A stretch of DNA of 64,000 bases from the NCBI RefSeq assembly GCF_001422405.1, contig NZ_LMMV01000001.1:311275-375274 (forward strand). The letters are read 5' to 3'. The notes beneath the pieces were generated by a model. The model made no database searches. It was not told the DNA's origin and saw nothing but the letters and a program-made list of their open reading frames with translations. This stretch comes from Pseudorhodoferax sp. Leaf267. GTDB lineage: Bacteria; Pseudomonadota; Gammaproteobacteria; Burkholderiales; Burkholderiaceae_C. A program made the translations under genes and the position numbers. The stretch's first letter is position 1. Each line of letters starts with the position of its first letter. Below are positions 1-64,000 of this stretch, piece by piece.

Positions 1-31
1 AGCGTGTCTCGTGCGTGACCTGCAGCTTCAT
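1..31 (-). CDS. Transglutaminase-like protein, N-terminus only (cut by window edge)
   Basis: An ATG at position 31 opens a minus-strand frame reading MKLQVTHETR before the window ends. This is the typical start of transglutaminase-like proteins encoded next to ATP-grasp/alpha-E genes. The ATG overlaps the TGA of the upstream fusion gene in an ATGA arrangement, which implies translational coupling. Only ten residues are visible, so the family call rests on those residues plus the neighbourhood. Confidence 0.55.
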   Translation of the reverse strand, partial: MKLQVTHETR

Positions 32-2649
32 GCGCCCACGCTCTTCTTGACATCGCGCGAATGCGTGAAGTAGATGGAGCCGATCGCGTCCGACACGTCG
101 TAGGCGCACTGCGTGCACTGCTCCAGCCGCTCCAGCAGCACCGGGTACTTGTCGTCGGCATCGGGCGCGCAGATCTCCTCCAGGCTCCAGGAGTCAGGCG
201 CCACGACGTCCTGCGCGAGCGGCGTCAGTTCGGCCGGCGCAGTGCCGGCCAGCTTGGCGACACGGCCGCGCAGCGTGTGCGCCACCCAGCCCAGCGAGCG
301 CGGGTTGTCTCGGTCCAGCACCAGCAGGTCGAGCAGGGCCGCCATCTCGCGGCTTTGCTGGTACTGCGAGTGGAAGGTGATGCTGCTGTCGAACAGCGAG
401 AGCATGGCCTCGAAGCCGCCATTGGTGGCCGTGGCGCCGGCCTCCACACCGCGCGCGAGCGCCGACGACAGGAAGCCCAGGCGCTCCACATGGCGGCCGA
501 TGCTGAGCAGGCGCCAGCCGTCGTCGCGCGTCATGCGGTCGGTCTGCGCACCGGTCATCGCAGCCGTGGCGGTGCTGGTCGATTCGAGCAGGCGCAGCGC
601 CTCGACGGCGGAGAAGTCGCCGTCCCGCGCGCTGTCGGCGCAGCGGGCGAGGAAGTCTTCCTCGGCCCGCACGATCACGTTCCAGTGCTCCTGCGAGAGC
701 CGCTCGCGCACGGCCGAGGCCGCATGGCGCGTGGAGCGCAGGTTGTAGCCCACGCTCTGCACCCGGTCGGTGCTGCCCAGGCCGGCGATCAGCGAGCGCT
801 CGAACACGCGCCGCGCCTGCAGCGGCGAGGGCACGGCCGGCAGCACCAGCGCGAACGAGACGGCCATGTCGTGCAGCCAGCTCAGCAGGGAGGCGGACGA
901 TTGGTCCTCGCCGTTCAGCACGTTCAGCGTGACGCGCGCCAGGCGCAGCGTGTTCTCGGTGCGCTCGGCGTAGCGGCCCAGCCAGAACAGGTTTTCGGCC
1001 GCGCGGCTCGTGACCATGCGCTTGCGGTGCACCACGGCGGTGGGTGACAGGTTGGTCGGCAGCAGCGTGGTGCGGTCGACCTCGCCCTCCGTGCGCACCC
1101 AGACGTCGGCGCTGCTGCCGCCGCGCTGCATGGACGCGATGCTGTGGTGTTCGCTGACCATGCGTGCCAGGCCGCCCGGCAGCACGCGCCAGGAGCGCGG
1201 GCCGTCGGACACGGCGAACACGCGCAGCATGACCGAGCGCGGCGCGATGCGCGCCGGGTGGTTCGGGCTGGCCGTCCAGGTCGGCATCTGCGAGAGCGGC
1301 ATGTAGGTCTGCACGGTGTGCTCGTCGCCCTGGCGCACGATGCGGCCCGCCCACTCGTCGAGCTCGCGGCGCGACAGCGTGCCGCCCAGCTTGGCCTCGA
1401 ACGACGCGGCGCCCGGGTGGTCGCCGTAGGTGGGCTTGATCACGCAGCCGGACAGGTCCGGCAGCACGGCCTCCATCGCCGCGCGCTCGCCGCACCACCA
1501 GGTGGGCAGCGCCGGCAGCAGCAGTTCCTCGTCCAGCAGATGGCGCGCCAGCGCCGGCAGAAAACCCAGCAGCGCGGGCGATTCGAGGAAGGCCGAGCCT
1601 GGTGCGTTGGCGATCAGCACGTTGCCGGCGCGGATCACTTGCAGCAGGCCGGGCACGCCCAGGCGCGAGTCGGGCCGCAGCTCCAGCGGGTCCAGGTACT
1701 GGTCGTCCAGGCGCTTGAGCAGGCCGTGCACGGGCTCCAGCCCCTTGAGCGTCTTCAGGTACAGGCGCTGGTCGCGTACCGTCAGGTCGCTGCCTTCGAC
1801 CAGCGTGATGCCCAGATAGCGCGCCAGGTAGGCGTGCTCGAAGTAGGTTTCGTTGTAGGGGCCGGGCGTCAGCAGCGCGATGTGGGCGTCGGCGCCGGCC
1901 GGGCTCATCTTCTTGATGCCGTCGATCAGCGCGCTGTAGGTGGCGGCCAGGCGCTGCACGTTCAGCGACTCGAAGGCTTGCGGGAACAGGCGCGAGATGG
2001 CCAGCCGGTTCTCCAGCAGGTAGCCCAGGCCCGAAGGCGCTTGCGTGCGTTGCGAGACCACCCACCAGTTGCCGTCGGCGCCATGCGCGAGGTCGTAAGC
2101 CGTGATGTGCAGGTGCGTGTCGGCGCGTGGCTTGCATCCGTGCATGGAGCGCAGATAGCCCGGGTGGCCCTGCACCAGTGCCGGCGGCAGCAGGCCCTTG
2201 GCCAGCAGGCGCTGCGGGCCGTAGACGTCGGCCATCACGCTGTCGAGCACGCGCACGCGCTGCAGCACGCCGGCTTCGATCTGGCGCCAGCTCGCGGGTG
2301 TCACGATCAGCGGAAACAGGTCGAGCGACCAGGGGCGCTGCGGGTTCGCAGCGTCGGCGTAGACGTTGTAAGTGACGCCGTTGTCGCGCAGCTGGCGTTG
2401 CAGCTGCGCCGTGCGGCGATTCAGGTCGGAGAAACCGTCGCGCCCCAGCAGGTCGAAGAACGCAGCCCAGTCCTTGGTGAGATCGGGCTGCGCCGCTGCG
2501 GCGCGCGCGGCGTGCTCATGGGCCGTGCGGGCCCGGCCGCGCAGCTCATCGAAATGGCCCGGCATGGCCAGCCGCGCGAGCGAGGAGGCGAGCCCCGCGG
2601 GGCTCTCCTGTGTTTGCGCATCAAAGAGGTTGTTGTTGTACTTGTCCAC
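28..2649 (-). CDS. Circularly permuted ATP-grasp / alpha-E fusion protein
   Basis: An 873-residue protein starting at a GTG. Roughly residues 1-530 form the circularly permuted type 2 ATP-grasp domain (DUF404/DUF407 type), and from about residue 545 an alpha-E domain (DUF403 type) begins at RAAENLFWLGRYAERTEN. The same two domains are separate proteins on the plus strand (9033-10553 and 10557-11516). The ATP-grasp part is expected to ligate a carboxylate to an amine using ATP; the substrate is unknown. Comparative genomics has grouped ATP-grasp, alpha-E, transglutaminase and sometimes proteasome-like Anbu proteins into a predicted peptide-tagging or peptide-synthesis system. The gene lies 38 nt after the transglutaminase/DUF2126 gene and overlaps the next gene by 4 nt, so the three probably form one operon. 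Domain identity is strong, function is open. Confidence 0.9.
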   Translation of the reverse strand: MDKYNNNLFDAQTQESPAGLASSLARLAMPGHFDELRGRARTAHEHAARAAAAQPDLTKDWAAFFDLLGRDGFSDLNRRTAQLQRQLRDNGVTYNVYADAANPQRPWSLDLFPLIVTPASWRQIEAGVLQRVRVLDSVMADVYGPQRLLAKGLLPPALVQGHPGYLRSMHGCKPRADTHLHITAYDLAHGADGNWWVVSQRTQAPSGLGYLLENRLAISRLFPQAFESLNVQRLAATYSALIDGIKKMSPAGADAHIALLTPGPYNETYFEHAYLARYLGITLVEGSDLTVRDQRLYLKTLKGLEPVHGLLKRLDDQYLDPLELRPDSRLGVPGLLQVIRAGNVLIANAPGSAFLESPALLGFLPALARHLLDEELLLPALPTWWCGERAAMEAVLPDLSGCVIKPTYGDHPGAASFEAKLGGTLSRRELDEWAGRIVRQGDEHTVQTYMPLSQMPTWTASPNHPARIAPRSVMLRVFAVSDGPRSWRVLPGGLARMVSEHHSIASMQRGGSSADVWVRTEGEVDRTTLLPTNLSPTAVVHRKRMVTSRAAENLFWLGRYAERTENTLRLARVTLNVLNGEDQSSASLLSWLHDMAVSFALVLPAVPSPLQARRVFERSLIAGLGSTDRVQSVGYNLRSTRHAASAVRERLSQEHWNVIVRAEEDFLARCADSARDGDFSAVEALRLLESTSTATAAMTGAQTDRMTRDDGWRLLSIGRHVERLGFLSSALARGVEAGATATNGGFEAMLSLFDSSITFHSQYQQSREMAALLDLLVLDRDNPRSLGWVAHTLRGRVAKLAGTAPAELTPLAQDVVAPDSWSLEEICAPDADDKYPVLLERLEQCTQCAYDVSDAIGSIYFTHSRDVKKSVGA

Positions 2650-2687
2650 AGGTCCGCATTGTCACACCACGGCCATGGAAAGCTGCC

Positions 2688-5600
2688 TCATCGGCGCAGG
2701 TCGAGCGTGAACGGGAACTCGCGGCTGCCCGCCACGTTGATGGTGGCCGGCGGCACCAGCATGGTGCCCGGCGTGTGGCCAATGGTCAGGAAGCGCGACA
2801 GCCGCCGGCTCTCGGCCTCGTACGAGTTCACCGGGAAGGTGTCGTAGTTGCGACCGCCCGGGTGGGCCACGTGGTACTGGCCGCCGCCCAGCGAGCGCTT
2901 CATCCAGGTGTCGACGATGTCGAAGGTCAGCGGCGCATGCACGCCGATGCTGGGGTGCAGGGCCGAGGGCGGGTTCCAGGCGCGGTAGCGCACGCCGCCG
3001 ACGAACTCGCCCTTGGTGCCGGTGGGCTGCAGCGACATGGCGCGGCCGTTGCAGGTGACGACGTAGCGGCTTTCGTTCAGGCCCGTCACGCGCACCTCGA
3101 CGCGCTCGAGCGAGGAGTCCACGTAGCGCGCCGTGCCGCCGGACGTGCCTTCCTCACCCATCACATGCCAGGGCTCCAGCGCGTTGCGGATGGTCAGCTC
3201 GATGCCGGCGCTGCGCACCTGGCCGACGATGGGGAAGCGGAACTCCAGGTGCGGCGCGAACCAGGCCGTGTCGAAGGCATAGCCGGCCTCGCGCATCTCG
3301 CGCATGACGTCTGCGAAGTCCATCTGCACGAAGGTGGGCAGCAGGAACTTGTCATGCAGCTCGGTGCCCCAGCGCGTGGCCGGCGCCTGGTAGGGGTTGT
3401 TCCAGAAGCGGGCGATCAGCGCGCGCAGCAGCAACTGCTGCACGATGCTCATGCAGGCATGCGGCGGCATCTCGAACGCGCGCAGCTCCAGCAGGCCCAG
3501 GCGGCCCGTGGCGCTGTCGGGCGAGTACATCTTGTCGATGCAGAACTCGCTGCGGTGCGTGTTGCCGGTCACGTCGATCAGGATGTTGCGCAGCGTGCGG
3601 TCCACCAGCCAGGGCGGCATGTCCTGGCCATGCACCTCGCGGTTGCGGCTGATCTCGCGCAGCGCGATCTCCAGCTCGTACAGCTGGTCGTTGCGCGCCT
3701 CGTCCACGCGCGGTGCCTGGCTGGTCGGGCCGATGAACATGCCGCTGAACAGATAGGACAGCGAGGGGTGGTTGTGCCAGTACAGCACCAGGCTGGCCAG
3801 CAACTCGGGCCGGCGCAGGAAGGGGCTGTCGATGGGCGTGGCGCCGCCCAGCACGAAGTGGTTGCCGCCGCCGGTGCCGGTGTGGCGGCCGTCGGTCATG
3901 AACTTCTCGGCCGACAGGCGCGTCTCGAACGCGGCCTGGTACAGGAACTCGGTGTGGTCCACCAGCTCGCGAAAGTTGTGCGCGGGGTGGATGTTGACCT
4001 CGATGACGCCAGGGTCGGGCGTGACCTGCAGCATCTTCAGGCGCGGATCGCGTGGCGGCGGGTAGCCTTCCATGATGATCTTGACGCCCAGCTCCTCGGC
4101 CGTCACCTCGATCGCGGCGACGAGCTCCAGGTAGTCCTCCAGCCGTGCCAGCGGCGGCATGAAGATGTAGAGCTGGCCGGATTTGGTGCCGATCTGCTCG
4201 GCCTTGGGGCCGTTGGCGCGGCGCGGGTCGCGCGCTTCCACGCACAGGGCGGTGCGGGTAATCCAGTGGGCCGATTCGAAGCGGTGCGGGCTGCGCGTTG
4301 GATCTGCAGGCCCGGTCTGCGGGAACGGGCCGGTGCCGCCGGTGCCGCCGGGGCCACCGGGGCCAGCGGCTGCACCAACGCCACCGGAGCCCAGCCGGTC
4401 CTGCAGCAGGCGTGGCGATGCGCTAGGGGGCTGCTGGCCAGCCAGGTAACGCGTCGGATCCTGGCCGGCGTTCAGCGCCGACACATAGCGGCTGCGGATG
4501 GCCTCGGCCGCGGGCAGGGCTTCGCGCGGCGCCGTCGGGTCGCGCTCGACCATGTAGGGAAAGTCGCCCTTGCTGACCCAGGGCAGGGAATCGAGCGGCA
4601 GGCGGTAGCCCATGGGCGAGTCGCCGGGCATGAGGTACATGCGCTCGTCGCGGAAGAACCAGGGGCCGGTGGTCCACTTCGGGCCGGCCAGCGCCGGGCC
4701 CTCATCGACCGCGATCGGCAGCACGTAGCCGACGACGGCGTCCAGCTTCTGCTCGAACACGCGGCGCAGGCGCACGCGCTCCATCTCGTCGTCGAGCTTG
4801 GAGTTGAACGGGTCGACGTTGACGGGTAGGCGTCGCTCGCGCCACAGGTAGTACCAGACGTCCTCGTAGCCCGGCTCGATGTAGTTGGCGGAGATCCGCA
4901 GCTTCTTGGTCAGCAGCTCGGTGAAGCGACGCGCGTCCTCGCTGCTGTACTGGGCGGGCACGCGCTCGTCGGCGAACAGCTCCGGGTTGCGCCACAGCGG
5001 CTGGCCGTCGGCGCGCCAGAAGATCGACAGCGCCCAGCGCGGCAGTTGCTCGCCCGGGTACCACTTGCCCTGGCCGAAATGCAGGAAGCCGCCGTCGCCG
5101 TATTCGGCGCGCAGCTTTTGCACGAGCTCGGTGGCATAACCGCGCTTGGTCGGGCCCAGCGCGTCGGTGTTCCACTCGGCTGCGTCGCGGTCGCTGGTGG
5201 CCACGAAGGTCGGCTCGCCGCCCATGGTCAGGCGCACGTCGCCGGCAACCAGTTCAGCATCGACCTGCTGGCCCAGCGTCAGCACCTCGGCCCATTGCTC
5301 TTCGGTATAGGGCTTGGTCACGCGCGGCGATTCGTAGATGCGCGTCACGCCCATGTGGTGCTCGAAGGTGACCTCGGCGTCATCGACCAGGCCTTCGATC
5401 GGTGCGGCGCCCGAGGGCTGCGGCGTGCAGGCCAGCGGGATGTGGCCTTCGCCTGCCAGCAGGCCCGAGGTGGCGTCCAGCCCGATCCAGCCGGCGCCAG
5501 GCAGGTAGACCTCGCACCAGGCGTGCAGGTCGGTGAAGTCGTGGTCGGTGCCGCTGGGGCCGTCCAGCGCCTTCACGTCCGGCGTCAGCTGGATCAGGTA

Positions 5601-6209
5601 GCCCGAGACGAAGCGCGCAGCCAGGCCGCAGCGGCGCAGCAGCTGCACCAGCAGCCAGCCCGAGTCGCGGCAGGAGCCGCTGGCAGCGGCCAGTGTTTCC
5701 TCGGGCGTTTGCACGCCGGGCTCCAAGCGGATCAGGTAGCGGATGTCCTTGGCCACCTGCTGGTTGATCGCCACCAGGAAGTCGATGGTGCGACGCTCCT
5801 TCATGTCGATGGTCTTCAGGTACTGCTCGACCAGCGGCGTCATCGCGTCGACGGCGAGGTATGGCGCCAGTTCTTCCTTCAGCAGTGCGTCGTACTGGAA
5901 CGGGAAGTTCTCGGCCGTCGGCTCCAGGAAGAAGTCGAACGGGTTGTAGACCGCCATCTCCACGACCAGGTCCACCGTGACCTTGAATTCGGTGGACTTC
6001 TCGGGGAACACCAGTCGCGCCTGGTAGTTGGCGAATGGGTCCTGCTGCCAGTTGATGAAGTGCTGCGCCGGCTCGATCGTGAGCGAGTACGAAATGATGT
6101 TGCTGCGGCAATGCGGCGCCGGGCGCAGGCGGATGACCTGGGGCCCCAGCTGCACAGGCCTGTCGTAGCGGTAGTGGGTGATGTGGTTCAGCGCTGCGTG
6201 TGTGGACAT
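2688..6209 (-). CDS. Transglutaminase-like cysteine protease fused to DUF2126
   Basis: An 1173-residue protein with an N-terminal transglutaminase-like domain and a long DUF2126-type C-terminal region, the usual architecture of this family. A candidate catalytic triad is visible: Cys180 in ASGSCRDS, His229 in DLHAWCEV and Asp245 in GLDATSG. A Gly/Pro-rich stretch around residues 605-635 looks like a flexible linker inside the DUF2126 part. No signal peptide is seen, so the protein is probably cytoplasmic. It is the first gene of the minus-strand ATP-grasp/alpha-E operon and is divergent from comEC. In this family the domain is predicted to act as a peptidase or amidotransferase on the product of the ATP-grasp ligase; this is inference. 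Confidence 0.9.
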   Translation of the reverse strand: MSTHAALNHITHYRYDRPVQLGPQVIRLRPAPHCRSNIISYSLTIEPAQHFINWQQDPFANYQARLVFPEKSTEFKVTVDLVVEMAVYNPFDFFLEPTAENFPFQYDALLKEELAPYLAVDAMTPLVEQYLKTIDMKERRTIDFLVAINQQVAKDIRYLIRLEPGVQTPEETLAAASGSCRDSGWLLVQLLRRCGLAARFVSGYLIQLTPDVKALDGPSGTDHDFTDLHAWCEVYLPGAGWIGLDATSGLLAGEGHIPLACTPQPSGAAPIEGLVDDAEVTFEHHMGVTRIYESPRVTKPYTEEQWAEVLTLGQQVDAELVAGDVRLTMGGEPTFVATSDRDAAEWNTDALGPTKRGYATELVQKLRAEYGDGGFLHFGQGKWYPGEQLPRWALSIFWRADGQPLWRNPELFADERVPAQYSSEDARRFTELLTKKLRISANYIEPGYEDVWYYLWRERRLPVNVDPFNSKLDDEMERVRLRRVFEQKLDAVVGYVLPIAVDEGPALAGPKWTTGPWFFRDERMYLMPGDSPMGYRLPLDSLPWVSKGDFPYMVERDPTAPREALPAAEAIRSRYVSALNAGQDPTRYLAGQQPPSASPRLLQDRLGSGGVGAAAGPGGPGGTGGTGPFPQTGPADPTRSPHRFESAHWITRTALCVEARDPRRANGPKAEQIGTKSGQLYIFMPPLARLEDYLELVAAIEVTAEELGVKIIMEGYPPPRDPRLKMLQVTPDPGVIEVNIHPAHNFRELVDHTEFLYQAAFETRLSAEKFMTDGRHTGTGGGNHFVLGGATPIDSPFLRRPELLASLVLYWHNHPSLSYLFSGMFIGPTSQAPRVDEARNDQLYELEIALREISRNREVHGQDMPPWLVDRTLRNILIDVTGNTHRSEFCIDKMYSPDSATGRLGLLELRAFEMPPHACMSIVQQLLLRALIARFWNNPYQAPATRWGTELHDKFLLPTFVQMDFADVMREMREAGYAFDTAWFAPHLEFRFPIVGQVRSAGIELTIRNALEPWHVMGEEGTSGGTARYVDSSLERVEVRVTGLNESRYVVTCNGRAMSLQPTGTKGEFVGGVRYRAWNPPSALHPSIGVHAPLTFDIVDTWMKRSLGGGQYHVAHPGGRNYDTFPVNSYEAESRRLSRFLTIGHTPGTMLVPPATINVAGSREFPFTLDLRR

Positions 6210-6264
6210 GCGTGTCTCTTGGTATGCCGTAGAAAGATCTGGCCCTCGCCAGCGGTGCTGGATA

Positions 6265-6282
6265 CTAGCAACAGGCTGCTAG
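6265..6282. promoter_or_regulatory. Inverted repeat in divergent intergenic region
   Basis: CTAGCA and TGCTAG are perfect 6-base arms around a 6-base gap, in the 145-base space between the divergent starts of the DUF2126 protein and comEC. Read on the minus strand, TTGCTAG occurs twice here. It may be an operator or chance; no clear -35/-10 pair was found. Confidence 0.25.
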
Positions 6283-6354
6283 CAAGAGGCGAGCCAGTGG
6301 GTGCGTGCGGGTCGCGGCTCCCCCTGTGCGTTGCAGGCAGTGTAGTGGGGGTCT

Positions 6355-8886
6355 ATGGCGGCGCAGGTGGCAAGCGGGCAGGAACGGCTGGCGGGCGAGG
6401 CGCGCGCCGGCCTGTGGCTGCCGTGCTGCCTGGGTGTGCTGGCGGGCACGGCGGCGCAGGTGCAGCAGGCCAGCCTGTGGCCAGCGTGGGCCTATGGCGG
6501 CCTGACGTTGGCAGGTGCGGCCCTGCTGGCCTGGGCCGGGCGGCCGCTGCGCGGCGGGTGGCGAGGCAGCGCACTCGTGGCCTTCTCGGGCATGGCGTTG
6601 CTGGTCGCCGCGCTGTGCGGGGCGCGTGCGGGCTGGTACCTGCGATCGGCGCTCGACCCCGAACTGGAGGGCCGCGACCTCGTCGTCGTTGGCACGGTGT
6701 CGGCCATGCCGCAGCCTGGCGAGCTCGCCACGCGGCTGCGGCTGGACGTGCAGGGCGCCCAGCTGGAGGGCCGGCCGGTCGACGTGCCGCCGCGCATCGA
6801 CCTGTCCTGGTACCACGGCACGCTGTGGTCCACGGGCGCCGATGGCCAGCCGGACGCGGCCGTGCAGCGCAGCGCCGAGCTGCGCGCGGGCGACCGGTGG
6901 CGGCTGCAGGTGCGGCTGCGTGCGCCGCACGGCAACCTCAACCCGCACGGCTTCGACTACGAGCTCTACCTGTGGGAGCGCGGCGTGCAGGCCACCGGCT
7001 ACGTGCGCGCCGGGCCGAGCGACCTGCCGCCGCAGCTGATGGCGCGCGGCTGGCGCCATCCCGTGGAGCGTGCGCGCCAGGCGGTGCGCGAGGCCATCTT
7101 TGCGCGCATTGCAGACCGCGCGCAGGCCGGGGTGGTCGCCGCGCTGGCCATGGGCGACCAGGGGGCCGTGGAGCGCGCCGACTGGGAGCTGTTCCGCGCG
7201 ACAGGCGTGAGCCACCTGCTGAGCGTGTCGGGGCTGCACGTGACCATGTTTGCCTGGCTCGCCGGTGCCGCTGTCGCCGCCGCGTGGCGCCGCCTGGCCT
7301 GGCGCGGCGGCCACGCCTGCCTGTGGTGGCCGGCCCAGCAGGCAGGCCTGGTCGGCGGCGTGCTGCTGGCGGCCGCCTATGCCGCATTCAGTGGCTGGGG
7401 CGTGCCGGCGCAGCGCACGCTGCTGATGCTGGCCAGCATCGCGCTGCTGCGACTGGCGGGCCGTCAGTGGCCATGGCCGCTGGTCTGGGCGCTGGCCTGC
7501 AGCGTGGTGCTGGTGCTGGACCCGTGGGCGCTGCTGCAGCCCGGCTTCTGGCTGAGCTTCGTGGCCGTGGGCGTGCTCTTCGCCACCGATGCCGGGCAAC
7601 CGCGTGCTGCGCCGGCCTCGCCCGGCTGGCGCGCGGCCGGTGCGTTCGTGCGCATGCTGCGCGAGCAGTGGATCGTGACCGTCGCGCTGGCGCCGCTGTC
7701 GCTGCTGCTGTTCCAGCAGGTCTCGCTCGTGGGGCTGCTGGCCAACCTGCTGGCGATCCCCTGGGTCACGCTGGTGCTCACGCCGCTGGCCCTGCTCGGC
7801 GTGCTGCTGCCGCCGCTGTGGGATGTGGCCGCCTGGGCCGTCGCGGCGCTGGCGCTGGTGCTGGCCGAACTGGCGCGCTGGCCGTTCGCCACCTTCAGCA
7901 CGCCGGCCGTGCCGCTGGCCGTCGGCGCAGCCGCGCTGCTCGGCGCCGTGCTGCTGGTGCTGCGCGCCCCGGTGGGCCTGCGGCTGGCCGGTCTGCCGCT
8001 GCTGCTGCCGGCCTTGCTCTGGCAGCCACCGCGGCCGGCGCATGGCAGCTTCGAGCTGCTGGCGGCCGACATCGGCCAGGGCAACGCCGTGCTGGTGCGC
8101 ACGGCACGCCACAGTCTGCTGTACGACACCGGCCCACGCTACGGCCAGGACAGCGATGCCGGCCACCGCGTGCTCGTGCCGCTGCTGCGCGCACTCGGCG
8201 AGCGGCTGGACACGGTGGTCGTGAGCCACAGCGACGGCGACCACAGCGGCGGCGCCGCCACGGTGCTGGCGATGCAGCCGCAGGCGGCGCTGCTGGCCTC
8301 CCTGCCGGCGGAGCACGCGCTGCGCGCTCTGCGGCCCGGTGCGCCCTGTGCCGCAGGCCAGCACTGGGAATGGGATGGCGTGGCGTTCACGGTGCTGCAT
8401 CCCGCGCCCGGCGCGCCGGCCAGTGCCAAGGCCAATGCCGACAGCTGCGTGCTGCGCATCGCGAACGCGCACCAGGCCGTGCTGCTGGCCGGCGACATCG
8501 AGCAACCGCAGGAGGCCGCGTTGGTCGCTGCGCGGGTCGCGCTGCGCGCCGACGTGCTGCTGGTGCCGCACCACGGCAGCAAGACGTCGTCGAGCCCCGG
8601 CTTCCTCGCCCAGGTCGCGCCACGCATCGCCCTGGTGCAGGCGGGCTACCGCAACCGATTCGGTCATCCGGCGCCCGAGGTGGTGCAGCGCCTGCAGGCC
8701 CATGGCATCGCGGTGCAGGCATCGGCGCGCTGCGGCGCCATGGCCTGGCGCAGCGACGCGCCCGCACGCGTGCATTGCGAGCGTGCACGTGCACCGCGCT
8801 ACTGGCACCACGCGGTGGATGGAGCCGTGCCGATGCGCGCCGATCTCGATCCACCGGCCGGCTTGCCGGGCGGTCCTCGGCGATGA
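6355..8886 (+). CDS. comEC: DNA internalization competence protein ComEC/Rec2
   Basis: An 843-residue inner membrane protein with the three expected parts: an N-terminal membrane and OB-like region, a central competence domain with many hydrophobic helices around GVSHLLSVSGLHVTMF, and a C-terminal metallo-beta-lactamase-like domain containing HSDGDHSGG and VPHHGSK. ComEC forms the channel that carries single-stranded DNA across the inner membrane during transformation. The C-terminal domain is thought to degrade the non-transported strand. The start is the ATG after a purine-rich GTGGGGG stretch. The gene stands alone between the two ATP-grasp modules and is followed by a hairpin with a T-run. 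Full length for the family. Confidence 0.95.
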   Translation: MAAQVASGQERLAGEARAGLWLPCCLGVLAGTAAQVQQASLWPAWAYGGLTLAGAALLAWAGRPLRGGWRGSALVAFSGMALLVAALCGARAGWYLRSALDPELEGRDLVVVGTVSAMPQPGELATRLRLDVQGAQLEGRPVDVPPRIDLSWYHGTLWSTGADGQPDAAVQRSAELRAGDRWRLQVRLRAPHGNLNPHGFDYELYLWERGVQATGYVRAGPSDLPPQLMARGWRHPVERARQAVREAIFARIADRAQAGVVAALAMGDQGAVERADWELFRATGVSHLLSVSGLHVTMFAWLAGAAVAAAWRRLAWRGGHACLWWPAQQAGLVGGVLLAAAYAAFSGWGVPAQRTLLMLASIALLRLAGRQWPWPLVWALACSVVLVLDPWALLQPGFWLSFVAVGVLFATDAGQPRAAPASPGWRAAGAFVRMLREQWIVTVALAPLSLLLFQQVSLVGLLANLLAIPWVTLVLTPLALLGVLLPPLWDVAAWAVAALALVLAELARWPFATFSTPAVPLAVGAAALLGAVLLVLRAPVGLRLAGLPLLLPALLWQPPRPAHGSFELLAADIGQGNAVLVRTARHSLLYDTGPRYGQDSDAGHRVLVPLLRALGERLDTVVVSHSDGDHSGGAATVLAMQPQAALLASLPAEHALRALRPGAPCAAGQHWEWDGVAFTVLHPAPGAPASAKANADSCVLRIANAHQAVLLAGDIEQPQEAALVAARVALRADVLLVPHHGSKTSSSPGFLAQVAPRIALVQAGYRNRFGHPAPEVVQRLQAHGIAVQASARCGAMAWRSDAPARVHCERARAPRYWHHAVDGAVPMRADLDPPAGLPGGPRR

Positions 8887-8932
8887 TGCGCCCGCGTCCG
8901 TGGGTTCGTTTGAGCGCTCTCGCCCCCGAACG

Positions 8933-8961
8933 GCTGCCGAGGTTTTGGCGGCTTTTTTATT
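8933..8961 (+). terminator. Intrinsic terminator after comEC
   Basis: GCTGCC (8933-8938) pairs with GGCGGC (8947-8952), with one G-U pair and an 8-base loop. Six T, one A and three more T follow at once. It lies 46 bases after the comEC stop and before the ATP-grasp gene, so it would separate the two transcripts. Confidence 0.65.
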
Positions 8962-9032
8962 TGCTCTATGGGCGAGCCAATGCGTGAGAAGCTGGCTTGC
9001 AACTTGCTATCCTCGGTACAGGAGAAGGCCGC

Positions 9033-10553
9033 ATGCTGAAATACGACGAGATGTATACCAAGCTTCCCTACGAGTTCTTCTCGAAGGGGACGCAGATCCG
9101 GGACCACTACAAGGTCTACGATGCCTGGCTGGCCAAGCAGCCGGGCGACATGATGGCCAAGCGCCGCTCGGAGGCGGAGGTGATCTTCCGCCGCGTCGGC
9201 ATCACCTTCGCGGTGTACGGCGCCAAGGACGAGGACGGCTCGGGCACCGAGCGCCTGATCCCGTTCGACCTGATCCCGCGCATCATTCCCGCCGCCGAAT
9301 GGGCGAGCATGGAAAAGGGCCTCGTGCAGCGCGTGACCGCGCTGAACCGCTTCATCCACGACGTCTACCACGGCCAGGAGATCATCAAGGCCGGGCTGAT
9401 CCCCAAGGAGCAGATCGTCAACAACGCGCAGTTCCGCCCCGAGATGGTGGGCGTGGACGTGCCGAACCACGTGTACTCGCACATCGCCGGCGTGGACATC
9501 GTGCGCGCGCCCGATGCCCAGGGCAAGGGCGAGTACTACGTGCTCGAGGACAACCTGCGCGTGCCCAGCGGCGTGAGCTACATGCTGGAAAACCGCAAGA
9601 TGATGATGCGGTTGTTTCCCGACCTGTTCAGCCACCACCACGTGGCGCCGGTGGCGCACTACCCCGACCTGCTGCTCGAAACCCTGCGCGCCTCGGCGCC
9701 GCCCGCCACGGCCGAGCCCACCGTCGTGGTGCTGACGCCCGGCATGTACAACAGCGCCTACTTCGAGCACGCCTTCCTGGCGCAGCAGATGGGCGTGGAA
9801 CTGGTCGAGGGCCAGGACCTGCTGGTCAAGGACAACTTCGTCTACATGCGCACCACGCGCGGCCCCAAGCGGGTCGACGTGATCTACCGCCGCGTGGACG
9901 ACGACTTCCTCGATCCCAAAGTGTTCCGCCCCACGTCCACGCTGGGCTGCGCGGGCCTGATGGAAGCCTACAAGGCGGGCAACGTGGCGATCTGCAATGC
10001 CGTGGGCACGGGCGTGGCCGACGACAAGTCGATCTACCCCTACGTGCCCAAGATGATCGAGTTCTACCTGGGCGAAAAGCCCATCCTGAACAACGTGCCG
10101 ACCTACATGTGCCGGCAGGCCGACGACCTGAAGTACGTGCTCGACAACTTGAAGGACCTGGTCGTCAAGGAAGTGCACGGCGCGGGCGGCTACGGCATGC
10201 TGGTCGGCCCGGCCGCCACCCAGGCCGAGATCGAGGACTTCCGCAAGGCCGTGCAGGCCAACCCCAGTGGCTACATCGCCCAGCCCACGCTGTCGCTGTC
10301 CAGCTGCCCGACGTTCGTGGAGTCCGGCATCGCGCCGCGCCACATCGACCTGCGGCCCTTCGTGCTGTCGGGCAAGGAGGTGCAGATGGTGCCGGGTGGC
10401 CTGACGCGCGTGGCGCTCAAGGACGGTTCGCTGGTCGTCAACTCATCGCAGGGCGGCGGCACCAAGGACACCTGGATCCTGGAGGACGACAGCCCCACCG
10501 CGCCACCCGCCGACGTGCCCGCGCAAAGCCAGAAACAAAGCCAAGGGAAGTAA
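9033..10553 (+). CDS. Circularly permuted type 2 ATP-grasp protein
   Basis: A 506-residue protein of the DUF404/DUF407 circularly permuted ATP-grasp family. The start is the ATG of MLKYDEMY, preceded by the ribosome binding site AGGAGAAGG; an upstream in-frame ATG at 8997 lacks one. Typical blocks include FIHDVYHGQ, NVPTYMCR and the Lys-containing KDLVVKEVHGAGGYGM. The predicted activity is ATP-dependent ligation forming an amide bond; the acceptor and donor are unknown. It is the stand-alone counterpart of the N-terminal half of the fusion at 28-2649. The gap to the alpha-E gene is 3 nt, so they are one operon. Confidence 0.92.
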   Translation: MLKYDEMYTKLPYEFFSKGTQIRDHYKVYDAWLAKQPGDMMAKRRSEAEVIFRRVGITFAVYGAKDEDGSGTERLIPFDLIPRIIPAAEWASMEKGLVQRVTALNRFIHDVYHGQEIIKAGLIPKEQIVNNAQFRPEMVGVDVPNHVYSHIAGVDIVRAPDAQGKGEYYVLEDNLRVPSGVSYMLENRKMMMRLFPDLFSHHHVAPVAHYPDLLLETLRASAPPATAEPTVVVLTPGMYNSAYFEHAFLAQQMGVELVEGQDLLVKDNFVYMRTTRGPKRVDVIYRRVDDDFLDPKVFRPTSTLGCAGLMEAYKAGNVAICNAVGTGVADDKSIYPYVPKMIEFYLGEKPILNNVPTYMCRQADDLKYVLDNLKDLVVKEVHGAGGYGMLVGPAATQAEIEDFRKAVQANPSGYIAQPTLSLSSCPTFVESGIAPRHIDLRPFVLSGKEVQMVPGGLTRVALKDGSLVVNSSQGGGTKDTWILEDDSPTAPPADVPAQSQKQSQGK

Positions 10554-10556
10554 GCC

Positions 10557-11516
10557 ATGCTGAGTCGCACCGCCGATCACCTGTTCTGGATGTCGCGCTA
10601 CACCGAGCGCGCGGAGAACACCGCACGCATGCTGGACGTGAATTACCAGTCCTCGCTGCTGCCGCAGTCCGCCGCCGTGGCCCAGCTCGGCTGGCAGGGC
10701 CTGCTGTCCATCAGTGAGTTGCGCCAGGCCTATGCCAGCAAGCACGATGGCGTCACGTCACGCAACGTCATGGAGTTCATGGTCAAGGACGAGAGCAACC
10801 CCTCGTCCATCATCTCCTGCCTGCGTGCCGCGCGAGAGAACGCGCGTGCCGTGCGCGGCAGCCTGACGACCGAGGTCTGGGAGACCGCCAACACCACCTG
10901 GCTGGACGTCAACCGCATGCTCAAGAGCGGCGAGTTCGAGTCGGACCCCGCGCAGTTCTTCGAGTGGGTCAAGTTCCGCTCGCACCTGTCGCGCGGCGTC
11001 ACGCTGGGCACCATGCTGCAGGACGAGGCCTTCTACTTCCTGCGCCTGGGCACCTTCCTGGAACGCGCCGACAACACGGCCCGCCTGGTCGACGTGAAGT
11101 TCCATGCGGTGGAAAGCGACTTCTACGGCGCCGCCAGTGAGAAGGACCAGGAATACGACTTCTACCACTGGAGCGCGATCCTGCGCAGCGTCTCGGCCTT
11201 CGAGGTCTACCGCAAGGTGTACCGCGACGTGATCCGCCCCGAGCGCGTGGCCGAGCTGCTGATCCTGCGCTCGGACATGCCGCGCTCGCTGGCAGCCAGC
11301 CTGAACGAAGTGCTGACCAACCTGGAGATGGTGTCGGGCGACCCGTCCAGCGAGACGCTGCGCCGCGCCGGCAAGCTGCGCGCCGACCTGAAGTACGCCC
11401 GCATCGACGAGATCCTGGCGACCGGCCTGCATGCATTCCTGACGCAGTTCCTGGACCGCGTGAACGAGCTGGGCAGCTACGTCAGCCGCGAGTTCCTGGT
11501 GCCCGTGCCAAACTGA
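10557..11516 (+). CDS. Alpha-E domain protein (DUF403 type)
   Basis: A 319-residue, mostly helical protein with the family opening MLSRTADHLFWMSRYTERAENTARML and repeated Arg/Glu-rich helices (hence alpha-E). It matches the C-terminal half of the minus-strand fusion gene in order and sequence style. It starts 3 nt after the ATP-grasp stop and is presumably made with it as a complex. No catalytic motif is known for the domain. The usual third partner, a transglutaminase-like gene, does not follow here; the next gene is convergent. Confidence 0.92.
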   Translation: MLSRTADHLFWMSRYTERAENTARMLDVNYQSSLLPQSAAVAQLGWQGLLSISELRQAYASKHDGVTSRNVMEFMVKDESNPSSIISCLRAARENARAVRGSLTTEVWETANTTWLDVNRMLKSGEFESDPAQFFEWVKFRSHLSRGVTLGTMLQDEAFYFLRLGTFLERADNTARLVDVKFHAVESDFYGAASEKDQEYDFYHWSAILRSVSAFEVYRKVYRDVIRPERVAELLILRSDMPRSLAASLNEVLTNLEMVSGDPSSETLRRAGKLRADLKYARIDEILATGLHAFLTQFLDRVNELGSYVSREFLVPVPN

Positions 11517-11537
11517 TCGCGTACCGCGCTCCACTGC

Positions 11538-11570
11538 ATCGCCGCAGCGCCCGCCAGGGCCTGCGGCGAT
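11538..11570. terminator. Strong hairpin between convergent genes
   Basis: ATCGCCGCAG (11538-11547) pairs perfectly over 10 bases with CTGCGGCGAT (11561-11570). A weak T-rich stretch follows on the plus side. It sits between the alpha-E gene and the convergent 80-residue gene and may terminate both. Confidence 0.55.
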
Positions 11571-11576
11571 TGCATT

Positions 11577-11819
11577 TCAAAGCTCGCCGATGACCGAGTC
11601 GGCGGCGTCGCCGTACTTCTCGTCGAACCAGGCGCGGCGCGCGCTCGTGCTGGCGTCGTAGGGGCAGGCGTCCTGCAGGATCCTGCGAACCTCCAGCGCG
11701 GCATGCCAGCGGCCCAGTTCCAGCGGCGAGGCGCGGTCAGGGCGGGCGGGGCGGGAGGACTGGATGAAGTGCGCCAGGCGTCTGTCGACTTCGAGGATGA
11801 CGGTGGGCTCTGAGCGCAT
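11577..11819 (-). CDS. Small hypothetical protein (80 aa)
   Basis: An 80-residue soluble, charged protein beginning MRSEPTVILEVDRRL. No family was recognised. It has no signal peptide, membrane helix or cysteine cluster beyond one Cys in the DACPYD region. Amino acid composition is balanced (aromatic, acidic and basic residues mixed), unlike the Arg/Ala/Gly-rich shadow frames around it, which supports a real gene. It lies 36 nt downstream of another small minus-strand gene and could be co-transcribed with it. Confidence 0.55.
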   Translation of the reverse strand: MRSEPTVILEVDRRLAHFIQSSRPARPDRASPLELGRWHAALEVRRILQDACPYDASTSARRAWFDEKYGDAADSVIGEL

Positions 11820-11855
11820 GAGCCGGAAATAGCAAGTCCCGGGCCGCCTCGCCGG

Positions 11856-12245
11856 TCAATCCTGCGCGTCGTCGCGCCGCGGTGGATTCTGCAAAAGGCT
11901 GCGGATCACCTGCTCCGCTTCGTCCAGCTGCGCGGGCACGGGCTCGGTCAGGGTCTGATGCAACAAATTGGTGAATGCCTCCAGCACCAACTGGGTGCGC
12001 TCGGAGACGCCATGTGCCTGCGTCGCCTCGCGCACGCCGGGCGCGGCCCGCGCCAGCGCGTCGAGCAGCATCGCGCGCTGCGGATGGGTGGCAGCCAGCG
12101 CCGTGCTCACGGCGGTCAAACCCGTTACCAGGCCCATGAGTTCTTCGTTGCTTCTTTCGAGCTGCGTCAGGCGTTCTTCGATGCTCAACTGGGGGTACCT
12201 GGCGTGAGGGGGTTGCACGGTGCGATGGCATCGCGGCGTGGCCAT
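11856..12245 (-). CDS. Hypothetical protein (129 aa), helical
   Basis: A 129-residue protein with heptad-like Leu spacing around residues 20-45 (SIEERLTQLERSNEELM), which suggests a short coiled coil, followed by further helices. No family was recognised. The first 15 residues (MATPRCHRTVQPPHA) look less constrained, so the true start could lie further in, but no other good start codon is nearby. It precedes the 80-residue hypothetical gene on the same strand. The composition supports coding. Confidence 0.6.
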   Translation of the reverse strand: MATPRCHRTVQPPHARYPQLSIEERLTQLERSNEELMGLVTGLTAVSTALAATHPQRAMLLDALARAAPGVREATQAHGVSERTQLVLEAFTNLLHQTLTEPVPAQLDEAEQVIRSLLQNPPRRDDAQD

Positions 12246-12349
12246 GCGGCCGCGGCAGTGTAGGGCGACGGGGCATGCCGCGCCGGGCCAGGGCTACTGG
12301 GGGCGGGCGTAGGATGTGTCGTCATCGAACAATCAGGAAGGAATTCACG

Positions 12350-12658
12350 GTGCGTTTCAAATCTTGGCCTTGGATGGGCGCTGCTGCGGCGGCCCTGTTG
12401 CTGTCGGGTTGTGCGGGTGTGGGCCTGCCGGGCAGTGCGCCGCCGGCACCGCGTGCGGCCTGCGACGCCGCGGCGGCCCAGTTCGCGTTGGGCAAATCCT
12501 TCGGGCCGGAACTCGAACGCGAGGTTCGTGCCCGGTCCGGCGCCAGCATCGTGCGCTGGCTCAGCCCGGGCCAGGCCGTCACCATGGAGTTCAACGCGGC
12601 GCGCCTGAGCCTCACGCTCGACGGCCGTGGCCAGGTCGTCAAGGCCGCCTGCGGCTGA
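12350..12658 (+). CDS. Small lipoprotein (102 aa)
   Basis: A 102-residue protein from a GTG start (MRFKSWPW), chosen because AGGAAGGA lies a few bases upstream; the longer frame from 12275 has no such site. It has a hydrophobic signal segment ending in LLLSGC, a good lipobox, so it is probably an outer or inner membrane lipoprotein. The mature part contains ALNSMV-like beta-forming stretches and ends ...VVKAACG, with two Cys that could pair. It resembles small lipoproteins with an I78 or related peptidase-inhibitor-like fold, but this is only an impression. Confidence 0.7.
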   Translation: MRFKSWPWMGAAAAALLLSGCAGVGLPGSAPPAPRAACDAAAAQFALGKSFGPELEREVRARSGASIVRWLSPGQAVTMEFNAARLSLTLDGRGQVVKAACG

Positions 12659-12664
12659 CGACGT

Positions 12665-12802
12665 TCAGCCCCCGCTCTTGGGTTCGCCTGCCGGTGCCGT
12701 CGTCGGCATCGGCAGCTTGGTCGGGTCCTTGGGCGGCTTGGCGTCCGGGCATCCGGTCAGCAAGGCCATGGCCCACAGGGCGATGACGACGGTTTTGGTC
12801 AC
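12665..12802 (-). CDS. Very small lipoprotein (45 aa)
   Basis: A GTG start with AGGAGA nine bases upstream opens a 45-residue frame: a short hydrophobic signal (TKTVVIALWAMALLTGC) with a lipobox LLTGC, then a mature tail of about 28 residues rich in Pro and Lys (PDAKPPKDPTKLPMPTTAP). The combination of a canonical ribosome binding site, signal peptide and lipobox makes chance unlikely. It is convergent with the 102-residue lipoprotein and sits just downstream of hslR on the same strand (20 nt gap). The function is unknown. Confidence 0.7.
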   Translation of the reverse strand: MTKTVVIALWAMALLTGCPDAKPPKDPTKLPMPTTAPAGEPKSGG

Positions 12803-12822
12803 GGGCTGGTCTCCTTGGCGTT

Positions 12823-13236
12823 CTAGTTGTCGATGGAGGCGCTCCAGCGCTCACCCCATTGGTCCTGCGCCTGGTCCAGCGTGCGGCGCTCGCGCTTGGT
12901 CGGGCGGCCGTGTTCGTGGGCCAGGGCAGGCTCGGGCGCCAGGCGCCGCTGCTCGGCGGCCTGGGCGCGCGCTGCGAGGCTTTCCGCGGTCTCGGCATAG
13001 AGGGCCTGTGCCACCGGCGCTGACCCCCGCGTGCCGCTGATCCCGAGCACCGTGACGGTGCGTATGGTGGGCCCCTGGCGCACCGCAATGGTGTCCCCGG
13101 CCTTGACCTCGCGCGCAGGCTTCACCTCGTGCCCGTTCACCTGCACCCGTCCCCGGTTCACTTCCTCCGCCGACAACGTGCGGGTCTTGTAGAACCGGGC
13201 GGCCCAGAGCCACTTGTCGATCCGAACTTTTTCCAT
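12823..13236 (-). CDS. hslR: RNA-binding S4 domain protein, Hsp15-like
   Basis: A 137-residue protein starting MEKVRIDKWLWAARFYKTRT, the hallmark opening of Hsp15/S4-domain proteins, with the S4 RNA-binding fold over about residues 5-65 and a basic C-terminal tail containing RPTKRERR. In E. coli Hsp15 binds the 50S subunit carrying nascent peptidyl-tRNA and helps recycle stalled ribosomes after heat shock. The ATG at 13236 was preferred to an in-frame start 21 bases upstream because the family begins here. It is divergent from the sigma-54 regulator. Confidence 0.9.
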   Translation of the reverse strand: MEKVRIDKWLWAARFYKTRTLSAEEVNRGRVQVNGHEVKPAREVKAGDTIAVRQGPTIRTVTVLGISGTRGSAPVAQALYAETAESLAARAQAAEQRRLAPEPALAHEHGRPTKRERRTLDQAQDQWGERWSASIDN

Positions 13237-13298
13237 CGGGGGGCATTGTGCTCTCACCGGTATGCGCCTGCAGCGCGCAGCCGGGCGCGCCGATTACC

Positions 13299-14809
<1,511 letters not shown>

Positions 14810-14813
<4 letters not shown>

Positions 14814-16360
14814 ACGCGGGCGCGGATCGCAGCTGCCGCCTCGGCGATCGCCCGGCGCTCCGCCTGAGGCAGCCGCGCGGCATTGCGCACCTGGGCCTGC
14901 ATGCGCGGGTGGTCCGCGAAGCGCTCGGCGTGCCGCAACAGGAAGTCCCAGTACAGCGTCGTGAACGGGCAGGCGCGCGCGCCCGTGCGCTCCTCGGGCC
15001 GGTACCGGCAGTGCCGGCAGTGGTCGCTCATGCGCGCGATGTACTGCCCGCTGGCCACGTAGGGCTTGCTGCCCAGCAGGCCGCCGTCGGCGTACTGGCT
15101 CATGCCCAGCGTGTTGGGCAGCTCCACCCATTCCACGGCATCGACATAGACCGCCAGGTACCAGGCATGCACCTGGCGCGGCTCCACGCCCAGCAGCAGC
15201 GCGTACAGCCCCGTCACCATCAGGCGCTGGATGTGGTGCGCGTAGCTTAGGTCCAGCGTCTGCGTGATGGTGTCGCGCAGGCATTCCAAGTCGGTCTCGC
15301 CGGTCCAGTACCAGGCCGGCAGGGGCGCGTGCGCGTCCAGTGCATTCAGGTCCAGATAGCCTGGCATCTGCAGCCAGTAGACGCCGCGCACGTATTCGCG
15401 CCAGCCCAGGATCTGGCGGATGAAGCCCTCGGCCGAGGCGATGGGCACGCGGCCGTCGCGGAACGCCTGCTCGGCACGCGCGATCACCTCTCGCGGGTCC
15501 AGCAGCTTGAGGTTCAGCGCCGCGCTGAGCTGCGCGTGGTAGAGCCAGGGCTGGCCACCCCACATCGCGTCCTGCCAGTGGCCAAAGAACTCCAGCCGGT
15601 CGGCGATGAAGGCGTCCAGCGCCGCGAGTGCCTGCGCGCGCGTGAGCGGCCAGGCGAAGCGGTCGAGCCGGCCGGGGTGTTCGCCGAAGCGGCTGCGCAC
15701 CAGCGCGATGACGTCCTGCGTGATGGCGTCGGGCGCGAACGCGGGCGGCTCGGGCAGGAAACCCGGCCCGTCGCGGCCGAAGGCCGAGCGGTTGTCGGCA
15801 TCGAAATTCCAGGCCCCGCCGGCCGGCTGGTCGCCGTCCATCAGCACGCCATGGCGGCGCCGCATGGCCCGGTAGAAGGTCTCCATCAACAGTTCCGGCC
15901 GGCCCTGGGCATGGCGCGCGAAGGCAGCCGGCGTGCACAGGAAATGCCGGTCCTCGCACTCGTTCAGCGCCACGCCGGCCTCGGCCACCACCTGGCGCAG
16001 CGCCTCGCGCACACGCCACTCGCCAGGCTGCACCAGCACCACGCGCGCCGGTCGCAGCGCCGCCAGGCTCTCGGCCAGCTCGGCCGCCAGCGTGCCGCGG
16101 TTGGCCACGTCGTCCAGGCGCCGGTAGTGCAGCGGCAGGCCTTGCGCGCGCAGGGCCTCGGCGAAATGGCGCATGGCCGCCAGGAACATCGCGATGCGCG
16201 GCTGCGTGCTCCAGACCTGCGTGGATTCCTCGGCCACCTCGGCCATCCAGACCAGGTCTTGCGCCGCGTCGAAGCCGTCGAAGGCAGCGGACTGGCGGTC
16301 GAGCTGGTCGCCCAGGACAACGATCAGGTGGCGGATGGCAGGGGGCATGGCTTCGACCAT
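14810..16360 (-). CDS. Cryptochrome/photolyase family protein, FeS-BCP type
   Basis: About 516 residues (ATG at 16360; an ATG at 16348 giving 512 residues is also possible). It opens with HLIVVLGDQLD, typical of the deoxyribodipyrimidine photolyase-related family that includes bacterial (6-4) photolyase PhrB. Four cysteines in the expected pattern (ETDLECL, then DHCRHC, then GARACPF) would hold a [4Fe-4S] cluster. The family binds FAD and a lumazine chromophore and repairs UV lesions or senses light. It is the last gene of the nitrite operon, 14 nt after the kinase gene. Its stop overlaps that of the sigma-54 regulator in the shared bases CTAG. Confidence 0.88.
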
Positions 16361-16374
16361 AACCCGACGCGGCC

Positions 16375-18108
16375 TCACCGACCGAACACGTAACCCGACA
16401 AGCCCAGCAGCGCAAAGGCCAACGCCGCCGTGCACGCCTGCCAGAACACGACCGGGTTGCGCTGCACGAGCGGCATGCGCCGTGCGCCGTGGAACGCTGC
16501 CCCGGGCGCGTGCAGGTCGTGCACGAACTCGGACACGGCCTCCTGCCGCTTGCGCGGCTCCGGCTGCAGCGCCTTCGAGAGCACCGCGTCCAGCCAGGCC
16601 GGCAGATCGGGCCGGTGGTGGCGCAGCGGCACGTAGCGCAGTCGTTTCAGGTCCGCCGACTGGCGCAGCTGCGTCACCTGCAGGCCATAGGGCAGCTGGC
16701 CGCTCAGCATCTGGTAGGCGAGCACGGCCAGCGCGAACAGGTCGGACGCGGCCGTGCCTGCGCCACCGATGAAGTATTCCGGCGCCGTGTATTGCAGCGT
16801 GCCGACGATGCGATCGGCGCGCGCGGCGTGCGTGCCTTCGGCCAGGCCCGCCACATGGGCCGATGCGAAGTCGATGATCTTCACCGTGCCGCCACGGTCG
16901 ATCATCACGTTCTCGGGCCGCAGGTCCTGGTGCAGCATCTCCTTGCTGTGGAAGGCCTGCAGGCCCTTGGCCAGCTGCGCGACGAGCTGGCGCACGCGGT
17001 CCAGGTCCGGGCGCGGGTGGTCGGTCATCCACTGGCCCAGCGTCTGGCCGTCCACATACTCCATGGCCACGATCAGGTGCTCGCGCGGGCGCTCGGTGGT
17101 GCTGGGACGCAGCACATGCGGGCTGTGTAGCCGGCGTGCCACCCACTCTTCCAGCAGGAAGCGGTCCAGCGCCTCGGCGTCTTCGCGCAGCTCGGTGGCG
17201 GGCGTCTTCAGCGCCACCTGCGCGCCGCTGGCCTGGTCGATGGCCAGGTGCACCTGACTGCGCGCGCTGGCGTGCAGCTCGCGCACCACGGCATAGCCCT
17301 CGAACAACATGCCGGGTGCCAGCGGTGGCGGCAGCCGCAGTTGTGCGCGCCGGGCCTGCCAGGGCTGGGCGTCATGCTCGGGCAGGGTGTCGATGCGCAG
17401 CAATTGCACGGTGGCGTCGTCGCCGCTGCCGCGCTCGCGCGCCACCGCTACCAGGGTCTGGGCCGCGGCGTCGAAGTCGTCGGGCCAGCAGGCCAGCGCA
17501 GTGTGCACGGCGGCGGCGTCCAGCCGCTCGTAGGCGCCGTCGGTGGCCAGCAGGTAGAGCGCACCGGGCTCCGCCTCCAGGCACCGGTGGTCGATCTCCA
17601 CATGCGCCGTGGCGCCCAGCGCGCGGCCCAGGCAGGACTCGCCAGCGCCGATGTGCACGCGGTGGTCTTCGGTCAGCTGCTCCAGCGCCTGCGCGTGCAC
17701 GCAATAGATGCGCGTGTCGCCCACGTGCAGCACATGCAGCTCGCGGCCCTTGAGCACCAGCGCGCTGAAGGTGCAGCAGTAGCCGCGGTCCTTGTCGAAG
17801 CGCGCATCGCCGCGCTGGTTCTGCGCATGCAGCCAGGCGTTGGTGGCACCCAGCACGCGCTGCGCGGCGCGGCGCACGGTCCAGGCGTCGGACGTGGCGT
17901 AGTAGTCCTCCAGGAAGCCGCGCACGGCCGCCGCGCTGGCGACCTGGCTCACGGGGCTGGAGCCGATGCCGTCGGCCAGCGCGACGGCGATGCCCTTGGT
18001 CTGCAGCGCCGAACCGGTCGGGACGACGGCGCCGTGGAAGTCCTGGTTCGGCCTCTGGCCCCCGGGCTGCGAATGCTGGCCCAGCGTGATGCGAAGCGAC
18101 GGGGCCAT
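16375..18108 (-). CDS. PP2C phosphatase / Ser-Thr protein kinase fusion
   Basis: 577 residues. Residues 1-240 form a PP2C-type phosphatase domain with metal-binding Asp in ALADGIGSS, LATDGAY and GSGDDATV. Residues about 270-530 form a protein kinase domain with Lys301 (VALK), Asp395 and Asn400 in HQDLRPEN, Asp413 in IDFASA and a TAPE motif. A single C-terminal membrane helix spans residues 553-574. HRD is HQD and DFG is DFA, and the glycine-rich loop is poor, so activity may be atypical. Such fusions recur in betaproteobacterial nitrate/nitrite operons. It starts 8 nt after the nitrite channel gene, suggesting control of nitrite transport or reduction by phosphorylation (inference). Confidence 0.92.
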   Translation of the reverse strand: MAPSLRITLGQHSQPGGQRPNQDFHGAVVPTGSALQTKGIAVALADGIGSSPVSQVASAAAVRGFLEDYYATSDAWTVRRAAQRVLGATNAWLHAQNQRGDARFDKDRGYCCTFSALVLKGRELHVLHVGDTRIYCVHAQALEQLTEDHRVHIGAGESCLGRALGATAHVEIDHRCLEAEPGALYLLATDGAYERLDAAAVHTALACWPDDFDAAAQTLVAVARERGSGDDATVQLLRIDTLPEHDAQPWQARRAQLRLPPPLAPGMLFEGYAVVRELHASARSQVHLAIDQASGAQVALKTPATELREDAEALDRFLLEEWVARRLHSPHVLRPSTTERPREHLIVAMEYVDGQTLGQWMTDHPRPDLDRVRQLVAQLAKGLQAFHSKEMLHQDLRPENVMIDRGGTVKIIDFASAHVAGLAEGTHAARADRIVGTLQYTAPEYFIGGAGTAASDLFALAVLAYQMLSGQLPYGLQVTQLRQSADLKRLRYVPLRHHRPDLPAWLDAVLSKALQPEPRKRQEAVSEFVHDLHAPGAAFHGARRMPLVQRNPVVFWQACTAALAFALLGLSGYVFGR

Positions 18109-18116
18109 GCAAAGGA

Positions 18117-18929
18117 TCAGGCGATCTTGCGCTTGGCGCCGGTCTTGTAGTGCGTGGCGTACAGCGTGAGGCCCACGAAGGTCAGGCCGCCCACCAGGTT
18201 GCCCAGCACGGTGGGGATCTCGTTCCAGATCAGGTAGTCCATGAGCGTGAAGTTGCCGCCCAACAGCAGGCCGGTGGGGAACAGGAACATGTTGACGATG
18301 CTGTGCTCGAAGCCCATGTAGAAAAAGATCATGACCGGCATCCACATGCCGATGGCCTTGCCCGATACGGTGGTGGACATCATGGCCGCCACCACGCCGG
18401 TGGACACCATCCAGTTGCACATCACGCCGCGCACGAACAGTGTGAGCATGCCGGCGGCGCCGTGCGCGGCATAGCCCACGGTACGGCCTTCGCCGATGTG
18501 GCCGAGCTTCTCGCCCACCGCATTGGGGGCCTCGCTGAAACCGAAGGTGAAGATGATGGCCATGAACACGGCCACCGTCAGCGCGCCGGCGAAGTTGCCG
18601 CAGAACACCAGGCCCCAGTTGCGCAGCACGCCCTTCCACGTGGCGCCCGGGCGCCGGTCCAGAACGGCCAGCGGGGCCAGCGTGAACACGCCGGTCAACA
18701 AGTCGAAGCCCATCAGGTACAGCATGATGAAACCGACCGGGAACAGCATGGCGCCGACCAGCGGGTTGCCGGTGTTGACCGTGACGGTGACGGCGAAGGC
18801 CGCGGCCAGCGCGAGGATTGCGCCGGCCATGTAGGAGCGGATCAGCGTGTCGCGCGTGGACATCAGCAGCTTGGATTCACCGGCGTCGACCATCTTGGTC
18901 ACGAATTCGGTAGGGGCGAGGTAGGCCAT
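18117..18929 (-). CDS. nirC: Formate/nitrite transporter family channel
   Basis: A 270-residue integral membrane protein of the FocA/NirC family with six expected hydrophobic helices and the FNT signatures NTGNPLVGAMLFPVGF, NFAGAL and GFEHSIVNM. It would move nitrite across the inner membrane. Placement between nirD and the kinase fusion supports nitrite, not formate, as substrate. The start at 18929 (MAYLAPTEF) follows an AAGAGAC ribosome binding site; the frame extends upstream without support. The gap to nirD is 29 nt. Confidence 0.92.
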   Translation of the reverse strand: MAYLAPTEFVTKMVDAGESKLLMSTRDTLIRSYMAGAILALAAAFAVTVTVNTGNPLVGAMLFPVGFIMLYLMGFDLLTGVFTLAPLAVLDRRPGATWKGVLRNWGLVFCGNFAGALTVAVFMAIIFTFGFSEAPNAVGEKLGHIGEGRTVGYAAHGAAGMLTLFVRGVMCNWMVSTGVVAAMMSTTVSGKAIGMWMPVMIFFYMGFEHSIVNMFLFPTGLLLGGNFTLMDYLIWNEIPTVLGNLVGGLTFVGLTLYATHYKTGAKRKIA

Positions 18930-18958
18930 GGAAGTCTCTTTGAAAAATGAAGGAGTGA

Positions 18959-19297
18959 TCAGTTCAGGGCGACGAGCACGCGGCCGTCTTCCACGCGCAC
19001 GGCATGCACACGCACCGAGTGTTCGGGCGCCTCCAGGCACTCGCCGGTGACGAGGTCGAAGTGGTTCTTGTAGAGCGGCGAGGCCACGACGATGCGCGCG
19101 CCCAGGCTGCCCACCAGCCCGCGCGACAGCACGCTGGCACCGGACTTCGGGTCCACGTTGTCGATGGCGAAGAAGCGGTCTTCGCCCAGGCGGAACACGG
19201 CCACGTGGCGCGCGTCCACGCGCGCGCAGACGCCGGTGTGGGGCACGATGTCGCCTGTTGCGCAGACGGCGGTCCAGTTCACGGTCTTGGTCAGCAT
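18959..19297 (-). CDS. nirD: Nitrite reductase (NADH) small subunit
   Basis: 112 residues starting MLTKTVNW, with the Rieske-like fold of NirD and the family blocks NVDPKSGASVLSRGLVG and VASPLYKNHFDL. As is usual for NirD, the Rieske Cys and His iron ligands are missing. It partners NirB in cytoplasmic reduction of nitrite to ammonium using NADH. It begins 10 nt after nirB. An in-frame start 45 bases upstream lies inside nirB and was not chosen. Confidence 0.93.
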   Translation of the reverse strand: MLTKTVNWTAVCATGDIVPHTGVCARVDARHVAVFRLGEDRFFAIDNVDPKSGASVLSRGLVGSLGARIVVASPLYKNHFDLVTGECLEAPEHSVRVHAVRVEDGRVLVALN

Positions 19298-19307
19298 GGT
19301 GGGGTCC

Positions 19308-21827
19308 TCAGACAGTGGCGGCAGGTTCGCGCTCTTCGGCACGGGCGGGGCGGATCTGGCCGCGCTCCTGCACGAACACGATGTGCTCGTCGGGCTTGTC
19401 GCTGTTGACGAAGCTTTTGAAACGCTGGCGCACGGCCGGGTCGGTGACGGCGCTCTTCCATTCGCACTGGTAGGTGTCGACCACGTGCTGCATCTGGGCC
19501 TCGAGCTCGGCGCCCAGGCCCAGGCTGTCGCGGATCAGCACGTCCTGCAGGTAGGCCAGGCCGCCTTCGAGACCGTCGCGCCAGGTGCTGGTGCGCTGCA
19601 GCCGGTCGGCCGTGCGCACGTAGAACATCAGGAAGCGGTCGATCAAGGCGATCAGCGCGTCCTTGCTCAGGTCGCTGGCGATGAGCTCGGCATGGCGTGG
19701 CTTCATGCCGCCGTTGCCGCACACGTACAGGTTCCAGCCCTTGTCGGTGGCGATGATGCCCACGTCCTTGCCCTGGGCCTCGGCGCATTCACGCGTGCAG
19801 CCCGAAACGCCGAACTTGATCTTGTGCGGCGCGCGCAGGCCCTTGTAGCGGTTCTCCAGCAGCACGGCGAGGCCCACGGAATCGTCCACGCCGTAGCGGC
19901 ACCAGGTGGAGCCGACACAGCTCTTCACGGTGCGCAGGCTCTTGCCGTAGGCGTGGCCGCTCTCGAAGCCGGCGGCGATCAGCTCTTCCCAGATCAGCGG
20001 CAGCTGCTCCAGGCGCGCGCCGAACATGTCCACGCGCGCGCCGCCCGTGACCTTGGTGTACAGGCCGTACTTCTTGGCCACGGAGCCCACGGCGATGAGC
20101 CCATCGGGCGTGACCTCGCCGCCCGGCATGCGCGGCACCACGGAATAGGTGCCGTCCTTCTGGATGTTGCCGAGGAAGTAGTCGTTGCTGTCCTGCAGTG
20201 CCGCGAGCTGGGGCTTGAGCACGAACTCGTTCCAGATGGAGGCCAGCACGCTGGCGGCCACGGGCTTGCAGATGTCGCAGCCCAAACCCTTGCCGTGCCG
20301 GGCCAGCAGCTCGTCGAAGGTCTTGATCTGCCCCACGCGCACCAGGTGGTAGATCTCTTGGCGCGAGTAGGCGAAGTGCTCGCAGACATGGTTGTTCACG
20401 GCCATGCCGCGGCGCGTCATCTCGAACTTCATGACCTGAGTGACCAGCGGCACGCAGCCGCCGCAGGTGGCGCCGGCCTTGGTGCAGGTCTTCATGTCGG
20501 CAATCGTGCAGGCACCTTCGCCCACGGCGGCGCAGATGGCGCCCTTGCTCACGCTGTTGCACGAGCAGATCTGCGCCGTGTCGGGCAATGCGTCCACGCC
20601 CAGGCCGGGCTTGGCCTTGCCGTCGCTGGAAGGCAGGATCAGGAATTCAGGCTCCTCGGGCAGAGCGATGCCGTTCAGCGCCATCTGCAGCAGCGTGCCG
20701 TATTCGTCGGCGTTGCCCACCAGCACTGCGCCCAGCAGCTGCTTGCCGTCTTCGCTGACGACGATCTTCTTGTAGACCTGCTTGCGCTCGTCCACGTACT
20801 GGTAGTTGCGGCAGCCGGGCGTCCTGGCCTGCGCGTCGCCGATGCTGGCCACGTCCACGCCCATCAGCTTGAGCTTGGTGCTCATGTCGGCCCCGACGAA
20901 GGCGGCGTCCATGTCACCTGCGATGTGGCGCGCGGCCACGCGGGCCATGTCGTAGCCGGGTGCGACCAGGCCGAACACCTGCTCGTTCCACGATGCGCAT
21001 TCGCCGATGGCATAGATGTCGTGGTCGCTGGTGCGGCAGGCGCTGTCGATGGCCACTCCGCCGCGCGGGCCGATGGCCAGCACGCACTGGCGGGCCAGAT
21101 CGTCGCGTGGCCGGATGCCGGCCGAGAACACGATCATGTCGGTCTCCAGCCAGGTTCCGTCGGCGAACACCATGCGGTGCCGCGCGGTGGCGCCGTCGGT
21201 GATCTCCACCGTGTTGCGGCCGGTGTGCACCTGCACGCCCAGCGCCTCGATCTTGTGGCGCAGCACGCGGCCGCCGCCTTCGTCCACCTGCACGGCCATG
21301 AGCCGCGGCGAGAACTCGACGACATGTGTCTGAAGGCCCAGGTCGCGCAAGGCCTTGGCGCATTCCAGGCCCAGCAGCCCGCCGCCGATGACCACGCCGC
21401 TTTTGGACTTGGCGCCCGCGGCGCGCATGCCTTCCAGGTCTTCGATGGTGCGGTAGACGAAGCAGGCGTCGCGGTCGCGGCCCGGCACGCCCGGCACGAA
21501 GGGGTTGGAGCCCGTGGCCAGCACCAGCTTGTCGTAGGGCAGCACTTCGCCCTCCAGCGTGGTCACGGTGCGGTTGCGCCGCTCCACGGCGACGGCGCGC
21601 GCGGCCAGGCGCAGCTTGAAGCCGCTCTTGTCGAAGAAGCCGGCTTCGACGAGCGAGAGTTCCTCGGCCGTCTTGCCGCTGAAGAACTCGGACAGGTGCA
21701 CGCGGTCGTAGGCGGCGCGCGGCTCTTCGCACAGCACGGTCACGTCCAGGTCTGGCAGGCCGCTTTCGGCCAGGCTTTCGAGGAACTTGTGGCCCACCAT
21801 GCCGTGGCCGACGAGGATGATCTTCAT
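19308..21827 (-). CDS. nirB: Nitrite reductase (NADH) large subunit
   Basis: 839 residues starting MKIILVGHGMVGHKFL. In order: an FAD/NAD(P) pyridine nucleotide oxidoreductase module (residues about 1-330), a BFD-like [2Fe-2S] region (CSCNS ... CGGC), ferredoxin-like half domains, and the siroheme/[4Fe-4S] domain with Cys in GSTWCRYG and SGCTRECAEAQG. It reduces nitrite to ammonium in the cytoplasm. It is the first gene of the operon nirB-nirD-nirC-kinase-photolyase and is preceded by a 226-base leader with a consensus sigma-54 promoter. The frame extends 27 residues upstream without a ribosome binding site. No nitrate reductase gene is in the window. Confidence 0.95.
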   Translation of the reverse strand: MKIILVGHGMVGHKFLESLAESGLPDLDVTVLCEEPRAAYDRVHLSEFFSGKTAEELSLVEAGFFDKSGFKLRLAARAVAVERRNRTVTTLEGEVLPYDKLVLATGSNPFVPGVPGRDRDACFVYRTIEDLEGMRAAGAKSKSGVVIGGGLLGLECAKALRDLGLQTHVVEFSPRLMAVQVDEGGGRVLRHKIEALGVQVHTGRNTVEITDGATARHRMVFADGTWLETDMIVFSAGIRPRDDLARQCVLAIGPRGGVAIDSACRTSDHDIYAIGECASWNEQVFGLVAPGYDMARVAARHIAGDMDAAFVGADMSTKLKLMGVDVASIGDAQARTPGCRNYQYVDERKQVYKKIVVSEDGKQLLGAVLVGNADEYGTLLQMALNGIALPEEPEFLILPSSDGKAKPGLGVDALPDTAQICSCNSVSKGAICAAVGEGACTIADMKTCTKAGATCGGCVPLVTQVMKFEMTRRGMAVNNHVCEHFAYSRQEIYHLVRVGQIKTFDELLARHGKGLGCDICKPVAASVLASIWNEFVLKPQLAALQDSNDYFLGNIQKDGTYSVVPRMPGGEVTPDGLIAVGSVAKKYGLYTKVTGGARVDMFGARLEQLPLIWEELIAAGFESGHAYGKSLRTVKSCVGSTWCRYGVDDSVGLAVLLENRYKGLRAPHKIKFGVSGCTRECAEAQGKDVGIIATDKGWNLYVCGNGGMKPRHAELIASDLSKDALIALIDRFLMFYVRTADRLQRTSTWRDGLEGGLAYLQDVLIRDSLGLGAELEAQMQHVVDTYQCEWKSAVTDPAVRQRFKSFVNSDKPDEHIVFVQERGQIRPARAEEREPAATV

Positions 21828-21983
21828 GTGGAGTCCTGCACGTTCGGATCGACACGAAGGGTGCAGGAGACTGCGCCTCGGCCGACCCTGGCGGTGGCGC
21901 TTGCGCATCCGTCCGCCGTGGGGTTGATGAACTTGGAACGTCCGCCGCGCCGGGCCTAGAGGGGCTTAGAGTGCGTGCGGGGT

Positions 21984-22050
21984 TCCGCCATCATTGGCGG
22001 AGGGTTGGGCGGCGTGGGGGCCGCCCGGTCCGGGGCAACGCTGCCTCGGA
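21984..22050 (-). promoter_or_regulatory. Candidate ANTAR (NasT/NasR-type) leader RNA of nirB
   Basis: On the transcribed strand, P1 (22050-22029) has a stem TCCGAGGC/GCCCCGGA with one mismatch and a hexaloop AGCGUU. P2 (22001-21984) has a stem TCCGCC/GGCGGA and a hexaloop AAUGAU. Both loops carry A at position 1 and G at position 4, the feature recognised by ANTAR antiterminators. A third hairpin of 7 pairs (22026-22007, loop CCCCAC) lies between them. P1 starts about 3 nt after the predicted transcription start. The P1-P2 spacing is longer than usual and no U-run terminator follows, so the call is tentative. Confidence 0.5.
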
Positions 22051-22063
22051 ACGCAGGAGACAG

Positions 22064-22079
22064 TGCAAGTGCCGTGCCA
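22064..22079 (-). promoter_or_regulatory. Sigma-54 promoter of the nirB operon
   Basis: Read on the minus strand, TGGCACG-GCAC-TTGCA matches the sigma-54 (RpoN) consensus TGGCACG-N4-TTGCW at every defined position with exact -24/-12 spacing. Transcription would start near 22053, giving a leader of about 225 nt before nirB. This fits nitrogen-status control of nitrite assimilation through NtrC (inference). Confidence 0.8.
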
Positions 22080-22176
22080 CGCAAATACTCATCAAATGAG
22101 GCTTTTCGCGCGCTGGCACGGGGCATGGCCTGCCAACTTGGTGCGCTGGCTCCCCAAGTCGGGGCGCACAACGCAC

Positions 22177-22198
22177 AAGCGGCCCGCAGGGGCCGCTT
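22177..22198 (-). terminator. Hairpin downstream of the YSC84-like gene
   Basis: AAGCGGCCC and GGGCCGCTT are perfect 9-base arms around a GCAG loop, 38 bases after the stop of the minus-strand YSC84-like gene. There is no strong T-run on the minus strand, so termination efficiency is uncertain. Confidence 0.5.
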
Positions 22199-22235
22199 GG
22201 GAGCGGAGCGCGAACTCCGCCGATTGCCTGGCTGG

Positions 22236-22826
22236 TTACAGCGTGACCGGGCTGATCTTGGCGCCTTGCAGTGCCACGCCGGCTTCCAGGCCCGCGTTGG
22301 TCAGCACGTAGCCGACCACGGGCTGGCGCACGGTGTTGCTGTCGATTTGGCCGTTGGCGCCGATGTTGGCCAGGGCCACGGTGGCGTCGGCGCCCACCGT
22401 CCAGCCCTTGCTGGCGCGGAACTTGTCGAGCGCATCCTGCGTGCTGAACACATAGATCACGGCGCGCGACTGGGCGCCTGCCTGCCAGCCGATCGAGCCG
22501 GCAGTAGTGCTGTAGTAGCCCTGCGTGCGGCCGCCGGTGCGCAATGCGCCGCGGCCGTATTCGGCGCCCAGGCCCAGGCTGGCGCTCAAAACCGAGGGGA
22601 ACACCAGCACGCCGGCAGACTTGCTGACCAACTCGCGCGAGCCTGGCACGGTGTTGTAGAGCTTGGACAGCGCGGCATCCACGTCCGCGTCGATGGCGGT
22701 GCGGGAAGATGCGTTGGTGCCGGCCGTGCCCGGGCCGGTGGTCGTGCAGCCGACGAACGCAACACTGCAGGCGGCGAGCATGACCGTGGCGGCGAGGGTG
22801 CGGAACTTGTTGGTCTGGTGCTTCAT
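22236..22826 (-). CDS. YSC84/SYLF-domain lipoprotein
   Basis: 196 residues with a signal peptide ending in the lipobox VAFVGC and a mature part of the YSC84-related (SYLF, lipid-binding) family: SKSAGVLVFPSVLSASLGLGAEYGRGAL and GWTVGADATVALANIG. Bacterial members are small periplasmic or envelope lipoproteins of unclear function, possibly phospholipid binding. The start is the ATG of MKHQTN with GGAAT upstream. It is transcribed alone, divergent from the ABC transporter operon, and ends in the hairpin at 22177. Confidence 0.88.
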   Translation of the reverse strand: MKHQTNKFRTLAATVMLAACSVAFVGCTTTGPGTAGTNASSRTAIDADVDAALSKLYNTVPGSRELVSKSAGVLVFPSVLSASLGLGAEYGRGALRTGGRTQGYYSTTAGSIGWQAGAQSRAVIYVFSTQDALDKFRASKGWTVGADATVALANIGANGQIDSNTVRQPVVGYVLTNAGLEAGVALQGAKISPVTL

Positions 22827-22863
22827 GGCGATTCCTTTTGTGGTCAAGATGCAGCGCGATCGT

Positions 22864-22887
22864 AGGCTTGTGACAAGCCTGTTTTTT
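22864..22887 (+). terminator. Terminator-like hairpin with T-run, no gene upstream
   Basis: AGGCTTG (22864-22870), loop TGA, CAAGCCT (22874-22880), then G and six T. It looks like an intrinsic terminator on the plus strand, but no plus-strand gene ends before it. It lies in the upstream region of the minus-strand YSC84 gene. It may end a small antisense RNA or act only as an operator. Confidence 0.35.
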
Positions 22888-23054
22888 CATGATGCGGTTC
22901 ATTCCTACGCCAAGTCGCGCCGCGAAAACTCTGGGAAAACCCTGTTTCGCCAGCGATCAATTGACCGAAATTCGTACACACACCGTGTCGGAATATGGCG
23001 CAATTCGGATTCGAGATTCCAAAAATATCCAATGAAAACAAATACTTGAGGAGG

Positions 23055-23070
23055 TGGCACGCGCTGTGCG
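23055..23070 (+). promoter_or_regulatory. Sigma-54-like promoter of the Liv-type operon
   Basis: TGGCACG-CGCT-GTGCG has the -24 box exact and the -12 GC at the right distance; only the first T of TTGC is replaced by G. Transcription would start about 22 bases before the ATG at 23103. An AT-rich stretch (about 23020-23045) just upstream could take an IHF-type bend. Confidence 0.6.
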
Positions 23071-23102
23071 ATATTCAGCCAAACCACTTCAGAGACTACG
23101 CC

Positions 23103-24302
23103 ATGAACCGTCGCCATCTCACCGCGTTGTCGGCCGTTGCCGCATGGGCTGCCTGCCTGGGCCTGCCGGCGCACGCGCAGACCAAAGACATCCGCATCGC
23201 CCACGTCTACGGCAAGACCGGCCCGCTGGAAGCCTATGGCAAGCAGACCCAGATCGGCTTTGCCATGGGGCTGAACTACGCCACCGGCGGCTCCATGGCC
23301 GTCAACGGCAGGAAGCTGGTCGTGATCGAGAAGGACGACCAGGGCAAGCCCGACCTGGGCAAGTCGCTGCTGGCCGCCGCCTATGCCGACGACAAGGCCG
23401 ACCTGGCCGTGGGCACCACCGGCTCGGGCGTGGCGCTGGCCATGCTGCCCGTGGCCGAGGAGTACAAGAAGATCCTGATCGTCGAGCCGGCCGTGGCCGA
23501 TTCCATCACGGGCGACAAGTGGAACAAGTACATCTTCCGCACCGGCCGCAACTCCAGCCAGGACGCCATCGGCAATGCCGTGGCGGTGGACAAGGAAGGC
23601 GTCAACATCGTCATGCTGGCCCAGGACTGGGCCTTCGGCAAGGACGGCGTGAAGGCCTTCAAGGACGCGCTCAAGAAGTCCAAGGTCGTGCACGAGGAGT
23701 ACCTGCCACCGGCCACGACCGACTTCACGGCCGGCATCCAGCGCATGGTCGACCAGCTCAAGGACAAGCCCGGCCGCAAGATCATCGAGGTGGTGTGGGC
23801 CGGCGCCACCACGCCGTTCAACGCGCTGGCCGATGCGGACCTGCAAAAGCGCTTCGGCATCGAGGTGGCCACCGGCGGCAACATCCTGCCTGCGATGACG
23901 GCCTACAAGCGCTTCCCGGGGATGGAGGGCGCCACCTACTACTACTTCGGCCTGCCCAAGAACCCGGTCAACGAAGCCCTGGTCGCGGCCCACTACAAGG
24001 AATACAAGACGCCGCCGGACTTCTTCACCGCCGGTGGCTTCTCGGCTGCGATGGCGGTGGTCACGGCGCTCAAGAAGACCGGCGGCGACACCACCACCAA
24101 CAAGCTCATCACCGCCATGGAAGGCATGAGCTTCGACACGCCCAAGGGCACCATGACCTTCCGCAAGGAAGACCACCAGGCCATGCAGAGCATGTACCAC
24201 TTCCGCATCAAGGCCGACCCGGCGTTCAGCTGGGGCGTGCCGGAACTCGTGCGCGAAATCAAGCCCGAGGAAATGCAGATCCCGATCCGCAACAAGCGCT
24301 GA
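23103..24302 (+). CDS. Liv-type ABC transporter substrate-binding protein
   Basis: 399 residues with a cleavable signal peptide (MNRRHLTALSAVAAWAACLGLPAHAQ) and a type I periplasmic binding fold of the branched-chain amino acid (LivK/HAAT) family. It opens IRIAHVYGKTGPLEAYGKQT. The start at 23103 fits the signal peptide; upstream in-frame codons precede the promoter. It is the first gene of an operon of five transporter genes followed by 3-hydroxybutyrate oligomer hydrolase, so the ligand may be a hydroxyacid and not an amino acid (inference). Confidence 0.9.
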   Translation: MNRRHLTALSAVAAWAACLGLPAHAQTKDIRIAHVYGKTGPLEAYGKQTQIGFAMGLNYATGGSMAVNGRKLVVIEKDDQGKPDLGKSLLAAAYADDKADLAVGTTGSGVALAMLPVAEEYKKILIVEPAVADSITGDKWNKYIFRTGRNSSQDAIGNAVAVDKEGVNIVMLAQDWAFGKDGVKAFKDALKKSKVVHEEYLPPATTDFTAGIQRMVDQLKDKPGRKIIEVVWAGATTPFNALADADLQKRFGIEVATGGNILPAMTAYKRFPGMEGATYYYFGLPKNPVNEALVAAHYKEYKTPPDFFTAGGFSAAMAVVTALKKTGGDTTTNKLITAMEGMSFDTPKGTMTFRKEDHQAMQSMYHFRIKADPAFSWGVPELVREIKPEEMQIPIRNKR

Positions 24303-24309
24303 TCGCCGC

Positions 24310-25065
24310 GTGCTCGAAACCCGCGACCTGACGATTCGCTTCGGCGGCCATGTGGCCGTCAACGCGGTGAGCTGCGCGTTCGCGCCCGGCACGCTGACGG
24401 CCATCGTCGGGCCCAACGGCGCGGGCAAGACCACCTACTTCAACCTGATCTCGGGCCAGCTCAAGGCCAGCGCGGGCACGGTGTCGCTCAACGGCCGGCA
24501 GTTGACCGGCCCGCCCTCGGCGCGCACCCGCGCCGGCCTGGGGCGGGCTTTCCAGCTCACCAACCTGTTCCCCAACCTCACGGTGCTGGAGAACGTGCGG
24601 CTGGCCGTGCAGGCCACGCAGGATGGCGCGCACCGGCGCGGGCTGAACCTGTGGAGCATCTGGAGCGACCACCGCGACCTGGGCGCGCGTGCCGACGCGA
24701 TCCTGGACGAGGTGGCCCTGAAGGCCCGCGAGCACCACACCGTGGCCAGCCTGCCGCACGGCGACCAGCGCAAGCTGGAGGTCGCGCTGCTCATGGCGCT
24801 GCAGCCGCAGGTCTTCATGTTCGACGAGCCCACGGCCGGCATGAACGCGGCCGAGGCGCCCGTGATCCTGGACCTGATCCGCAAGCTCAAGCGCGACCGC
24901 AGCAAGACCATCCTGCTCGTGGAGCACAAGATGGACGTGGTGCGCGAGCTGGCCGACCGCATCATCGTGCTGCACAACGGGCAGCTGGTGGCCGACGGCG
25001 AGCCGGCCGAAGTCATCGCCTCGCCCATCGTGCAAGAGGCTTATCTCGGAGTGGCCAAGGCATGA
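24310..25065 (+). CDS. Liv-type ABC transporter ATPase (LivG-like)
   Basis: 251 residues from a GTG start 7 nt after the binding-protein gene. Walker A GPNGAGKTT, Walker B VFMFDEPTAGM and the LivG-type region GRAFQLTNLFPNLTVLENV are present. The signature segment reads SLPHGDQRKLEVALLM, where LivG proteins usually have LxYGxQR; His at this place is seen in some relatives. It energises import together with the second ATPase, whose ATG overlaps its TGA. Confidence 0.93.
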   Translation: MLETRDLTIRFGGHVAVNAVSCAFAPGTLTAIVGPNGAGKTTYFNLISGQLKASAGTVSLNGRQLTGPPSARTRAGLGRAFQLTNLFPNLTVLENVRLAVQATQDGAHRRGLNLWSIWSDHRDLGARADAILDEVALKAREHHTVASLPHGDQRKLEVALLMALQPQVFMFDEPTAGMNAAEAPVILDLIRKLKRDRSKTILLVEHKMDVVRELADRIIVLHNGQLVADGEPAEVIASPIVQEAYLGVAKA

Positions 25066-25844
25066 GCGCCGCCCGGCCGCCCGAAGGCGCTCGCTCCTCC
25101 GAGCGGAGCGAGGAGGTTTCAACAAAGCCTTTGCTCGAACTGCACGGCGTGCACACGCACATTGCGGCGTACCACATCCTGCACGGCGTGGACCTCGTGG
25201 TGCCGCAAGGCCAGGTCACGATGCTGCTGGGCCGCAACGGCGCGGGCAAGTCCACCACGCTGCGCACGGTGATGGGCCTGTGGCATGCGTCGCAGGGCTC
25301 CGTGGTGCTGGGAGGAAAGGACATCACCGCCTTCGCCACGCCGCAGATCGCGGGGCTGGGCGTGGCCTACGTGCCCGAGAACATGGGCGTCTTCGCCGAC
25401 CTCACCGTCAAGGAAAACATGCTGCTGGCCGCGCGCAGCGCCAAGCGCGCCGAGCAGATGGACGCGGCGCGGCTGCAGTGGATCTACAAGATGTTTCCCG
25501 CGGTCGAAAAATTCTGGAACCACCCGGCCGGCAAGCTCTCGGGCGGACAGAAGCAAATGCTGGCCGTGGCCCGTGCCATCGTCGAGCCGCGCGAGCTCTT
25601 GATCGTGGACGAGCCCAGCAAGGGCCTGGCGCCGGCCATCATCGACAACATGATCAACGCCTTTGCCGAACTCAAGGCCCAGGGCGTGACCATCCTGCTC
25701 GTGGAGCAGAACCTGAACTTCGCGCGGCGCCTGGGCGACACGGTCGCCGTGATGGACAACGGCCGTGTGGTGCATGCCGGGCGCATGGATGCGTTCGCGG
25801 CGGATGCGCAACTGCAGCAGTCGCTGCTGGGGCTGGCGATATGA
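25062..25844 (+). CDS. Liv-type ABC transporter ATPase (LivF-like)
   Basis: 260 residues from the ATG in an ATGA overlap with the previous gene. Walker A GRNGAGKST, signature LSGGQKQML and Walker B LLIVDEPSKGL are clear. The first 23 residues are not typical of LivF: they are encoded by a palindromic element (25090-25112), and the conserved start of the family corresponds to PLLELHGVH. The element also supplies AGGAGG at 25111-25116; a TTG at 25131 is a possible internal start, though the spacing is long. Confidence 0.92.
   Translation: MSAARPPEGARSSERSEEVSTKPLLELHGVHTHIAAYHILHGVDLVVPQGQVTMLLGRNGAGKSTTLRTVMGLWHASQGSVVLGGKDITAFATPQIAGLGVAYVPENMGVFADLTVKENMLLAARSAKRAEQMDAARLQWIYKMFPAVEKFWNHPAGKLSGGQKQMLAVARAIVEPRELLIVDEPSKGLAPAIIDNMINAFAELKAQGVTILLVEQNLNFARRLGDTVAVMDNGRVVHAGRMDAFAADAQLQQSLLGLAI
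25090..25112. repeat. REP-like palindrome inside the 5' end of the LivF-like gene
   Basis: CTCGCTCC (25090-25097) and GGAGCGAG (25105-25112) form perfect 8-base arms around a 7-base loop, followed by AGG and TTTCAACAAAG. The encoded residues (ARSSERSEEVSTK) are absent from the family. Palindromes of this style are dispersed in genomes of related bacteria (recollection, not searched). Confidence 0.5.
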
Positions 25845-25863
25845 GTGCGACCTGGATGTCTTG

Positions 25864-25898
25864 CTCCCTCTCCCTCTGGGCGAGGGCAGGGGTGAGGG
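25864..25898. repeat. Dispersed intergenic repeat of the CCCTCTCC...GGGGTGAGGG type
   Basis: The 100-base gap between the LivF-like and LivH-like genes, the only long gap in the operon, contains CTCCCTCTCCCTCTGGG followed by CGAGGGCAGGGGTGAGGG, a partially palindromic element with CCCTC and GAGGG outer arms. Very similar sequences recur between genes in many proteobacteria (recollection). Confidence 0.55.
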
Positions 25899-25944
25899 CG
25901 GGCGGCGTCGGCAGGCACGCGGCCTGTGCGCGGGGGAGCACGAC

Positions 25945-26925
25945 ATGAACGCCGGCCTTGACTGGAAACCCCTGGCCCTGGTGCCCGTGCTCGCCCTCAT
26001 CGCGCTGCCGCTCGTGGGCTCGCCCTCCACCTGGCTCACGCTCACCGTCGCAGGCCTTGCCATGGGCATGATCATCTTCATCATCGCCTCGGGCCTCACG
26101 CTGGTGTTCGGCCTCATGGACGTGCTGAATTTCGGCCATGGCCTGTTCATCGCGCTGGGCGCTTTCATTGCCAGCAGCGTGCTGGGCCTCATGGGCGACT
26201 GGACCGGCTCGCAGGAACTGTGGCGCAACCTGGTCGCGGTCTTCCCCGCCATGCTGGTGGCCATGGCCGTGGCCGGCGCCGTGGGCCTGGCCTTCGAGCG
26301 CTTCATCGTGCGGCCGGTGTACGGCCAGCACCTGAAGCAGATCCTCATCACCATGGGCGGCATGATCATCGGCGAGGAGTTCATCAAGATGATCTGGGGC
26401 CCGGCGCAGTTGCCGCTGCCGCTGCCCGAGGCCTTGCGCGGCTCGCTGTTCATCGGCGAGGCGGCCATCAGCAAGTACCGGCTGCTGGCCGTGGCCGTGG
26501 GCCTGGCCGTGTTTGCCGCACTGGCCTTCACGTTGAACCGCACCAAGATCGGCCTCTTGATCCGCGCTGGCGTGCAGGACCGCGAGATGGTCGAGTCGCT
26601 CGGCTACCGCATCGGCCGGCTGTTCATCGGCGTGTTCGTGGCTGGCAGTGCGCTGGCGGGCCTGGGCGGCGTGATGTGGGGCCTGTTCCAGCAGAACCTC
26701 ACGCCGCAGATGGGCGCGCAGGTCAACGTGCTGATCTTCATCGTGATCATCATCGGCGGGCTGGGCTCGACGGCGGGCGCGTTGATCGGCGCGCTGCTGG
26801 TGGGCCTGCTCGTCAACTACGTGGGCTTCGTGCTGCCAGTGGCGACGCAGTTCGCGTCGATCGCGTTGATGGTGGCGATCCTGCTGTGGCGTCCGCAGGG
26901 TGTCTATCCGGTGGTGAACCGATGA
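25945..26925 (+). CDS. Liv-type ABC transporter permease (LivH-like)
   Basis: 326 residues with about eight hydrophobic helices and LivH signatures GLTLVFGLMDVLNFGHG and a C-terminal LGSTAGALIGALLVGLL. The start at 25945 follows GGGGGAG; the frame extends upstream into the repeat and was not used. The last codons overlap the next permease gene (ATGA). It forms the transmembrane pore with the LivM-like protein. Confidence 0.92.
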   Translation: MNAGLDWKPLALVPVLALIALPLVGSPSTWLTLTVAGLAMGMIIFIIASGLTLVFGLMDVLNFGHGLFIALGAFIASSVLGLMGDWTGSQELWRNLVAVFPAMLVAMAVAGAVGLAFERFIVRPVYGQHLKQILITMGGMIIGEEFIKMIWGPAQLPLPLPEALRGSLFIGEAAISKYRLLAVAVGLAVFAALAFTLNRTKIGLLIRAGVQDREMVESLGYRIGRLFIGVFVAGSALAGLGGVMWGLFQQNLTPQMGAQVNVLIFIVIIIGGLGSTAGALIGALLVGLLVNYVGFVLPVATQFASIALMVAILLWRPQGVYPVVNR

Positions 26926-27989
26926 ACCGCTTGTTGTCGAACGACCTGCCGCGCAGCCGCGTGCTGGCATGCGTGCTCATCGCGCTGCTGCTGGGCCTGG
27001 CCTTCGCGCCTTTCCTGTTCCCCGGCGTGAAGGCGCTCAACGTCGCGGCCAAGGTGCTGGTGTTCGTGGTGCTGGTGGCCAGCTTCGACCTGCTGCTGGG
27101 CTACACCGGCATCGTGAGCTTTGCGCACACCATGTTCTTCGGCATCGGGGCCTACGGCGTGGCGATTGCGTCCACGCGCATGGGGCCGGGCTGGGACGCG
27201 CTGGCCGTGGGCATCGGTGGGGCGCTGGCGCTGTCGTTCGTGCTGTCGCTGGCCATCGGCCTGTTCTCGCTGCGCGTGCGCGCGATCTTCTTCGCCATGA
27301 TCACGCTGGCCGTGGCCTCGGCGTTCCAGACGCTGGCCTCGCAGCTCTCGGGCTTCACGGGCGGCGAGGACGGGCTCACGTTCAAGATGCCCGAGCTGAT
27401 CTCGCCCAGCTTCGAGTTCGCCGACGAGCCCTTCCTCGGCGCCTCGCTCGACGGGCGGCTGCTGTGCTACTACGCGCTCTTCGTGCTGGCGGTGGTGCTG
27501 GTGCTGGCGCTGCTGCGCATCGTCAACTCGCCGTTCGGCCGCGTGCTGCAGGCCATCCGCGAGAACGAGTTCCGCGCCGAGGCCATCGGCTACCGCGTGG
27601 TGGTGTATCGCACGACGGCCGCCGTGCTGTCGGCGCTGTTCGCGACGCTGGCCGGTGCCATGCTGGCGATCTGGCTGCGCTACAACGGGCCGGACACCTC
27701 GCTGAGCTTCGAGATCATGGTCGACATCCTGCTGATCGTGGTCATCGGCGGCATGGGCACCATCTACGGCGCGGCCATCGGCGCCACGCTGTTCGTGGTG
27801 GCGCAGAGCTACCTGCAGGACCTGCTGCGCCTGGCGCACGAGTCCGTGGCGGCGCTGCCTTGGCTGGCCGCGCTGTTCACGCCCGACCGCTGGCTGCTGT
27901 GGCTGGGCCTGCTGTTCGTGCTGTCGGTCTACCACTTCCCGACCGGCATCGTCGGCCGGCTGCGCGCACGCGCGGCGGCGCGCCATTGA
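26922..27989 (+). CDS. Liv-type ABC transporter permease (LivM-like)
   Basis: 355 residues, highly hydrophobic, with LivM blocks DLLLGYTGIVSFAHTMFFGIGAY, RVLQAIRENEFRAEAIGY and GGMGTIYGAAIGATLF. It starts within the ATGA overlap with the LivH-like gene. The stop is 26 nt before the 3-hydroxybutyrate oligomer hydrolase gene, so the hydrolase is in the same operon. Confidence 0.92.
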   Translation: MNRLLSNDLPRSRVLACVLIALLLGLAFAPFLFPGVKALNVAAKVLVFVVLVASFDLLLGYTGIVSFAHTMFFGIGAYGVAIASTRMGPGWDALAVGIGGALALSFVLSLAIGLFSLRVRAIFFAMITLAVASAFQTLASQLSGFTGGEDGLTFKMPELISPSFEFADEPFLGASLDGRLLCYYALFVLAVVLVLALLRIVNSPFGRVLQAIRENEFRAEAIGYRVVVYRTTAAVLSALFATLAGAMLAIWLRYNGPDTSLSFEIMVDILLIVVIGGMGTIYGAAIGATLFVVAQSYLQDLLRLAHESVAALPWLAALFTPDRWLLWLGLLFVLSVYHFPTGIVGRLRARAAARH

Positions 27990-28015
27990 GATTCCAACCA
28001 CGAGGAGACCAGCGC

Positions 28016-30136
28016 ATGACCCAGCCCACTCGATTCCCCCTGGCCGCCACCGCGCTCGCGGCGGCCGCGCTCGCCACGGCCTGCGGCGGTGGCGGCGGCC
28101 TGGAGGCCAACGTGAAACCGGCGTTCATCGGCAACGTGCAGCAGACCGAGTACGACGGCAGCACCGACGACCTGCTGACCGCCGGCCTGGGCAAGACCGG
28201 CCTGGCCGGCGCCGCGCCCGGCTATGCCAACGCCGCCGCGCCCACGGCTGCCGAGCTGCGCCGCCATGCGATCTACACCAACTACCGCGCGCTGCTGGAC
28301 ATGACGGCCGCCGGCGGCTACGGCCTGCTGTACGGCCCCAACGTGGCGGTCGACGGCACGGTCACCACGGGTGAGGGCAAGGTGGCGGGCGGCGAATACG
28401 TCGCCTATGCCGACGACGGAACCGGCCGCCAGAACGTGACGCTGCTGGTGCAGGTGCCGAGCAGCTTCGACCCGGCCAAGCCCTGCATCGTCACGGCCAC
28501 TTCGTCGGGCTCGCGCGGCGTCTATGGCGCGCTGTCGGCCGGCGAATGGGGCCTCAAGCGCGGCTGTGCCGTGGCCTACACCGACAAGGGCACGGGCGCC
28601 GCACCGCACGACCTGCAGAACGACACCGTGCCGCTGATCGACGGCAGGCGGGCCAGCGCCGCCACGGCTGGCAACGCGGCGGCCTTTCGCGCGGCACTCA
28701 CGCCGGCCGAGCTGGCCACGTTCAACGCGCAGACCCCCAACCGTTTCGCGTTCAAGCACGCGCACTCGCAGCAGAACCCCGAGAAGGACTGGGGCAAGTC
28801 CACGCTGCAGGCCGTGCAGTTCGCTTTCTACGTGCTCAACGAGCGTCTGGGCAAGCTTTCGGACACGACGCGGCTGCAGACCTTCGCGCGCGGCAACACC
28901 ATCGTGATCGCATCCAGCGCGTCCAACGGCGGTGGCTCGGCGCTGGCCGCGGCCGAGCTGGACACCGAGGGTTGGATCGACGGCGTGGCCGTGTCCGAGC
29001 CGGCGGTCGAGCTGCCGGCCGACCCGGGCGTGAGCATCCGGCGCGGCGCCAATGCCATCCCGGTCAGTGCCAGGACCCTGATCGACTTCACGACCTACGC
29101 CCAGGTGTTCCAGCCCTGCGCCTCGCTGGCTGCCAGCCTGGCCGGCACGCCCTACCAGGCCGCCTATGCCGCGGGCTTCGGCGCATTGGCCGGCGCGCGC
29201 TGCGCGTCGCTACAGGCCAAGGGCTTGCTGGCGGCGACCACCACCGCGGCACAGGCCGAAGAGGCCCTGGCCAAGCTGCGCGCCTACGGCTGGGAAGACG
29301 AGGCCCAGCGGCTGCACCCGTCGCTGGCCGCGTTCGAAGTGGCGCCGGCCGTGGCCGTCACCTTCGCCAGTGCGCTGACGCGCGCGGGCGTGCAGGAGCG
29401 GCTGTGCGGCTACGGCTATGGCGCGACCACGGCCCTGCCGCTGGCCGTGCCGCAGGCACTGGACGCCGTCTCGCTGGCCACCATGTTCGCCACCGGCAAT
29501 GGCGTGCCGCCGGCCAGCAACGTGCAGCTCATCAACGACAACAGCGTGGGTGGCGCGGCGCGCGACATCGTGTCGCGTTCGCCGTCCACCGGCAGCTATG
29601 ACCTGAACCTGGACGGCGCGCTGTGCCTGCGGCAACTGGTCGACGGCAGTGGTGCCTGGGCCACGCGCCTGAAGACCGGCCTGGACGAGACGCGCCGCAA
29701 CGGCAACCTGCGCGGCAAGCCGGCCGTGATCGTGCACGGGCGCGACGACGCGCTGCTGCCGGCATCGCACACGTCGCGCCCCTATTACGCGCTGAACCAG
29801 AAGGTCGAGGGCGCGGCCAGCAGGCTGTCGTATATCGAGGTCACGAACGCGCAGCACTTCGACAGCTTCATCGGCCTGCCGACCATCCTGCCCGGCTACG
29901 ACAGCCGCTACATCCCGCTGCACGTGTACCTGAACCGGGCCATGGACGCGGTCTACGCCCATCTGACGGCCGGCACCGCGCTGCCCGCCAGCCAGGTGCT
30001 GCGCACGGTGCCACGCGGTGGCACGCCCGGCGCGGCGCCGGCCATCACGGCGGCCAACGTACCGGCCATCCCGACGACGCCGGCCGCGGCCAATGCCATC
30101 GCCTTCAGCGGCACCACGCTGACGATCCCTGAATGA
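28016..30136 (+). CDS. D-(-)-3-hydroxybutyrate oligomer hydrolase
   Basis: 706 residues, normal for the 3HBOH family, with a signal segment ending LATACGGGG (probable lipoprotein or exported protein). Family blocks are clear: IVTATSSGSRGVYGA, NRFAFKHAHSQQNPE and IASSASNGGG, where the Ser is the likely nucleophile. The enzyme cleaves water-soluble 3-hydroxybutyrate oligomers released from polyhydroxybutyrate to monomers. The ATG has a strong GAGGAGA upstream. Being directly behind a complete Liv-type importer suggests that products of outside hydrolysis are taken up by that transporter (inference). Confidence 0.9.
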   Translation: MTQPTRFPLAATALAAAALATACGGGGGLEANVKPAFIGNVQQTEYDGSTDDLLTAGLGKTGLAGAAPGYANAAAPTAAELRRHAIYTNYRALLDMTAAGGYGLLYGPNVAVDGTVTTGEGKVAGGEYVAYADDGTGRQNVTLLVQVPSSFDPAKPCIVTATSSGSRGVYGALSAGEWGLKRGCAVAYTDKGTGAAPHDLQNDTVPLIDGRRASAATAGNAAAFRAALTPAELATFNAQTPNRFAFKHAHSQQNPEKDWGKSTLQAVQFAFYVLNERLGKLSDTTRLQTFARGNTIVIASSASNGGGSALAAAELDTEGWIDGVAVSEPAVELPADPGVSIRRGANAIPVSARTLIDFTTYAQVFQPCASLAASLAGTPYQAAYAAGFGALAGARCASLQAKGLLAATTTAAQAEEALAKLRAYGWEDEAQRLHPSLAAFEVAPAVAVTFASALTRAGVQERLCGYGYGATTALPLAVPQALDAVSLATMFATGNGVPPASNVQLINDNSVGGAARDIVSRSPSTGSYDLNLDGALCLRQLVDGSGAWATRLKTGLDETRRNGNLRGKPAVIVHGRDDALLPASHTSRPYYALNQKVEGAASRLSYIEVTNAQHFDSFIGLPTILPGYDSRYIPLHVYLNRAMDAVYAHLTAGTALPASQVLRTVPRGGTPGAAPAITAANVPAIPTTPAAANAIAFSGTTLTIPE

Positions 30137-30143
30137 TGTGCCC

Positions 30144-31022
30144 ATGACCACGCCCGCATCCCGCTACGCCACCTGCGCCGGCCGAGAGATCCACTACACG
30201 GAGTGGGGCGCGCCCGATGCGCCCGTGGTGGTGGCCTGGCACGGGCTGGCGCGCACGGGCCGCGACATGGACGAGCTGGCCGCGCACCTGGCGCCGCGCT
30301 ACCGCGTGCTCTGCCCCGACACCATCGGCCGTGGCTACTCGCAGTGGAGCCCCGCGCCGGTGGCCGAGTACTGCATCGCGTTCTACGCGCAGCTGGCCGG
30401 GGCGTTCTTCGACGCGCTGGGCATTGGGCAGGCGCACTGGGTGGGCACGTCCATGGGCGGCGCCATCGGCACGGCCTGCGCGGGCGGGCTGGTCGTGCCC
30501 GGCATGCGCGAGCGCATCCTGAGCCTGACGCTCAACGACAACGCGCCGCAGCTCGCGGCCGCGGCGATCGCGCGCATCAAGGCCTATGCCGGCCACCCGC
30601 CGGCCTTCGCCACGATGGCCGAGCTGGAGGCCTTCTACCGCCAGGCCTACCAGCCCTTCGGCTGGCTCAGTGACGCACAGTGGCGCCGGCTGACGGAGAC
30701 GTCTACACGCCGCCTGCCCGACGGCCGCGTGACGCCGCACTACGACCCGGCCATCGTGGGCCAGTTCACGCACCACCCCGACGACTATCTGCTGTGGCCG
30801 CACTACGACGCGATCACCGCGCCCGTGCTGTGCCTGCGCGGTGCCGCGTCCGACCTCGTGTTGCCCGAGGCCCTGGCCGCGATGCGCACGCGCGGGCCGG
30901 GGGCGGCGGGGCGCTTGCAGGTGGTCGAGGTGCCGGGTTGCGGGCATGCGCCGGCGCTGAATGTGGCCGGGCAGTTGGACGTGGTGGCGGCGTTCATCGA
31001 CGCGGCGCAGGCCGGGCGCTGA
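30144..31022 (+). CDS. Alpha/beta hydrolase
   Basis: 292 residues with the alpha/beta hydrolase fold: oxyanion region AWHGLART, nucleophile Ser103 in GTSMGG, and a late GCGHAPA holding the catalytic His. No signal peptide, so it is cytoplasmic. It follows the oligomer hydrolase by 7 nt and is probably the last gene of the operon. An intracellular dimer or short-oligomer esterase role is a reasonable guess but is not shown by the sequence. The ATG at 30144 was chosen over a GTG two codons earlier. Confidence 0.85.
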   Translation: MTTPASRYATCAGREIHYTEWGAPDAPVVVAWHGLARTGRDMDELAAHLAPRYRVLCPDTIGRGYSQWSPAPVAEYCIAFYAQLAGAFFDALGIGQAHWVGTSMGGAIGTACAGGLVVPGMRERILSLTLNDNAPQLAAAAIARIKAYAGHPPAFATMAELEAFYRQAYQPFGWLSDAQWRRLTETSTRRLPDGRVTPHYDPAIVGQFTHHPDDYLLWPHYDAITAPVLCLRGAASDLVLPEALAAMRTRGPGAAGRLQVVEVPGCGHAPALNVAGQLDVVAAFIDAAQAGR

Positions 31023-31060
31023 CCGCTCGGCAGGTGCCCGGCGCCGCTTCGGCTTGGGCC

Positions 31061-31327
31061 TTACTTGGGCTTGAGTGTCACAACTTCGCCGTTGGCGACG
31101 CGCTTGTAGAGCAGTTGGCCGTCGAGCAGGCGCACATCGTTGCAGGTGGAGTTGGACTGGACCATGTCGGTGCACAGCTTGTCGCCCTCGACGCGCCATT
31201 TGCCGCGGTCGGACCTGCCGCGGCTGTAGATGATCAGGCTGCCGTCCTTGTCGAAGTCCCAGCGCCAGTCGACGCCGTCGGCCCGCACGCCGCGGAACGA
31301 GCCGCCGGCCACCTTCTCGTTGAACAC
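31061..31327 (-). CDS. Small protein or N-terminally truncated remnant (88 aa)
   Basis: A well-conserved-looking frame ends here: FRGVRADGVDWRWDFDKDGSLIIY, then SDRGKWRVEGDKLCTDM and DGQLLYKRVANGEVVTLKPK, resembling the C-terminal part of DUF995-like proteins. No ATG start exists outside the neighbouring kinase; the first plausible start is a GTG at 31327 with no clear ribosome binding site. The frame continues upstream into the kinase gene as a shadow. Family members normally carry a signal peptide, absent here, so this may be a remnant joined to the end of the kinase gene by deletion. Confidence 0.5.
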   Translation of the reverse strand: MFNEKVAGGSFRGVRADGVDWRWDFDKDGSLIIYSRGRSDRGKWRVEGDKLCTDMVQSNSTCNDVRLLDGQLLYKRVANGEVVTLKPK

Positions 31328-31344
31328 TTCGGCCGTGATTGGCT

Positions 31345-32703
31345 TCAGCCCGCGCGCGGCAGGGCGATGCTGGCGCGCAGGCCGCGGGTGCCGTCCACGC
31401 TGGCCAGCTGAAGCTCGGTGCCCAGCAACTGGGCATAGCGCGCCACGATGGACAGGCCCAGGCCTGCGCCCTGGCCCAGCTTCTCGCCGTCGCGGCCCTG
31501 GGCCCAGCGCTGCATGAGGTCGCGCCGCGCCGCCTCCGCGATGCCGGGGCCGTCGTCCACCACGGCCAGCACGCAGGTGCGGGCGGCACGGTCGGCGCTG
31601 AGCTCGATGGTGAGCGTCTGGCCGCCATAGCGCAGGGCGTTGTCGATCAGGTTGTCCAGGATGCCCTCGACCAGTGCGGCGTCGCCCCAGGCGACCAGGT
31701 CCTCGGGGGCGGCGTCGTCCAGGCCGCGCGCGCCCAGGTCCACGCCGCGCGCGTCGGCCCGGTCCAGGTGGCGCACGACGGCCCGGCCGACCAGTGCGGG
31801 CAGGGCCAGGCGTTCGTTCTGCAGCACGACCTCGCCCTCGTCGGCCATGGCCAGGTCCAGCAACTGGTTGACGAGGCGGCCTGCGCGTTCGGCGCTGGTG
31901 GCGATCTGCTGCAGCTGCTGCTGCGGCACGGCGGTGCCGGGATGGGCCAGGCCGTACTCGGCCAGCGCACGGATGCCGGCCAGCGGCGTGCGCAGCTCGT
32001 GCGCCACGTTGCCGGCGAATTCGCGCTGGGCCCGCACGTTGCGGCCCAGCCGTTCGAACAGGTGGTTCACGGCATGGCCGACCTGCTCGATCTCCTGCGT
32101 GGTGCTCGGCACGGCCACGGGCGACAGGTCCTTGGCGTCGCGGTGCGCCAGCGCGGCCTGCAGCCGGGCCAGTGGCGCCAGGTCGCGCTCGATGCCGCGC
32201 CACAGCCACCAGGCCAGCAGGCCGAGCAGGGCCAAGAGGGGCAGGGCGCCGAACACCAGCAGGCGCTGCACCAGGGCGCCTCGGATGCGCGTGGTGTGCG
32301 CCATGACGACGTGGTAGGGGCCGCCCTGCACCTGGTGGCGCAGGATCACCGCGCGCACGGGCTGGCCCTGGTAGTCGAAGTTGCCATAGCGGTAGGCGGG
32401 CTCGCCGCCTGGCAGCGGCATGCGCGGCAGGGGCTCGCCGGCCATGCGTGTGCCGTCCGGGCGCAGCACGGCGAAATACACCGCCTCGGCCTGGTCGAAC
32501 AGCGCGGCGGTCAATTCGCTGGGCGTGAGCTGCAAGGCCACTTGGCCGTCGGGCAGCGGCCGCACCTGCGAGGCGATGGAGTACGCGTCGTCCAGCAGCG
32601 CGCGGTCGAACGCCTCTTCGGTGAAGTAGCTGGCCACGCCCAGCGTGGCGGCGGTGCCGGCCAGCCAGATCAGCACCAGCGGCAGCATCACATGCCGCAG
32701 CAT
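31345..32703 (-). CDS. tctE: Sensor histidine kinase, TctE-like
   Basis: 452 residues from ATG 32703; a TTG at 32763, overlapping the regulator's stop as TTGA, would add 20 residues. Two membrane helices (about 5-25 and 150-172) bracket a periplasmic domain, then a HAMP-like linker, HisKA with the phosphoacceptor in NVAHELRTPLAG, and HATPase motifs DNLIDNALRYG, DDGPGI and GQGAGLGLSI. It lies after tctBA and the response regulator, so it probably senses carboxylate and controls the transporter. The tct name rests on this context. Confidence 0.88.
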   Translation of the reverse strand: MLRHVMLPLVLIWLAGTAATLGVASYFTEEAFDRALLDDAYSIASQVRPLPDGQVALQLTPSELTAALFDQAEAVYFAVLRPDGTRMAGEPLPRMPLPGGEPAYRYGNFDYQGQPVRAVILRHQVQGGPYHVVMAHTTRIRGALVQRLLVFGALPLLALLGLLAWWLWRGIERDLAPLARLQAALAHRDAKDLSPVAVPSTTQEIEQVGHAVNHLFERLGRNVRAQREFAGNVAHELRTPLAGIRALAEYGLAHPGTAVPQQQLQQIATSAERAGRLVNQLLDLAMADEGEVVLQNERLALPALVGRAVVRHLDRADARGVDLGARGLDDAAPEDLVAWGDAALVEGILDNLIDNALRYGGQTLTIELSADRAARTCVLAVVDDGPGIAEAARRDLMQRWAQGRDGEKLGQGAGLGLSIVARYAQLLGTELQLASVDGTRGLRASIALPRAG

Positions 32704-32759
32704 GCGGATGCGCAGCGACGGCGAGGGCGCCGCGCCGCTGCGCGGGGCCGGTGCTGGTG

Positions 32760-33449
32760 TCAAGCCTCGGGCTCCAGCAGGTAGCCGATGCCGCGCAGCG
32801 TGCGGATGGCCGCGCCGCTGCCGGCCAGCTTCTTGCGCAGGCGGGAGATGAAGGCCTCCAGCGCGTTGTCGCCCAGGGCCTCGTCGAAACTGGACAGCTT
32901 GTCGGACAGCGTGCGTTTGCTGACGGCGTGGCCGGGTGGGCTCATGAGCTCCCACAGCACTTCGAACTCGCGTGCGGGCAGGTCCAGCGGTTCGGCGCCC
33001 ACGCTGAAGCGGCGCGCGCGCCTGTCCAGCTGCAGCAGGCCGAGCGCGGAGCGGTCGTCCGTGCCCTGCGCGCGGCGCACCAGCGCGCGCAGCCGGGCCT
33101 CGACCTCGGCCAGGTCGAAGGGCTTGCCCAGGTAGTCGTCGGCGCCGGCGTCCAGGCCGGCGATGCGCTCCTCGGTGCGGTTGCGTGCCGTGAGCACCAG
33201 CACCGGCGTGCGGTCGCCGCGCTGGCGAGCCTGGCGCAGCACGGTGAGGCCGCTGCCCAGCGTGCTGCCGACGCGCGGCTGCTGGGGCAGGTTCAGGTCC
33301 AGCAGCACGGCGTCGAAGGGTTGCACGCGCCACAGGTGGTCGGCGTCCTCCACGCACGCGGCCACGTCGACGCGGTGGCCGGCGTCCGCCAGGCTGCGCG
33401 ACATCACTTCGCGCAGCACGGCATCGTCTTCAACCAGCAGGATTCGCAT
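32760..33449 (-). CDS. tctD: OmpR-family response regulator, TctD-like
   Basis: 229 residues: a receiver domain with the acidic pair VEDD, phosphoacceptor Asp in LLDLNLP and conserved Lys in GKPFDL, then a winged-helix DNA-binding domain with LPAREFEVLWELM and SRLRKKL. It pairs with the following kinase gene. The receiver has a short insertion (QQPRVGSTLGSG) after the phosphorylation site, seen in some TctD-like proteins. Confidence 0.9.
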   Translation of the reverse strand: MRILLVEDDAVLREVMSRSLADAGHRVDVAACVEDADHLWRVQPFDAVLLDLNLPQQPRVGSTLGSGLTVLRQARQRGDRTPVLVLTARNRTEERIAGLDAGADDYLGKPFDLAEVEARLRALVRRAQGTDDRSALGLLQLDRRARRFSVGAEPLDLPAREFEVLWELMSPPGHAVSKRTLSDKLSSFDEALGDNALEAFISRLRKKLAGSGAAIRTLRGIGYLLEPEA

Positions 33450-33483
33450 GCGGCAAGGCTAGCAGATGGGGCAGCCGCCTCGC

Positions 33484-35010
33484 TCAGGCCGGGGCCGCTT
33501 CGGCAGCGTCGAGCTGGCGCTTGGCCTGGACCGTCTTGCGCACCGTGGACCAGATGGCCCAGGCCAGCATGGCCGCCGTCAGCGCGAGCAGCGTGGCGCT
33601 GATGGGCCGCTGGATGAAGACCGCCGGGTCACCGCGCGACAGCAGCATGGCACGGCGCAGGTGTTCCTCCAGCATCGGCCCCAGGATGTAGCCCAGCAGC
33701 AGCGGCGCCGGCTCGAAGCGCAGCACCATCAGCGCATAGCCCATGATGCCCAGCGCGGCCACGGCGTAGATGTCGAACACGTTGTTGTTCACGCTGTAGA
33801 CGCCGAGCGCCACGAACACCAGGATGGCCGGGTACATCCACGCGAACGGGATGCGCAGCAGCGCCACCCACAGGCCGATGGTGGGCAGGTTCAGCACCAC
33901 CAGCATGATGTTGCCGATGGCGAAGCTCACGACCAGGCCCCAGAACAGCTCGGGCTGGTCGCTGATCAGCATGGGGCCGGGCTGGATGCCGTGGATGATC
34001 AGCGCGCCGAGCATCACGGCCATGACCGCGTCGCCCGGGATGCCCAGGGACAGCGAGGGCACGAAGGCCGTCTGCGCGGCCGCGTTGTTGGCCGACTCGG
34101 GCGCGGTGATGCCCTCGACCGCGCCATGGCCGAAGCGGCTCGGGTCCTTGGCCACCTTTTTCTCTATGGCGTAGGACATGAAAGCCGCGATCGACGGGCC
34201 GACGCCGGGCAGCGCGCCCAGCGCGGAGCCCAACGCCGAGCCGCGCGCCATCGGCTTCAAGGTGGCGCGGAACTCGGCTTGCGAAGGCACCATGGAGCGC
34301 AGGGTGACCTTGTCGGGCTTGCGTGCCGTGTCGGCCGAATTGATGCAGCGCACGACCTCGGCCACGCCGAACAGGCCCATGGCCAGCGCGATCAGGTTGA
34401 TGCCGTCGGTGAGCTCGGGCACGTCGAACGCGAAGCGCGCCACGCCCGAGTTCACATCGGTGCCCACCATGCCCAGCAGCAGGCCGAACACCACCATGCA
34501 CAGTCCCTTGGCGGCCGAGCCGGCCGTCATCGACGAGGCGGCCACCAGCCCCAGCACCATCATCGAGAAGAACTCGGCGGGGCCGAATTTCAGGCCCACC
34601 TCGGCGATGGCCGGCGAGAACAGCACCAGCAGCACCAGCCCGCTCATGGCGCCGGCCAGCGAGGCGATGGTGGTCACGAACAGCGCGATGCCGGCCTTGC
34701 CCTGCCTGGCCATGGGGTAGCCGTCCAGGCAGGTCACGGCCGAGGACGGCGTGCCGGGCAGGTTCAGCAGGATGGAGGCGGTGGAGCCGCCGTACTGCGC
34801 GCCGTAGTAGACGCCGGCCAGCATGATGATGGCGGCCGTGGGCGGCATGTGGTAGGTGAGCGGCAGCAGCAGCGAGATGGCGGCCAGCGCGCCGATGCCG
34901 GGCAGCACGCCGACCACGGTCCCCAGCAGCACGCCGCCGAAGCAGTAGAGCAATGTGATGGGCTCGGAGGCTACTTGCAGGCCGAGCCAGAGGTTGTCGA
35001 GCAGTTCCAT
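33484..35010 (-). CDS. tctA: Tripartite tricarboxylate transporter, large permease TctA
   Basis: 508 residues with about twelve hydrophobic helices and the TctA signatures GTVVGVLPGIGALAAI and GALPGVGPSIAAFMSYA. TctA with TctB forms the membrane part of a secondary transporter for citrate or other carboxylates that needs a periplasmic binding protein (TctC). It begins 6 nt after tctB. Confidence 0.93.
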   Translation of the reverse strand: MELLDNLWLGLQVASEPITLLYCFGGVLLGTVVGVLPGIGALAAISLLLPLTYHMPPTAAIIMLAGVYYGAQYGGSTASILLNLPGTPSSAVTCLDGYPMARQGKAGIALFVTTIASLAGAMSGLVLLVLFSPAIAEVGLKFGPAEFFSMMVLGLVAASSMTAGSAAKGLCMVVFGLLLGMVGTDVNSGVARFAFDVPELTDGINLIALAMGLFGVAEVVRCINSADTARKPDKVTLRSMVPSQAEFRATLKPMARGSALGSALGALPGVGPSIAAFMSYAIEKKVAKDPSRFGHGAVEGITAPESANNAAAQTAFVPSLSLGIPGDAVMAVMLGALIIHGIQPGPMLISDQPELFWGLVVSFAIGNIMLVVLNLPTIGLWVALLRIPFAWMYPAILVFVALGVYSVNNNVFDIYAVAALGIMGYALMVLRFEPAPLLLGYILGPMLEEHLRRAMLLSRGDPAVFIQRPISATLLALTAAMLAWAIWSTVRKTVQAKRQLDAAEAAPA

Positions 35011-35016
35011 GTCGTG

Positions 35017-35460
35017 TCAATTCCAGGGCCAGATGGGCAACTGCATCTGCAGGGCCATGGGGAAGATGAGCGTGGTCAGCACGGCCACGACGGCGCACAC
35101 GGTGAGGCGCGTGCGCAGCGCCATGGCCGACGGCACCAGGGCCAGCAGGCCGGCGAGGAAGGACGCGGCGATCACGCCCAGCGGCTGCAGCGTCCAGGCG
35201 AACAGCAGCAGGCTGCCGATGCACCAGACGAGGTTGCGCCATTGGACGGTGACACCTGCGCCCTGGCGCCACCAGGCGGGCAGGGCGACCAGCAGGCCCA
35301 GCACGGCCAGGGTGCCGCCCAGCACGACCGGGAAATAGCCCGGCCCCATGCGGGCGGTGCTGCCGAAGCTGTAGCGGGTGCCGTAGACGGCGAAGAAGAG
35401 GCCGGCCGCCATCATCAGCAGCCCCCCGATCAGGTCGTGGATGTCTCGTGTGGTTTTCAT
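35017..35460 (-). CDS. tctB: Tripartite tricarboxylate transporter, small permease TctB
   Basis: 147 residues with four hydrophobic helices, opening MKTTRDIHDLIGGLLMMAAGLFF and containing MGPGYFPVVLGG, the TctB family mark. First gene of the tctB-tctA-tctD-tctE order. No TctC-type binding protein gene is next to it; the 169 bases upstream hold no coding sequence. Confidence 0.9.
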   Translation of the reverse strand: MKTTRDIHDLIGGLLMMAAGLFFAVYGTRYSFGSTARMGPGYFPVVLGGTLAVLGLLVALPAWWRQGAGVTVQWRNLVWCIGSLLLFAWTLQPLGVIAASFLAGLLALVPSAMALRTRLTVCAVVAVLTTLIFPMALQMQLPIWPWN

Positions 35461-35629
35461 GGGTCGCGGGAGCGCGGGGCTCCGGGGTGGTGAGGGTCGG
35501 CGCCAGAAGGCGCCGGCTGATCGCCACGCGGCTGGCGCGCGCGGCGGTCCGGTCAGCTTAGGCGGGGCTGCCTGACGGGAGCCTGAACCGGCCGGTCGCC
35601 AGCGCCCATGCTTCGACCCGGAGTTCCCC

Positions 35630-36249
35630 ATGACGCACACCCACGACACGACCATCACCACCGTGGCCCAGCTCGAGGCCCTGTTCGGCCAGCCTGGCGA
35701 GGCCTCGCTCAACAAGGAGATCGGCCATGTGCACCCGCTGTACCGCGCGCTGATCGAAGCTTCGCCCTTTGCCGTGCTGGCCACCAGCGGGCCGGGCGGG
35801 CTGGATGCATCGCCGCGCGGCGACGCGCCGGGCTTAATGCAGGTCGAGGACGAGAAGACCTTGCTGCTGCCCGAGCGCCGCAGCAACAACCGCATCGACA
35901 GCCTGCGCAACATCCTGGCCGATCCGCGCGTGGGCCTGCTGTTCCTGATCCCGGCCTGGGCGAGACGCTGCGCGTGAACGGGCGGGCCCGCATCAGCGCC
36001 GATGCCGCCTTGCTGCAGCGCTTCGCGGTGGGCGGAGCGCTGCCCCGATGCGTGCTCGTGATCGCGGTGGACAGCGTGTACTTCCAGTGCGCGCGGGCCA
36101 TCCAGCGCTCCCGGTTGTGGGGCGAGGCGCCGGCCCGGCCCGACGTGCCGACGCCGGGCGCCATCCTGTCGGCGCTGACGGATGCGGCCTTCGACGGCGC
36201 GGCCTACGACCGCGAGCTGCCGGCGCGGCAGCAGGCCACGCTCTATTGA
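35630..36249 (+). pseudogene. Frameshifted pyridoxamine 5'-phosphate oxidase-family gene
   Basis: The N-terminal part (from MTHTHDTTITTVAQLEALFG to LLFLIP) and the C-terminal part (GLGETLRVNGRARIS to the stop at 36249) belong to one PPOX/MSMEG_1061-like FMN-binding protein of about 206 residues but are in different frames. The break is at about 35951-35954, where one G appears to be missing in the run after ATCCC. Translation as written ends early at 35977 (115 residues). Either the gene is inactivated or the base is a sequencing error. Its end overlaps hemH by 7 bases. Confidence 0.75.
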
Positions 36250-37268
36250 CGCGTGTCCCAGCCGCCCAGGTTGCGCTCGGCGATGCCGGCCAGGGCGGCG
36301 ATCCACTCGGGGCTGTCGTTCAGGCAGGGGATGTAGCTGAAGGCCTCGCCGCCCTCGTGCAGGAAGGCCTCGCGCGCCTCCATGGAGATTTCTTCCAGCG
36401 TCTCCAGGCAATCCACCGGAAAGCCCGGGCACATCACGTCCACGCGCCTGACGCCTTCCTTGGCCAGCACCCGCAGCGTCGGCTCGGTGTAGGGCTCCAG
36501 CCATTTGGCGCGGCCGAAGCGCGACTGGAAGGTCACGCGGTGCTGCGCGTCCGACAGGCCCAGCCGCTGCGCCAACAGGCGCGCCGTGGCCAGGCATTGC
36601 ACCTGGTACGGGTCGCCCAGCGCGATGTTGCGCGCCGGGATGCCATGGAAGCTCATCACCAGCAGCTCGCCGCGGCCATGCTGCGCCCAGTGCCGCTCCA
36701 CGCTGCCGGCCAGCGCGGCGATGTAGGCCGGGTCGTCGTGGTAGTCGTTGACGAAACGCAAGGCGGGCACGCGGCGCTGCCGGCGGCTCCAGTCGAAGAC
36801 GGCATCGAGCACGCTGGCCGTGGTCGTGCCCGAATACTGCGGGTAGGCCTGCAGCACGAGCACGCGCTGCACGCCAGCGGCGGCCAGCGCATCGAGTTGC
36901 GCGGCGATGGACGGGTTGCCGTAGCGCATCGCGTAGTGCACCGCCAGGCGGTGGCCGCTGGCGGCCAGCGCGTCGCGCAGCAACGCGGTCTGCTGCGCCG
37001 TCCAGACCTTCAGCGCCGAGCCCTGTTCGGTCCAGACGCTGGCGTACTTGGCAGCCGACTTGGCTGGCCGCACGCGCAGGATGATGCCGTGCAGGATGGG
37101 CAGCCACACGGCGCGCGGGATCTCCACCACGCGCGGGTCGGCCAGGAATTCGGCGAGGTAGCGGCGCACGGCCGGCGCCGTGGGCGCATCGGGCGTGCCG
37201 AGGTTGCAATAGAGGACGGCGGTCTGGTCGGAGGGGGTGGGTGTGGCGGGCGCGGCGTGAAGGGGCAT
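36243..37268 (-). CDS. hemH: Ferrochelatase
   Basis: 341 residues with the ferrochelatase blocks YCNLGTPD, the catalytic His in VMSFHGIP, QSRFGRAKWLEPYT and the acidic metal-path residues in GFPVDCLETLEEI. It inserts Fe2+ into protoporphyrin IX, the last step of heme synthesis. The start is the ATG at 37268 (MPLHAAPA); upstream frame extension overlaps the divergent HAD gene's control region. Convergent with the broken PPOX gene. Confidence 0.95.
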   Translation of the reverse strand: MPLHAAPATPTPSDQTAVLYCNLGTPDAPTAPAVRRYLAEFLADPRVVEIPRAVWLPILHGIILRVRPAKSAAKYASVWTEQGSALKVWTAQQTALLRDALAASGHRLAVHYAMRYGNPSIAAQLDALAAAGVQRVLVLQAYPQYSGTTTASVLDAVFDWSRRQRRVPALRFVNDYHDDPAYIAALAGSVERHWAQHGRGELLVMSFHGIPARNIALGDPYQVQCLATARLLAQRLGLSDAQHRVTFQSRFGRAKWLEPYTEPTLRVLAKEGVRRVDVMCPGFPVDCLETLEEISMEAREAFLHEGGEAFSYIPCLNDSPEWIAALAGIAERNLGGWDTRQ

Positions 37269-37287
37269 GCCGTATTCTCCGGCACCT

Positions 37288-37983
37288 ATGGGAACGCTGA
37301 ACACCGATGCTGTCCATGCCATCACGCTGGACCTGGACGACACCTTGTGGCCGATCTGGCCCACCATCGCCCGCGCCGAGGCGGTGCTGGCCGATTGGCT
37401 GGGCCAGCACGCGCCGCTGACCGCCGCGCTGTACGCCAGCGCCGAGACGCGTCTGGCGCTGCGCGCCGAGGTGGCGCAGGTGCGCCAGGACATGGCCCAC
37501 GACATGAGCCTGATGCGGCGCGAGGCGATCCGCCTGGCGCTCACGCGGGCCGGCGAGGACGGCGCGCTGGCCGAACCGGCCTTCGACGTGTTCTTTGCCG
37601 AGCGCAACCGGGTCGAGCTGTACGAGGACGCGCTGGCGGCGCTGGACCACCTGGCCGCGCGCTTTCCGCTGGTGGCCCTGTCCAACGGCAATGCCGACCT
37701 GGAGCGCGTGGGCCTGGCGCGCTACTTCCGCGCCAGCGTCAGCGCGTCGAGCTTCGGCGTGGGCAAGCCCGATGCGCGCATATTCCAGGCCGGCGCCGCC
37801 GCGGCGGGCGTGGAGGCGGCGCAGGTGCTGCACGTGGGCGACGACGCCCTGCTCGACGTGCTGGGCGCGCACGCGGCCGGCATGCAGACGGCCTGGGTCA
37901 ACCGCGGCGAGCATCCGTGGACGCAGCAGGTGCAGCCCCACGTCACCGTGGCCAGCCTGCGCGAGCTGTGCGCGCTGCTCTGA
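37288..37983 (+). CDS. HAD-family hydrolase
   Basis: 231 residues with all four HAD motifs: DLDDTL (nucleophile Asp15), LSNGNAD, the Lys in GKPDARIF and GDDALLDVLGA. It resembles the YigB/FMN-phosphatase-like subgroup that dephosphorylates small metabolites. Divergent from hemH with only 19 bases between starts. Its stop is one base from the stop of the convergent hpnE gene. Confidence 0.88.
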   Translation: MGTLNTDAVHAITLDLDDTLWPIWPTIARAEAVLADWLGQHAPLTAALYASAETRLALRAEVAQVRQDMAHDMSLMRREAIRLALTRAGEDGALAEPAFDVFFAERNRVELYEDALAALDHLAARFPLVALSNGNADLERVGLARYFRASVSASSFGVGKPDARIFQAGAAAAGVEAAQVLHVGDDALLDVLGAHAAGMQTAWVNRGEHPWTQQVQPHVTVASLRELCALL

Positions 37984-37984
37984 G

Positions 37985-39229
37985 CTACAGCTTGGCGACC
38001 GCGTCGAGCGCGCTGCGCACCGCGCCCTCCAGCGTGCCGGGGTAGGGGCCGTCCACATACTCGCCGCAGGCGGCCAGGCCGGGCGCGATGCGCGCGGCGG
38101 GGCGCGCCAGGCCGGGCGTGCAGGCGAAGGTGGCGCGCTTTTCAATGATGGTGGTCACGGCCTGCAGGTCGTGCAGGCCCAGCTGGCGCCGGCCCTGCGC
38201 CAGCACCTGCTGCTCCAGCACCTCGCGCGTGCCGCCGCTCACGCTGACGACGAAGGCCAGCAGGCCGTCCGCGCCGAGATGCCGGCGGTCGAACACGAAC
38301 TGGGCCGGCGCATCCGGCCCGCTGGGCAAGGCCGTCATGGCGCGCGGGAGCCGGGTGGCGCTGCGCGCATAGACGGTGGTGATGGGCTCGAACCGCAGGG
38401 CTTCGGCCCGGGCCAGCCACGCGCCGGCACCGGGCAGCGCTGCACGCACCAGCCGCGCGGCCTCCCAGGACGGGCAGGCCAGCAGCACGCAGTCGAAGTC
38501 CTGGCCGTCGATCTGCCAGCGCGGGCCGTTCGGGCGCAACGACGCCACGCGGTGCGCGAGCCGTACGCCGTGCCCGCGTTGCTCGAGCCAGGCGATGGCG
38601 GGCTCGGGGAACAGAGCCCCCAGCGGCTGGCGCGGGATCAGCAGGTTGGAGCCGCCACGCCCGCCCATCAGTGAGTCGTGCAGCACACGCAGGAACACCT
38701 GGGCGCTGGCGCGTTCGGAGGGCGTGTTCAGTGCCGACAGGCACAGCGGCTCGACGAAGGCGTCCAGCACGCGCTGCGGCATGCCGGCGCACAGTGCGGC
38801 CACGCTCAGGCCCGGCGCGCAGCGAAAGCCCTGCAGCTGCCAGCGCGTGGTGGCGGCCAGCAGGCCGGCCTTGTCGCGCCAGGTCCAGCCGCGCGCGCGC
38901 ACGATGCCGGCCATCGCGTCCCAGGGCGGCGCGGTGTCGGGCAGCCGGATGCCGCTGCCGTCTGCGAAGCGCAGGTCCAGCGGCAGGCGCAGCAGGGCCT
39001 GTTCGATCTCCACGCCCACCGTGCGCATGAGCGCCAGGGTCTGGGTGTAGGCGCCGATCAGGATGTGCTGGCCGTTGTCCAGGATCAGACCGTCGGCGTG
39101 CACCACGCTGCGGGCGCGGCCGCCGGCGGTGCGCGCAGACTCGAAGACGGTGACGGCATGGTCGGCTTGCGCCGCCCGTACACCTGCGGCCAGGCCTGCC
39201 CAGCCGGCGCCGACGATGCCGACCCTCAC
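37985..39229 (-). CDS. hpnE: Hydroxysqualene dehydroxylase
   Basis: 414 residues starting at the GTG that overlaps the hpnD stop (GTGA); an ATG 27 bases upstream inside hpnD is less likely. FAD-binding GxGxxG in VGIVGAGWAGLAA and a following FESARTAGGRAR identify the amine-oxidase-like HpnE family. It reduces hydroxysqualene to squalene as the last step of the HpnCDE route. Last gene of hpnC-hpnD-hpnE. Confidence 0.92.
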   Translation of the reverse strand: MRVGIVGAGWAGLAAGVRAAQADHAVTVFESARTAGGRARSVVHADGLILDNGQHILIGAYTQTLALMRTVGVEIEQALLRLPLDLRFADGSGIRLPDTAPPWDAMAGIVRARGWTWRDKAGLLAATTRWQLQGFRCAPGLSVAALCAGMPQRVLDAFVEPLCLSALNTPSERASAQVFLRVLHDSLMGGRGGSNLLIPRQPLGALFPEPAIAWLEQRGHGVRLAHRVASLRPNGPRWQIDGQDFDCVLLACPSWEAARLVRAALPGAGAWLARAEALRFEPITTVYARSATRLPRAMTALPSGPDAPAQFVFDRRHLGADGLLAFVVSVSGGTREVLEQQVLAQGRRQLGLHDLQAVTTIIEKRATFACTPGLARPAARIAPGLAACGEYVDGPYPGTLEGAVRSALDAVAKL

Positions 39230-40065
39230 GTCATGCCCAGGGCCTGCACCTTCCACGCGAGCCAGAACTTGCGCAAGGGTGTCAGGCTCACGCGCTGGTG
39301 CAGCACGGCGAAGTCGTCGCTTTCGATCTCGCGCAGCAGCGTGCGGTAGATGCTGGCCATCATCAGGCCGGGCTTTTGCGCACGCCGGTCGGCCGGCGGC
39401 AGGGCGGCCATGGCCTCGTCGTAATAGCCGTGGGCACGCTGGGCCTGGAAGCGCATCAAGGCCACGAAGCGGTCCGAATGCACGCGGTTCAGGATCTCGT
39501 GCGCCTTCACGTCGAAGCGCTGCAGGTCGTCGATCGGCAGGTAGATGCGGCCGCGCATCGCGTCCTCACCCACGTCGCGGATGATGTTGGTGAGCTGAAA
39601 GGCCAGGCCCAACGTGTGTGCGTAGCGCGTGGTGGCCGGGTCGGTCTGGCCGAAGATGGAGGCCGAGACTTCGCCCACCACGCCGGCCACCAGGTGGCAA
39701 TAGCGCTGCAGGCCGGGGAAGTCCAGGTAGCGCGTCTGTTCCAGGTCCATCTGGCAGCCCTCGATGATGGCCTGCAGCTGCCGCTGCTCGATGCCGAATT
39801 CGGGCACCAGCGGCATCAGCGCGGCCATCACGGGGTGGGTGGGCTGGCCGGCGAAGGACTTGGCGACCTCGGCCTGCCACCAGCCGAGCTTGGTTCGTGC
39901 CACGGCCGGATCGGCCACTTCGTCGACGACGTCGTCGACCTCGCGGCAAAAAGCGTAGAAGGCCGTGATGGCTGCACGGCGCTGCTTGGGCAGGAACAGG
40001 AAGGCGTAGTAAAAGCTGCTACCGGAGGCCGCGGCCTTTTGTTGCACGTACTGCTCAGGTGTCAT
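39226..40065 (-). CDS. hpnD: Presqualene diphosphate synthase
   Basis: 279 residues of the squalene/phytoene synthase family with both Asp-rich motifs, REVDDVVDEV and NIIRDVGEDAMRGRIYLP. HpnD condenses two farnesyl diphosphates to presqualene diphosphate. The start at 40065 (MTPEQYVQQKA) matches the family; an upstream GTG adds six residues. It lies 40 nt after hpnC. Confidence 0.93.
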   Translation of the reverse strand: MTPEQYVQQKAAASGSSFYYAFLFLPKQRRAAITAFYAFCREVDDVVDEVADPAVARTKLGWWQAEVAKSFAGQPTHPVMAALMPLVPEFGIEQRQLQAIIEGCQMDLEQTRYLDFPGLQRYCHLVAGVVGEVSASIFGQTDPATTRYAHTLGLAFQLTNIIRDVGEDAMRGRIYLPIDDLQRFDVKAHEILNRVHSDRFVALMRFQAQRAHGYYDEAMAALPPADRRAQKPGLMMASIYRTLLREIESDDFAVLHQRVSLTPLRKFWLAWKVQALGMT

Positions 40066-40105
40066 GGGCGGCGATTCTCCCATCCGCCGCCGGTGGGCTC
40101 CGGCC

Positions 40106-40951
40106 TCACATCCACAGGCTGCGCCAGAACATCACCACGCCGTCCCAGGGGCGCAGCTTCGGCCGTGCCTGCCAGGTCGCGCAATCCATGGACTCGATCT
40201 TGTCCAGGATGCGCAGCCCGCCCTGCACGACCAGCCGCAGTTCCCAGCCCATGCGGCCCGGCACGCGGTGCACCAGCGGCGCGCCACTGTGCATCAGCTC
40301 GCGCGCCCAGCGCACCTGTTCGGCCACCAGAGCGCGTGTCGGCGCCTGCTGGGTCGTGCCATGGTGGGCGCAGCGGTCCTGCGGCAGGTAGTAGCGGGCG
40401 CGCGGCAGGTCGACCGAGAGGTCCTGCCAGAAGTTGATCAATTGCAGCGCCGAGCAGATGGCATCGCTGTGCGCCAGCGCGCGGTCGTCCTGCACGCCGT
40501 ACAGGTGCAGCATGAGGCGGCCGACGGGCGCGGCGGAGCGTGCGCAGTAGTCCAGCAGCTCGGCCCGGTCGGCATAGCCTGCGCCCTCGGCGGTCTTGCG
40601 CACGTCCTGCGCGAACGCGTCCAGCAGGTCGGCCAGCGGCTTGTGCGGCAGGCCATCGCGCGCGATCGCCGCACGCAAGGGGCCGAACACGGCAGGCCAG
40701 CGGCCCGATGGCGTGGTACCGGCGAACAGTGCGTCCAGGTCGGACCGGTAGGCAGCGAGGTCGGCCAACCGCTCGTCTGCCCGTGCATCGCCTTCGTCGG
40801 CGATGTCGTCCGCCGTGCGCGCATACCAATACAGTGCGGCGACGGCAGGCCGTAGCGCCGCCGGGCACAGCCAGGAGGCGACGGGGAAGTTTTCGTAGTG
40901 GTCGACGGCCGGCGCGGAAACGGCCGGCGGCGGGGCAGGGGGGGCGCGCAC
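40106..40951 (-). CDS. hpnC: Hydroxysqualene synthase
   Basis: 281 residues from a GTG, with Asp-rich motifs ARTADDIADEGD and NFWQDLSVDLPRARYYLP of the trans-isoprenyl synthase fold. HpnC turns presqualene diphosphate into hydroxysqualene. The first 15 residues are Pro/Ala-rich and the family-conserved part begins at HYENFPVASWL, so the exact start is uncertain. First gene of the squalene operon; squalene-hopene cyclase is not in the window. Confidence 0.92.
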   Translation of the reverse strand: MRAPPAPPPAVSAPAVDHYENFPVASWLCPAALRPAVAALYWYARTADDIADEGDARADERLADLAAYRSDLDALFAGTTPSGRWPAVFGPLRAAIARDGLPHKPLADLLDAFAQDVRKTAEGAGYADRAELLDYCARSAAPVGRLMLHLYGVQDDRALAHSDAICSALQLINFWQDLSVDLPRARYYLPQDRCAHHGTTQQAPTRALVAEQVRWARELMHSGAPLVHRVPGRMGWELRLVVQGGLRILDKIESMDCATWQARPKLRPWDGVVMFWRSLWM

Positions 40952-40991
40952 GGCGCGGATTGTCGCCCTGTTTGCCTGAACCTTTTTCAGT

Positions 40992-41043
40992 TTGACAAGG
41001 AGCGGGCTTTTACCTAGATTGCTAACCCGCTAGTCAGTAGCAA
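40992..41043 (+). promoter_or_regulatory. Sigma-70 promoter and possible operator for the RND operon
   Basis: TTGACA (40992-40997) and TAGATT (41015-41020) are 17 bases apart. TTGCTA (41019-41024) and TAGCAA (41038-41043), arms of an interrupted inverted repeat, cover the likely transcription start, where a TetR-type repressor would act. No such repressor gene is adjacent. Confidence 0.6.
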
Positions 41044-41092
41044 ATCAGCAGACGCCGGCCCCAGCATCGGACGTCTTTTCTCGGGATCTTCC

Positions 41093-42256
41093 ATGTCATA
41101 CAAGCCTTGGCGCGTCTGCCGTTTTCAGTTGCCGGGCGCGGCCCTTGCGGCGCCAGCCTTGGGCGTCGCGCTGCTGGTGGGCTGCTCCAAACCCGAGCCT
41201 GCGCCAGAGCCCGTGCGAGCCGTCAAGCTCGTCACCGTGGGCACATCGGCTTATGGCACCGACCTGGCGTTCGCCGGCGAAGTGCGGCCGCGCATCGAGA
41301 CGCGGCTGGGTTTTCGCGTCGCGGGCAAGATCGTGCGCCGGCAGGCCGAACTGGGGCAGACGGTGCGGGTCGGGCAGGTGTTGGCCGAGCTCGACGCGCA
41401 GGACCTGCGCCTGGCCGCCGATGCGGCCCGCGCCCAGGTGGCGGCCGCCACCACGAACCGCGACCTGGCCAGCGCCGATCTCAAGCGCTACCAGGAGCTG
41501 CGCGCACAAAACTTCATCAGTGGCGCCGAACTGGAGCGCCGTGAATCCTCCTACAAGGCTGCCCAGGCGCAGCTCGACCAGGCCCAGGCCCAGCTGTCGG
41601 CCCAGGGCAACCAGGCGGGCTATGCGCGCCTGATCGCCGACGTGGCCGGCGTGGTGACCGGCATAGAGGCCGAGCCCGGCCAAGTCGTCAGTGCCGGCCA
41701 GCCGGTGGTGCGCGTGGCCCAGAGCGGCGTGCGCGACGTGGTGTTCGCGGTGCCGGAGGATCGGGTGCGTGCAGTGAAGGTTGGCTCGCCCGTGCAGGTG
41801 CGGCAATGGAATTCGGACACCGTGCTGGCGGGGCGCATCCGCGAAGTGGCGGCCAGCGCCGACGCGGCCACGCGCACCTTCCAGGTCAAGGTGTCGCTGG
41901 AAACGGCCAGCCCGCCGCCGCTGGGCACGACGGTCAGCGTGGTGCCGCAGTCCATGAGCCTGGCGGGGGCGCCGGTCATGAAGCTGCCGACCAGTGCGCT
42001 CAAGCGCGACGCGGCCGGCACGACCTCGGTCTGGGTGCTGGACGAAGCCAGCATGACGGTGAAGTCGGTCCCGGTGGTGGTGGCCACGGCAGACGGCAAC
42101 GATGTGGTCGTGGCGTCCGGCGTGCAGCCGGGCACGCAGGTCGTAGCAGCCGGCGTGCATGTGTTGTCACCGGGGCAGAAGGTCACGGTCTACCAGCCGC
42201 GGGTCGGAAGCGGCCAGGCCGATGCACCGGCGGCTGCGGCCTCCGCCACCCGCTAG
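41093..42256 (+). CDS. RND efflux periplasmic adaptor subunit
   Basis: 387 residues. A signal segment ends with lipobox LLVGCS, so it is a lipid-anchored membrane fusion protein. The lipoyl-like halves (GFRVAGKIVRRQAELGQTVRVGQVLAELD and GVVTGIEAEPGQVVSAGQPVVRVAQ) flank an alpha-helical hairpin of about residues 105-180, followed by beta-barrel domains. It links the inner membrane pump to an outer membrane channel, which is not encoded here. Seven nt before the pump gene. Confidence 0.92.
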   Translation: MSYKPWRVCRFQLPGAALAAPALGVALLVGCSKPEPAPEPVRAVKLVTVGTSAYGTDLAFAGEVRPRIETRLGFRVAGKIVRRQAELGQTVRVGQVLAELDAQDLRLAADAARAQVAAATTNRDLASADLKRYQELRAQNFISGAELERRESSYKAAQAQLDQAQAQLSAQGNQAGYARLIADVAGVVTGIEAEPGQVVSAGQPVVRVAQSGVRDVVFAVPEDRVRAVKVGSPVQVRQWNSDTVLAGRIREVAASADAATRTFQVKVSLETASPPPLGTTVSVVPQSMSLAGAPVMKLPTSALKRDAAGTTSVWVLDEASMTVKSVPVVVATADGNDVVVASGVQPGTQVVAAGVHVLSPGQKVTVYQPRVGSGQADAPAAAASATR

Positions 42257-42263
42257 GCCCGCG

Positions 42264-45200
42264 ATGAGCGCACCGAACACCCTGGACCAGCCCAAGGCTG
42301 GCTTCAACCTCTCGCGCTGGGCGCTGGACCATCCCGCCCTGACCCGGTACCTGATGGTGGTGCTGATGCTGCTGGGCTTTGCCGCCTACTACCAGCTGGG
42401 CCAGGACGAAGACCCGCCGTTCACCTTCCGCGCCATGGTCGTGCGCACCTACTGGCCCGGCGCCACGGCCCAGCAGGTGGCCGAGCAGGTCACCGACAAG
42501 CTGGAGCGCACGCTGCAGGAAGTGCCGTACGCGTTCCGCATCCGCAGCTATTCCAAGCCGGGCGAGTCGCAGATCATCTTCGAGCTGCGCGACTCCTCGC
42601 CGCCCAAGGAGGTCGCGAATCTCTGGTACGTGGTGCGCAAGAAGATCAGCGACATGCACTTCACCTTGCCGCAAGGCGTGCAGGGGCCGTTCTTCAACGA
42701 CGACTTCGGCGACGTCTACGGCGTGATCTATGCGCTGTCGGCCGATGGCTTCAGCTACGCCGAGCTCAAGACCTTCGCCGACGATGCGCGCCAGACCCTG
42801 CTGCGCGTGCCCGACGTGGCCAAGGTCGAACTGTTTGGCGTGCAGGACGAGAAGGTCTTCATCGAGGTCTCGCAGCGCCGCCTGGCGCAGCTGGGGCTGG
42901 ACTTCAACCAGGTGTTGTCGCAGCTCGGCCAGCAGAACGCGGTCGAGAGCGCGGGCGCGGTGCAGACGCCGCTGGACGTGGTGCAACTGCGTGTCACGGG
43001 TCAGTTCGAGGCCGTCGACGAGCTGAGCGCCATGCCGATCCGCGGGCCCACGGGCGCGCAGCTGCGGCTGGGCGACATCGCCGAGATCAAGCGCGGCTAC
43101 GTCGACCCACCTGCCGTCAAGGTGCGGCACCAGGGCAAGGAAGTCATCGCGCTGGGCGTCTCGATGACCAAGGGCGGCGACATCATTGCGCTGGGCAAGG
43201 CGCTGAACAAGGCCTTTGTGAAGATCGAGCGCGGGCTGCCGGCCGGCATCAGCCTGGCCCAGGTGCAGAACCAGCCCATCGCCGTGGCCAGCTCGGTCAA
43301 CGAGTTCGTCAAGGTGCTGGTCGAGGCCGTGGTCATCGTGCTGGCCGTGAGCTTCATCGCGCTGGGCTTCCATTCGAGGCCGCACGAGGCGCACTGGTGG
43401 CGCCGCTACTACATCGACATCCGGCCCGGCCTGGTGGTGGGCATCACGATCCCGCTGGTGCTGGCCGTGACCTTCCTGGCCATGTGGTACTTCAACATCG
43501 GCCTGCACAAGATCTCGCTGGGCTCGCTCATCATCGCGCTGGGCCTGCTGGTGGACGACGCCATCATTGCGGTGGAGATGATGGTGCGCAAGATGGAAGA
43601 GGGCTACGACAAAGTGCGGGCCGCGACCTTCGCCTACGAGATCACGGCCATGCCCATGCTGACCGGCACGCTGATCACGGCCGTGGGCTTCCTGCCCATC
43701 GGCATCGCCAAGTCGGTGACGGGGGAATACACCTTTGCCATCTTCGCGGTGACCGTGATCGCGCTGGTGCTGAGCTGGTTCGTTTCGGTCTACTTCGTGC
43801 CCTACCTGGGCACGCTGCTGCTCAAGACCCACGCCCACCACGGCCAGGCGAGAACGCCGGAGCAGCCGCACGAGATGTTCGACTCGGGCTTCTACAACAG
43901 CTTTCGGCGTGCCGTGAACTGGTGCGTGGCGCACCGCTGGCTGACCATCCTGGCGACGTTGCTAATTTTCGCGCTGGGCATCGTCGGCATGGGCCGCGTG
44001 CAGCAGCAGTTCTTCCCCGATTCGAGCCGGCCGGAAATCCTGGTCGACATCTGGTTCCCGGAAGGCACGTCGTTCGCAGCCAACGAGGCCACGGCCAAGC
44101 GCGTGGAAGAACGGCTCATGCGCGAGCCCGGGGTGTCCACCGTCAGCGTGTGGGTGGGCTCGGGCGTGCCGCGCTTTTACCTGCCGCTGGACCAGGTGTT
44201 CCCGCAGACCAATGTCTCCCAGTTCATCGTGCTGTCGCAGGACCTGAAGGTGCGCGAGACGCTGCGCGTGCGGCTGCCGGGCTTGCTGGCCGAGGAATTC
44301 CCCGAGGTGCGCGGGCGTGTGAAGCTGCTGCCCAATGGCCCGCCCGTGCCCTATCCGGTGCAATTCCGCGTGCGCGGCCCCGATCCGCAGACGCTGCGGC
44401 TGCGCGCCGACGAGGTCAAGGCTGCCATGCGCGAGAGCCCCAACACGCGCGGCGTGAATGACAACTGGAACGAATCCGTGAAGATCGTGCGCCTGGAGGT
44501 CGACCAGACCAAGGCGCGCGCGCTGGGCGTGACCAGCCAGTCGATCGCGCAGGCCAGCCGCACGCTGCTGTCCGGCACGCCGATCGGGCAGTTTCGCGAA
44601 CACGACAAGCTGATCGACATCGTGCTGCGCCAGCCCGAGGGCGAGCGGGGCGTGATCACGGCACTGGCCAACGCCTACGTGCCCACGGCCTCGGGCCGGC
44701 AGATCCCGCTCACGCAGATCGCCAAGCCGGTGTTTGACTGGGAGCCCGGTGTGATGTGGCGCGAGAACCGCGACTACGCGATCACGGTGCAGAGCGACAT
44801 CTCCGAAGGCCTGCAGGGCGCCACCGTGACCAACGAGTTGCTGCCGCGGCTGCGTGCGCTGGAAGCGCAATGGGCGCAGCAGGGCCCGGCCGGCTACGCC
44901 ATCGAGGTGGCAGGCGCGGTGGAGGAGAGCAGCCGCGGTTCGGCCTCGATCGCAGCCGGCATTCCGGTCATGCTGTTCTTCACGTTCACGCTGCTGATGC
45001 TGCAACTGCACAGCTTCAGCCGCGCCATGCTGGTGTTCCTGACAGGGCCCCTGGGTATCGCCGGCGTCGCCGGTGCGCTGATTCTGCTGGGCCGGCCGTT
45101 CGGCTTCGTGGCGCTGCTGGGCGTGATCGCGCTCATGGGCATGATCCAGCGCAACTCGGTGATCCTGATCGACCAGATCGAGCAGGACCGTGCACGCGGC

Positions 45201-45461
45201 GTGCCGACCTGGGACGCCATCGTCGAGTCGGCCGTTCGACGCCTGCGCCCCATCGTGCTGACCGCGCTGGCCGCCGTGCTGGCCATGATCCCGCTGTCGC
45301 GCTCGGTGTTCTGGGGGCCGATGGCGGTTGCCATCATGGGAGGGCTGGTCGTGGCGACCGTGCTGACGCTGCTGGCGTTGCCCGCCATGTATGCGGCCTG
45401 GTTCCGCGTCAGGAGGCCCACGGACGAAGAGCGCAGGCAGGCGCCCGCGGCCGCCGGATAG
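42264..45461 (+). CDS. RND efflux transporter permease (AcrB-like)
   Basis: 1065 residues, full length for the HAE-type RND family, with twelve predicted membrane helices in two halves and two large periplasmic loops. The helix 4 proton-relay pair is visible in GLLVDDAIIAVEMM. It uses the proton gradient to export toxic compounds; the substrate cannot be read from sequence. The start at 42264 (MSAPNTLDQ) was chosen over a longer frame overlapping the adaptor gene. Confidence 0.94.
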   Translation: MSAPNTLDQPKAGFNLSRWALDHPALTRYLMVVLMLLGFAAYYQLGQDEDPPFTFRAMVVRTYWPGATAQQVAEQVTDKLERTLQEVPYAFRIRSYSKPGESQIIFELRDSSPPKEVANLWYVVRKKISDMHFTLPQGVQGPFFNDDFGDVYGVIYALSADGFSYAELKTFADDARQTLLRVPDVAKVELFGVQDEKVFIEVSQRRLAQLGLDFNQVLSQLGQQNAVESAGAVQTPLDVVQLRVTGQFEAVDELSAMPIRGPTGAQLRLGDIAEIKRGYVDPPAVKVRHQGKEVIALGVSMTKGGDIIALGKALNKAFVKIERGLPAGISLAQVQNQPIAVASSVNEFVKVLVEAVVIVLAVSFIALGFHSRPHEAHWWRRYYIDIRPGLVVGITIPLVLAVTFLAMWYFNIGLHKISLGSLIIALGLLVDDAIIAVEMMVRKMEEGYDKVRAATFAYEITAMPMLTGTLITAVGFLPIGIAKSVTGEYTFAIFAVTVIALVLSWFVSVYFVPYLGTLLLKTHAHHGQARTPEQPHEMFDSGFYNSFRRAVNWCVAHRWLTILATLLIFALGIVGMGRVQQQFFPDSSRPEILVDIWFPEGTSFAANEATAKRVEERLMREPGVSTVSVWVGSGVPRFYLPLDQVFPQTNVSQFIVLSQDLKVRETLRVRLPGLLAEEFPEVRGRVKLLPNGPPVPYPVQFRVRGPDPQTLRLRADEVKAAMRESPNTRGVNDNWNESVKIVRLEVDQTKARALGVTSQSIAQASRTLLSGTPIGQFREHDKLIDIVLRQPEGERGVITALANAYVPTASGRQIPLTQIAKPVFDWEPGVMWRENRDYAITVQSDISEGLQGATVTNELLPRLRALEAQWAQQGPAGYAIEVAGAVEESSRGSASIAAGIPVMLFFTFTLLMLQLHSFSRAMLVFLTGPLGIAGVAGALILLGRPFGFVALLGVIALMGMIQRNSVILIDQIEQDRARGVPTWDAIVESAVRRLRPIVLTALAAVLAMIPLSRSVFWGPMAVAIMGGLVVATVLTLLALPAMYAAWFRVRRPTDEERRQAPAAAG

Positions 45462-45524
45462 GCGGTAGCCCGGGCCGGTCGGGGCGCCTGCTGCGACCGG
45501 CTAAAATCGTGGGTTGACCGAAAC

Positions 45525-45611
45525 GCGCGGGTGGCGAAATTGGTAGACGCACCAGGTTTAGGTCCTGACGCCAGCAATGGTGTGGGGGTTCGAGTCCCCC
45601 CCCGCGCACCA
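45525..45611 (+). tRNA. tRNA-Leu (anticodon TAG)
   Basis: An 87-base class II tRNA. The acceptor stem GCGCGGG/CCCGCGC, a D-arm with TGGCGAAATTGGTAGACGC, an anticodon loop TTTAGGT reading TAG, a long variable arm, a T-loop GTTCGAGTC and an encoded CCA end are all present. A TAAAAT -10-like hexamer lies at 45502-45507. Confidence 0.97.
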
Positions 45612-45635
45612 CCCCTTCCTTTATCCGAGACCACC

Positions 45636-46949
45636 ATGGCAGTAACCGTTGAAACCCTCGAAAAGCTGGAACGCAAGATCACCTTGTCGCTGCCGGTCGA
45701 CCTGATCCAGAACGAAGTCAACACCCGTCTGCGCAAGATGGCGCGCACGGTGAAGATGGATGGCTTCCGTCCAGGCAAAGTCCCCATGACGGTGGTGGCC
45801 CAGCGCTATGGCTACTCGGTGCACTACGAAGTCATGAACGACAAGGTCGGTGAAGCGTTCGCCGCAGCCGCCAACGAAGCCAACCTGCGCGTGGCCGGCC
45901 AGCCCCGCATCAGCGAGAAGGAAAGCTCGCCCGAAGGCCAGATGGCGTTCGACGCCGTGTTCGAGGTGTTCCCGGAAGTCGTGATCGGTGACCTGGCCAC
46001 GGCCGAGATCGACCGCTTCAGCGCCGAGGTGACCGACGAAGCCATCGACAAGACGCTGGACATCCTGCGCAAGCAGCGCCGCAGCTTCGCGCAGCGCGCC
46101 CAGGATGCAGCCGCCACCGAAGGCGACCGCGTGACGGTGGACTTCGAAGGCAAGATCGACGGCGAGCCGTTCCAGGGCGGCAAGGCCGAAGACTTCCAGT
46201 TCGTTGTTGGCGAAGGCCAGATGCTCAAGGAATTCGAAGACGCCGTGCGCGGCATGAAGCTGGGCGAGAGCCGCACCTTCCCGCTGGCGTTCCCGGCCGA
46301 CTACCACGGTAAGGACGTGGCCGGCAAGCAGGCTGACTTCCTCGTCACGATCAAGAAGATCGAGTCCAGCCACCTGCCGGAGATCGACGACACGCTGGCC
46401 AAGTCCCTGGGCATCGCCGACGGTACGGTGGAGGGCCTGCGCAACGACATTCGCAAGAACCTGGAGCGCGAAGTCAAGTTCCGCCTGCTGGCCCGCAACA
46501 AGCAGGCCGTGATGGACGCACTGCTGACCAAGGCCGAACTGGATCTGCCGAACGCCAGCGTGAACGCAGAGATCGCCCGCATGATCGAAGGCGCGCGCGC
46601 CGACCTGAAGAGCCGCAGCATCAAGGACGCTGACAAGGCACCGATCCCTGAAGAAATCGTGCGTCCGCAGGCCGAGCGCCGCGTGCGCCTGGGGCTGGTG
46701 GTTGCCGAGCTGGTGCGCAAGAACGATCTGACCGCCAAGCCCGAGCAGATCAAGGCCCACATCGACGACCTGGCCGCCAGCTACGAGAAGCCGGCAGACG
46801 TGGTGCGCTGGTACTACGGCGATCGTCAGCGCCTGTCCGACGTCGAAGCTGCCGTGATCGAGAACAACGTGACCGACTACGTGCTGAGCCAGGCCAAGGT
46901 CAACGACAAGGCCATCGGGTTCGACGAGTTGATGGCGCAGCAGGGCTGA
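45636..46949 (+). CDS. tig: Trigger factor
   Basis: 437 residues. The ribosome-binding N-domain carries GFRPGKVP, followed by the FKBP-type peptidyl-prolyl isomerase domain ([17 protein letters not shown], residues about 160-245) and a helical C-terminal chaperone domain. It binds nascent chains at the ribosome exit. The start at 45636 (MAVTVETL) is 24 bases after the tRNA-Leu; earlier in-frame codons lie inside the tRNA. First gene of the tig-clpP-clpX-lon block. Confidence 0.97.
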
Positions 46950-47026
46950 TGCCGGCGGGGCTTGCGATTCGTGCTGCGGCCCCCACTTCCATCCCTGGTG
47001 ACATCCCTCAAACTCTGGAGAAAGAC

Positions 47027-47647
47027 ATGGTCATTCACAACAGTTCACTCGACACGCAGGGCTTGGGCATGGTCCCCATGGTCATCGAGCAGTCCGGCCG
47101 CGGCGAGCGTTCTTACGACATCTACTCGCGCCTGCTCAAGGAGCGCATCATCTTCCTGGTGGGCGAGGTCAATGACCAGACGGCCAACCTCGTCGTGGCG
47201 CAACTGCTGTTCCTCGAGAGCGAGAACCCGGACAAGGACATCTCGTTCTATATCAATTCGCCCGGCGGCAGCGTCACGGCCGGCATGGCGATTTACGACA
47301 CCATGCAGTTCGTGAAGCCCGACGTGTCCACCATGTGCATCGGCTTTGCCGCCAGCATGGGCGCGTTCCTGCTGGCTGCCGGTGCGAAGGGCAAGCGTTT
47401 CTCGCTGCCCAACTCCAAGATCATGATCCACCAGGTTCTGGGTGGTGCGCGCGGCCAGGCTACCGACATCGAAATCCATGCGCGCGACATCCTGCGCACC
47501 AAGGACCAGATGAACCGCATCCTGGCCGAGCGCACGGGCCAGCCGCTGGAAAAGGTCAAGGCCGATACCGAGCGCGACTACTTCCTGACGGCCGACGAGT
47601 CCAAGGAATACGGGCTGGTCGACCAGGTCATCGCCAAGCGCCCCTGA
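47027..47647 (+). CDS. clpP: ATP-dependent Clp protease proteolytic subunit
   Basis: 206 residues with catalytic Ser110 in GFAASMGAF, His135 in MIHQVLGG and Asp184 in TERDYF. It forms the tetradecameric serine protease chamber that works with ClpX and ClpA. The start MVIHNSS at 47027 follows CTGGAG; the frame opens 26 residues earlier right after tig, but that part is not family-like. Followed by a strong hairpin before clpX. Confidence 0.96.
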
Positions 47648-47672
47648 CCCGCCAAGCGTAAAACAGCGCATG

Positions 47673-47706
47673 AAACGGCGCCCTTTCTCACGAAAGGCGC
47701 CGTTTT
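47673..47706 (+). terminator. Intrinsic terminator between clpP and clpX
   Basis: AAACGGCGCC-C-TTT pairs with AAAGGCGCCGTTT over 13 bases with one bulged C and a CTCACG loop, followed by TCCGTTTGG. It would reduce read-through into clpX, implying that clpX has some independent expression. Confidence 0.7.
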
Positions 47707-47750
47707 CCGTTTGGTTATCATTGCTTCACGTCCTCTAAAGGCACTCCTAC

Positions 47751-49016
<1,266 letters not shown>

Positions 49017-49082
49017 CCGCACGAGCCGGCTGCATGTGAGCCGGCCCCATCAACCCTGCTTCGGCGCGTCAAAGCGCCGAGG

Positions 49083-49109
49083 TTGAAAATGTGACGCTGG
49101 CGACCATAT
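49083..49109 (+). promoter_or_regulatory. Heat-shock (sigma-32)-like promoter of lon
   Basis: TTGAAA (49083-49088) and GACCATAT (49102-49109) are 13 bases apart. This agrees with the sigma-32 pattern CTTGAAA-N(11-16)-CCCCATNT except for the first two C of the -10 box. It lies 26 bases before the lon ATG. Confidence 0.5.
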
Positions 49110-49134
49110 TCGACAGGTCACTCAAAGGATTTTC

Positions 49135-51564
<2,430 letters not shown>

Positions 51565-51589
51565 GAACGCATCAAAAAAGCGCGACGAC

Positions 51590-51619
51590 TTGCCGGGACG
51601 TGAAAAATCGCGCTATAAT
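51590..51619 (+). promoter_or_regulatory. Sigma-70 promoter of the tRNA-Gly pair
   Basis: TTGCCG (51590-51595) and a perfect TATAAT (51614-51619) with an 18-base spacer, 14 bases before the first tRNA-Gly. Confidence 0.75.
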
Positions 51620-51633
51620 TTGAGGCTTGAAGC

Positions 51634-51709
51634 GCGGGAGTAGCTCAGTTGGTAGAGCGCAACCTTGCCAAGGTTGAGGTCGAGAGTTCGAGACTCTTCT
51701 CCCGCTCCA
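51634..51709 (+). tRNA. tRNA-Gly (anticodon GCC), copy 1
   Basis: A 76-base tRNA with acceptor arms GCGGGAG/CTCCCGC, anticodon loop TTGCCAA reading GCC, T-loop GTTCGAGAC and encoded CCA. It is nearly identical to the second copy 37 bases downstream. Confidence 0.97.
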
Positions 51710-51746
51710 TTCCACGCAAGTGGGGGGAGCCAGCGGTTTCAGACAT

Positions 51747-51822
51747 GCGGGAATAGCTCAGTTGGTAGAGCGCAACCTTGCCAAGGTTGAGGTCGAGAGT
51801 TCGAGACTCTTTTCCCGCTCCA
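51747..51822 (+). tRNA. tRNA-Gly (anticodon GCC), copy 2
   Basis: A 76-base tRNA with the same body as copy 1. The only differences are at the last acceptor pair: GCGGGAA/TTCCCGC, so the G-C pair became A-T with pairing kept. It shares the promoter at 51590 and ends at the terminator at 51836. Confidence 0.97.
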
Positions 51823-51835
51823 GATTCGCAAAGTC

Positions 51836-51863
51836 AAGGACCCAACGGGTCCTTTTCTTTTTT
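51836..51863 (+). terminator. Intrinsic terminator of the tRNA-Gly operon
   Basis: AAGGACCC (51836-51843), loop AAC, GGGTCCTT (51847-51854), then TTCTTTTTT. A perfect 8-base stem with a T-run, 14 bases after the second tRNA; the T-run ends 18 bases before the convergent hydrolase gene. Confidence 0.88.
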
Positions 51864-51880
51864 GCGCGCTGGACTGCGTT

Positions 51881-52828
51881 TCAGCCGATGCCGCCGTGTG
51901 CCTTCCGCGCAGCGTGCAGGTTGTCCTTGAGCTCTTGCGGCACGCGCTCGTCGAAGCCCAGCGCCACCCGGCGCACCTCCGGCGTGTCGGTCGGCGCATG
52001 GCCCACGCCCAACGCGCTGGCACGCGGCTGCGCCACCGCCGTCACCGTGCCGGCCAGACGCCCCAGCCCCGTGATCTCGCACTCCACCACATCGCCCGCG
52101 TTCACAGAGCGTGAATGACAGGGCGTGCCCATCAGGATCACGTCGCCCGCCGCCAGCGTGATGTGGCGCGCGATGTCGGCGATCACATAGTGCGGGCCCC
52201 AGATGGTCTCCTCGCCGATCTGAGCCTCCTGCACGACGAGCCCGTTCACATAGGTGCGCAGCGTCTGCGCGAACAGGTCCACGCCGCGCACAATGCCGGG
52301 GCCGATGGGCAGCAGCGTGTCCGCGCCCTTCACGCGCAGCATCGAGCCCTGGTCGGTGTCGCGAAAGTCCTGCAGCCCCATGTCCAGCGCCGGGCAGAAG
52401 CCGGCGATGTGGTCCCAGGCCTCGTCGGGCGTCACATTGCGGCAGGTGCTGCCGATGACGACCGCGTACTCGCCCTCGTAGTTCAGGTACTGGCAGTCGG
52501 CCGGCTTCAGGATCTGGCCGCCATGACCGTTCAACGCGGTCGGTGGCTTGGTGAAGTAGGTCGGCGTGTCGGTCGGCTTGGGGCGGTTGCGCGTCTCCAT
52601 GCTGCGCGAGCTGTAGGAGATGTGCACCGCGATGATCTTGCTCGGCTTCACCGGCGGCAGATGGGGCAGGGCGCCCGGATCGACCACGCGGCCGTCGTCC
52701 AGCCGCAGTTGCGCACCGTCGAGCATCGTGCCCCAGAAGGCCGAGCCGCCGATCAGCACGCGGCGCCGCTCCACGCGCGGGCCGCGCATCACGGCCGGAA
52801 GTTCTTGGTACGGAAATTCGAAGTTCAT
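51881..52828 (-). CDS. Fumarylacetoacetate hydrolase-family protein (HpaG-like)
   Basis: 315 residues with one FAH fold: the N-terminal KIIAVHISYSSR, the metal-binding acidic set in YLNYEGEYAVVIG, and VILMGTPCHSRSV. In this operon it probably acts on 2-oxo-hept-ene-dioate or hydroxymuconate intermediates as decarboxylase or isomerase; E. coli HpaG is a duplicated version, so this single-domain protein may do only one step or act as a dimer. Last gene of hpaH-hpaE-hpaD-FAH; its ATG overlaps the hpaD stop. Confidence 0.82.
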   Translation of the reverse strand: MNFEFPYQELPAVMRGPRVERRRVLIGGSAFWGTMLDGAQLRLDDGRVVDPGALPHLPPVKPSKIIAVHISYSSRSMETRNRPKPTDTPTYFTKPPTALNGHGGQILKPADCQYLNYEGEYAVVIGSTCRNVTPDEAWDHIAGFCPALDMGLQDFRDTDQGSMLRVKGADTLLPIGPGIVRGVDLFAQTLRTYVNGLVVQEAQIGEETIWGPHYVIADIARHITLAAGDVILMGTPCHSRSVNAGDVVECEITGLGRLAGTVTAVAQPRASALGVGHAPTDTPEVRRVALGFDERVPQELKDNLHAARKAHGGIG

Positions 52829-53694
52829 GGTGTGTCGAACCAGATGTGGACATTGCCCGTACCGCGGGCGTTCTCATAGACAGAGAGTTGCTGGCCCCTG
52901 GCCGTGCAGGCCGCACCGCCCAGAGCGCCGAGCATCTGCAGGTAGTGCGCGCCGAAGGCTTCCCAGGGCTTCCTGCGGTAGTCCGCGTCCCAGCGCTCCA
53001 GGATCAGGTCGTGCCGGCCCTCGGCGAACAGCGCGATGGCCTGTTTGTCGCTCTCGATGTTCTCGGGCCGCGAGACATTGCTCTCGTGGAAGATGCGCGG
53101 ATGCTTGGGCTTCCAGTCGATGCCGTTGAATTTGTGGCTCAGCGCACCCGAGGCCAGCAGCAGCACCCGGTAGTTCGAACGGCGGATCGCCTCGCCGATG
53201 ATCTCGCCAGACTGCAGGAAGTGCGGCCACTCGCAGTTCTGGCACGAACTCACCGTCACGACCGGCAGCCCGGCCAGCTCCAGCCGCAGTTGCTTCACGA
53301 GGTTGATGGTCGGGTACTGCCGGCCCAGCTCCGGGTGGCTGATGGCGCGGTGGTAGCCGGCCCGTTCACGCGACAGCTCCTCTATTGCGAACGCCAGGTC
53401 GGGCTGGCCACGGTAGTCGTAGGGCACGCCGTGCAGGTACCACGGCATCTCGTCCGACAGGTAGGTGCCCTGGTAGTGCTTTCCGGCATCGACGAGGTGG
53501 TAGCCCGTAGTGAACCAGTGCGAGTCGAAGATCATGACCACGTCGGGCTGCGCCGCCGCGATCTTGCGGCGCAGCCGAGCGTAGCCCGCGATCAAGTCAG
53601 AGTCCTCGCCCGCGCCCTGCAGCCGGCGGAACTCCTCGCATTGCATGAGGCCCGGGTGGTGCGAGACCAGCGCGGCGCCGACGATCTGTCCCAT
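52825..53694 (-). CDS. hpaD: 3,4-dihydroxyphenylacetate 2,3-dioxygenase-like (class III extradiol)
   Basis: 289 residues of the LigB-type extradiol dioxygenase family with His12-His13 (VSHHPG), MIFDSHWF, and LLASGALSHKF, in the same order as E. coli HpaD. These residues bind Fe2+ and open the homoprotocatechuate ring next to a hydroxyl. A gallate or 2-aminophenol-type substrate is a weaker alternative. It lies 12 nt after hpaE. Confidence 0.82.
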   Translation of the reverse strand: MGQIVGAALVSHHPGLMQCEEFRRLQGAGEDSDLIAGYARLRRKIAAAQPDVVMIFDSHWFTTGYHLVDAGKHYQGTYLSDEMPWYLHGVPYDYRGQPDLAFAIEELSRERAGYHRAISHPELGRQYPTINLVKQLRLELAGLPVVTVSSCQNCEWPHFLQSGEIIGEAIRRSNYRVLLLASGALSHKFNGIDWKPKHPRIFHESNVSRPENIESDKQAIALFAEGRHDLILERWDADYRRKPWEAFGAHYLQMLGALGGAACTARGQQLSVYENARGTGNVHIWFDTP

Positions 53695-53706
53695 GGTGTC
53701 GTCTCC

Positions 53707-55176
53707 TTATCGGTGCGAAAAGCTGGCGCGAAAGGGCTTCTTCGGCACGACGACATCCTTCACGTCGCAGAAGAACTCGAAGCTCCAGTCGCCGCCCTCG
53801 CGGCCGATGCCGCTGCGCTTGATCCCGCCGAACGGCGCGGCCAGGTCGCGGATGCCGAAGCTGTTGACCCAGATGAAGCCGGTGCGCACGCGCTGCGCCA
53901 CCTCGGTCGCGTGTGCGGTCTCGCCATAGCAGACACCGCCCAGGCCGTAGTCCGTGCCGTTGGCAAGCAGGACGGCCTCGTCGTCGCTGGCGAAGGTCTG
54001 CAGCGTCAGCACCGGGCCGAACACCTCGTTCTGCACGATCTCGCTGCCCTGCGCCACGTCGGCCAGCATGGTCGGCTGGTAGTACTGCGCGCCGAACGCA
54101 TGCCGCGCGCCGCCCCACAGCACGCGCGCGCCGGCCGCCACGGCGCGCTCGACGAAGCCGGCCACACGTTCGAGCTGGCGCGGGTGGATGATGGGGCCAA
54201 CCTCGGTCGCTTCCTCACGCGGGTCGCCCACGTTCAGCTTCTCGACATGCGCGCGCATCGCGGCGATGAAGGCCTCGGCCACCTGGGCGTGCACGAGAAA
54301 GCGCGTGCCCGCCAGGCAGACCTGGCCCGCGTTGCGGTACATCAGCGCGCCGGTGGCGGCGGCCTGTTCCAGGTCGGCATCGGGCAGCACGATGAAGGGG
54401 CTCTTGCCGCCCAGCTCCAGGCTGCAGGGCACGAGGTTGGCGCCGGCCGCCTGCGCGATCCACTTGGCTGTGGGCACCGAGCCCGTGAACGACACGCGCG
54501 CGATGCGCGCGTCGCTGACGAGCCGGGCGCCTGTGTTCGCGCCCGTGCCCTGCACCACGTTGAACACGCCGGGCGTCAGGCCGGCAGCATGCGCGGCATC
54601 GGCCAGCAGCGAGCAGGTCAGCGGCGCCCATTCCGGCGGCTTCAGGATGCAGCAGTTGCCGGCCGCCAGGGCCGGGCCGAGCTTCCAGGTCGACAGCATG
54701 AGCGGCGCGTTCCAGGGCGTGATGACGACGACCACGCCGGCCGGGTCGTGCCGCACGAGGTGCGTGGCCTGCTCGGTCTCGATGGGGCGGTCCTGCAGCG
54801 TGAGCGCATGCTCGGCGAACCAACGGATGTTGAGCATCGCGCGCGGCACCACGCCGTGGCGCATGCGCGAGAGCAGCACGCCCGCGTCGTTGCTCTCCAG
54901 CAAGCAGAAGGCATCGGCGCGTTTGCCGATCTCGTCGGCGAAGCGGTCCAGGTAGGGCTTGCGCTCGGCCGCCGTCAGCGCGCTCCAGGCCGGGAAGGCG
55001 TGCTGCGCCGCGACGATGGCGGCTTCCACGTGCTCGGCCAGGCCTTCGCTGATGTGGCCGAGCGGCCGCTGGTCGATGGGCGAATGCAGCGCGAAGCGCT
55101 CGGCCGAGGCCACGCGCTGGCCGGCGATGTAGTGGTCGGGCGAGACGGCGATGCCCGCGATGTCCAGCAAACTCAT
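53707..55176 (-). CDS. hpaE: 5-carboxymethyl-2-hydroxymuconate semialdehyde dehydrogenase
   Basis: 489 residues of the aldehyde dehydrogenase superfamily: the NAD region ITPWNAPLMLSTWK, the general base Glu in LELGGKSP, the catalytic Cys in GQVCLAGTR, and the HpaE-like end IRDLAAPFGGIKRSGIGREGG. It oxidises the ring-cleavage semialdehyde to the diacid. The start at 55176 (MSLLDIAG) follows AAGGAGC; the frame opens 28 residues earlier inside hpaH. Operon context supports the assignment. Confidence 0.85.
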   Translation of the reverse strand: MSLLDIAGIAVSPDHYIAGQRVASAERFALHSPIDQRPLGHISEGLAEHVEAAIVAAQHAFPAWSALTAAERKPYLDRFADEIGKRADAFCLLESNDAGVLLSRMRHGVVPRAMLNIRWFAEHALTLQDRPIETEQATHLVRHDPAGVVVVITPWNAPLMLSTWKLGPALAAGNCCILKPPEWAPLTCSLLADAAHAAGLTPGVFNVVQGTGANTGARLVSDARIARVSFTGSVPTAKWIAQAAGANLVPCSLELGGKSPFIVLPDADLEQAAATGALMYRNAGQVCLAGTRFLVHAQVAEAFIAAMRAHVEKLNVGDPREEATEVGPIIHPRQLERVAGFVERAVAAGARVLWGGARHAFGAQYYQPTMLADVAQGSEIVQNEVFGPVLTLQTFASDDEAVLLANGTDYGLGGVCYGETAHATEVAQRVRTGFIWVNSFGIRDLAAPFGGIKRSGIGREGGDWSFEFFCDVKDVVVPKKPFRASFSHR

Positions 55177-55186
55177 GAACGCTCCT

Positions 55187-55990
55187 TCAAACGAAACGCA
55201 GCGAGATCGAGCCCAGCGGCCCGTAGTCCGCATGGAACACATCGCCGGCCGCGCAGGCAACGGGCCGCGTGAACGAGCCCCCCAGCACGATCTCGCCGGT
55301 TTCCAGCCCCTGGTCGAAGGCCGCGAGCTTGTGGGCCAGCCAGGCCACGCCGTTGCCGGGGTGGTTCAGCACGGCCGCGCCCAGGCCCGACTCCTCGACC
55401 TGGCCGTTCTTGAACAGCAGCGCGCCGGCCCAGCGCCAGTCCACCGCGTCGGGCTTCATGGGCCGGCCGCCCAGCGCGATGCCGGCATTGGCCGCGTTGT
55501 CGGCAATGGTGTCCAGCACCTTGCGTGGCGCCTTGGTGTCACGGTCGAACTGTTCGATGCGCGCGTCGATGAGCTCCAACGCCGGCACCACGTAGTCGGT
55601 CGCGTTGAGCACGTCGATCAGCGAGACATGCGCACCCTTGAGCGGGCGGGCCAGCACGAAGGCGAACTCCACTTCCAGCCGCGGCACGATGAAGCGCGCC
55701 GCCTCCACCTCGCTGCCGCCCTGCAGCAGCATGTCGTCCAGCAGGCAGCCGTAGTCGGGCTCGGTGATCTGCGAGGCGATCTGCATCGCGCGCGAGGTCA
55801 GCCCGATCTTGTGGCCGATGACGCGGCGGCCCTCGGCCCGCTTGATGTCCATCCAGGCGCGCTGGACTGCGTAGCTGTCCTCCATCGTCATGCCGGGATG
55901 GCGCTTGGAAAACTGCGCAACCTGCTCGCGCTTCTGCTCGGCGCGGTGCAGTTCGCTCGCCAGGGCGGTGTGAACGGATGTCTCCAGCAT
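55187..55990 (-). CDS. hpaH: 2-oxo-hept-4-ene-1,7-dioate hydratase
   Basis: 267 residues, the same length as E. coli HpaH, with the hydratase/FAH-like fold: GHKIGLTSRAMQ, RLEVEFAFVLARPL and GVAWLAHKLAAF. It adds water to the oxo-heptenedioate in the lower homoprotocatechuate pathway. The start at 55990 (MLETSVH) was chosen; a longer frame runs over the LysR operator. It is the first gene of the operon and is divergent from the LysR gene. Confidence 0.88.
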   Translation of the reverse strand: MLETSVHTALASELHRAEQKREQVAQFSKRHPGMTMEDSYAVQRAWMDIKRAEGRRVIGHKIGLTSRAMQIASQITEPDYGCLLDDMLLQGGSEVEAARFIVPRLEVEFAFVLARPLKGAHVSLIDVLNATDYVVPALELIDARIEQFDRDTKAPRKVLDTIADNAANAGIALGGRPMKPDAVDWRWAGALLFKNGQVEESGLGAAVLNHPGNGVAWLAHKLAAFDQGLETGEIVLGGSFTRPVACAAGDVFHADYGPLGSISLRFV

Positions 55991-56066
55991 GGGCTTGTCT
56001 CTCGTGGGGGAGGGCGGCCAGTGTGCAGGCCATGGCGTCCCGGCACCAGCAATGGAATCCGCGCCG

Positions 56067-56087
56067 TTATCAAGCACAGCTTGATAA
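56067..56087. promoter_or_regulatory. Palindromic LysR operator between hpaH and the regulator
   Basis: TTATCAAG and CTTGATAA are perfect 8-base arms around CACAG, containing the LysR-type T-N11-A core. It lies 8 bases before the regulator's ATG and 76 bases before the hpaH start, a good place for autorepression and activation of the divergent operon. Confidence 0.75.
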
Positions 56088-56095
56088 TCCCGCCC

Positions 56096-57025
56096 ATGCC
56101 ATTGACCCGCTTCACGCTACGCCAGCTGGAGGCCTATGTCGCGGTGGCCGAGCTGCACAGCTTCAACGCCGCCGCCGAGCGCCTGGGCCTGACCGCGCAG
56201 GCCGTGAGCCAGCTCGTGGCCGAGTTCGAGTCCGTCGTCGGCTTTCGCGTGTTCGACCGCACGACGCGGCGGGTGGGCCTGTCCAGCGCGGGCCGCGACT
56301 TTCTGGCCTCGGCCGAGACCGTGCTGCGCCACGTGCACGCCTGCGAGAGCGCGGCCGCCGATGTGCGCCACCGCGCGGCCGGCGTGGTGCGCATCGGCGC
56401 GCCCATGGTGATCGCCAGTGTGGCCTTGCCCGCGGCCATCCAGGCCTATGCGGCCGAGCGCCCCAAGGTCGTGGTGCGCATCCGCGACCTGCCGGTGGAT
56501 GGCCTGGTCGAGAGCGTGGCCAGCGGCGATGTGGACCTGGCCGTGGGGCCGGACCGGCCCGTGGGCACCGACGTGGAGCGCCAGCCGCTGTTCACCAGCC
56601 CCTGGGTGCTGTGGTGCGCCAAGTCGCACCCGCTTGCCAGGCGCAAGACGGTGCGCTGGGACATGCTGCGCGAGCACGCCCTGCTGGCCGCCGGCCGCGA
56701 CCACGAGCGCAGCGTGGAGATGATGCGGCTCAGCTCGCCCGAAGGCGCGCGCATCGCGCCCGTCGACATCGTGGACAACGTCTCCACCGCCCTGGGCATC
56801 GCCGCGCAGGGCCGGGTGGCCACGCTGGCTCCCGCCTACGTGGCGCCGATGGCGGGCTACTTCGGCCTCGTGATGCGGCGCGTGGTCGAACCCGAGGCCA
56901 TCCGCACCGTCTGCCTGTACCGGTCCGCCACGCGCAGCCTGTCGCCCGCTGCCCAGGGCTTCGCCGAGTTCCTCACTGGCTGGATGCCGCGCTGGCCCGC
57001 CGTGCACGGCACGCCCGGCGTGTAG
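56096..57025 (+). CDS. LysR-family transcriptional regulator
   Basis: 309 residues: a helix-turn-helix over residues about 5-65 (LRQLEAYVAVAELHSFNAAAERL) and a periplasmic-binding-like effector domain. The divergent placement and the shared palindrome suggest that it controls hpaHED-FAH in response to an aromatic acid or ring-cleavage product. The start at 56096 (MPLTRFTL) fits the family; the longer upstream frame overlaps the operon and operator. Confidence 0.9.
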   Translation: MPLTRFTLRQLEAYVAVAELHSFNAAAERLGLTAQAVSQLVAEFESVVGFRVFDRTTRRVGLSSAGRDFLASAETVLRHVHACESAAADVRHRAAGVVRIGAPMVIASVALPAAIQAYAAERPKVVVRIRDLPVDGLVESVASGDVDLAVGPDRPVGTDVERQPLFTSPWVLWCAKSHPLARRKTVRWDMLREHALLAAGRDHERSVEMMRLSSPEGARIAPVDIVDNVSTALGIAAQGRVATLAPAYVAPMAGYFGLVMRRVVEPEAIRTVCLYRSATRSLSPAAQGFAEFLTGWMPRWPAVHGTPGV

Positions 57026-57035
57026 AGTGCCCGCC

Positions 57036-58373
57036 ATGCCTGCAACGACCCCACGCCCCAATCTCATCTTCATTCTGGCCGACGACCTGGGTTATGCCGA
57101 CCTGGGCTGCACCGGCGCGCGCGATGCGCACAACCGCGCCATCGACGTGTCCCCGCGGCTGGACCGCATGGCCGCGCAAGGCCTGCGCTTCACGCGCGGG
57201 TATTCGAACTCGGCGGTCTGCTCGCCCACGCGCTTTGCGCTGATCACGGGCCGCTACCAGTACCGTCTGCGCGGCGCGGCCGAAGAGCCACTGGCGGGCG
57301 CTCATGGCGACAAGGTGCTGGGCCTGCCGCCCGAGCATCCCACGCTGCCTTCGCTGTTGCGCGATGCCGGCTACGCCACCGCACTGGTCGGCAAATGGCA
57401 CCTGGGCTACCCGTCGCATTTCGGCCCGCGCAAATCGGGCTACCAGGAGTTCTGGGGCTTCCATGCCGGTGGCACCGACTACTTCTCGCACACCGACTCG
57501 CGCGGCAACCACGACCTGTGGGACAACGAGACCGAGATCCACCGCGACGGCTACCTCACCGACCTGTTGAGCGCACGTGCGGCCGAGTTCATCGAGCGCC
57601 AGTCGGCCGACCAGCCCTTCCTGCTGAGCCTGCACTACAGCGCGCCGCACTGGCCCTGGGTCACGCGCGAGGACGCGGCCGAGTCGCAGCGCATCGGCAC
57701 TAGCATCAAGCACCTGGACGGCGGCAGCCTGGCCACTTACCAGACCATGGTCACGCAGATGGACGACGGCATCGGCCAGGTGCTCGATGCGCTGGAGCGG
57801 CGCGGCCTGGCCGACAACACGCTGGTCGTTTTCACCAGCGACAACGGCGGCGAGCGCTTCTCCAACAACTGGCCCTTCGTGGGCGGCAAGATGGACCTGC
57901 TGGAAGGCGGCATCCGCGTGCCGCTGCTGGCGCGCTGGCCGGCCCGCATCGCGGCCGATGGCGTGAGCGACCAGCCCAACATGACCATGGACTGGACCGC
58001 GACCTTCCTCGACGCGGCCGGCGTCGCGGCCCAGGCCGACCATCCGCTGGACGGCCAGAGCCTGCTGCCGCTGTTCGACGACCCCAGCGCCCCCGCGCCT
58101 GCGCGCGACCTGTTCTGGCGCATGAAGCACCGCGCCCAGCGCGCGCTGGTTCGTGGCCCCTGGAAGTACCTGCGCATGGACGGCGCGGAGTACCTGTTCG
58201 ATGTGGTGGCCGACCCGCGTGAGCGCGCCAACCTGGCCGCGCGCGAGCCTGGGCGGCTGGCCGAACTGCGCAGTGCCTGGGAGGCGCTGGACGCCAGCCT
58301 GCCAGCCATTCCCGACGAGGCGCGCGTGTCGCTGGTGTTCGGGCCGGGCGAGATCCCGCAGGCGACTTTCTGA
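57036..58373 (+). CDS. Sulfatase-family hydrolase
   Basis: 445 residues with the type I sulfatase signature: Cys62 in CSPTRF, the residue converted to formylglycine, then GKWHLG, and metal ligands Asp17-Asp18 (ILADDLGYADLG) and TSDNGGE. No signal peptide is seen, so it would be cytoplasmic. It hydrolyses sulfate or phosphonate-type esters; the substrate is unknown. The ATG at 57036 was preferred to a GTG three codons earlier. No dedicated maturase is in the window. Confidence 0.9.
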   Translation: MPATTPRPNLIFILADDLGYADLGCTGARDAHNRAIDVSPRLDRMAAQGLRFTRGYSNSAVCSPTRFALITGRYQYRLRGAAEEPLAGAHGDKVLGLPPEHPTLPSLLRDAGYATALVGKWHLGYPSHFGPRKSGYQEFWGFHAGGTDYFSHTDSRGNHDLWDNETEIHRDGYLTDLLSARAAEFIERQSADQPFLLSLHYSAPHWPWVTREDAAESQRIGTSIKHLDGGSLATYQTMVTQMDDGIGQVLDALERRGLADNTLVVFTSDNGGERFSNNWPFVGGKMDLLEGGIRVPLLARWPARIAADGVSDQPNMTMDWTATFLDAAGVAAQADHPLDGQSLLPLFDDPSAPAPARDLFWRMKHRAQRALVRGPWKYLRMDGAEYLFDVVADPRERANLAAREPGRLAELRSAWEALDASLPAIPDEARVSLVFGPGEIPQATF

Positions 58374-58376
58374 GAC

Positions 58377-59345
58377 TCAGCGCCGCGGCATCAGCCGATC
58401 ACCGGGCGCCACCAGGAACGGGAAGCCCAGCACCGTCGAGCGGCCCTTCACGCGGTTCTGTGCCTGGCACTGGTGCGTGCAGAGCGTGGCCGGTGGTGCG
58501 ACCTCGGTCGCGTCCTCGCCGAACACCATGCCCATGCGCCCGCCGCTGGCCACGTCCCAGCGTGATGTCAGACCGCAATGCGCCACGTTGTCGATGGTGC
58601 CGTTGCGCCGGAAGATGCCGTTTACGCAGGTGGGGTCGGGGATACGCGTGGCGACCTGCGGGCTGTCGCGGCCGACCAGCTTGGCCGAGTAGTCGTTGCC
58701 GAAGTTGATGCGCGGCGTGACGACGACGGTGGTGTCCTTGTACGGCACGGCATCGCCCTCGCGGTTGCGGAAGTTGCGGTTGTCGAAGTAGAAGGTGCTC
58801 AGCGTGGGGTTGCCCGGGTTGGTGGCCAGCGTGTGCGTGAAGACGGTGGAGGTTTCGTCCACGCGCTCCACCTCCATCTGGAACACGCCGCCGCTGGCGC
58901 AGTCCTTGGCCTGCAGCTTCATCGTGACCTGCGGGCCTTCGCGCATGAGCTCGATGCCCTCGTCATTCAGTTCCACGTCCACGCCGCTGGTCAGCGTGGC
59001 GCCGCGGTGGTCGGGCAGCTTGGCGGCGAACACGGTGGTCGGCACGCCGCCGGTCATGTCCAGCGGGTTGGCCGCGCCGGTCAGCACATAGTTGCGGATG
59101 CCGAAGCTGGCGGCGTCCACCTCGAACTGCACGTACTTGCCCTGCACCAGAAAGCGCGCGGCGACCGCCGAGGCGGGCACCGTGGTGTCGACCTTGCCGG
59201 AGAGGCCCAGCACGCGAAAGCCGCCGCCTTCGCAGCCCTTGGACGATGCGGCCGCGGCGAGGCCGGTGGACAGGACGAGCACGGCGCCCAGCAGCAGCGA
59301 GCGGCCGGCGGCGCGGGGATGGGGCATGGAAGACAGCAAGGGCAT
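58377..59345 (-). CDS. Secreted hypothetical protein
   Basis: About 322 residues from ATG 59345, or 316 from ATG 59327, which gives a clean signal peptide (RSLLLGAVLVLSTGLAAAASS). The mature protein is beta-rich, with Asn/Asp/Gly turns and Cys at GCEGGG, KDCASGG, PTCVNG, VAHCGL and TLCTHQCQAQ, which may form disulfides. No family was recognised. Convergent with the sulfatase gene (3 bases between stops) and divergent from the sensor kinase. Confidence 0.75.
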   Translation of the reverse strand: MPLLSSMPHPRAAGRSLLLGAVLVLSTGLAAAASSKGCEGGGFRVLGLSGKVDTTVPASAVAARFLVQGKYVQFEVDAASFGIRNYVLTGAANPLDMTGGVPTTVFAAKLPDHRGATLTSGVDVELNDEGIELMREGPQVTMKLQAKDCASGGVFQMEVERVDETSTVFTHTLATNPGNPTLSTFYFDNRNFRNREGDAVPYKDTTVVVTPRINFGNDYSAKLVGRDSPQVATRIPDPTCVNGIFRRNGTIDNVAHCGLTSRWDVASGGRMGMVFGEDATEVAPPATLCTHQCQAQNRVKGRSTVLGFPFLVAPGDRLMPRR

Positions 59346-59503
59346 GGGGGCTCCGTCAGGAAGTGGTGGGCGACGGAGGCGATCGTAGGAACCGGCCCGC
59401 TGATGCAACAGGGCAGAACGGCGGGATCTCGCCCGCGCATGGTCGCGATCGGTCGGGACCTTGGTCCATGGTGGCCATGTAAGCGGGCCGTTACAGTGCG
59501 CGC

Positions 59504-60901
59504 ATGAAGTTCCCGGCTGCACGCCTGTCGCTGTCGCAGCAGTTCCTGCTGGTCAGCTTTCCCATCCTGTTCGCGACCACACTCAGCGTGGGCTGGTGGG
59601 TCGGCCGCCAGGTGCACGCGAGCGTGGTGCAGCGCATCGGTGCCGACACGGCGCTGTATGTCGACGGCTTCATCGCCCCGCAGCTGCAGCGCGTGGGCGT
59701 GACCGGCACGCTGGGCGAGGCCGAACGCCAGGCGCTGCAGGCGCTGATGGCAGACACCGAATGGGCGCGGCGCATCCTTTCGCTGCGCATCTGGCGGCCC
59801 GACGGGCTGGTGCTGTTCACCAGCGACGGCAAGGGCATCGGCCAGAAGCTGGCGATCGACGAAGGTCTGGCCGCGGCCAGCGCCGGCAGCATCTTCTCGG
59901 AGCTCAGCGTCCGGCGCGGCCAGGCGCAGGCCGACCACGGCCAGCCGCTGGAGCGGCTGATCGAGACCTACACGCCGATCCACACCTCCGACCGCGGCCA
60001 CATCGGCGCCGTGGCCGAGTTCTACCAACTGCCCGACGAGGTGGACCGCGAGGCCCGCATCGCGCAGCGGCGCAGCTGGGGCGTGGTGGCCGGTGTCATG
60101 CTGGCCACCTACCTGCTGCTGTTCGCCGTCGTGCGCCGAGGCAGCCAGACGATCTTCGCGCAGCAGGGCGCGCTGAGCCAGCAGGTGCTGCAGCTGACCG
60201 CGCTGGACGCGCAGAACCGCGAGCTCAACGCCCGCGTGCGGCGTGCGGCCGAGGGCGCCATCGTGCTGCACGAGGCGCTGCTGCAGCGCGTGTCGGCCAG
60301 CGTGCACGACGGCCCGTGCCAAGATCTAGGTTTCGCGCTGATGCAGATCAGCAACCTGCGCGACGCGGGCGATGCACAGCCTGTGGCGCTTGCACGCACG
60401 CTGGACCGCATCGGCGACGCCGTGCAGGCCGCGATGGCCGACCTGCGCGCCATCTCCGCCGACCTGGAGCTGCCCGACATCGAGCCGCTGGCGCTGGACG
60501 AAGTGGCGGCGCGTGTGGTGCGCGACTTCCGCGCCAAGACGCAGCACCCCGTCACGCTCGCGGCCGAGGTCGCGCCGGGCCTGCAGGTGCCCGTGCGCAC
60601 CAAGACCACGCTGTACCGGCTGCTGCAGGAGTCGCTGGCCAACTGCTTGCGGCACGCGGCCGGAGCGGCCTGCCGCATCGGGCTGCGCGCCGATGCGCGC
60701 GCGCTCACGCTGGAGGTGCGCGACGACGGCCCGGGCTTCGATGTGGGCGAAGCCCTGGCGCGCCGCCGCCTGGGCCTGCGCGGCATGCGCCAGCGCGTCG
60801 AATCGCTGGGCGGCGCGTTCGACGTCACCAGCCACGCGGGCCGCGGCACCACCATCCGCGTGAGCCTGCCGCTGGCCAGCCTGGAGCAGGCCCATGGCTG
60901 A
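59504..60901 (+). CDS. Sensor histidine kinase, NarX-like (HisKA_3)
   Basis: 465 residues. A first membrane helix (residues about 12-32) and a second (about 190-210) enclose a periplasmic region of about 155 residues, then a coiled coil, a HisKA_3 domain with the His in ASVHDGPCQDLG, and HATPase motifs ESLANCLRHAAGA and DDGPGFDVGEAL. It signals to the LuxR-type regulator whose ATG lies 8 bases inside its 3' end. The signal is unknown; there are no NarX P-box-like features in the periplasmic part. Confidence 0.9.
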   Translation: MKFPAARLSLSQQFLLVSFPILFATTLSVGWWVGRQVHASVVQRIGADTALYVDGFIAPQLQRVGVTGTLGEAERQALQALMADTEWARRILSLRIWRPDGLVLFTSDGKGIGQKLAIDEGLAAASAGSIFSELSVRRGQAQADHGQPLERLIETYTPIHTSDRGHIGAVAEFYQLPDEVDREARIAQRRSWGVVAGVMLATYLLLFAVVRRGSQTIFAQQGALSQQVLQLTALDAQNRELNARVRRAAEGAIVLHEALLQRVSASVHDGPCQDLGFALMQISNLRDAGDAQPVALARTLDRIGDAVQAAMADLRAISADLELPDIEPLALDEVAARVVRDFRAKTQHPVTLAAEVAPGLQVPVRTKTTLYRLLQESLANCLRHAAGAACRIGLRADARALTLEVRDDGPGFDVGEALARRRLGLRGMRQRVESLGGAFDVTSHAGRGTTIRVSLPLASLEQAHG

Positions 60902-61544
60902 AGTGATCGAGGTGCTGGTGGTCGACGACCACCCCTTGTTCCGCCAGGGCGTGGTGCATTCGCTGGGGCTGGACCCGGATTTCCGCGTGGTCGGCGAGAC
61001 GGCGTCTGGCGAAGAAGCGCTGGCGCTGGCCCAGGCGCTGCTGCCGAACGTGGTGCTGCTGGACATCAGCATGCCGGGCTGGAGCGGCATCGTCACGGCC
61101 GAGCGTATCGCCATGGCCTGCCCGGCCACGGCCATCGTGATGCTGACGATGTCCGAGGACAAGGACAAGCTGCTGGCCGCGCTGAAGGCCGGCGCGCGCG
61201 GCTACGTGCTCAAGGGCGTGTCGGCGCGCGAGCTGGCCGGCGTGCTGCGCGGGGCGGTGGCGGGTGAGGTCTACGTGTCGCCCTCGATCGCAGCGGAGAT
61301 GCTGGTCTCGCTCACGCGGCACAAGGCGCCCGACCCACTGCAGGAGCTGACCGAGCGCGAGCGCCGCATCCTGGGCCTGATCGGCAGCGGCAAGACCAAC
61401 CGCGAGATCGGCGACGCGCTGTGCCTGTCCGAGAAGACCATCAAGCACTACGTGACCAACATCCTGCAGAAGCTGCAGGTGCGCAGCCGGGTCGAGGCCG
61501 CGCTGCTGGCCAGCCGGCACGCCGCGGGCGACGGCCGGGGCTGA
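60894..61544 (+). CDS. NarL/FixJ-family response regulator
   Basis: 216 residues: a receiver domain (VDDHPLF, phosphoacceptor in [11 protein letters not shown], Lys in YVLKGVS) and a LuxR-type helix-turn-helix ([22 protein letters not shown]). Overlaps the kinase gene by 8 bases, so they are a two-component pair. Target genes are not evident. Confidence 0.92.
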
Positions 61545-61546
61545 GC

Positions 61547-61563
61547 GGCCCGCCCAGCGGGCC
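61547..61563 (+). terminator. Hairpin after the response regulator
   Basis: GGCCCGC and GCGGGCC are perfect 7-base arms around CCA, two bases after the regulator's stop, followed by CATTTGG. The T-run is short, so termination is only likely. Confidence 0.45.
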
Positions 61564-61666
61564 CATTTGGCGGACTTTTGGCCCTTCCTCACGGCTTCGG
61601 CCGGCCCACGCGGGCGTAGCATTCGTGCGGTTTTGGGCGAATGTGCGCGGCACGAGGGAGTATGGG

Positions 61667-63259
61667 ATGGACAGAACGCAACGATCCATGGGCATTGCCA
61701 AGCTGCTGGGCCTGCTGATCGCCAGCGCCGTGCTGGGCGTCATCGTCATCGCCTCGGCAGCGCTGTTCACCGAGCGCCATCTGATCATGGAGGAGCGCAG
61801 GAGCAGCGTGCGCCAGAACGTCGAGTCGGCCCACAGCCTGATGGTCCACTTCCACGCTCAGGCCGTGGCCGGCAAGATCACCCAGGCCCAGGCACAGCAG
61901 TCCACCAAGGACGCGCTCAGGGCGATGCGCTACAGCGGCAACGAGTACTTCTGGATCAACGACATGCACCCGACCATGGTCATGCATCCGATCCGCCCCG
62001 AGCTCGACGGCAAGGACCTCACCGAGAACAAGGACCCGACCGGCATGCGGCTGTTCGTGGAGTTCGTGCGCGTGGTGCGCGAGCGCGAGGCCGGCTATGT
62101 GATGTACCTGTGGCCCAAGCCGGGCAGCACAGACCCCGTGCTCAAGGCGTCCTACGTGAAGGGCTTCGCGCCCTGGGGCTGGCTGGTGGGCTCCGGCGTG
62201 TACGTGGACACGGTGGACGCGGCGATCCGTGCCCGCGTGCTGCAGTTCGGCCTGGGCGCGCTGTTGCTGGCCGCTGTGCTGGCGGCCATCGGCGTGGCGA
62301 TCGCGCGCCGGCTGCTGCGCCAACTGGGCGGCGAGCCTGGCGAGGCCATGCGCATTTCCGAACGCATTGCGCAGGGCGACCTGTCGGTGGACATCGCGCT
62401 CAAGCCCGGCGACAACGGCAGCATGCTGCACGCCATGCAGACCATGCGCGACAGCATCGCCAACATCGTGGGCGAGGTGCGGGCGGGCACCGCGTCGATC
62501 GCCACCGCCTCCCACGAGATCGCGGCCGGCAACAACGACCTGTCGGCGCGCACCGAGCAGCAGGCCAGCGCACTGGAGCAGACTGCCGCGTCGATGGAGG
62601 AGCTGACCGGCGCCGTGCGGCAGAACGCCGAGCATGCGCGCCAGGCGAACGAGCTTGCAGCCACGGCCTCGGAAGTGGCGGCACGCGGCGGCGCGGTCGT
62701 GAACCAGGTCATCGCCACCATGGGCGCCGTGAACACGTCCTCGCGCAAGATCGTCGACATCATCAGCGTGATCGACGGCATCGCCTTCCAGACCAACATC
62801 CTGGCGCTGAACGCGGCCGTGGAGGCGGCGCGGGCCGGCGAGCAGGGCCGCGGCTTCGCAGTGGTGGCCTCCGAGGTGCGCGGCCTGGCCCAACGCTCGG
62901 CCGCTGCCGCCAAGGAGATCAAGCAGTTGATCGATGCCTCGGTCGGCAGCGTGGAGCAGGGCACCCAGCTCGTGGACGAGGCCGGCAAGACCATGGCCGA
63001 GGTGGTGGCCAGCGTGGCCGAGGTCACGCGCATCATTGGCGACATCGCGAGCGGCAGCCACCAGCAGTCCAGCGATATCGAGCAAATCAACCAGGCCATC
63101 GCCGGCATGGACCAGACCACGCAGCAGAACGCAGCGCTGGTGGAAGAGGCGGCATCGGCCGCCGAGTCGCTGAACCATCAGGCGGCGCGGCTGGAGCAAC
63201 TGGTGAGCGTGTTCAAGCTCCGGGGCGGCGGGGGCCACGCATACCCGGCGCTGCAATAG
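61667..63259 (+). CDS. Methyl-accepting chemotaxis protein with sCache domain
   Basis: 530 residues. Membrane helices at about 12-34 and 190-212 enclose a single Cache periplasmic sensor ([26 protein letters not shown]), a common carboxylate/small-molecule binding module. A HAMP domain and a long signalling hairpin follow, with the tip [33 protein letters not shown]. There is no C-terminal NWETF-like pentapeptide. The start at 61667 follows GAGGGAG. Confidence 0.93.
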
Positions 63260-63261
63260 CA

Positions 63262-63288
63262 ACAGGCCGGCAAGAGCCGGCCTGTGTT
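63262..63288. terminator. Hairpin terminator after the chemoreceptor gene
   Basis: ACAGGCCGGC and GCCGGCCTGT are perfect 10-base arms around AAGA, directly after the chemoreceptor stop and followed by GTT. It may also serve the convergent small gene at 63304. Confidence 0.65.
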
Positions 63289-63303
63289 CAGTCAGATGGC
63301 GTG

Positions 63304-63408
63304 TCAGCGCCGCGGGAGACCGGCGCGCGGCGCCGCGCTGGCGCCCTTGCCCTTGTACCAGCGCCAGGCCATCAAGACGAGCGGTGCGAGTTTGATGATG
63401 CGGAACAT
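63304..63408 (-). CDS. Very small basic protein (34 aa)
   Basis: An ATG with GAGGA eight bases upstream opens a 34-residue frame, MFRIIKLAPLVLMAWRWYKG and a basic tail. The N-terminal half is hydrophobic enough to associate with the membrane. It lies 26 nt downstream of the 63435 gene on the same strand. No family was recognised; the ribosome binding site and composition are the support. Confidence 0.5.
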   Translation of the reverse strand: MFRIIKLAPLVLMAWRWYKGKGASAAPRAGLPRR

Positions 63409-63434
63409 AGCGGGTCCTCGTGCGGGGTTGACGT

Positions 63435-64000
63435 TCAGGCTACGGTGCGGGGCACGGCCACCAGGTACCGGCGGCGTGCGGCCAGGCCGCCCAGTGCGGC
63501 GGCGATGCCACCCAGCACCAGGGCTGCCACGGTGGCCAGGGCCGCCTGCGACGATGCCTTGGCGGTAGCGTCAGCCACTTCGCGGGCCTTCGCTTCGGCG
63601 GCTGCCTTTTGCTCCTGGTACTTCACGCGGGCGTCCTGGTAAGTCTTGATCCAGCCGTCCACGCGGGCTTCGGCTTCAGGTCGCGTGGCACCCGAGCGTG
63701 CCATCACGATGTTCACCACGGCATCGCGGTCCACCTGGTCGACCGTGTCCTTGCCCGAGTCGATGATCTTCTGGATGGCGGCCTGGATGTCGCCGCCCGC
63801 AGCTTGCGTGCTGCCTGCGGCGCCGGCATTGGCGGCCGCGGCCTTGGCCTCCTCGGTGGCCGCCTCAGCCTTGTCTTCCAGCGCGCCGGGTTGCAGCGCG
63901 GGCTTGCCGGTCTGCTTCAGCAGTTCCTGGGCCTGGGCCTTGATCGAATCCCACGAGATGCCGCTGGCTTCCAGCTGCTTTTTCGCCATCTCGGCCGCCG
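63435..64000 (-). CDS. Membrane protein with C-terminal helix, start beyond window
   Basis: At least 188 residues; the frame is open to the window edge and the ATG at 63989 is probably internal (AAE precedes it in frame). The protein has an Ala/Glu/Lys-rich helical part (SWDSIKAQAQELLKQTGKPALQPGALEDKAE), a predicted coiled segment, and one C-terminal membrane helix (AALATVAALVLGGIAAALGGLAA). It resembles PhnA-like/hypothetical membrane proteins of betaproteobacteria with unknown function. Confidence 0.75.
   Translation of the reverse strand, partial: AAEMAKKQLEASGISWDSIKAQAQELLKQTGKPALQPGALEDKAEAATEEAKAAAANAGAAGSTQAAGGDIQAAIQKIIDSGKDTVDQVDRDAVVNIVMARSGATRPEAEARVDGWIKTYQDARVKYQEQKAAAEAKAREVADATAKASSQAALATVAALVLGGIAAALGGLAARRRYLVAVPRTVA

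Follow-up and report, generated by a model that had tools for sequence, protein, structure and literature searches.

How can a pair of hairpins of the type targeted by ANTAR proteins regulate a nitrite reductase gene when no terminator is visible behind them? The question is raised by the leader of about 225 nt that precedes nirB in the window, by which we mean the whole 64,000-nt stretch of Pseudorhodoferax sp. Leaf267 DNA under analysis. The coding part of the locus comprises:

19308-21827, minus strand: nirB, nitrite reductase large subunit (domains Pyr_redox_2, Fer2_BFD and NIR_SIR)
18959-19342, minus strand: nirD ORF (Rieske_2)
18117-18929, minus strand: nirC/focA-type formate-nitrite transporter (domain match)
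16375-18150, minus strand: fused PP2C phosphatase/protein kinase (domain match), the next gene after that of the nitrite transporter and in the same direction

The nirB start codon was taken at 21827, about 155 nt beyond the second hairpin (P2); an upstream candidate, the ATG at 21908, was dropped because the leaders of congeners have no such ATG. From the promoter onward, the leader contains:

22064-22079, minus strand: sigma-54 element TGGCACG-N4-TTGCA, an exact match
22030-22049, minus strand: P1 hairpin CCGAGGC[AGCGUU]GCCCCGG, hexaloop at 22042-22037, one A-C mismatch
22007-22026, minus strand: extra 7-bp hairpin GGGCGGC[CCCCAC]GCCGCCC, inside the P1-P2 linker
21984-22001, minus strand: P2 hairpin UCCGCC[AAUGAU]GGCGGA, hexaloop at 21995-21990

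The exact sigma-54 element that a first-pass annotation had placed upstream of nirB is indeed present, the minus strand from 22079 to 22064 reading TGGCACG-GCAC-TTGCA with zero mismatches. Taken alone the site is near chance and unremarkable, because with one mismatch allowed the 64-kb window holds two matches against 0.69 expected and 13 of 100 shuffles reach two; its position and its recurrence before nirB in relatives carry the argument. A match to at least 9 of the 12 consensus positions lies no more than 700 nt upstream of nirB in 70 of the 79 usable loci, these being the best 80 of 593 confirmed relatives, obtained by scanning genome contigs with NirB, less one (L058) that was too short. 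The nearest locus among these best 80 of 593 is that of Pseudorhodoferax aquiterrae (91%). Transcription presumably starts at about 22053, which would make the first paired base of P1 position +5.

Several leader sets underlie the comparisons that follow. A P2 candidate, chosen with a preference for A1, A2 and G4, was assigned in 69 of 86 leaders. Terminators and folds were read in 67 leaders, in which a purine at loop position 1 and G4 were required, and removal of the doubtful L118, L074, L076, L085 and L065 gave a set of 62. A set of 60 omits L052 and L059 from the 62, and a P2-filtered set of 59 omits the near-duplicates L093, L014 and L061.

Together with the -24/-12 element, the genome encodes both RpoN and NtrC, the other components expected of an NtrC-activated sigma-54 promoter. 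A possible activator site also lies upstream:

22129-22145, minus strand: weak NtrC-like palindrome CGCACCAAGTTGGCAGG, separated by 66 nt from the -24 element downstream

In the window this palindrome agrees with 9 of 14 consensus positions, and 28% of shuffles are equally good. Among relatives, NtrC-like palindromes upstream of the promoter reach a mean score of 10.5 against 8.1 for shuffled sequence, and in 43 of the 60 leaders, the window's own not among them, the site is reached by at most 5% of mononucleotide shuffles.

Behind the promoter stand the two hairpins with A1/G4 hexaloops noted in the first pass, AGCGUU in P1 and AAUGAU in P2. The minimum-energy fold contains all three hairpins at -43.3 kcal/mol, a stability that none of 200 shuffles reaches (z -4.8). 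Since this fold pairs A1 with U6 in both loops and leaves predicted free loops of 4 nt, the hexaloop is the reading that opens one A-U pair; the same pair is possible in 14 of 62 P2 loops. On the hexaloop reading, the leader has the elements by which Ramesh 2012 defines an ANTAR target, namely a pair of hairpins, each with a stem of 3 bp or more and a 6-nt loop, and A1 and G4 in both loops; for the linker that definition allows a variable length. The P1-P2 linker is 28 nt long, of which 8 nt are unpaired once the extra hairpin folds. In the eut leaders the linker measures 5-12 nt, and 3, 14 or +20 nt are harmful (PMC3369931, PMC8934654); a 20-nt extension abolished EutV antitermination (PMC8934654). 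Unless the extra hairpin shortens it, the linker in the window exceeds what EutV tolerates in eutP, a point against the NasR reading; by analogy, that hairpin may restore the P1-P2 spacing. It had been remarked upon as an oddity, and it does form in the minimum-energy fold, but it is not peculiar to this genome: in the five leaders from the same genus GGGCGG pairs with CCGCCC in the corresponding position.

The case for a conserved recognition element is made by the relatives. Within the 114 nt after the sigma-54 element, and for stems of 5 bp or longer, A1/G4 appears in 68 of 105 six-base loops but in only 6 of 195 loops of 4, 5, 7 or 8 nt (35 hairpins with 3-nt loops, which cannot hold G4, were left out of the 195). 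Counted by leader, the P1 zone holds a purine-1/G4 hexaloop in 51 of 59 and an A1/G4 hexaloop in 38 of 59, whereas four control zones give 1-7 and 0-5 of 59, respectively; counted by hexaloop candidate, the figures are 56 and 38 of 64, against 46 and 14 of 326 downstream. The P2 loop carries A1, A2 and G4 in 62 of the 69 leaders with a P2 candidate, a figure helped by the preference for these letters in choosing candidates. P1 of the relatives retains G4 better than A1, which fits G4 as the only base-specific contact in the EutV-RNA structure (PMC8934654). In an alignment of 42 hand-chosen P1-P2 segments from other genera, Pseudorhodoferax excluded, covariation over P1 and P2 is 0.303 against 0.184 in shuffled alignments (0 of 500 as high) and at most 0.184 in slid versions; its P1 loops were partly picked by eye, which favours the motif, and the hexaloop and zone counts are independent of that choice. 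The loops and stems, whose conservation had been named as a check, are therefore conserved in other genera, with covariation beyond shuffles and slides.

Within the genus the picture is mixed. The five same-genus leaders keep P2, the linker hairpin and the competing helix (P3) described below, but their P1 loop is GCCGUA, which keeps G4 and has G1 in place of A1; this counts against the NasR reading; either A1 would be dispensable or P1 has drifted in these species. Separately, two Delftia leaders (L022 and L024) are only about 55-59 nt long; no P2 was found in either, the sigma-54 element is kept and an ANTAR protein is encoded.

The P1-P2 alignment was turned into a covariance model, which finds the window element with 35.7 bits (E 8e-6 over 108.5 kb) and treats the extra hairpin as a linker insertion; the best match outside nirB leaders in that search reaches 18.2 bits. 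In the own 6.5-Mb genome the window element ranks first (35.7 bits, E 4.8e-4). The second-best match there (G000:C22:5704-5770, minus strand; 27.6 bits, E 0.029) may have arisen by chance. When 149 genomes were searched, E 1e-3 was attained by six matches, that of the window among them, and each sits directly before a nirB that is 79-100% identical in the compared stretch; the five besides the window's may come from near the genomes on which the model was built. Among 14 weaker loci (L127-L140), only L134 precedes nirB. The congener nirB leaders score 23-28 bits, at genome scale only E 0.03-0.26, and in three that were inspected the model aligned a false P1. The leader of nrtA, the NrtA-type gene of the same genome, was not found by the model, with nothing above 10.4 bits on its contig, so the own nirB and nrtA leaders differ in sequence.

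Which protein would read these hairpins? The first-pass interpretation hinged on an ANTAR protein being encoded in the genome, and one is. A single ANTAR domain was found, in a 404-aa protein that combines PF08376 (NIT, E 1.8e-52) with PF03861 (ANTAR, E 3.9e-19), the domain pair of NasR. The alternative regulator that had been suggested for inspection, NasT with NasS, was rejected because this sole ANTAR match is a NIT-ANTAR protein; no NasT was found in the genome. The own nasR lies directly upstream of nrtA, on a contig other than the window's. Near this nasR/nrtA pair is a second, distant NirB (G000:C2:138609-139208, minus strand), 37% identical over the compared stretch. Among the genomes of the best 80 loci, an ANTAR domain was sought in 50 and a NIT domain in 40: ANTAR was present in 50 of 50, against 0 of 14 control genomes, and NIT and ANTAR occurred in one frame in 27 of 40. 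In the remaining 13 of 40 no such frame was seen, and other ANTAR proteins must therefore serve there.

Gene order is informative as well. Downstream of nirB, on the same strand and roughly 0.4-1.2 kb after it, 18 of the best 80 of 593 loci carry a nasR homologue, whereas only one of these 80 (L073) carries it upstream and five further loci among them have partial, weaker matches upstream; the homologues near nirB are 37-41% identical over about 400 aa. As far as position can tell, this links NasR to nirB in those relatives, while the own nasR lies away from nirB. The same arrangement bears on a less specific reading of the hairpins, in which they would be stable protectors of the 5' end of the message whose A1/G4 letters arose by chance. 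Genomes of this kind often have stable, GC-rich hairpins at 5' ends, and an Rfam search of the leader returned nothing at gathering threshold. The confinement of A1/G4 enrichment to hexaloops at two fixed places, together with the presence of a full-length nasR homologue near nirB at 19 of those 80 loci, makes this reading very improbable. A sub-threshold Rfam match to Chlorobi-1 (21979-22045, plus strand; 25.9 bits against a threshold of 50) is the antisense of the same GC-rich hairpins and was rejected.

The remaining difficulty is what the hairpins would switch. No U-run terminator had been visible in the first pass, and none follows P2 in the window. What does exist downstream is a helix that competes with P2:

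21927-21994, minus strand: P3 competing helix, GGAAC (21986-21982) with GUUCC (21939-21935)

P3 uses part of the P2 loop and the P2 3' arm. The 3' arm can pair downstream in many leaders (GGCGGAAC with GUUCCAACC) and does so in 42 of 62 minimum-energy folds, against 20.7 expected. Over an alignment of 29 hand-chosen leaders, 83.7% of P3 cells are paired and covariation is 0.272 against 0.189 in shuffled alignments (0 of 500 as high) and at most 0.124 in slid ones; because the P3 structure had itself been obtained by folding these sequences, the slid controls lean in its favour. Both partners have changed in 6 of 8 pairs of the inner helix and in one pair of the basal helix, where most pairs are invariant or wobble. 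RNAalifold on the same alignment returned P2 and a weak downstream hairpin and did not choose P3. For the window by itself, the P3 fold of 21926-21995 has -25.2 kcal/mol, a value matched by 13 of 200 shuffles (z -1.6), and neither here nor in a second test (z -0.28) is it clearly more stable than shuffled sequence. A hairpin mutually exclusive with P2, as in a nasF-type attenuator, is thus found across the relatives and is modest for the window alone; the U-tract of such an attenuator is absent after P3 in the window.

This lack appears to be a property of nirB leaders. In the 37 of 62 leaders with a strict P3 arm motif, the 10 nt after it contain 1.5 T on average and at most 4 (a looser motif, present in 42 leaders, matched elsewhere in some, and the stricter count is quoted). 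A terminator detector flagged 10 of 67 nirB leaders, of which three are credible by eye (L059, L066 and L118); it missed the UUCUU tails of L055, L063 and L097. L118 belongs to a more distant nirB. Applied to nrtA leaders (36 of 39 genomes matched; 30 loci and the own genome read), the same detector found U-tract terminators in 26 of 31, mostly overlapping P2, including that of the own genome, AACGGCGTCC...GGACGCCGTT followed by TTGTTTTT. Because 26 of 31 nrtA leaders keep the U-tract, its lack is largely specific to nirB. The suggestion that the mechanism could differ from classical attenuation consequently holds in part: there is a competing helix, but it has no U-tract behind it.

A small group of relatives departs from this division. 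Five nrtA leaders (L144, L147, L151, L159 and L165, from the genomes of L054, L063, L055, L059 and L066) are U-less with the competing arm kept, and none of these five genomes shows NIT and ANTAR in one frame. In L055, L059, L063 and L066 a nirB hairpin is followed by UUCUU or UUUUU, and in most folds these T-tailed hairpins bypass the P2 3' arm. The type of leader may thus change along with the type of regulator, as judged from this small group; nirB leaders without a U-tract are likewise present in genomes that showed no NIT-ANTAR frame (L019 and L056). Six other nrtA leaders (L141, L143, L145, L149, L158 and L167) list three A1/G4 hexaloop hairpins and not two.

Conservation, recovery by the covariance model and the presence of an ANTAR gene support the central proposal of the first-pass annotation, an ANTAR-type leader upstream of nirB. 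We consider it likely that this leader is started from the sigma-54 promoter, probably read by NasR, and switched by P3 as the off state, as a variant without a standard terminator. A sigma-54 promoter probably activated by NtrC under nitrogen limitation would start the leader, of which P1 and P2 would be the target of NasR, the only ANTAR protein found in the genome. In the presence of nitrate or nitrite, NasR would bind the emerging P1 and P2 and hold P2; when NasR is not bound, the P2 3' arm would pair downstream into P3. We infer from this arrangement that the operon may be doubly gated, by nitrogen status and by nitrate or nitrite. As P3 has no U-tract, the off state would most likely not be a standard intrinsic terminator.

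Three outputs of such a switch can be weighed. Our first guess, slightly ahead, is Rho-dependent termination in the untranslated C-rich leader: an unbound leader would be open to Rho, and NasR, by favouring P2 over P3, would block it. Besides the missing U-tract, the composition of the window leader fits this idea (42% C and 29% G; one 78-nt stretch with 51% C and 23% G, a C excess of 0.28 against a mean of 0.159 in 62 nirB leaders), as do the 93-124 untranslated nt after the P3 arm motif in the 34 leaders where it was located. On average, however, nirB leaders exceed nrtA leaders in C excess by little (0.159 against 0.133), some relatives have short leaders, with 65-71 nt from P2 to the start codon (L045, L040 and L017), a rut site is unprovable from sequence, and a literature search joining ANTAR, Rho-dependent termination and nitrate assimilation gave nothing. 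We regard Rho as a real possibility that falls short of an even chance. The broader proposition, that a NasR-type nirB leader extends across the Comamonadaceae and neighbouring betaproteobacteria, with a toggle between P2 and a U-less P3 that decides Rho-dependent termination in place of an intrinsic terminator, is more tentative still.

The second output would keep ordinary ANTAR attenuation, with P3 a degenerate intrinsic terminator that works without a U-tract. P3 does occupy the place expected of an ANTAR terminator and takes the P2 3' arm, and it is in keeping with such degeneration that the nrtA leaders of five relatives are also U-less with the competing arm kept and that four of the same genomes have a compact nirB hairpin followed by UUUUU or UUCUU. 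The retention of the U-tract in 26 of 31 nrtA leaders, the scarcity of T behind the arm motif and the fact that the T-tailed nirB hairpins mostly do not use the P2 3' arm make this unlikely in our view. The third would target either translation or RNA decay; a hairpin that covers the ribosome-binding site of nirB could be one means, and the window has a candidate:

21834-21868, minus strand: possible hairpin over the ribosome-binding site (UCCUGCAC / GUGCAGGA), 8 bp, weak

Stems of at least 7 bp occur at this place in 20 of 60 leaders, and Ramesh 2012 suggests translational control for terminator-less matches. The candidate in the window is nevertheless equalled by 9% of shuffles, and in only 7 of 60 leaders does the stem beat 95% of them, so that a Shine-Dalgarno hairpin is unsupported as a general device. 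The P3 arm, moreover, lies 93-124 nt from the start codon (34 leaders), and the leader length after P2 ranges from 65 to 186 nt. We therefore doubt the third output about as much as the second, and take P3 without a standard terminator, possibly acting through Rho, as the preferred reading in what follows.

Several known systems combine parts of this design. Control of nirBD by sigma-54 and an ANTAR protein is already described for the Pseudomonas leader NalA, which is started by sigma-54/NtrC and controlled by NasT/NasS (PMC12830290). The likeness lies in the sigma-54/NtrC promoter, the nirBD operon and an ANTAR protein that binds the leader to allow transcription; the regulator differs, being NasT with NasS there whereas a NIT-ANTAR protein is the only ANTAR protein found here, and so does the outcome, a terminator loop by the description in the review, against no U-tract here. 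Klebsiella NasR with its two-hairpin nasF leader is likewise established (PMC7496416, PMC3369931), and shares with the present leader a NIT-ANTAR protein, two A1/G4 hexaloop hairpins, the competition of P2 with a downstream helix and a C:G pair that closes both loops, which SELEX with NasR also gave; it has an intrinsic terminator and serves the nas operon, in contrast to the nirB gene, missing U-tract and linker hairpin here. The EutV-controlled eut leaders of Enterococcus present a dual hexaloop target as well, but with a two-component EutV, a linker of 5-12 nt and intrinsic terminators (PMC3369931, PMC8934654).

What appears to be new is thus the combination of a nirB leader of NasR type and a competing helix that lacks a U-tract. 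In the literature searched, which covers few subscription papers and is accordingly a weak guide to novelty, no betaproteobacterial nirB was described as having a NasR leader of this U-less kind. Matches to the ANTAR motif upstream of nitrite reductase genes had already been reported by Ramesh 2012. In the first search of that study, only about 30% of the ANTAR targets predicted in organisms that encode ANTAR proteins overlapped an intrinsic terminator, and the role of the remaining, terminator-less ones was left open. The conserved leader set provides natural variants for this question, including the genomes with U-less nrtA and T-rich-tailed nirB leaders. A further comparison is found within the genome itself. 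The own nrtA leader (L002:8459-8627, minus strand) resembles that of nirB in its sigma-54 element, in its two hairpins with AACGGC hexaloops and in the same available NasR, and differs in a classic terminator that overlaps P2 and is followed by TTTTGTTTTT. One genome thus has an nrtA leader of the classic type alongside a nirB leader that is U-less, both apparently served by one NasR, and the terminator-less question is therefore testable with one protein and an internal control.
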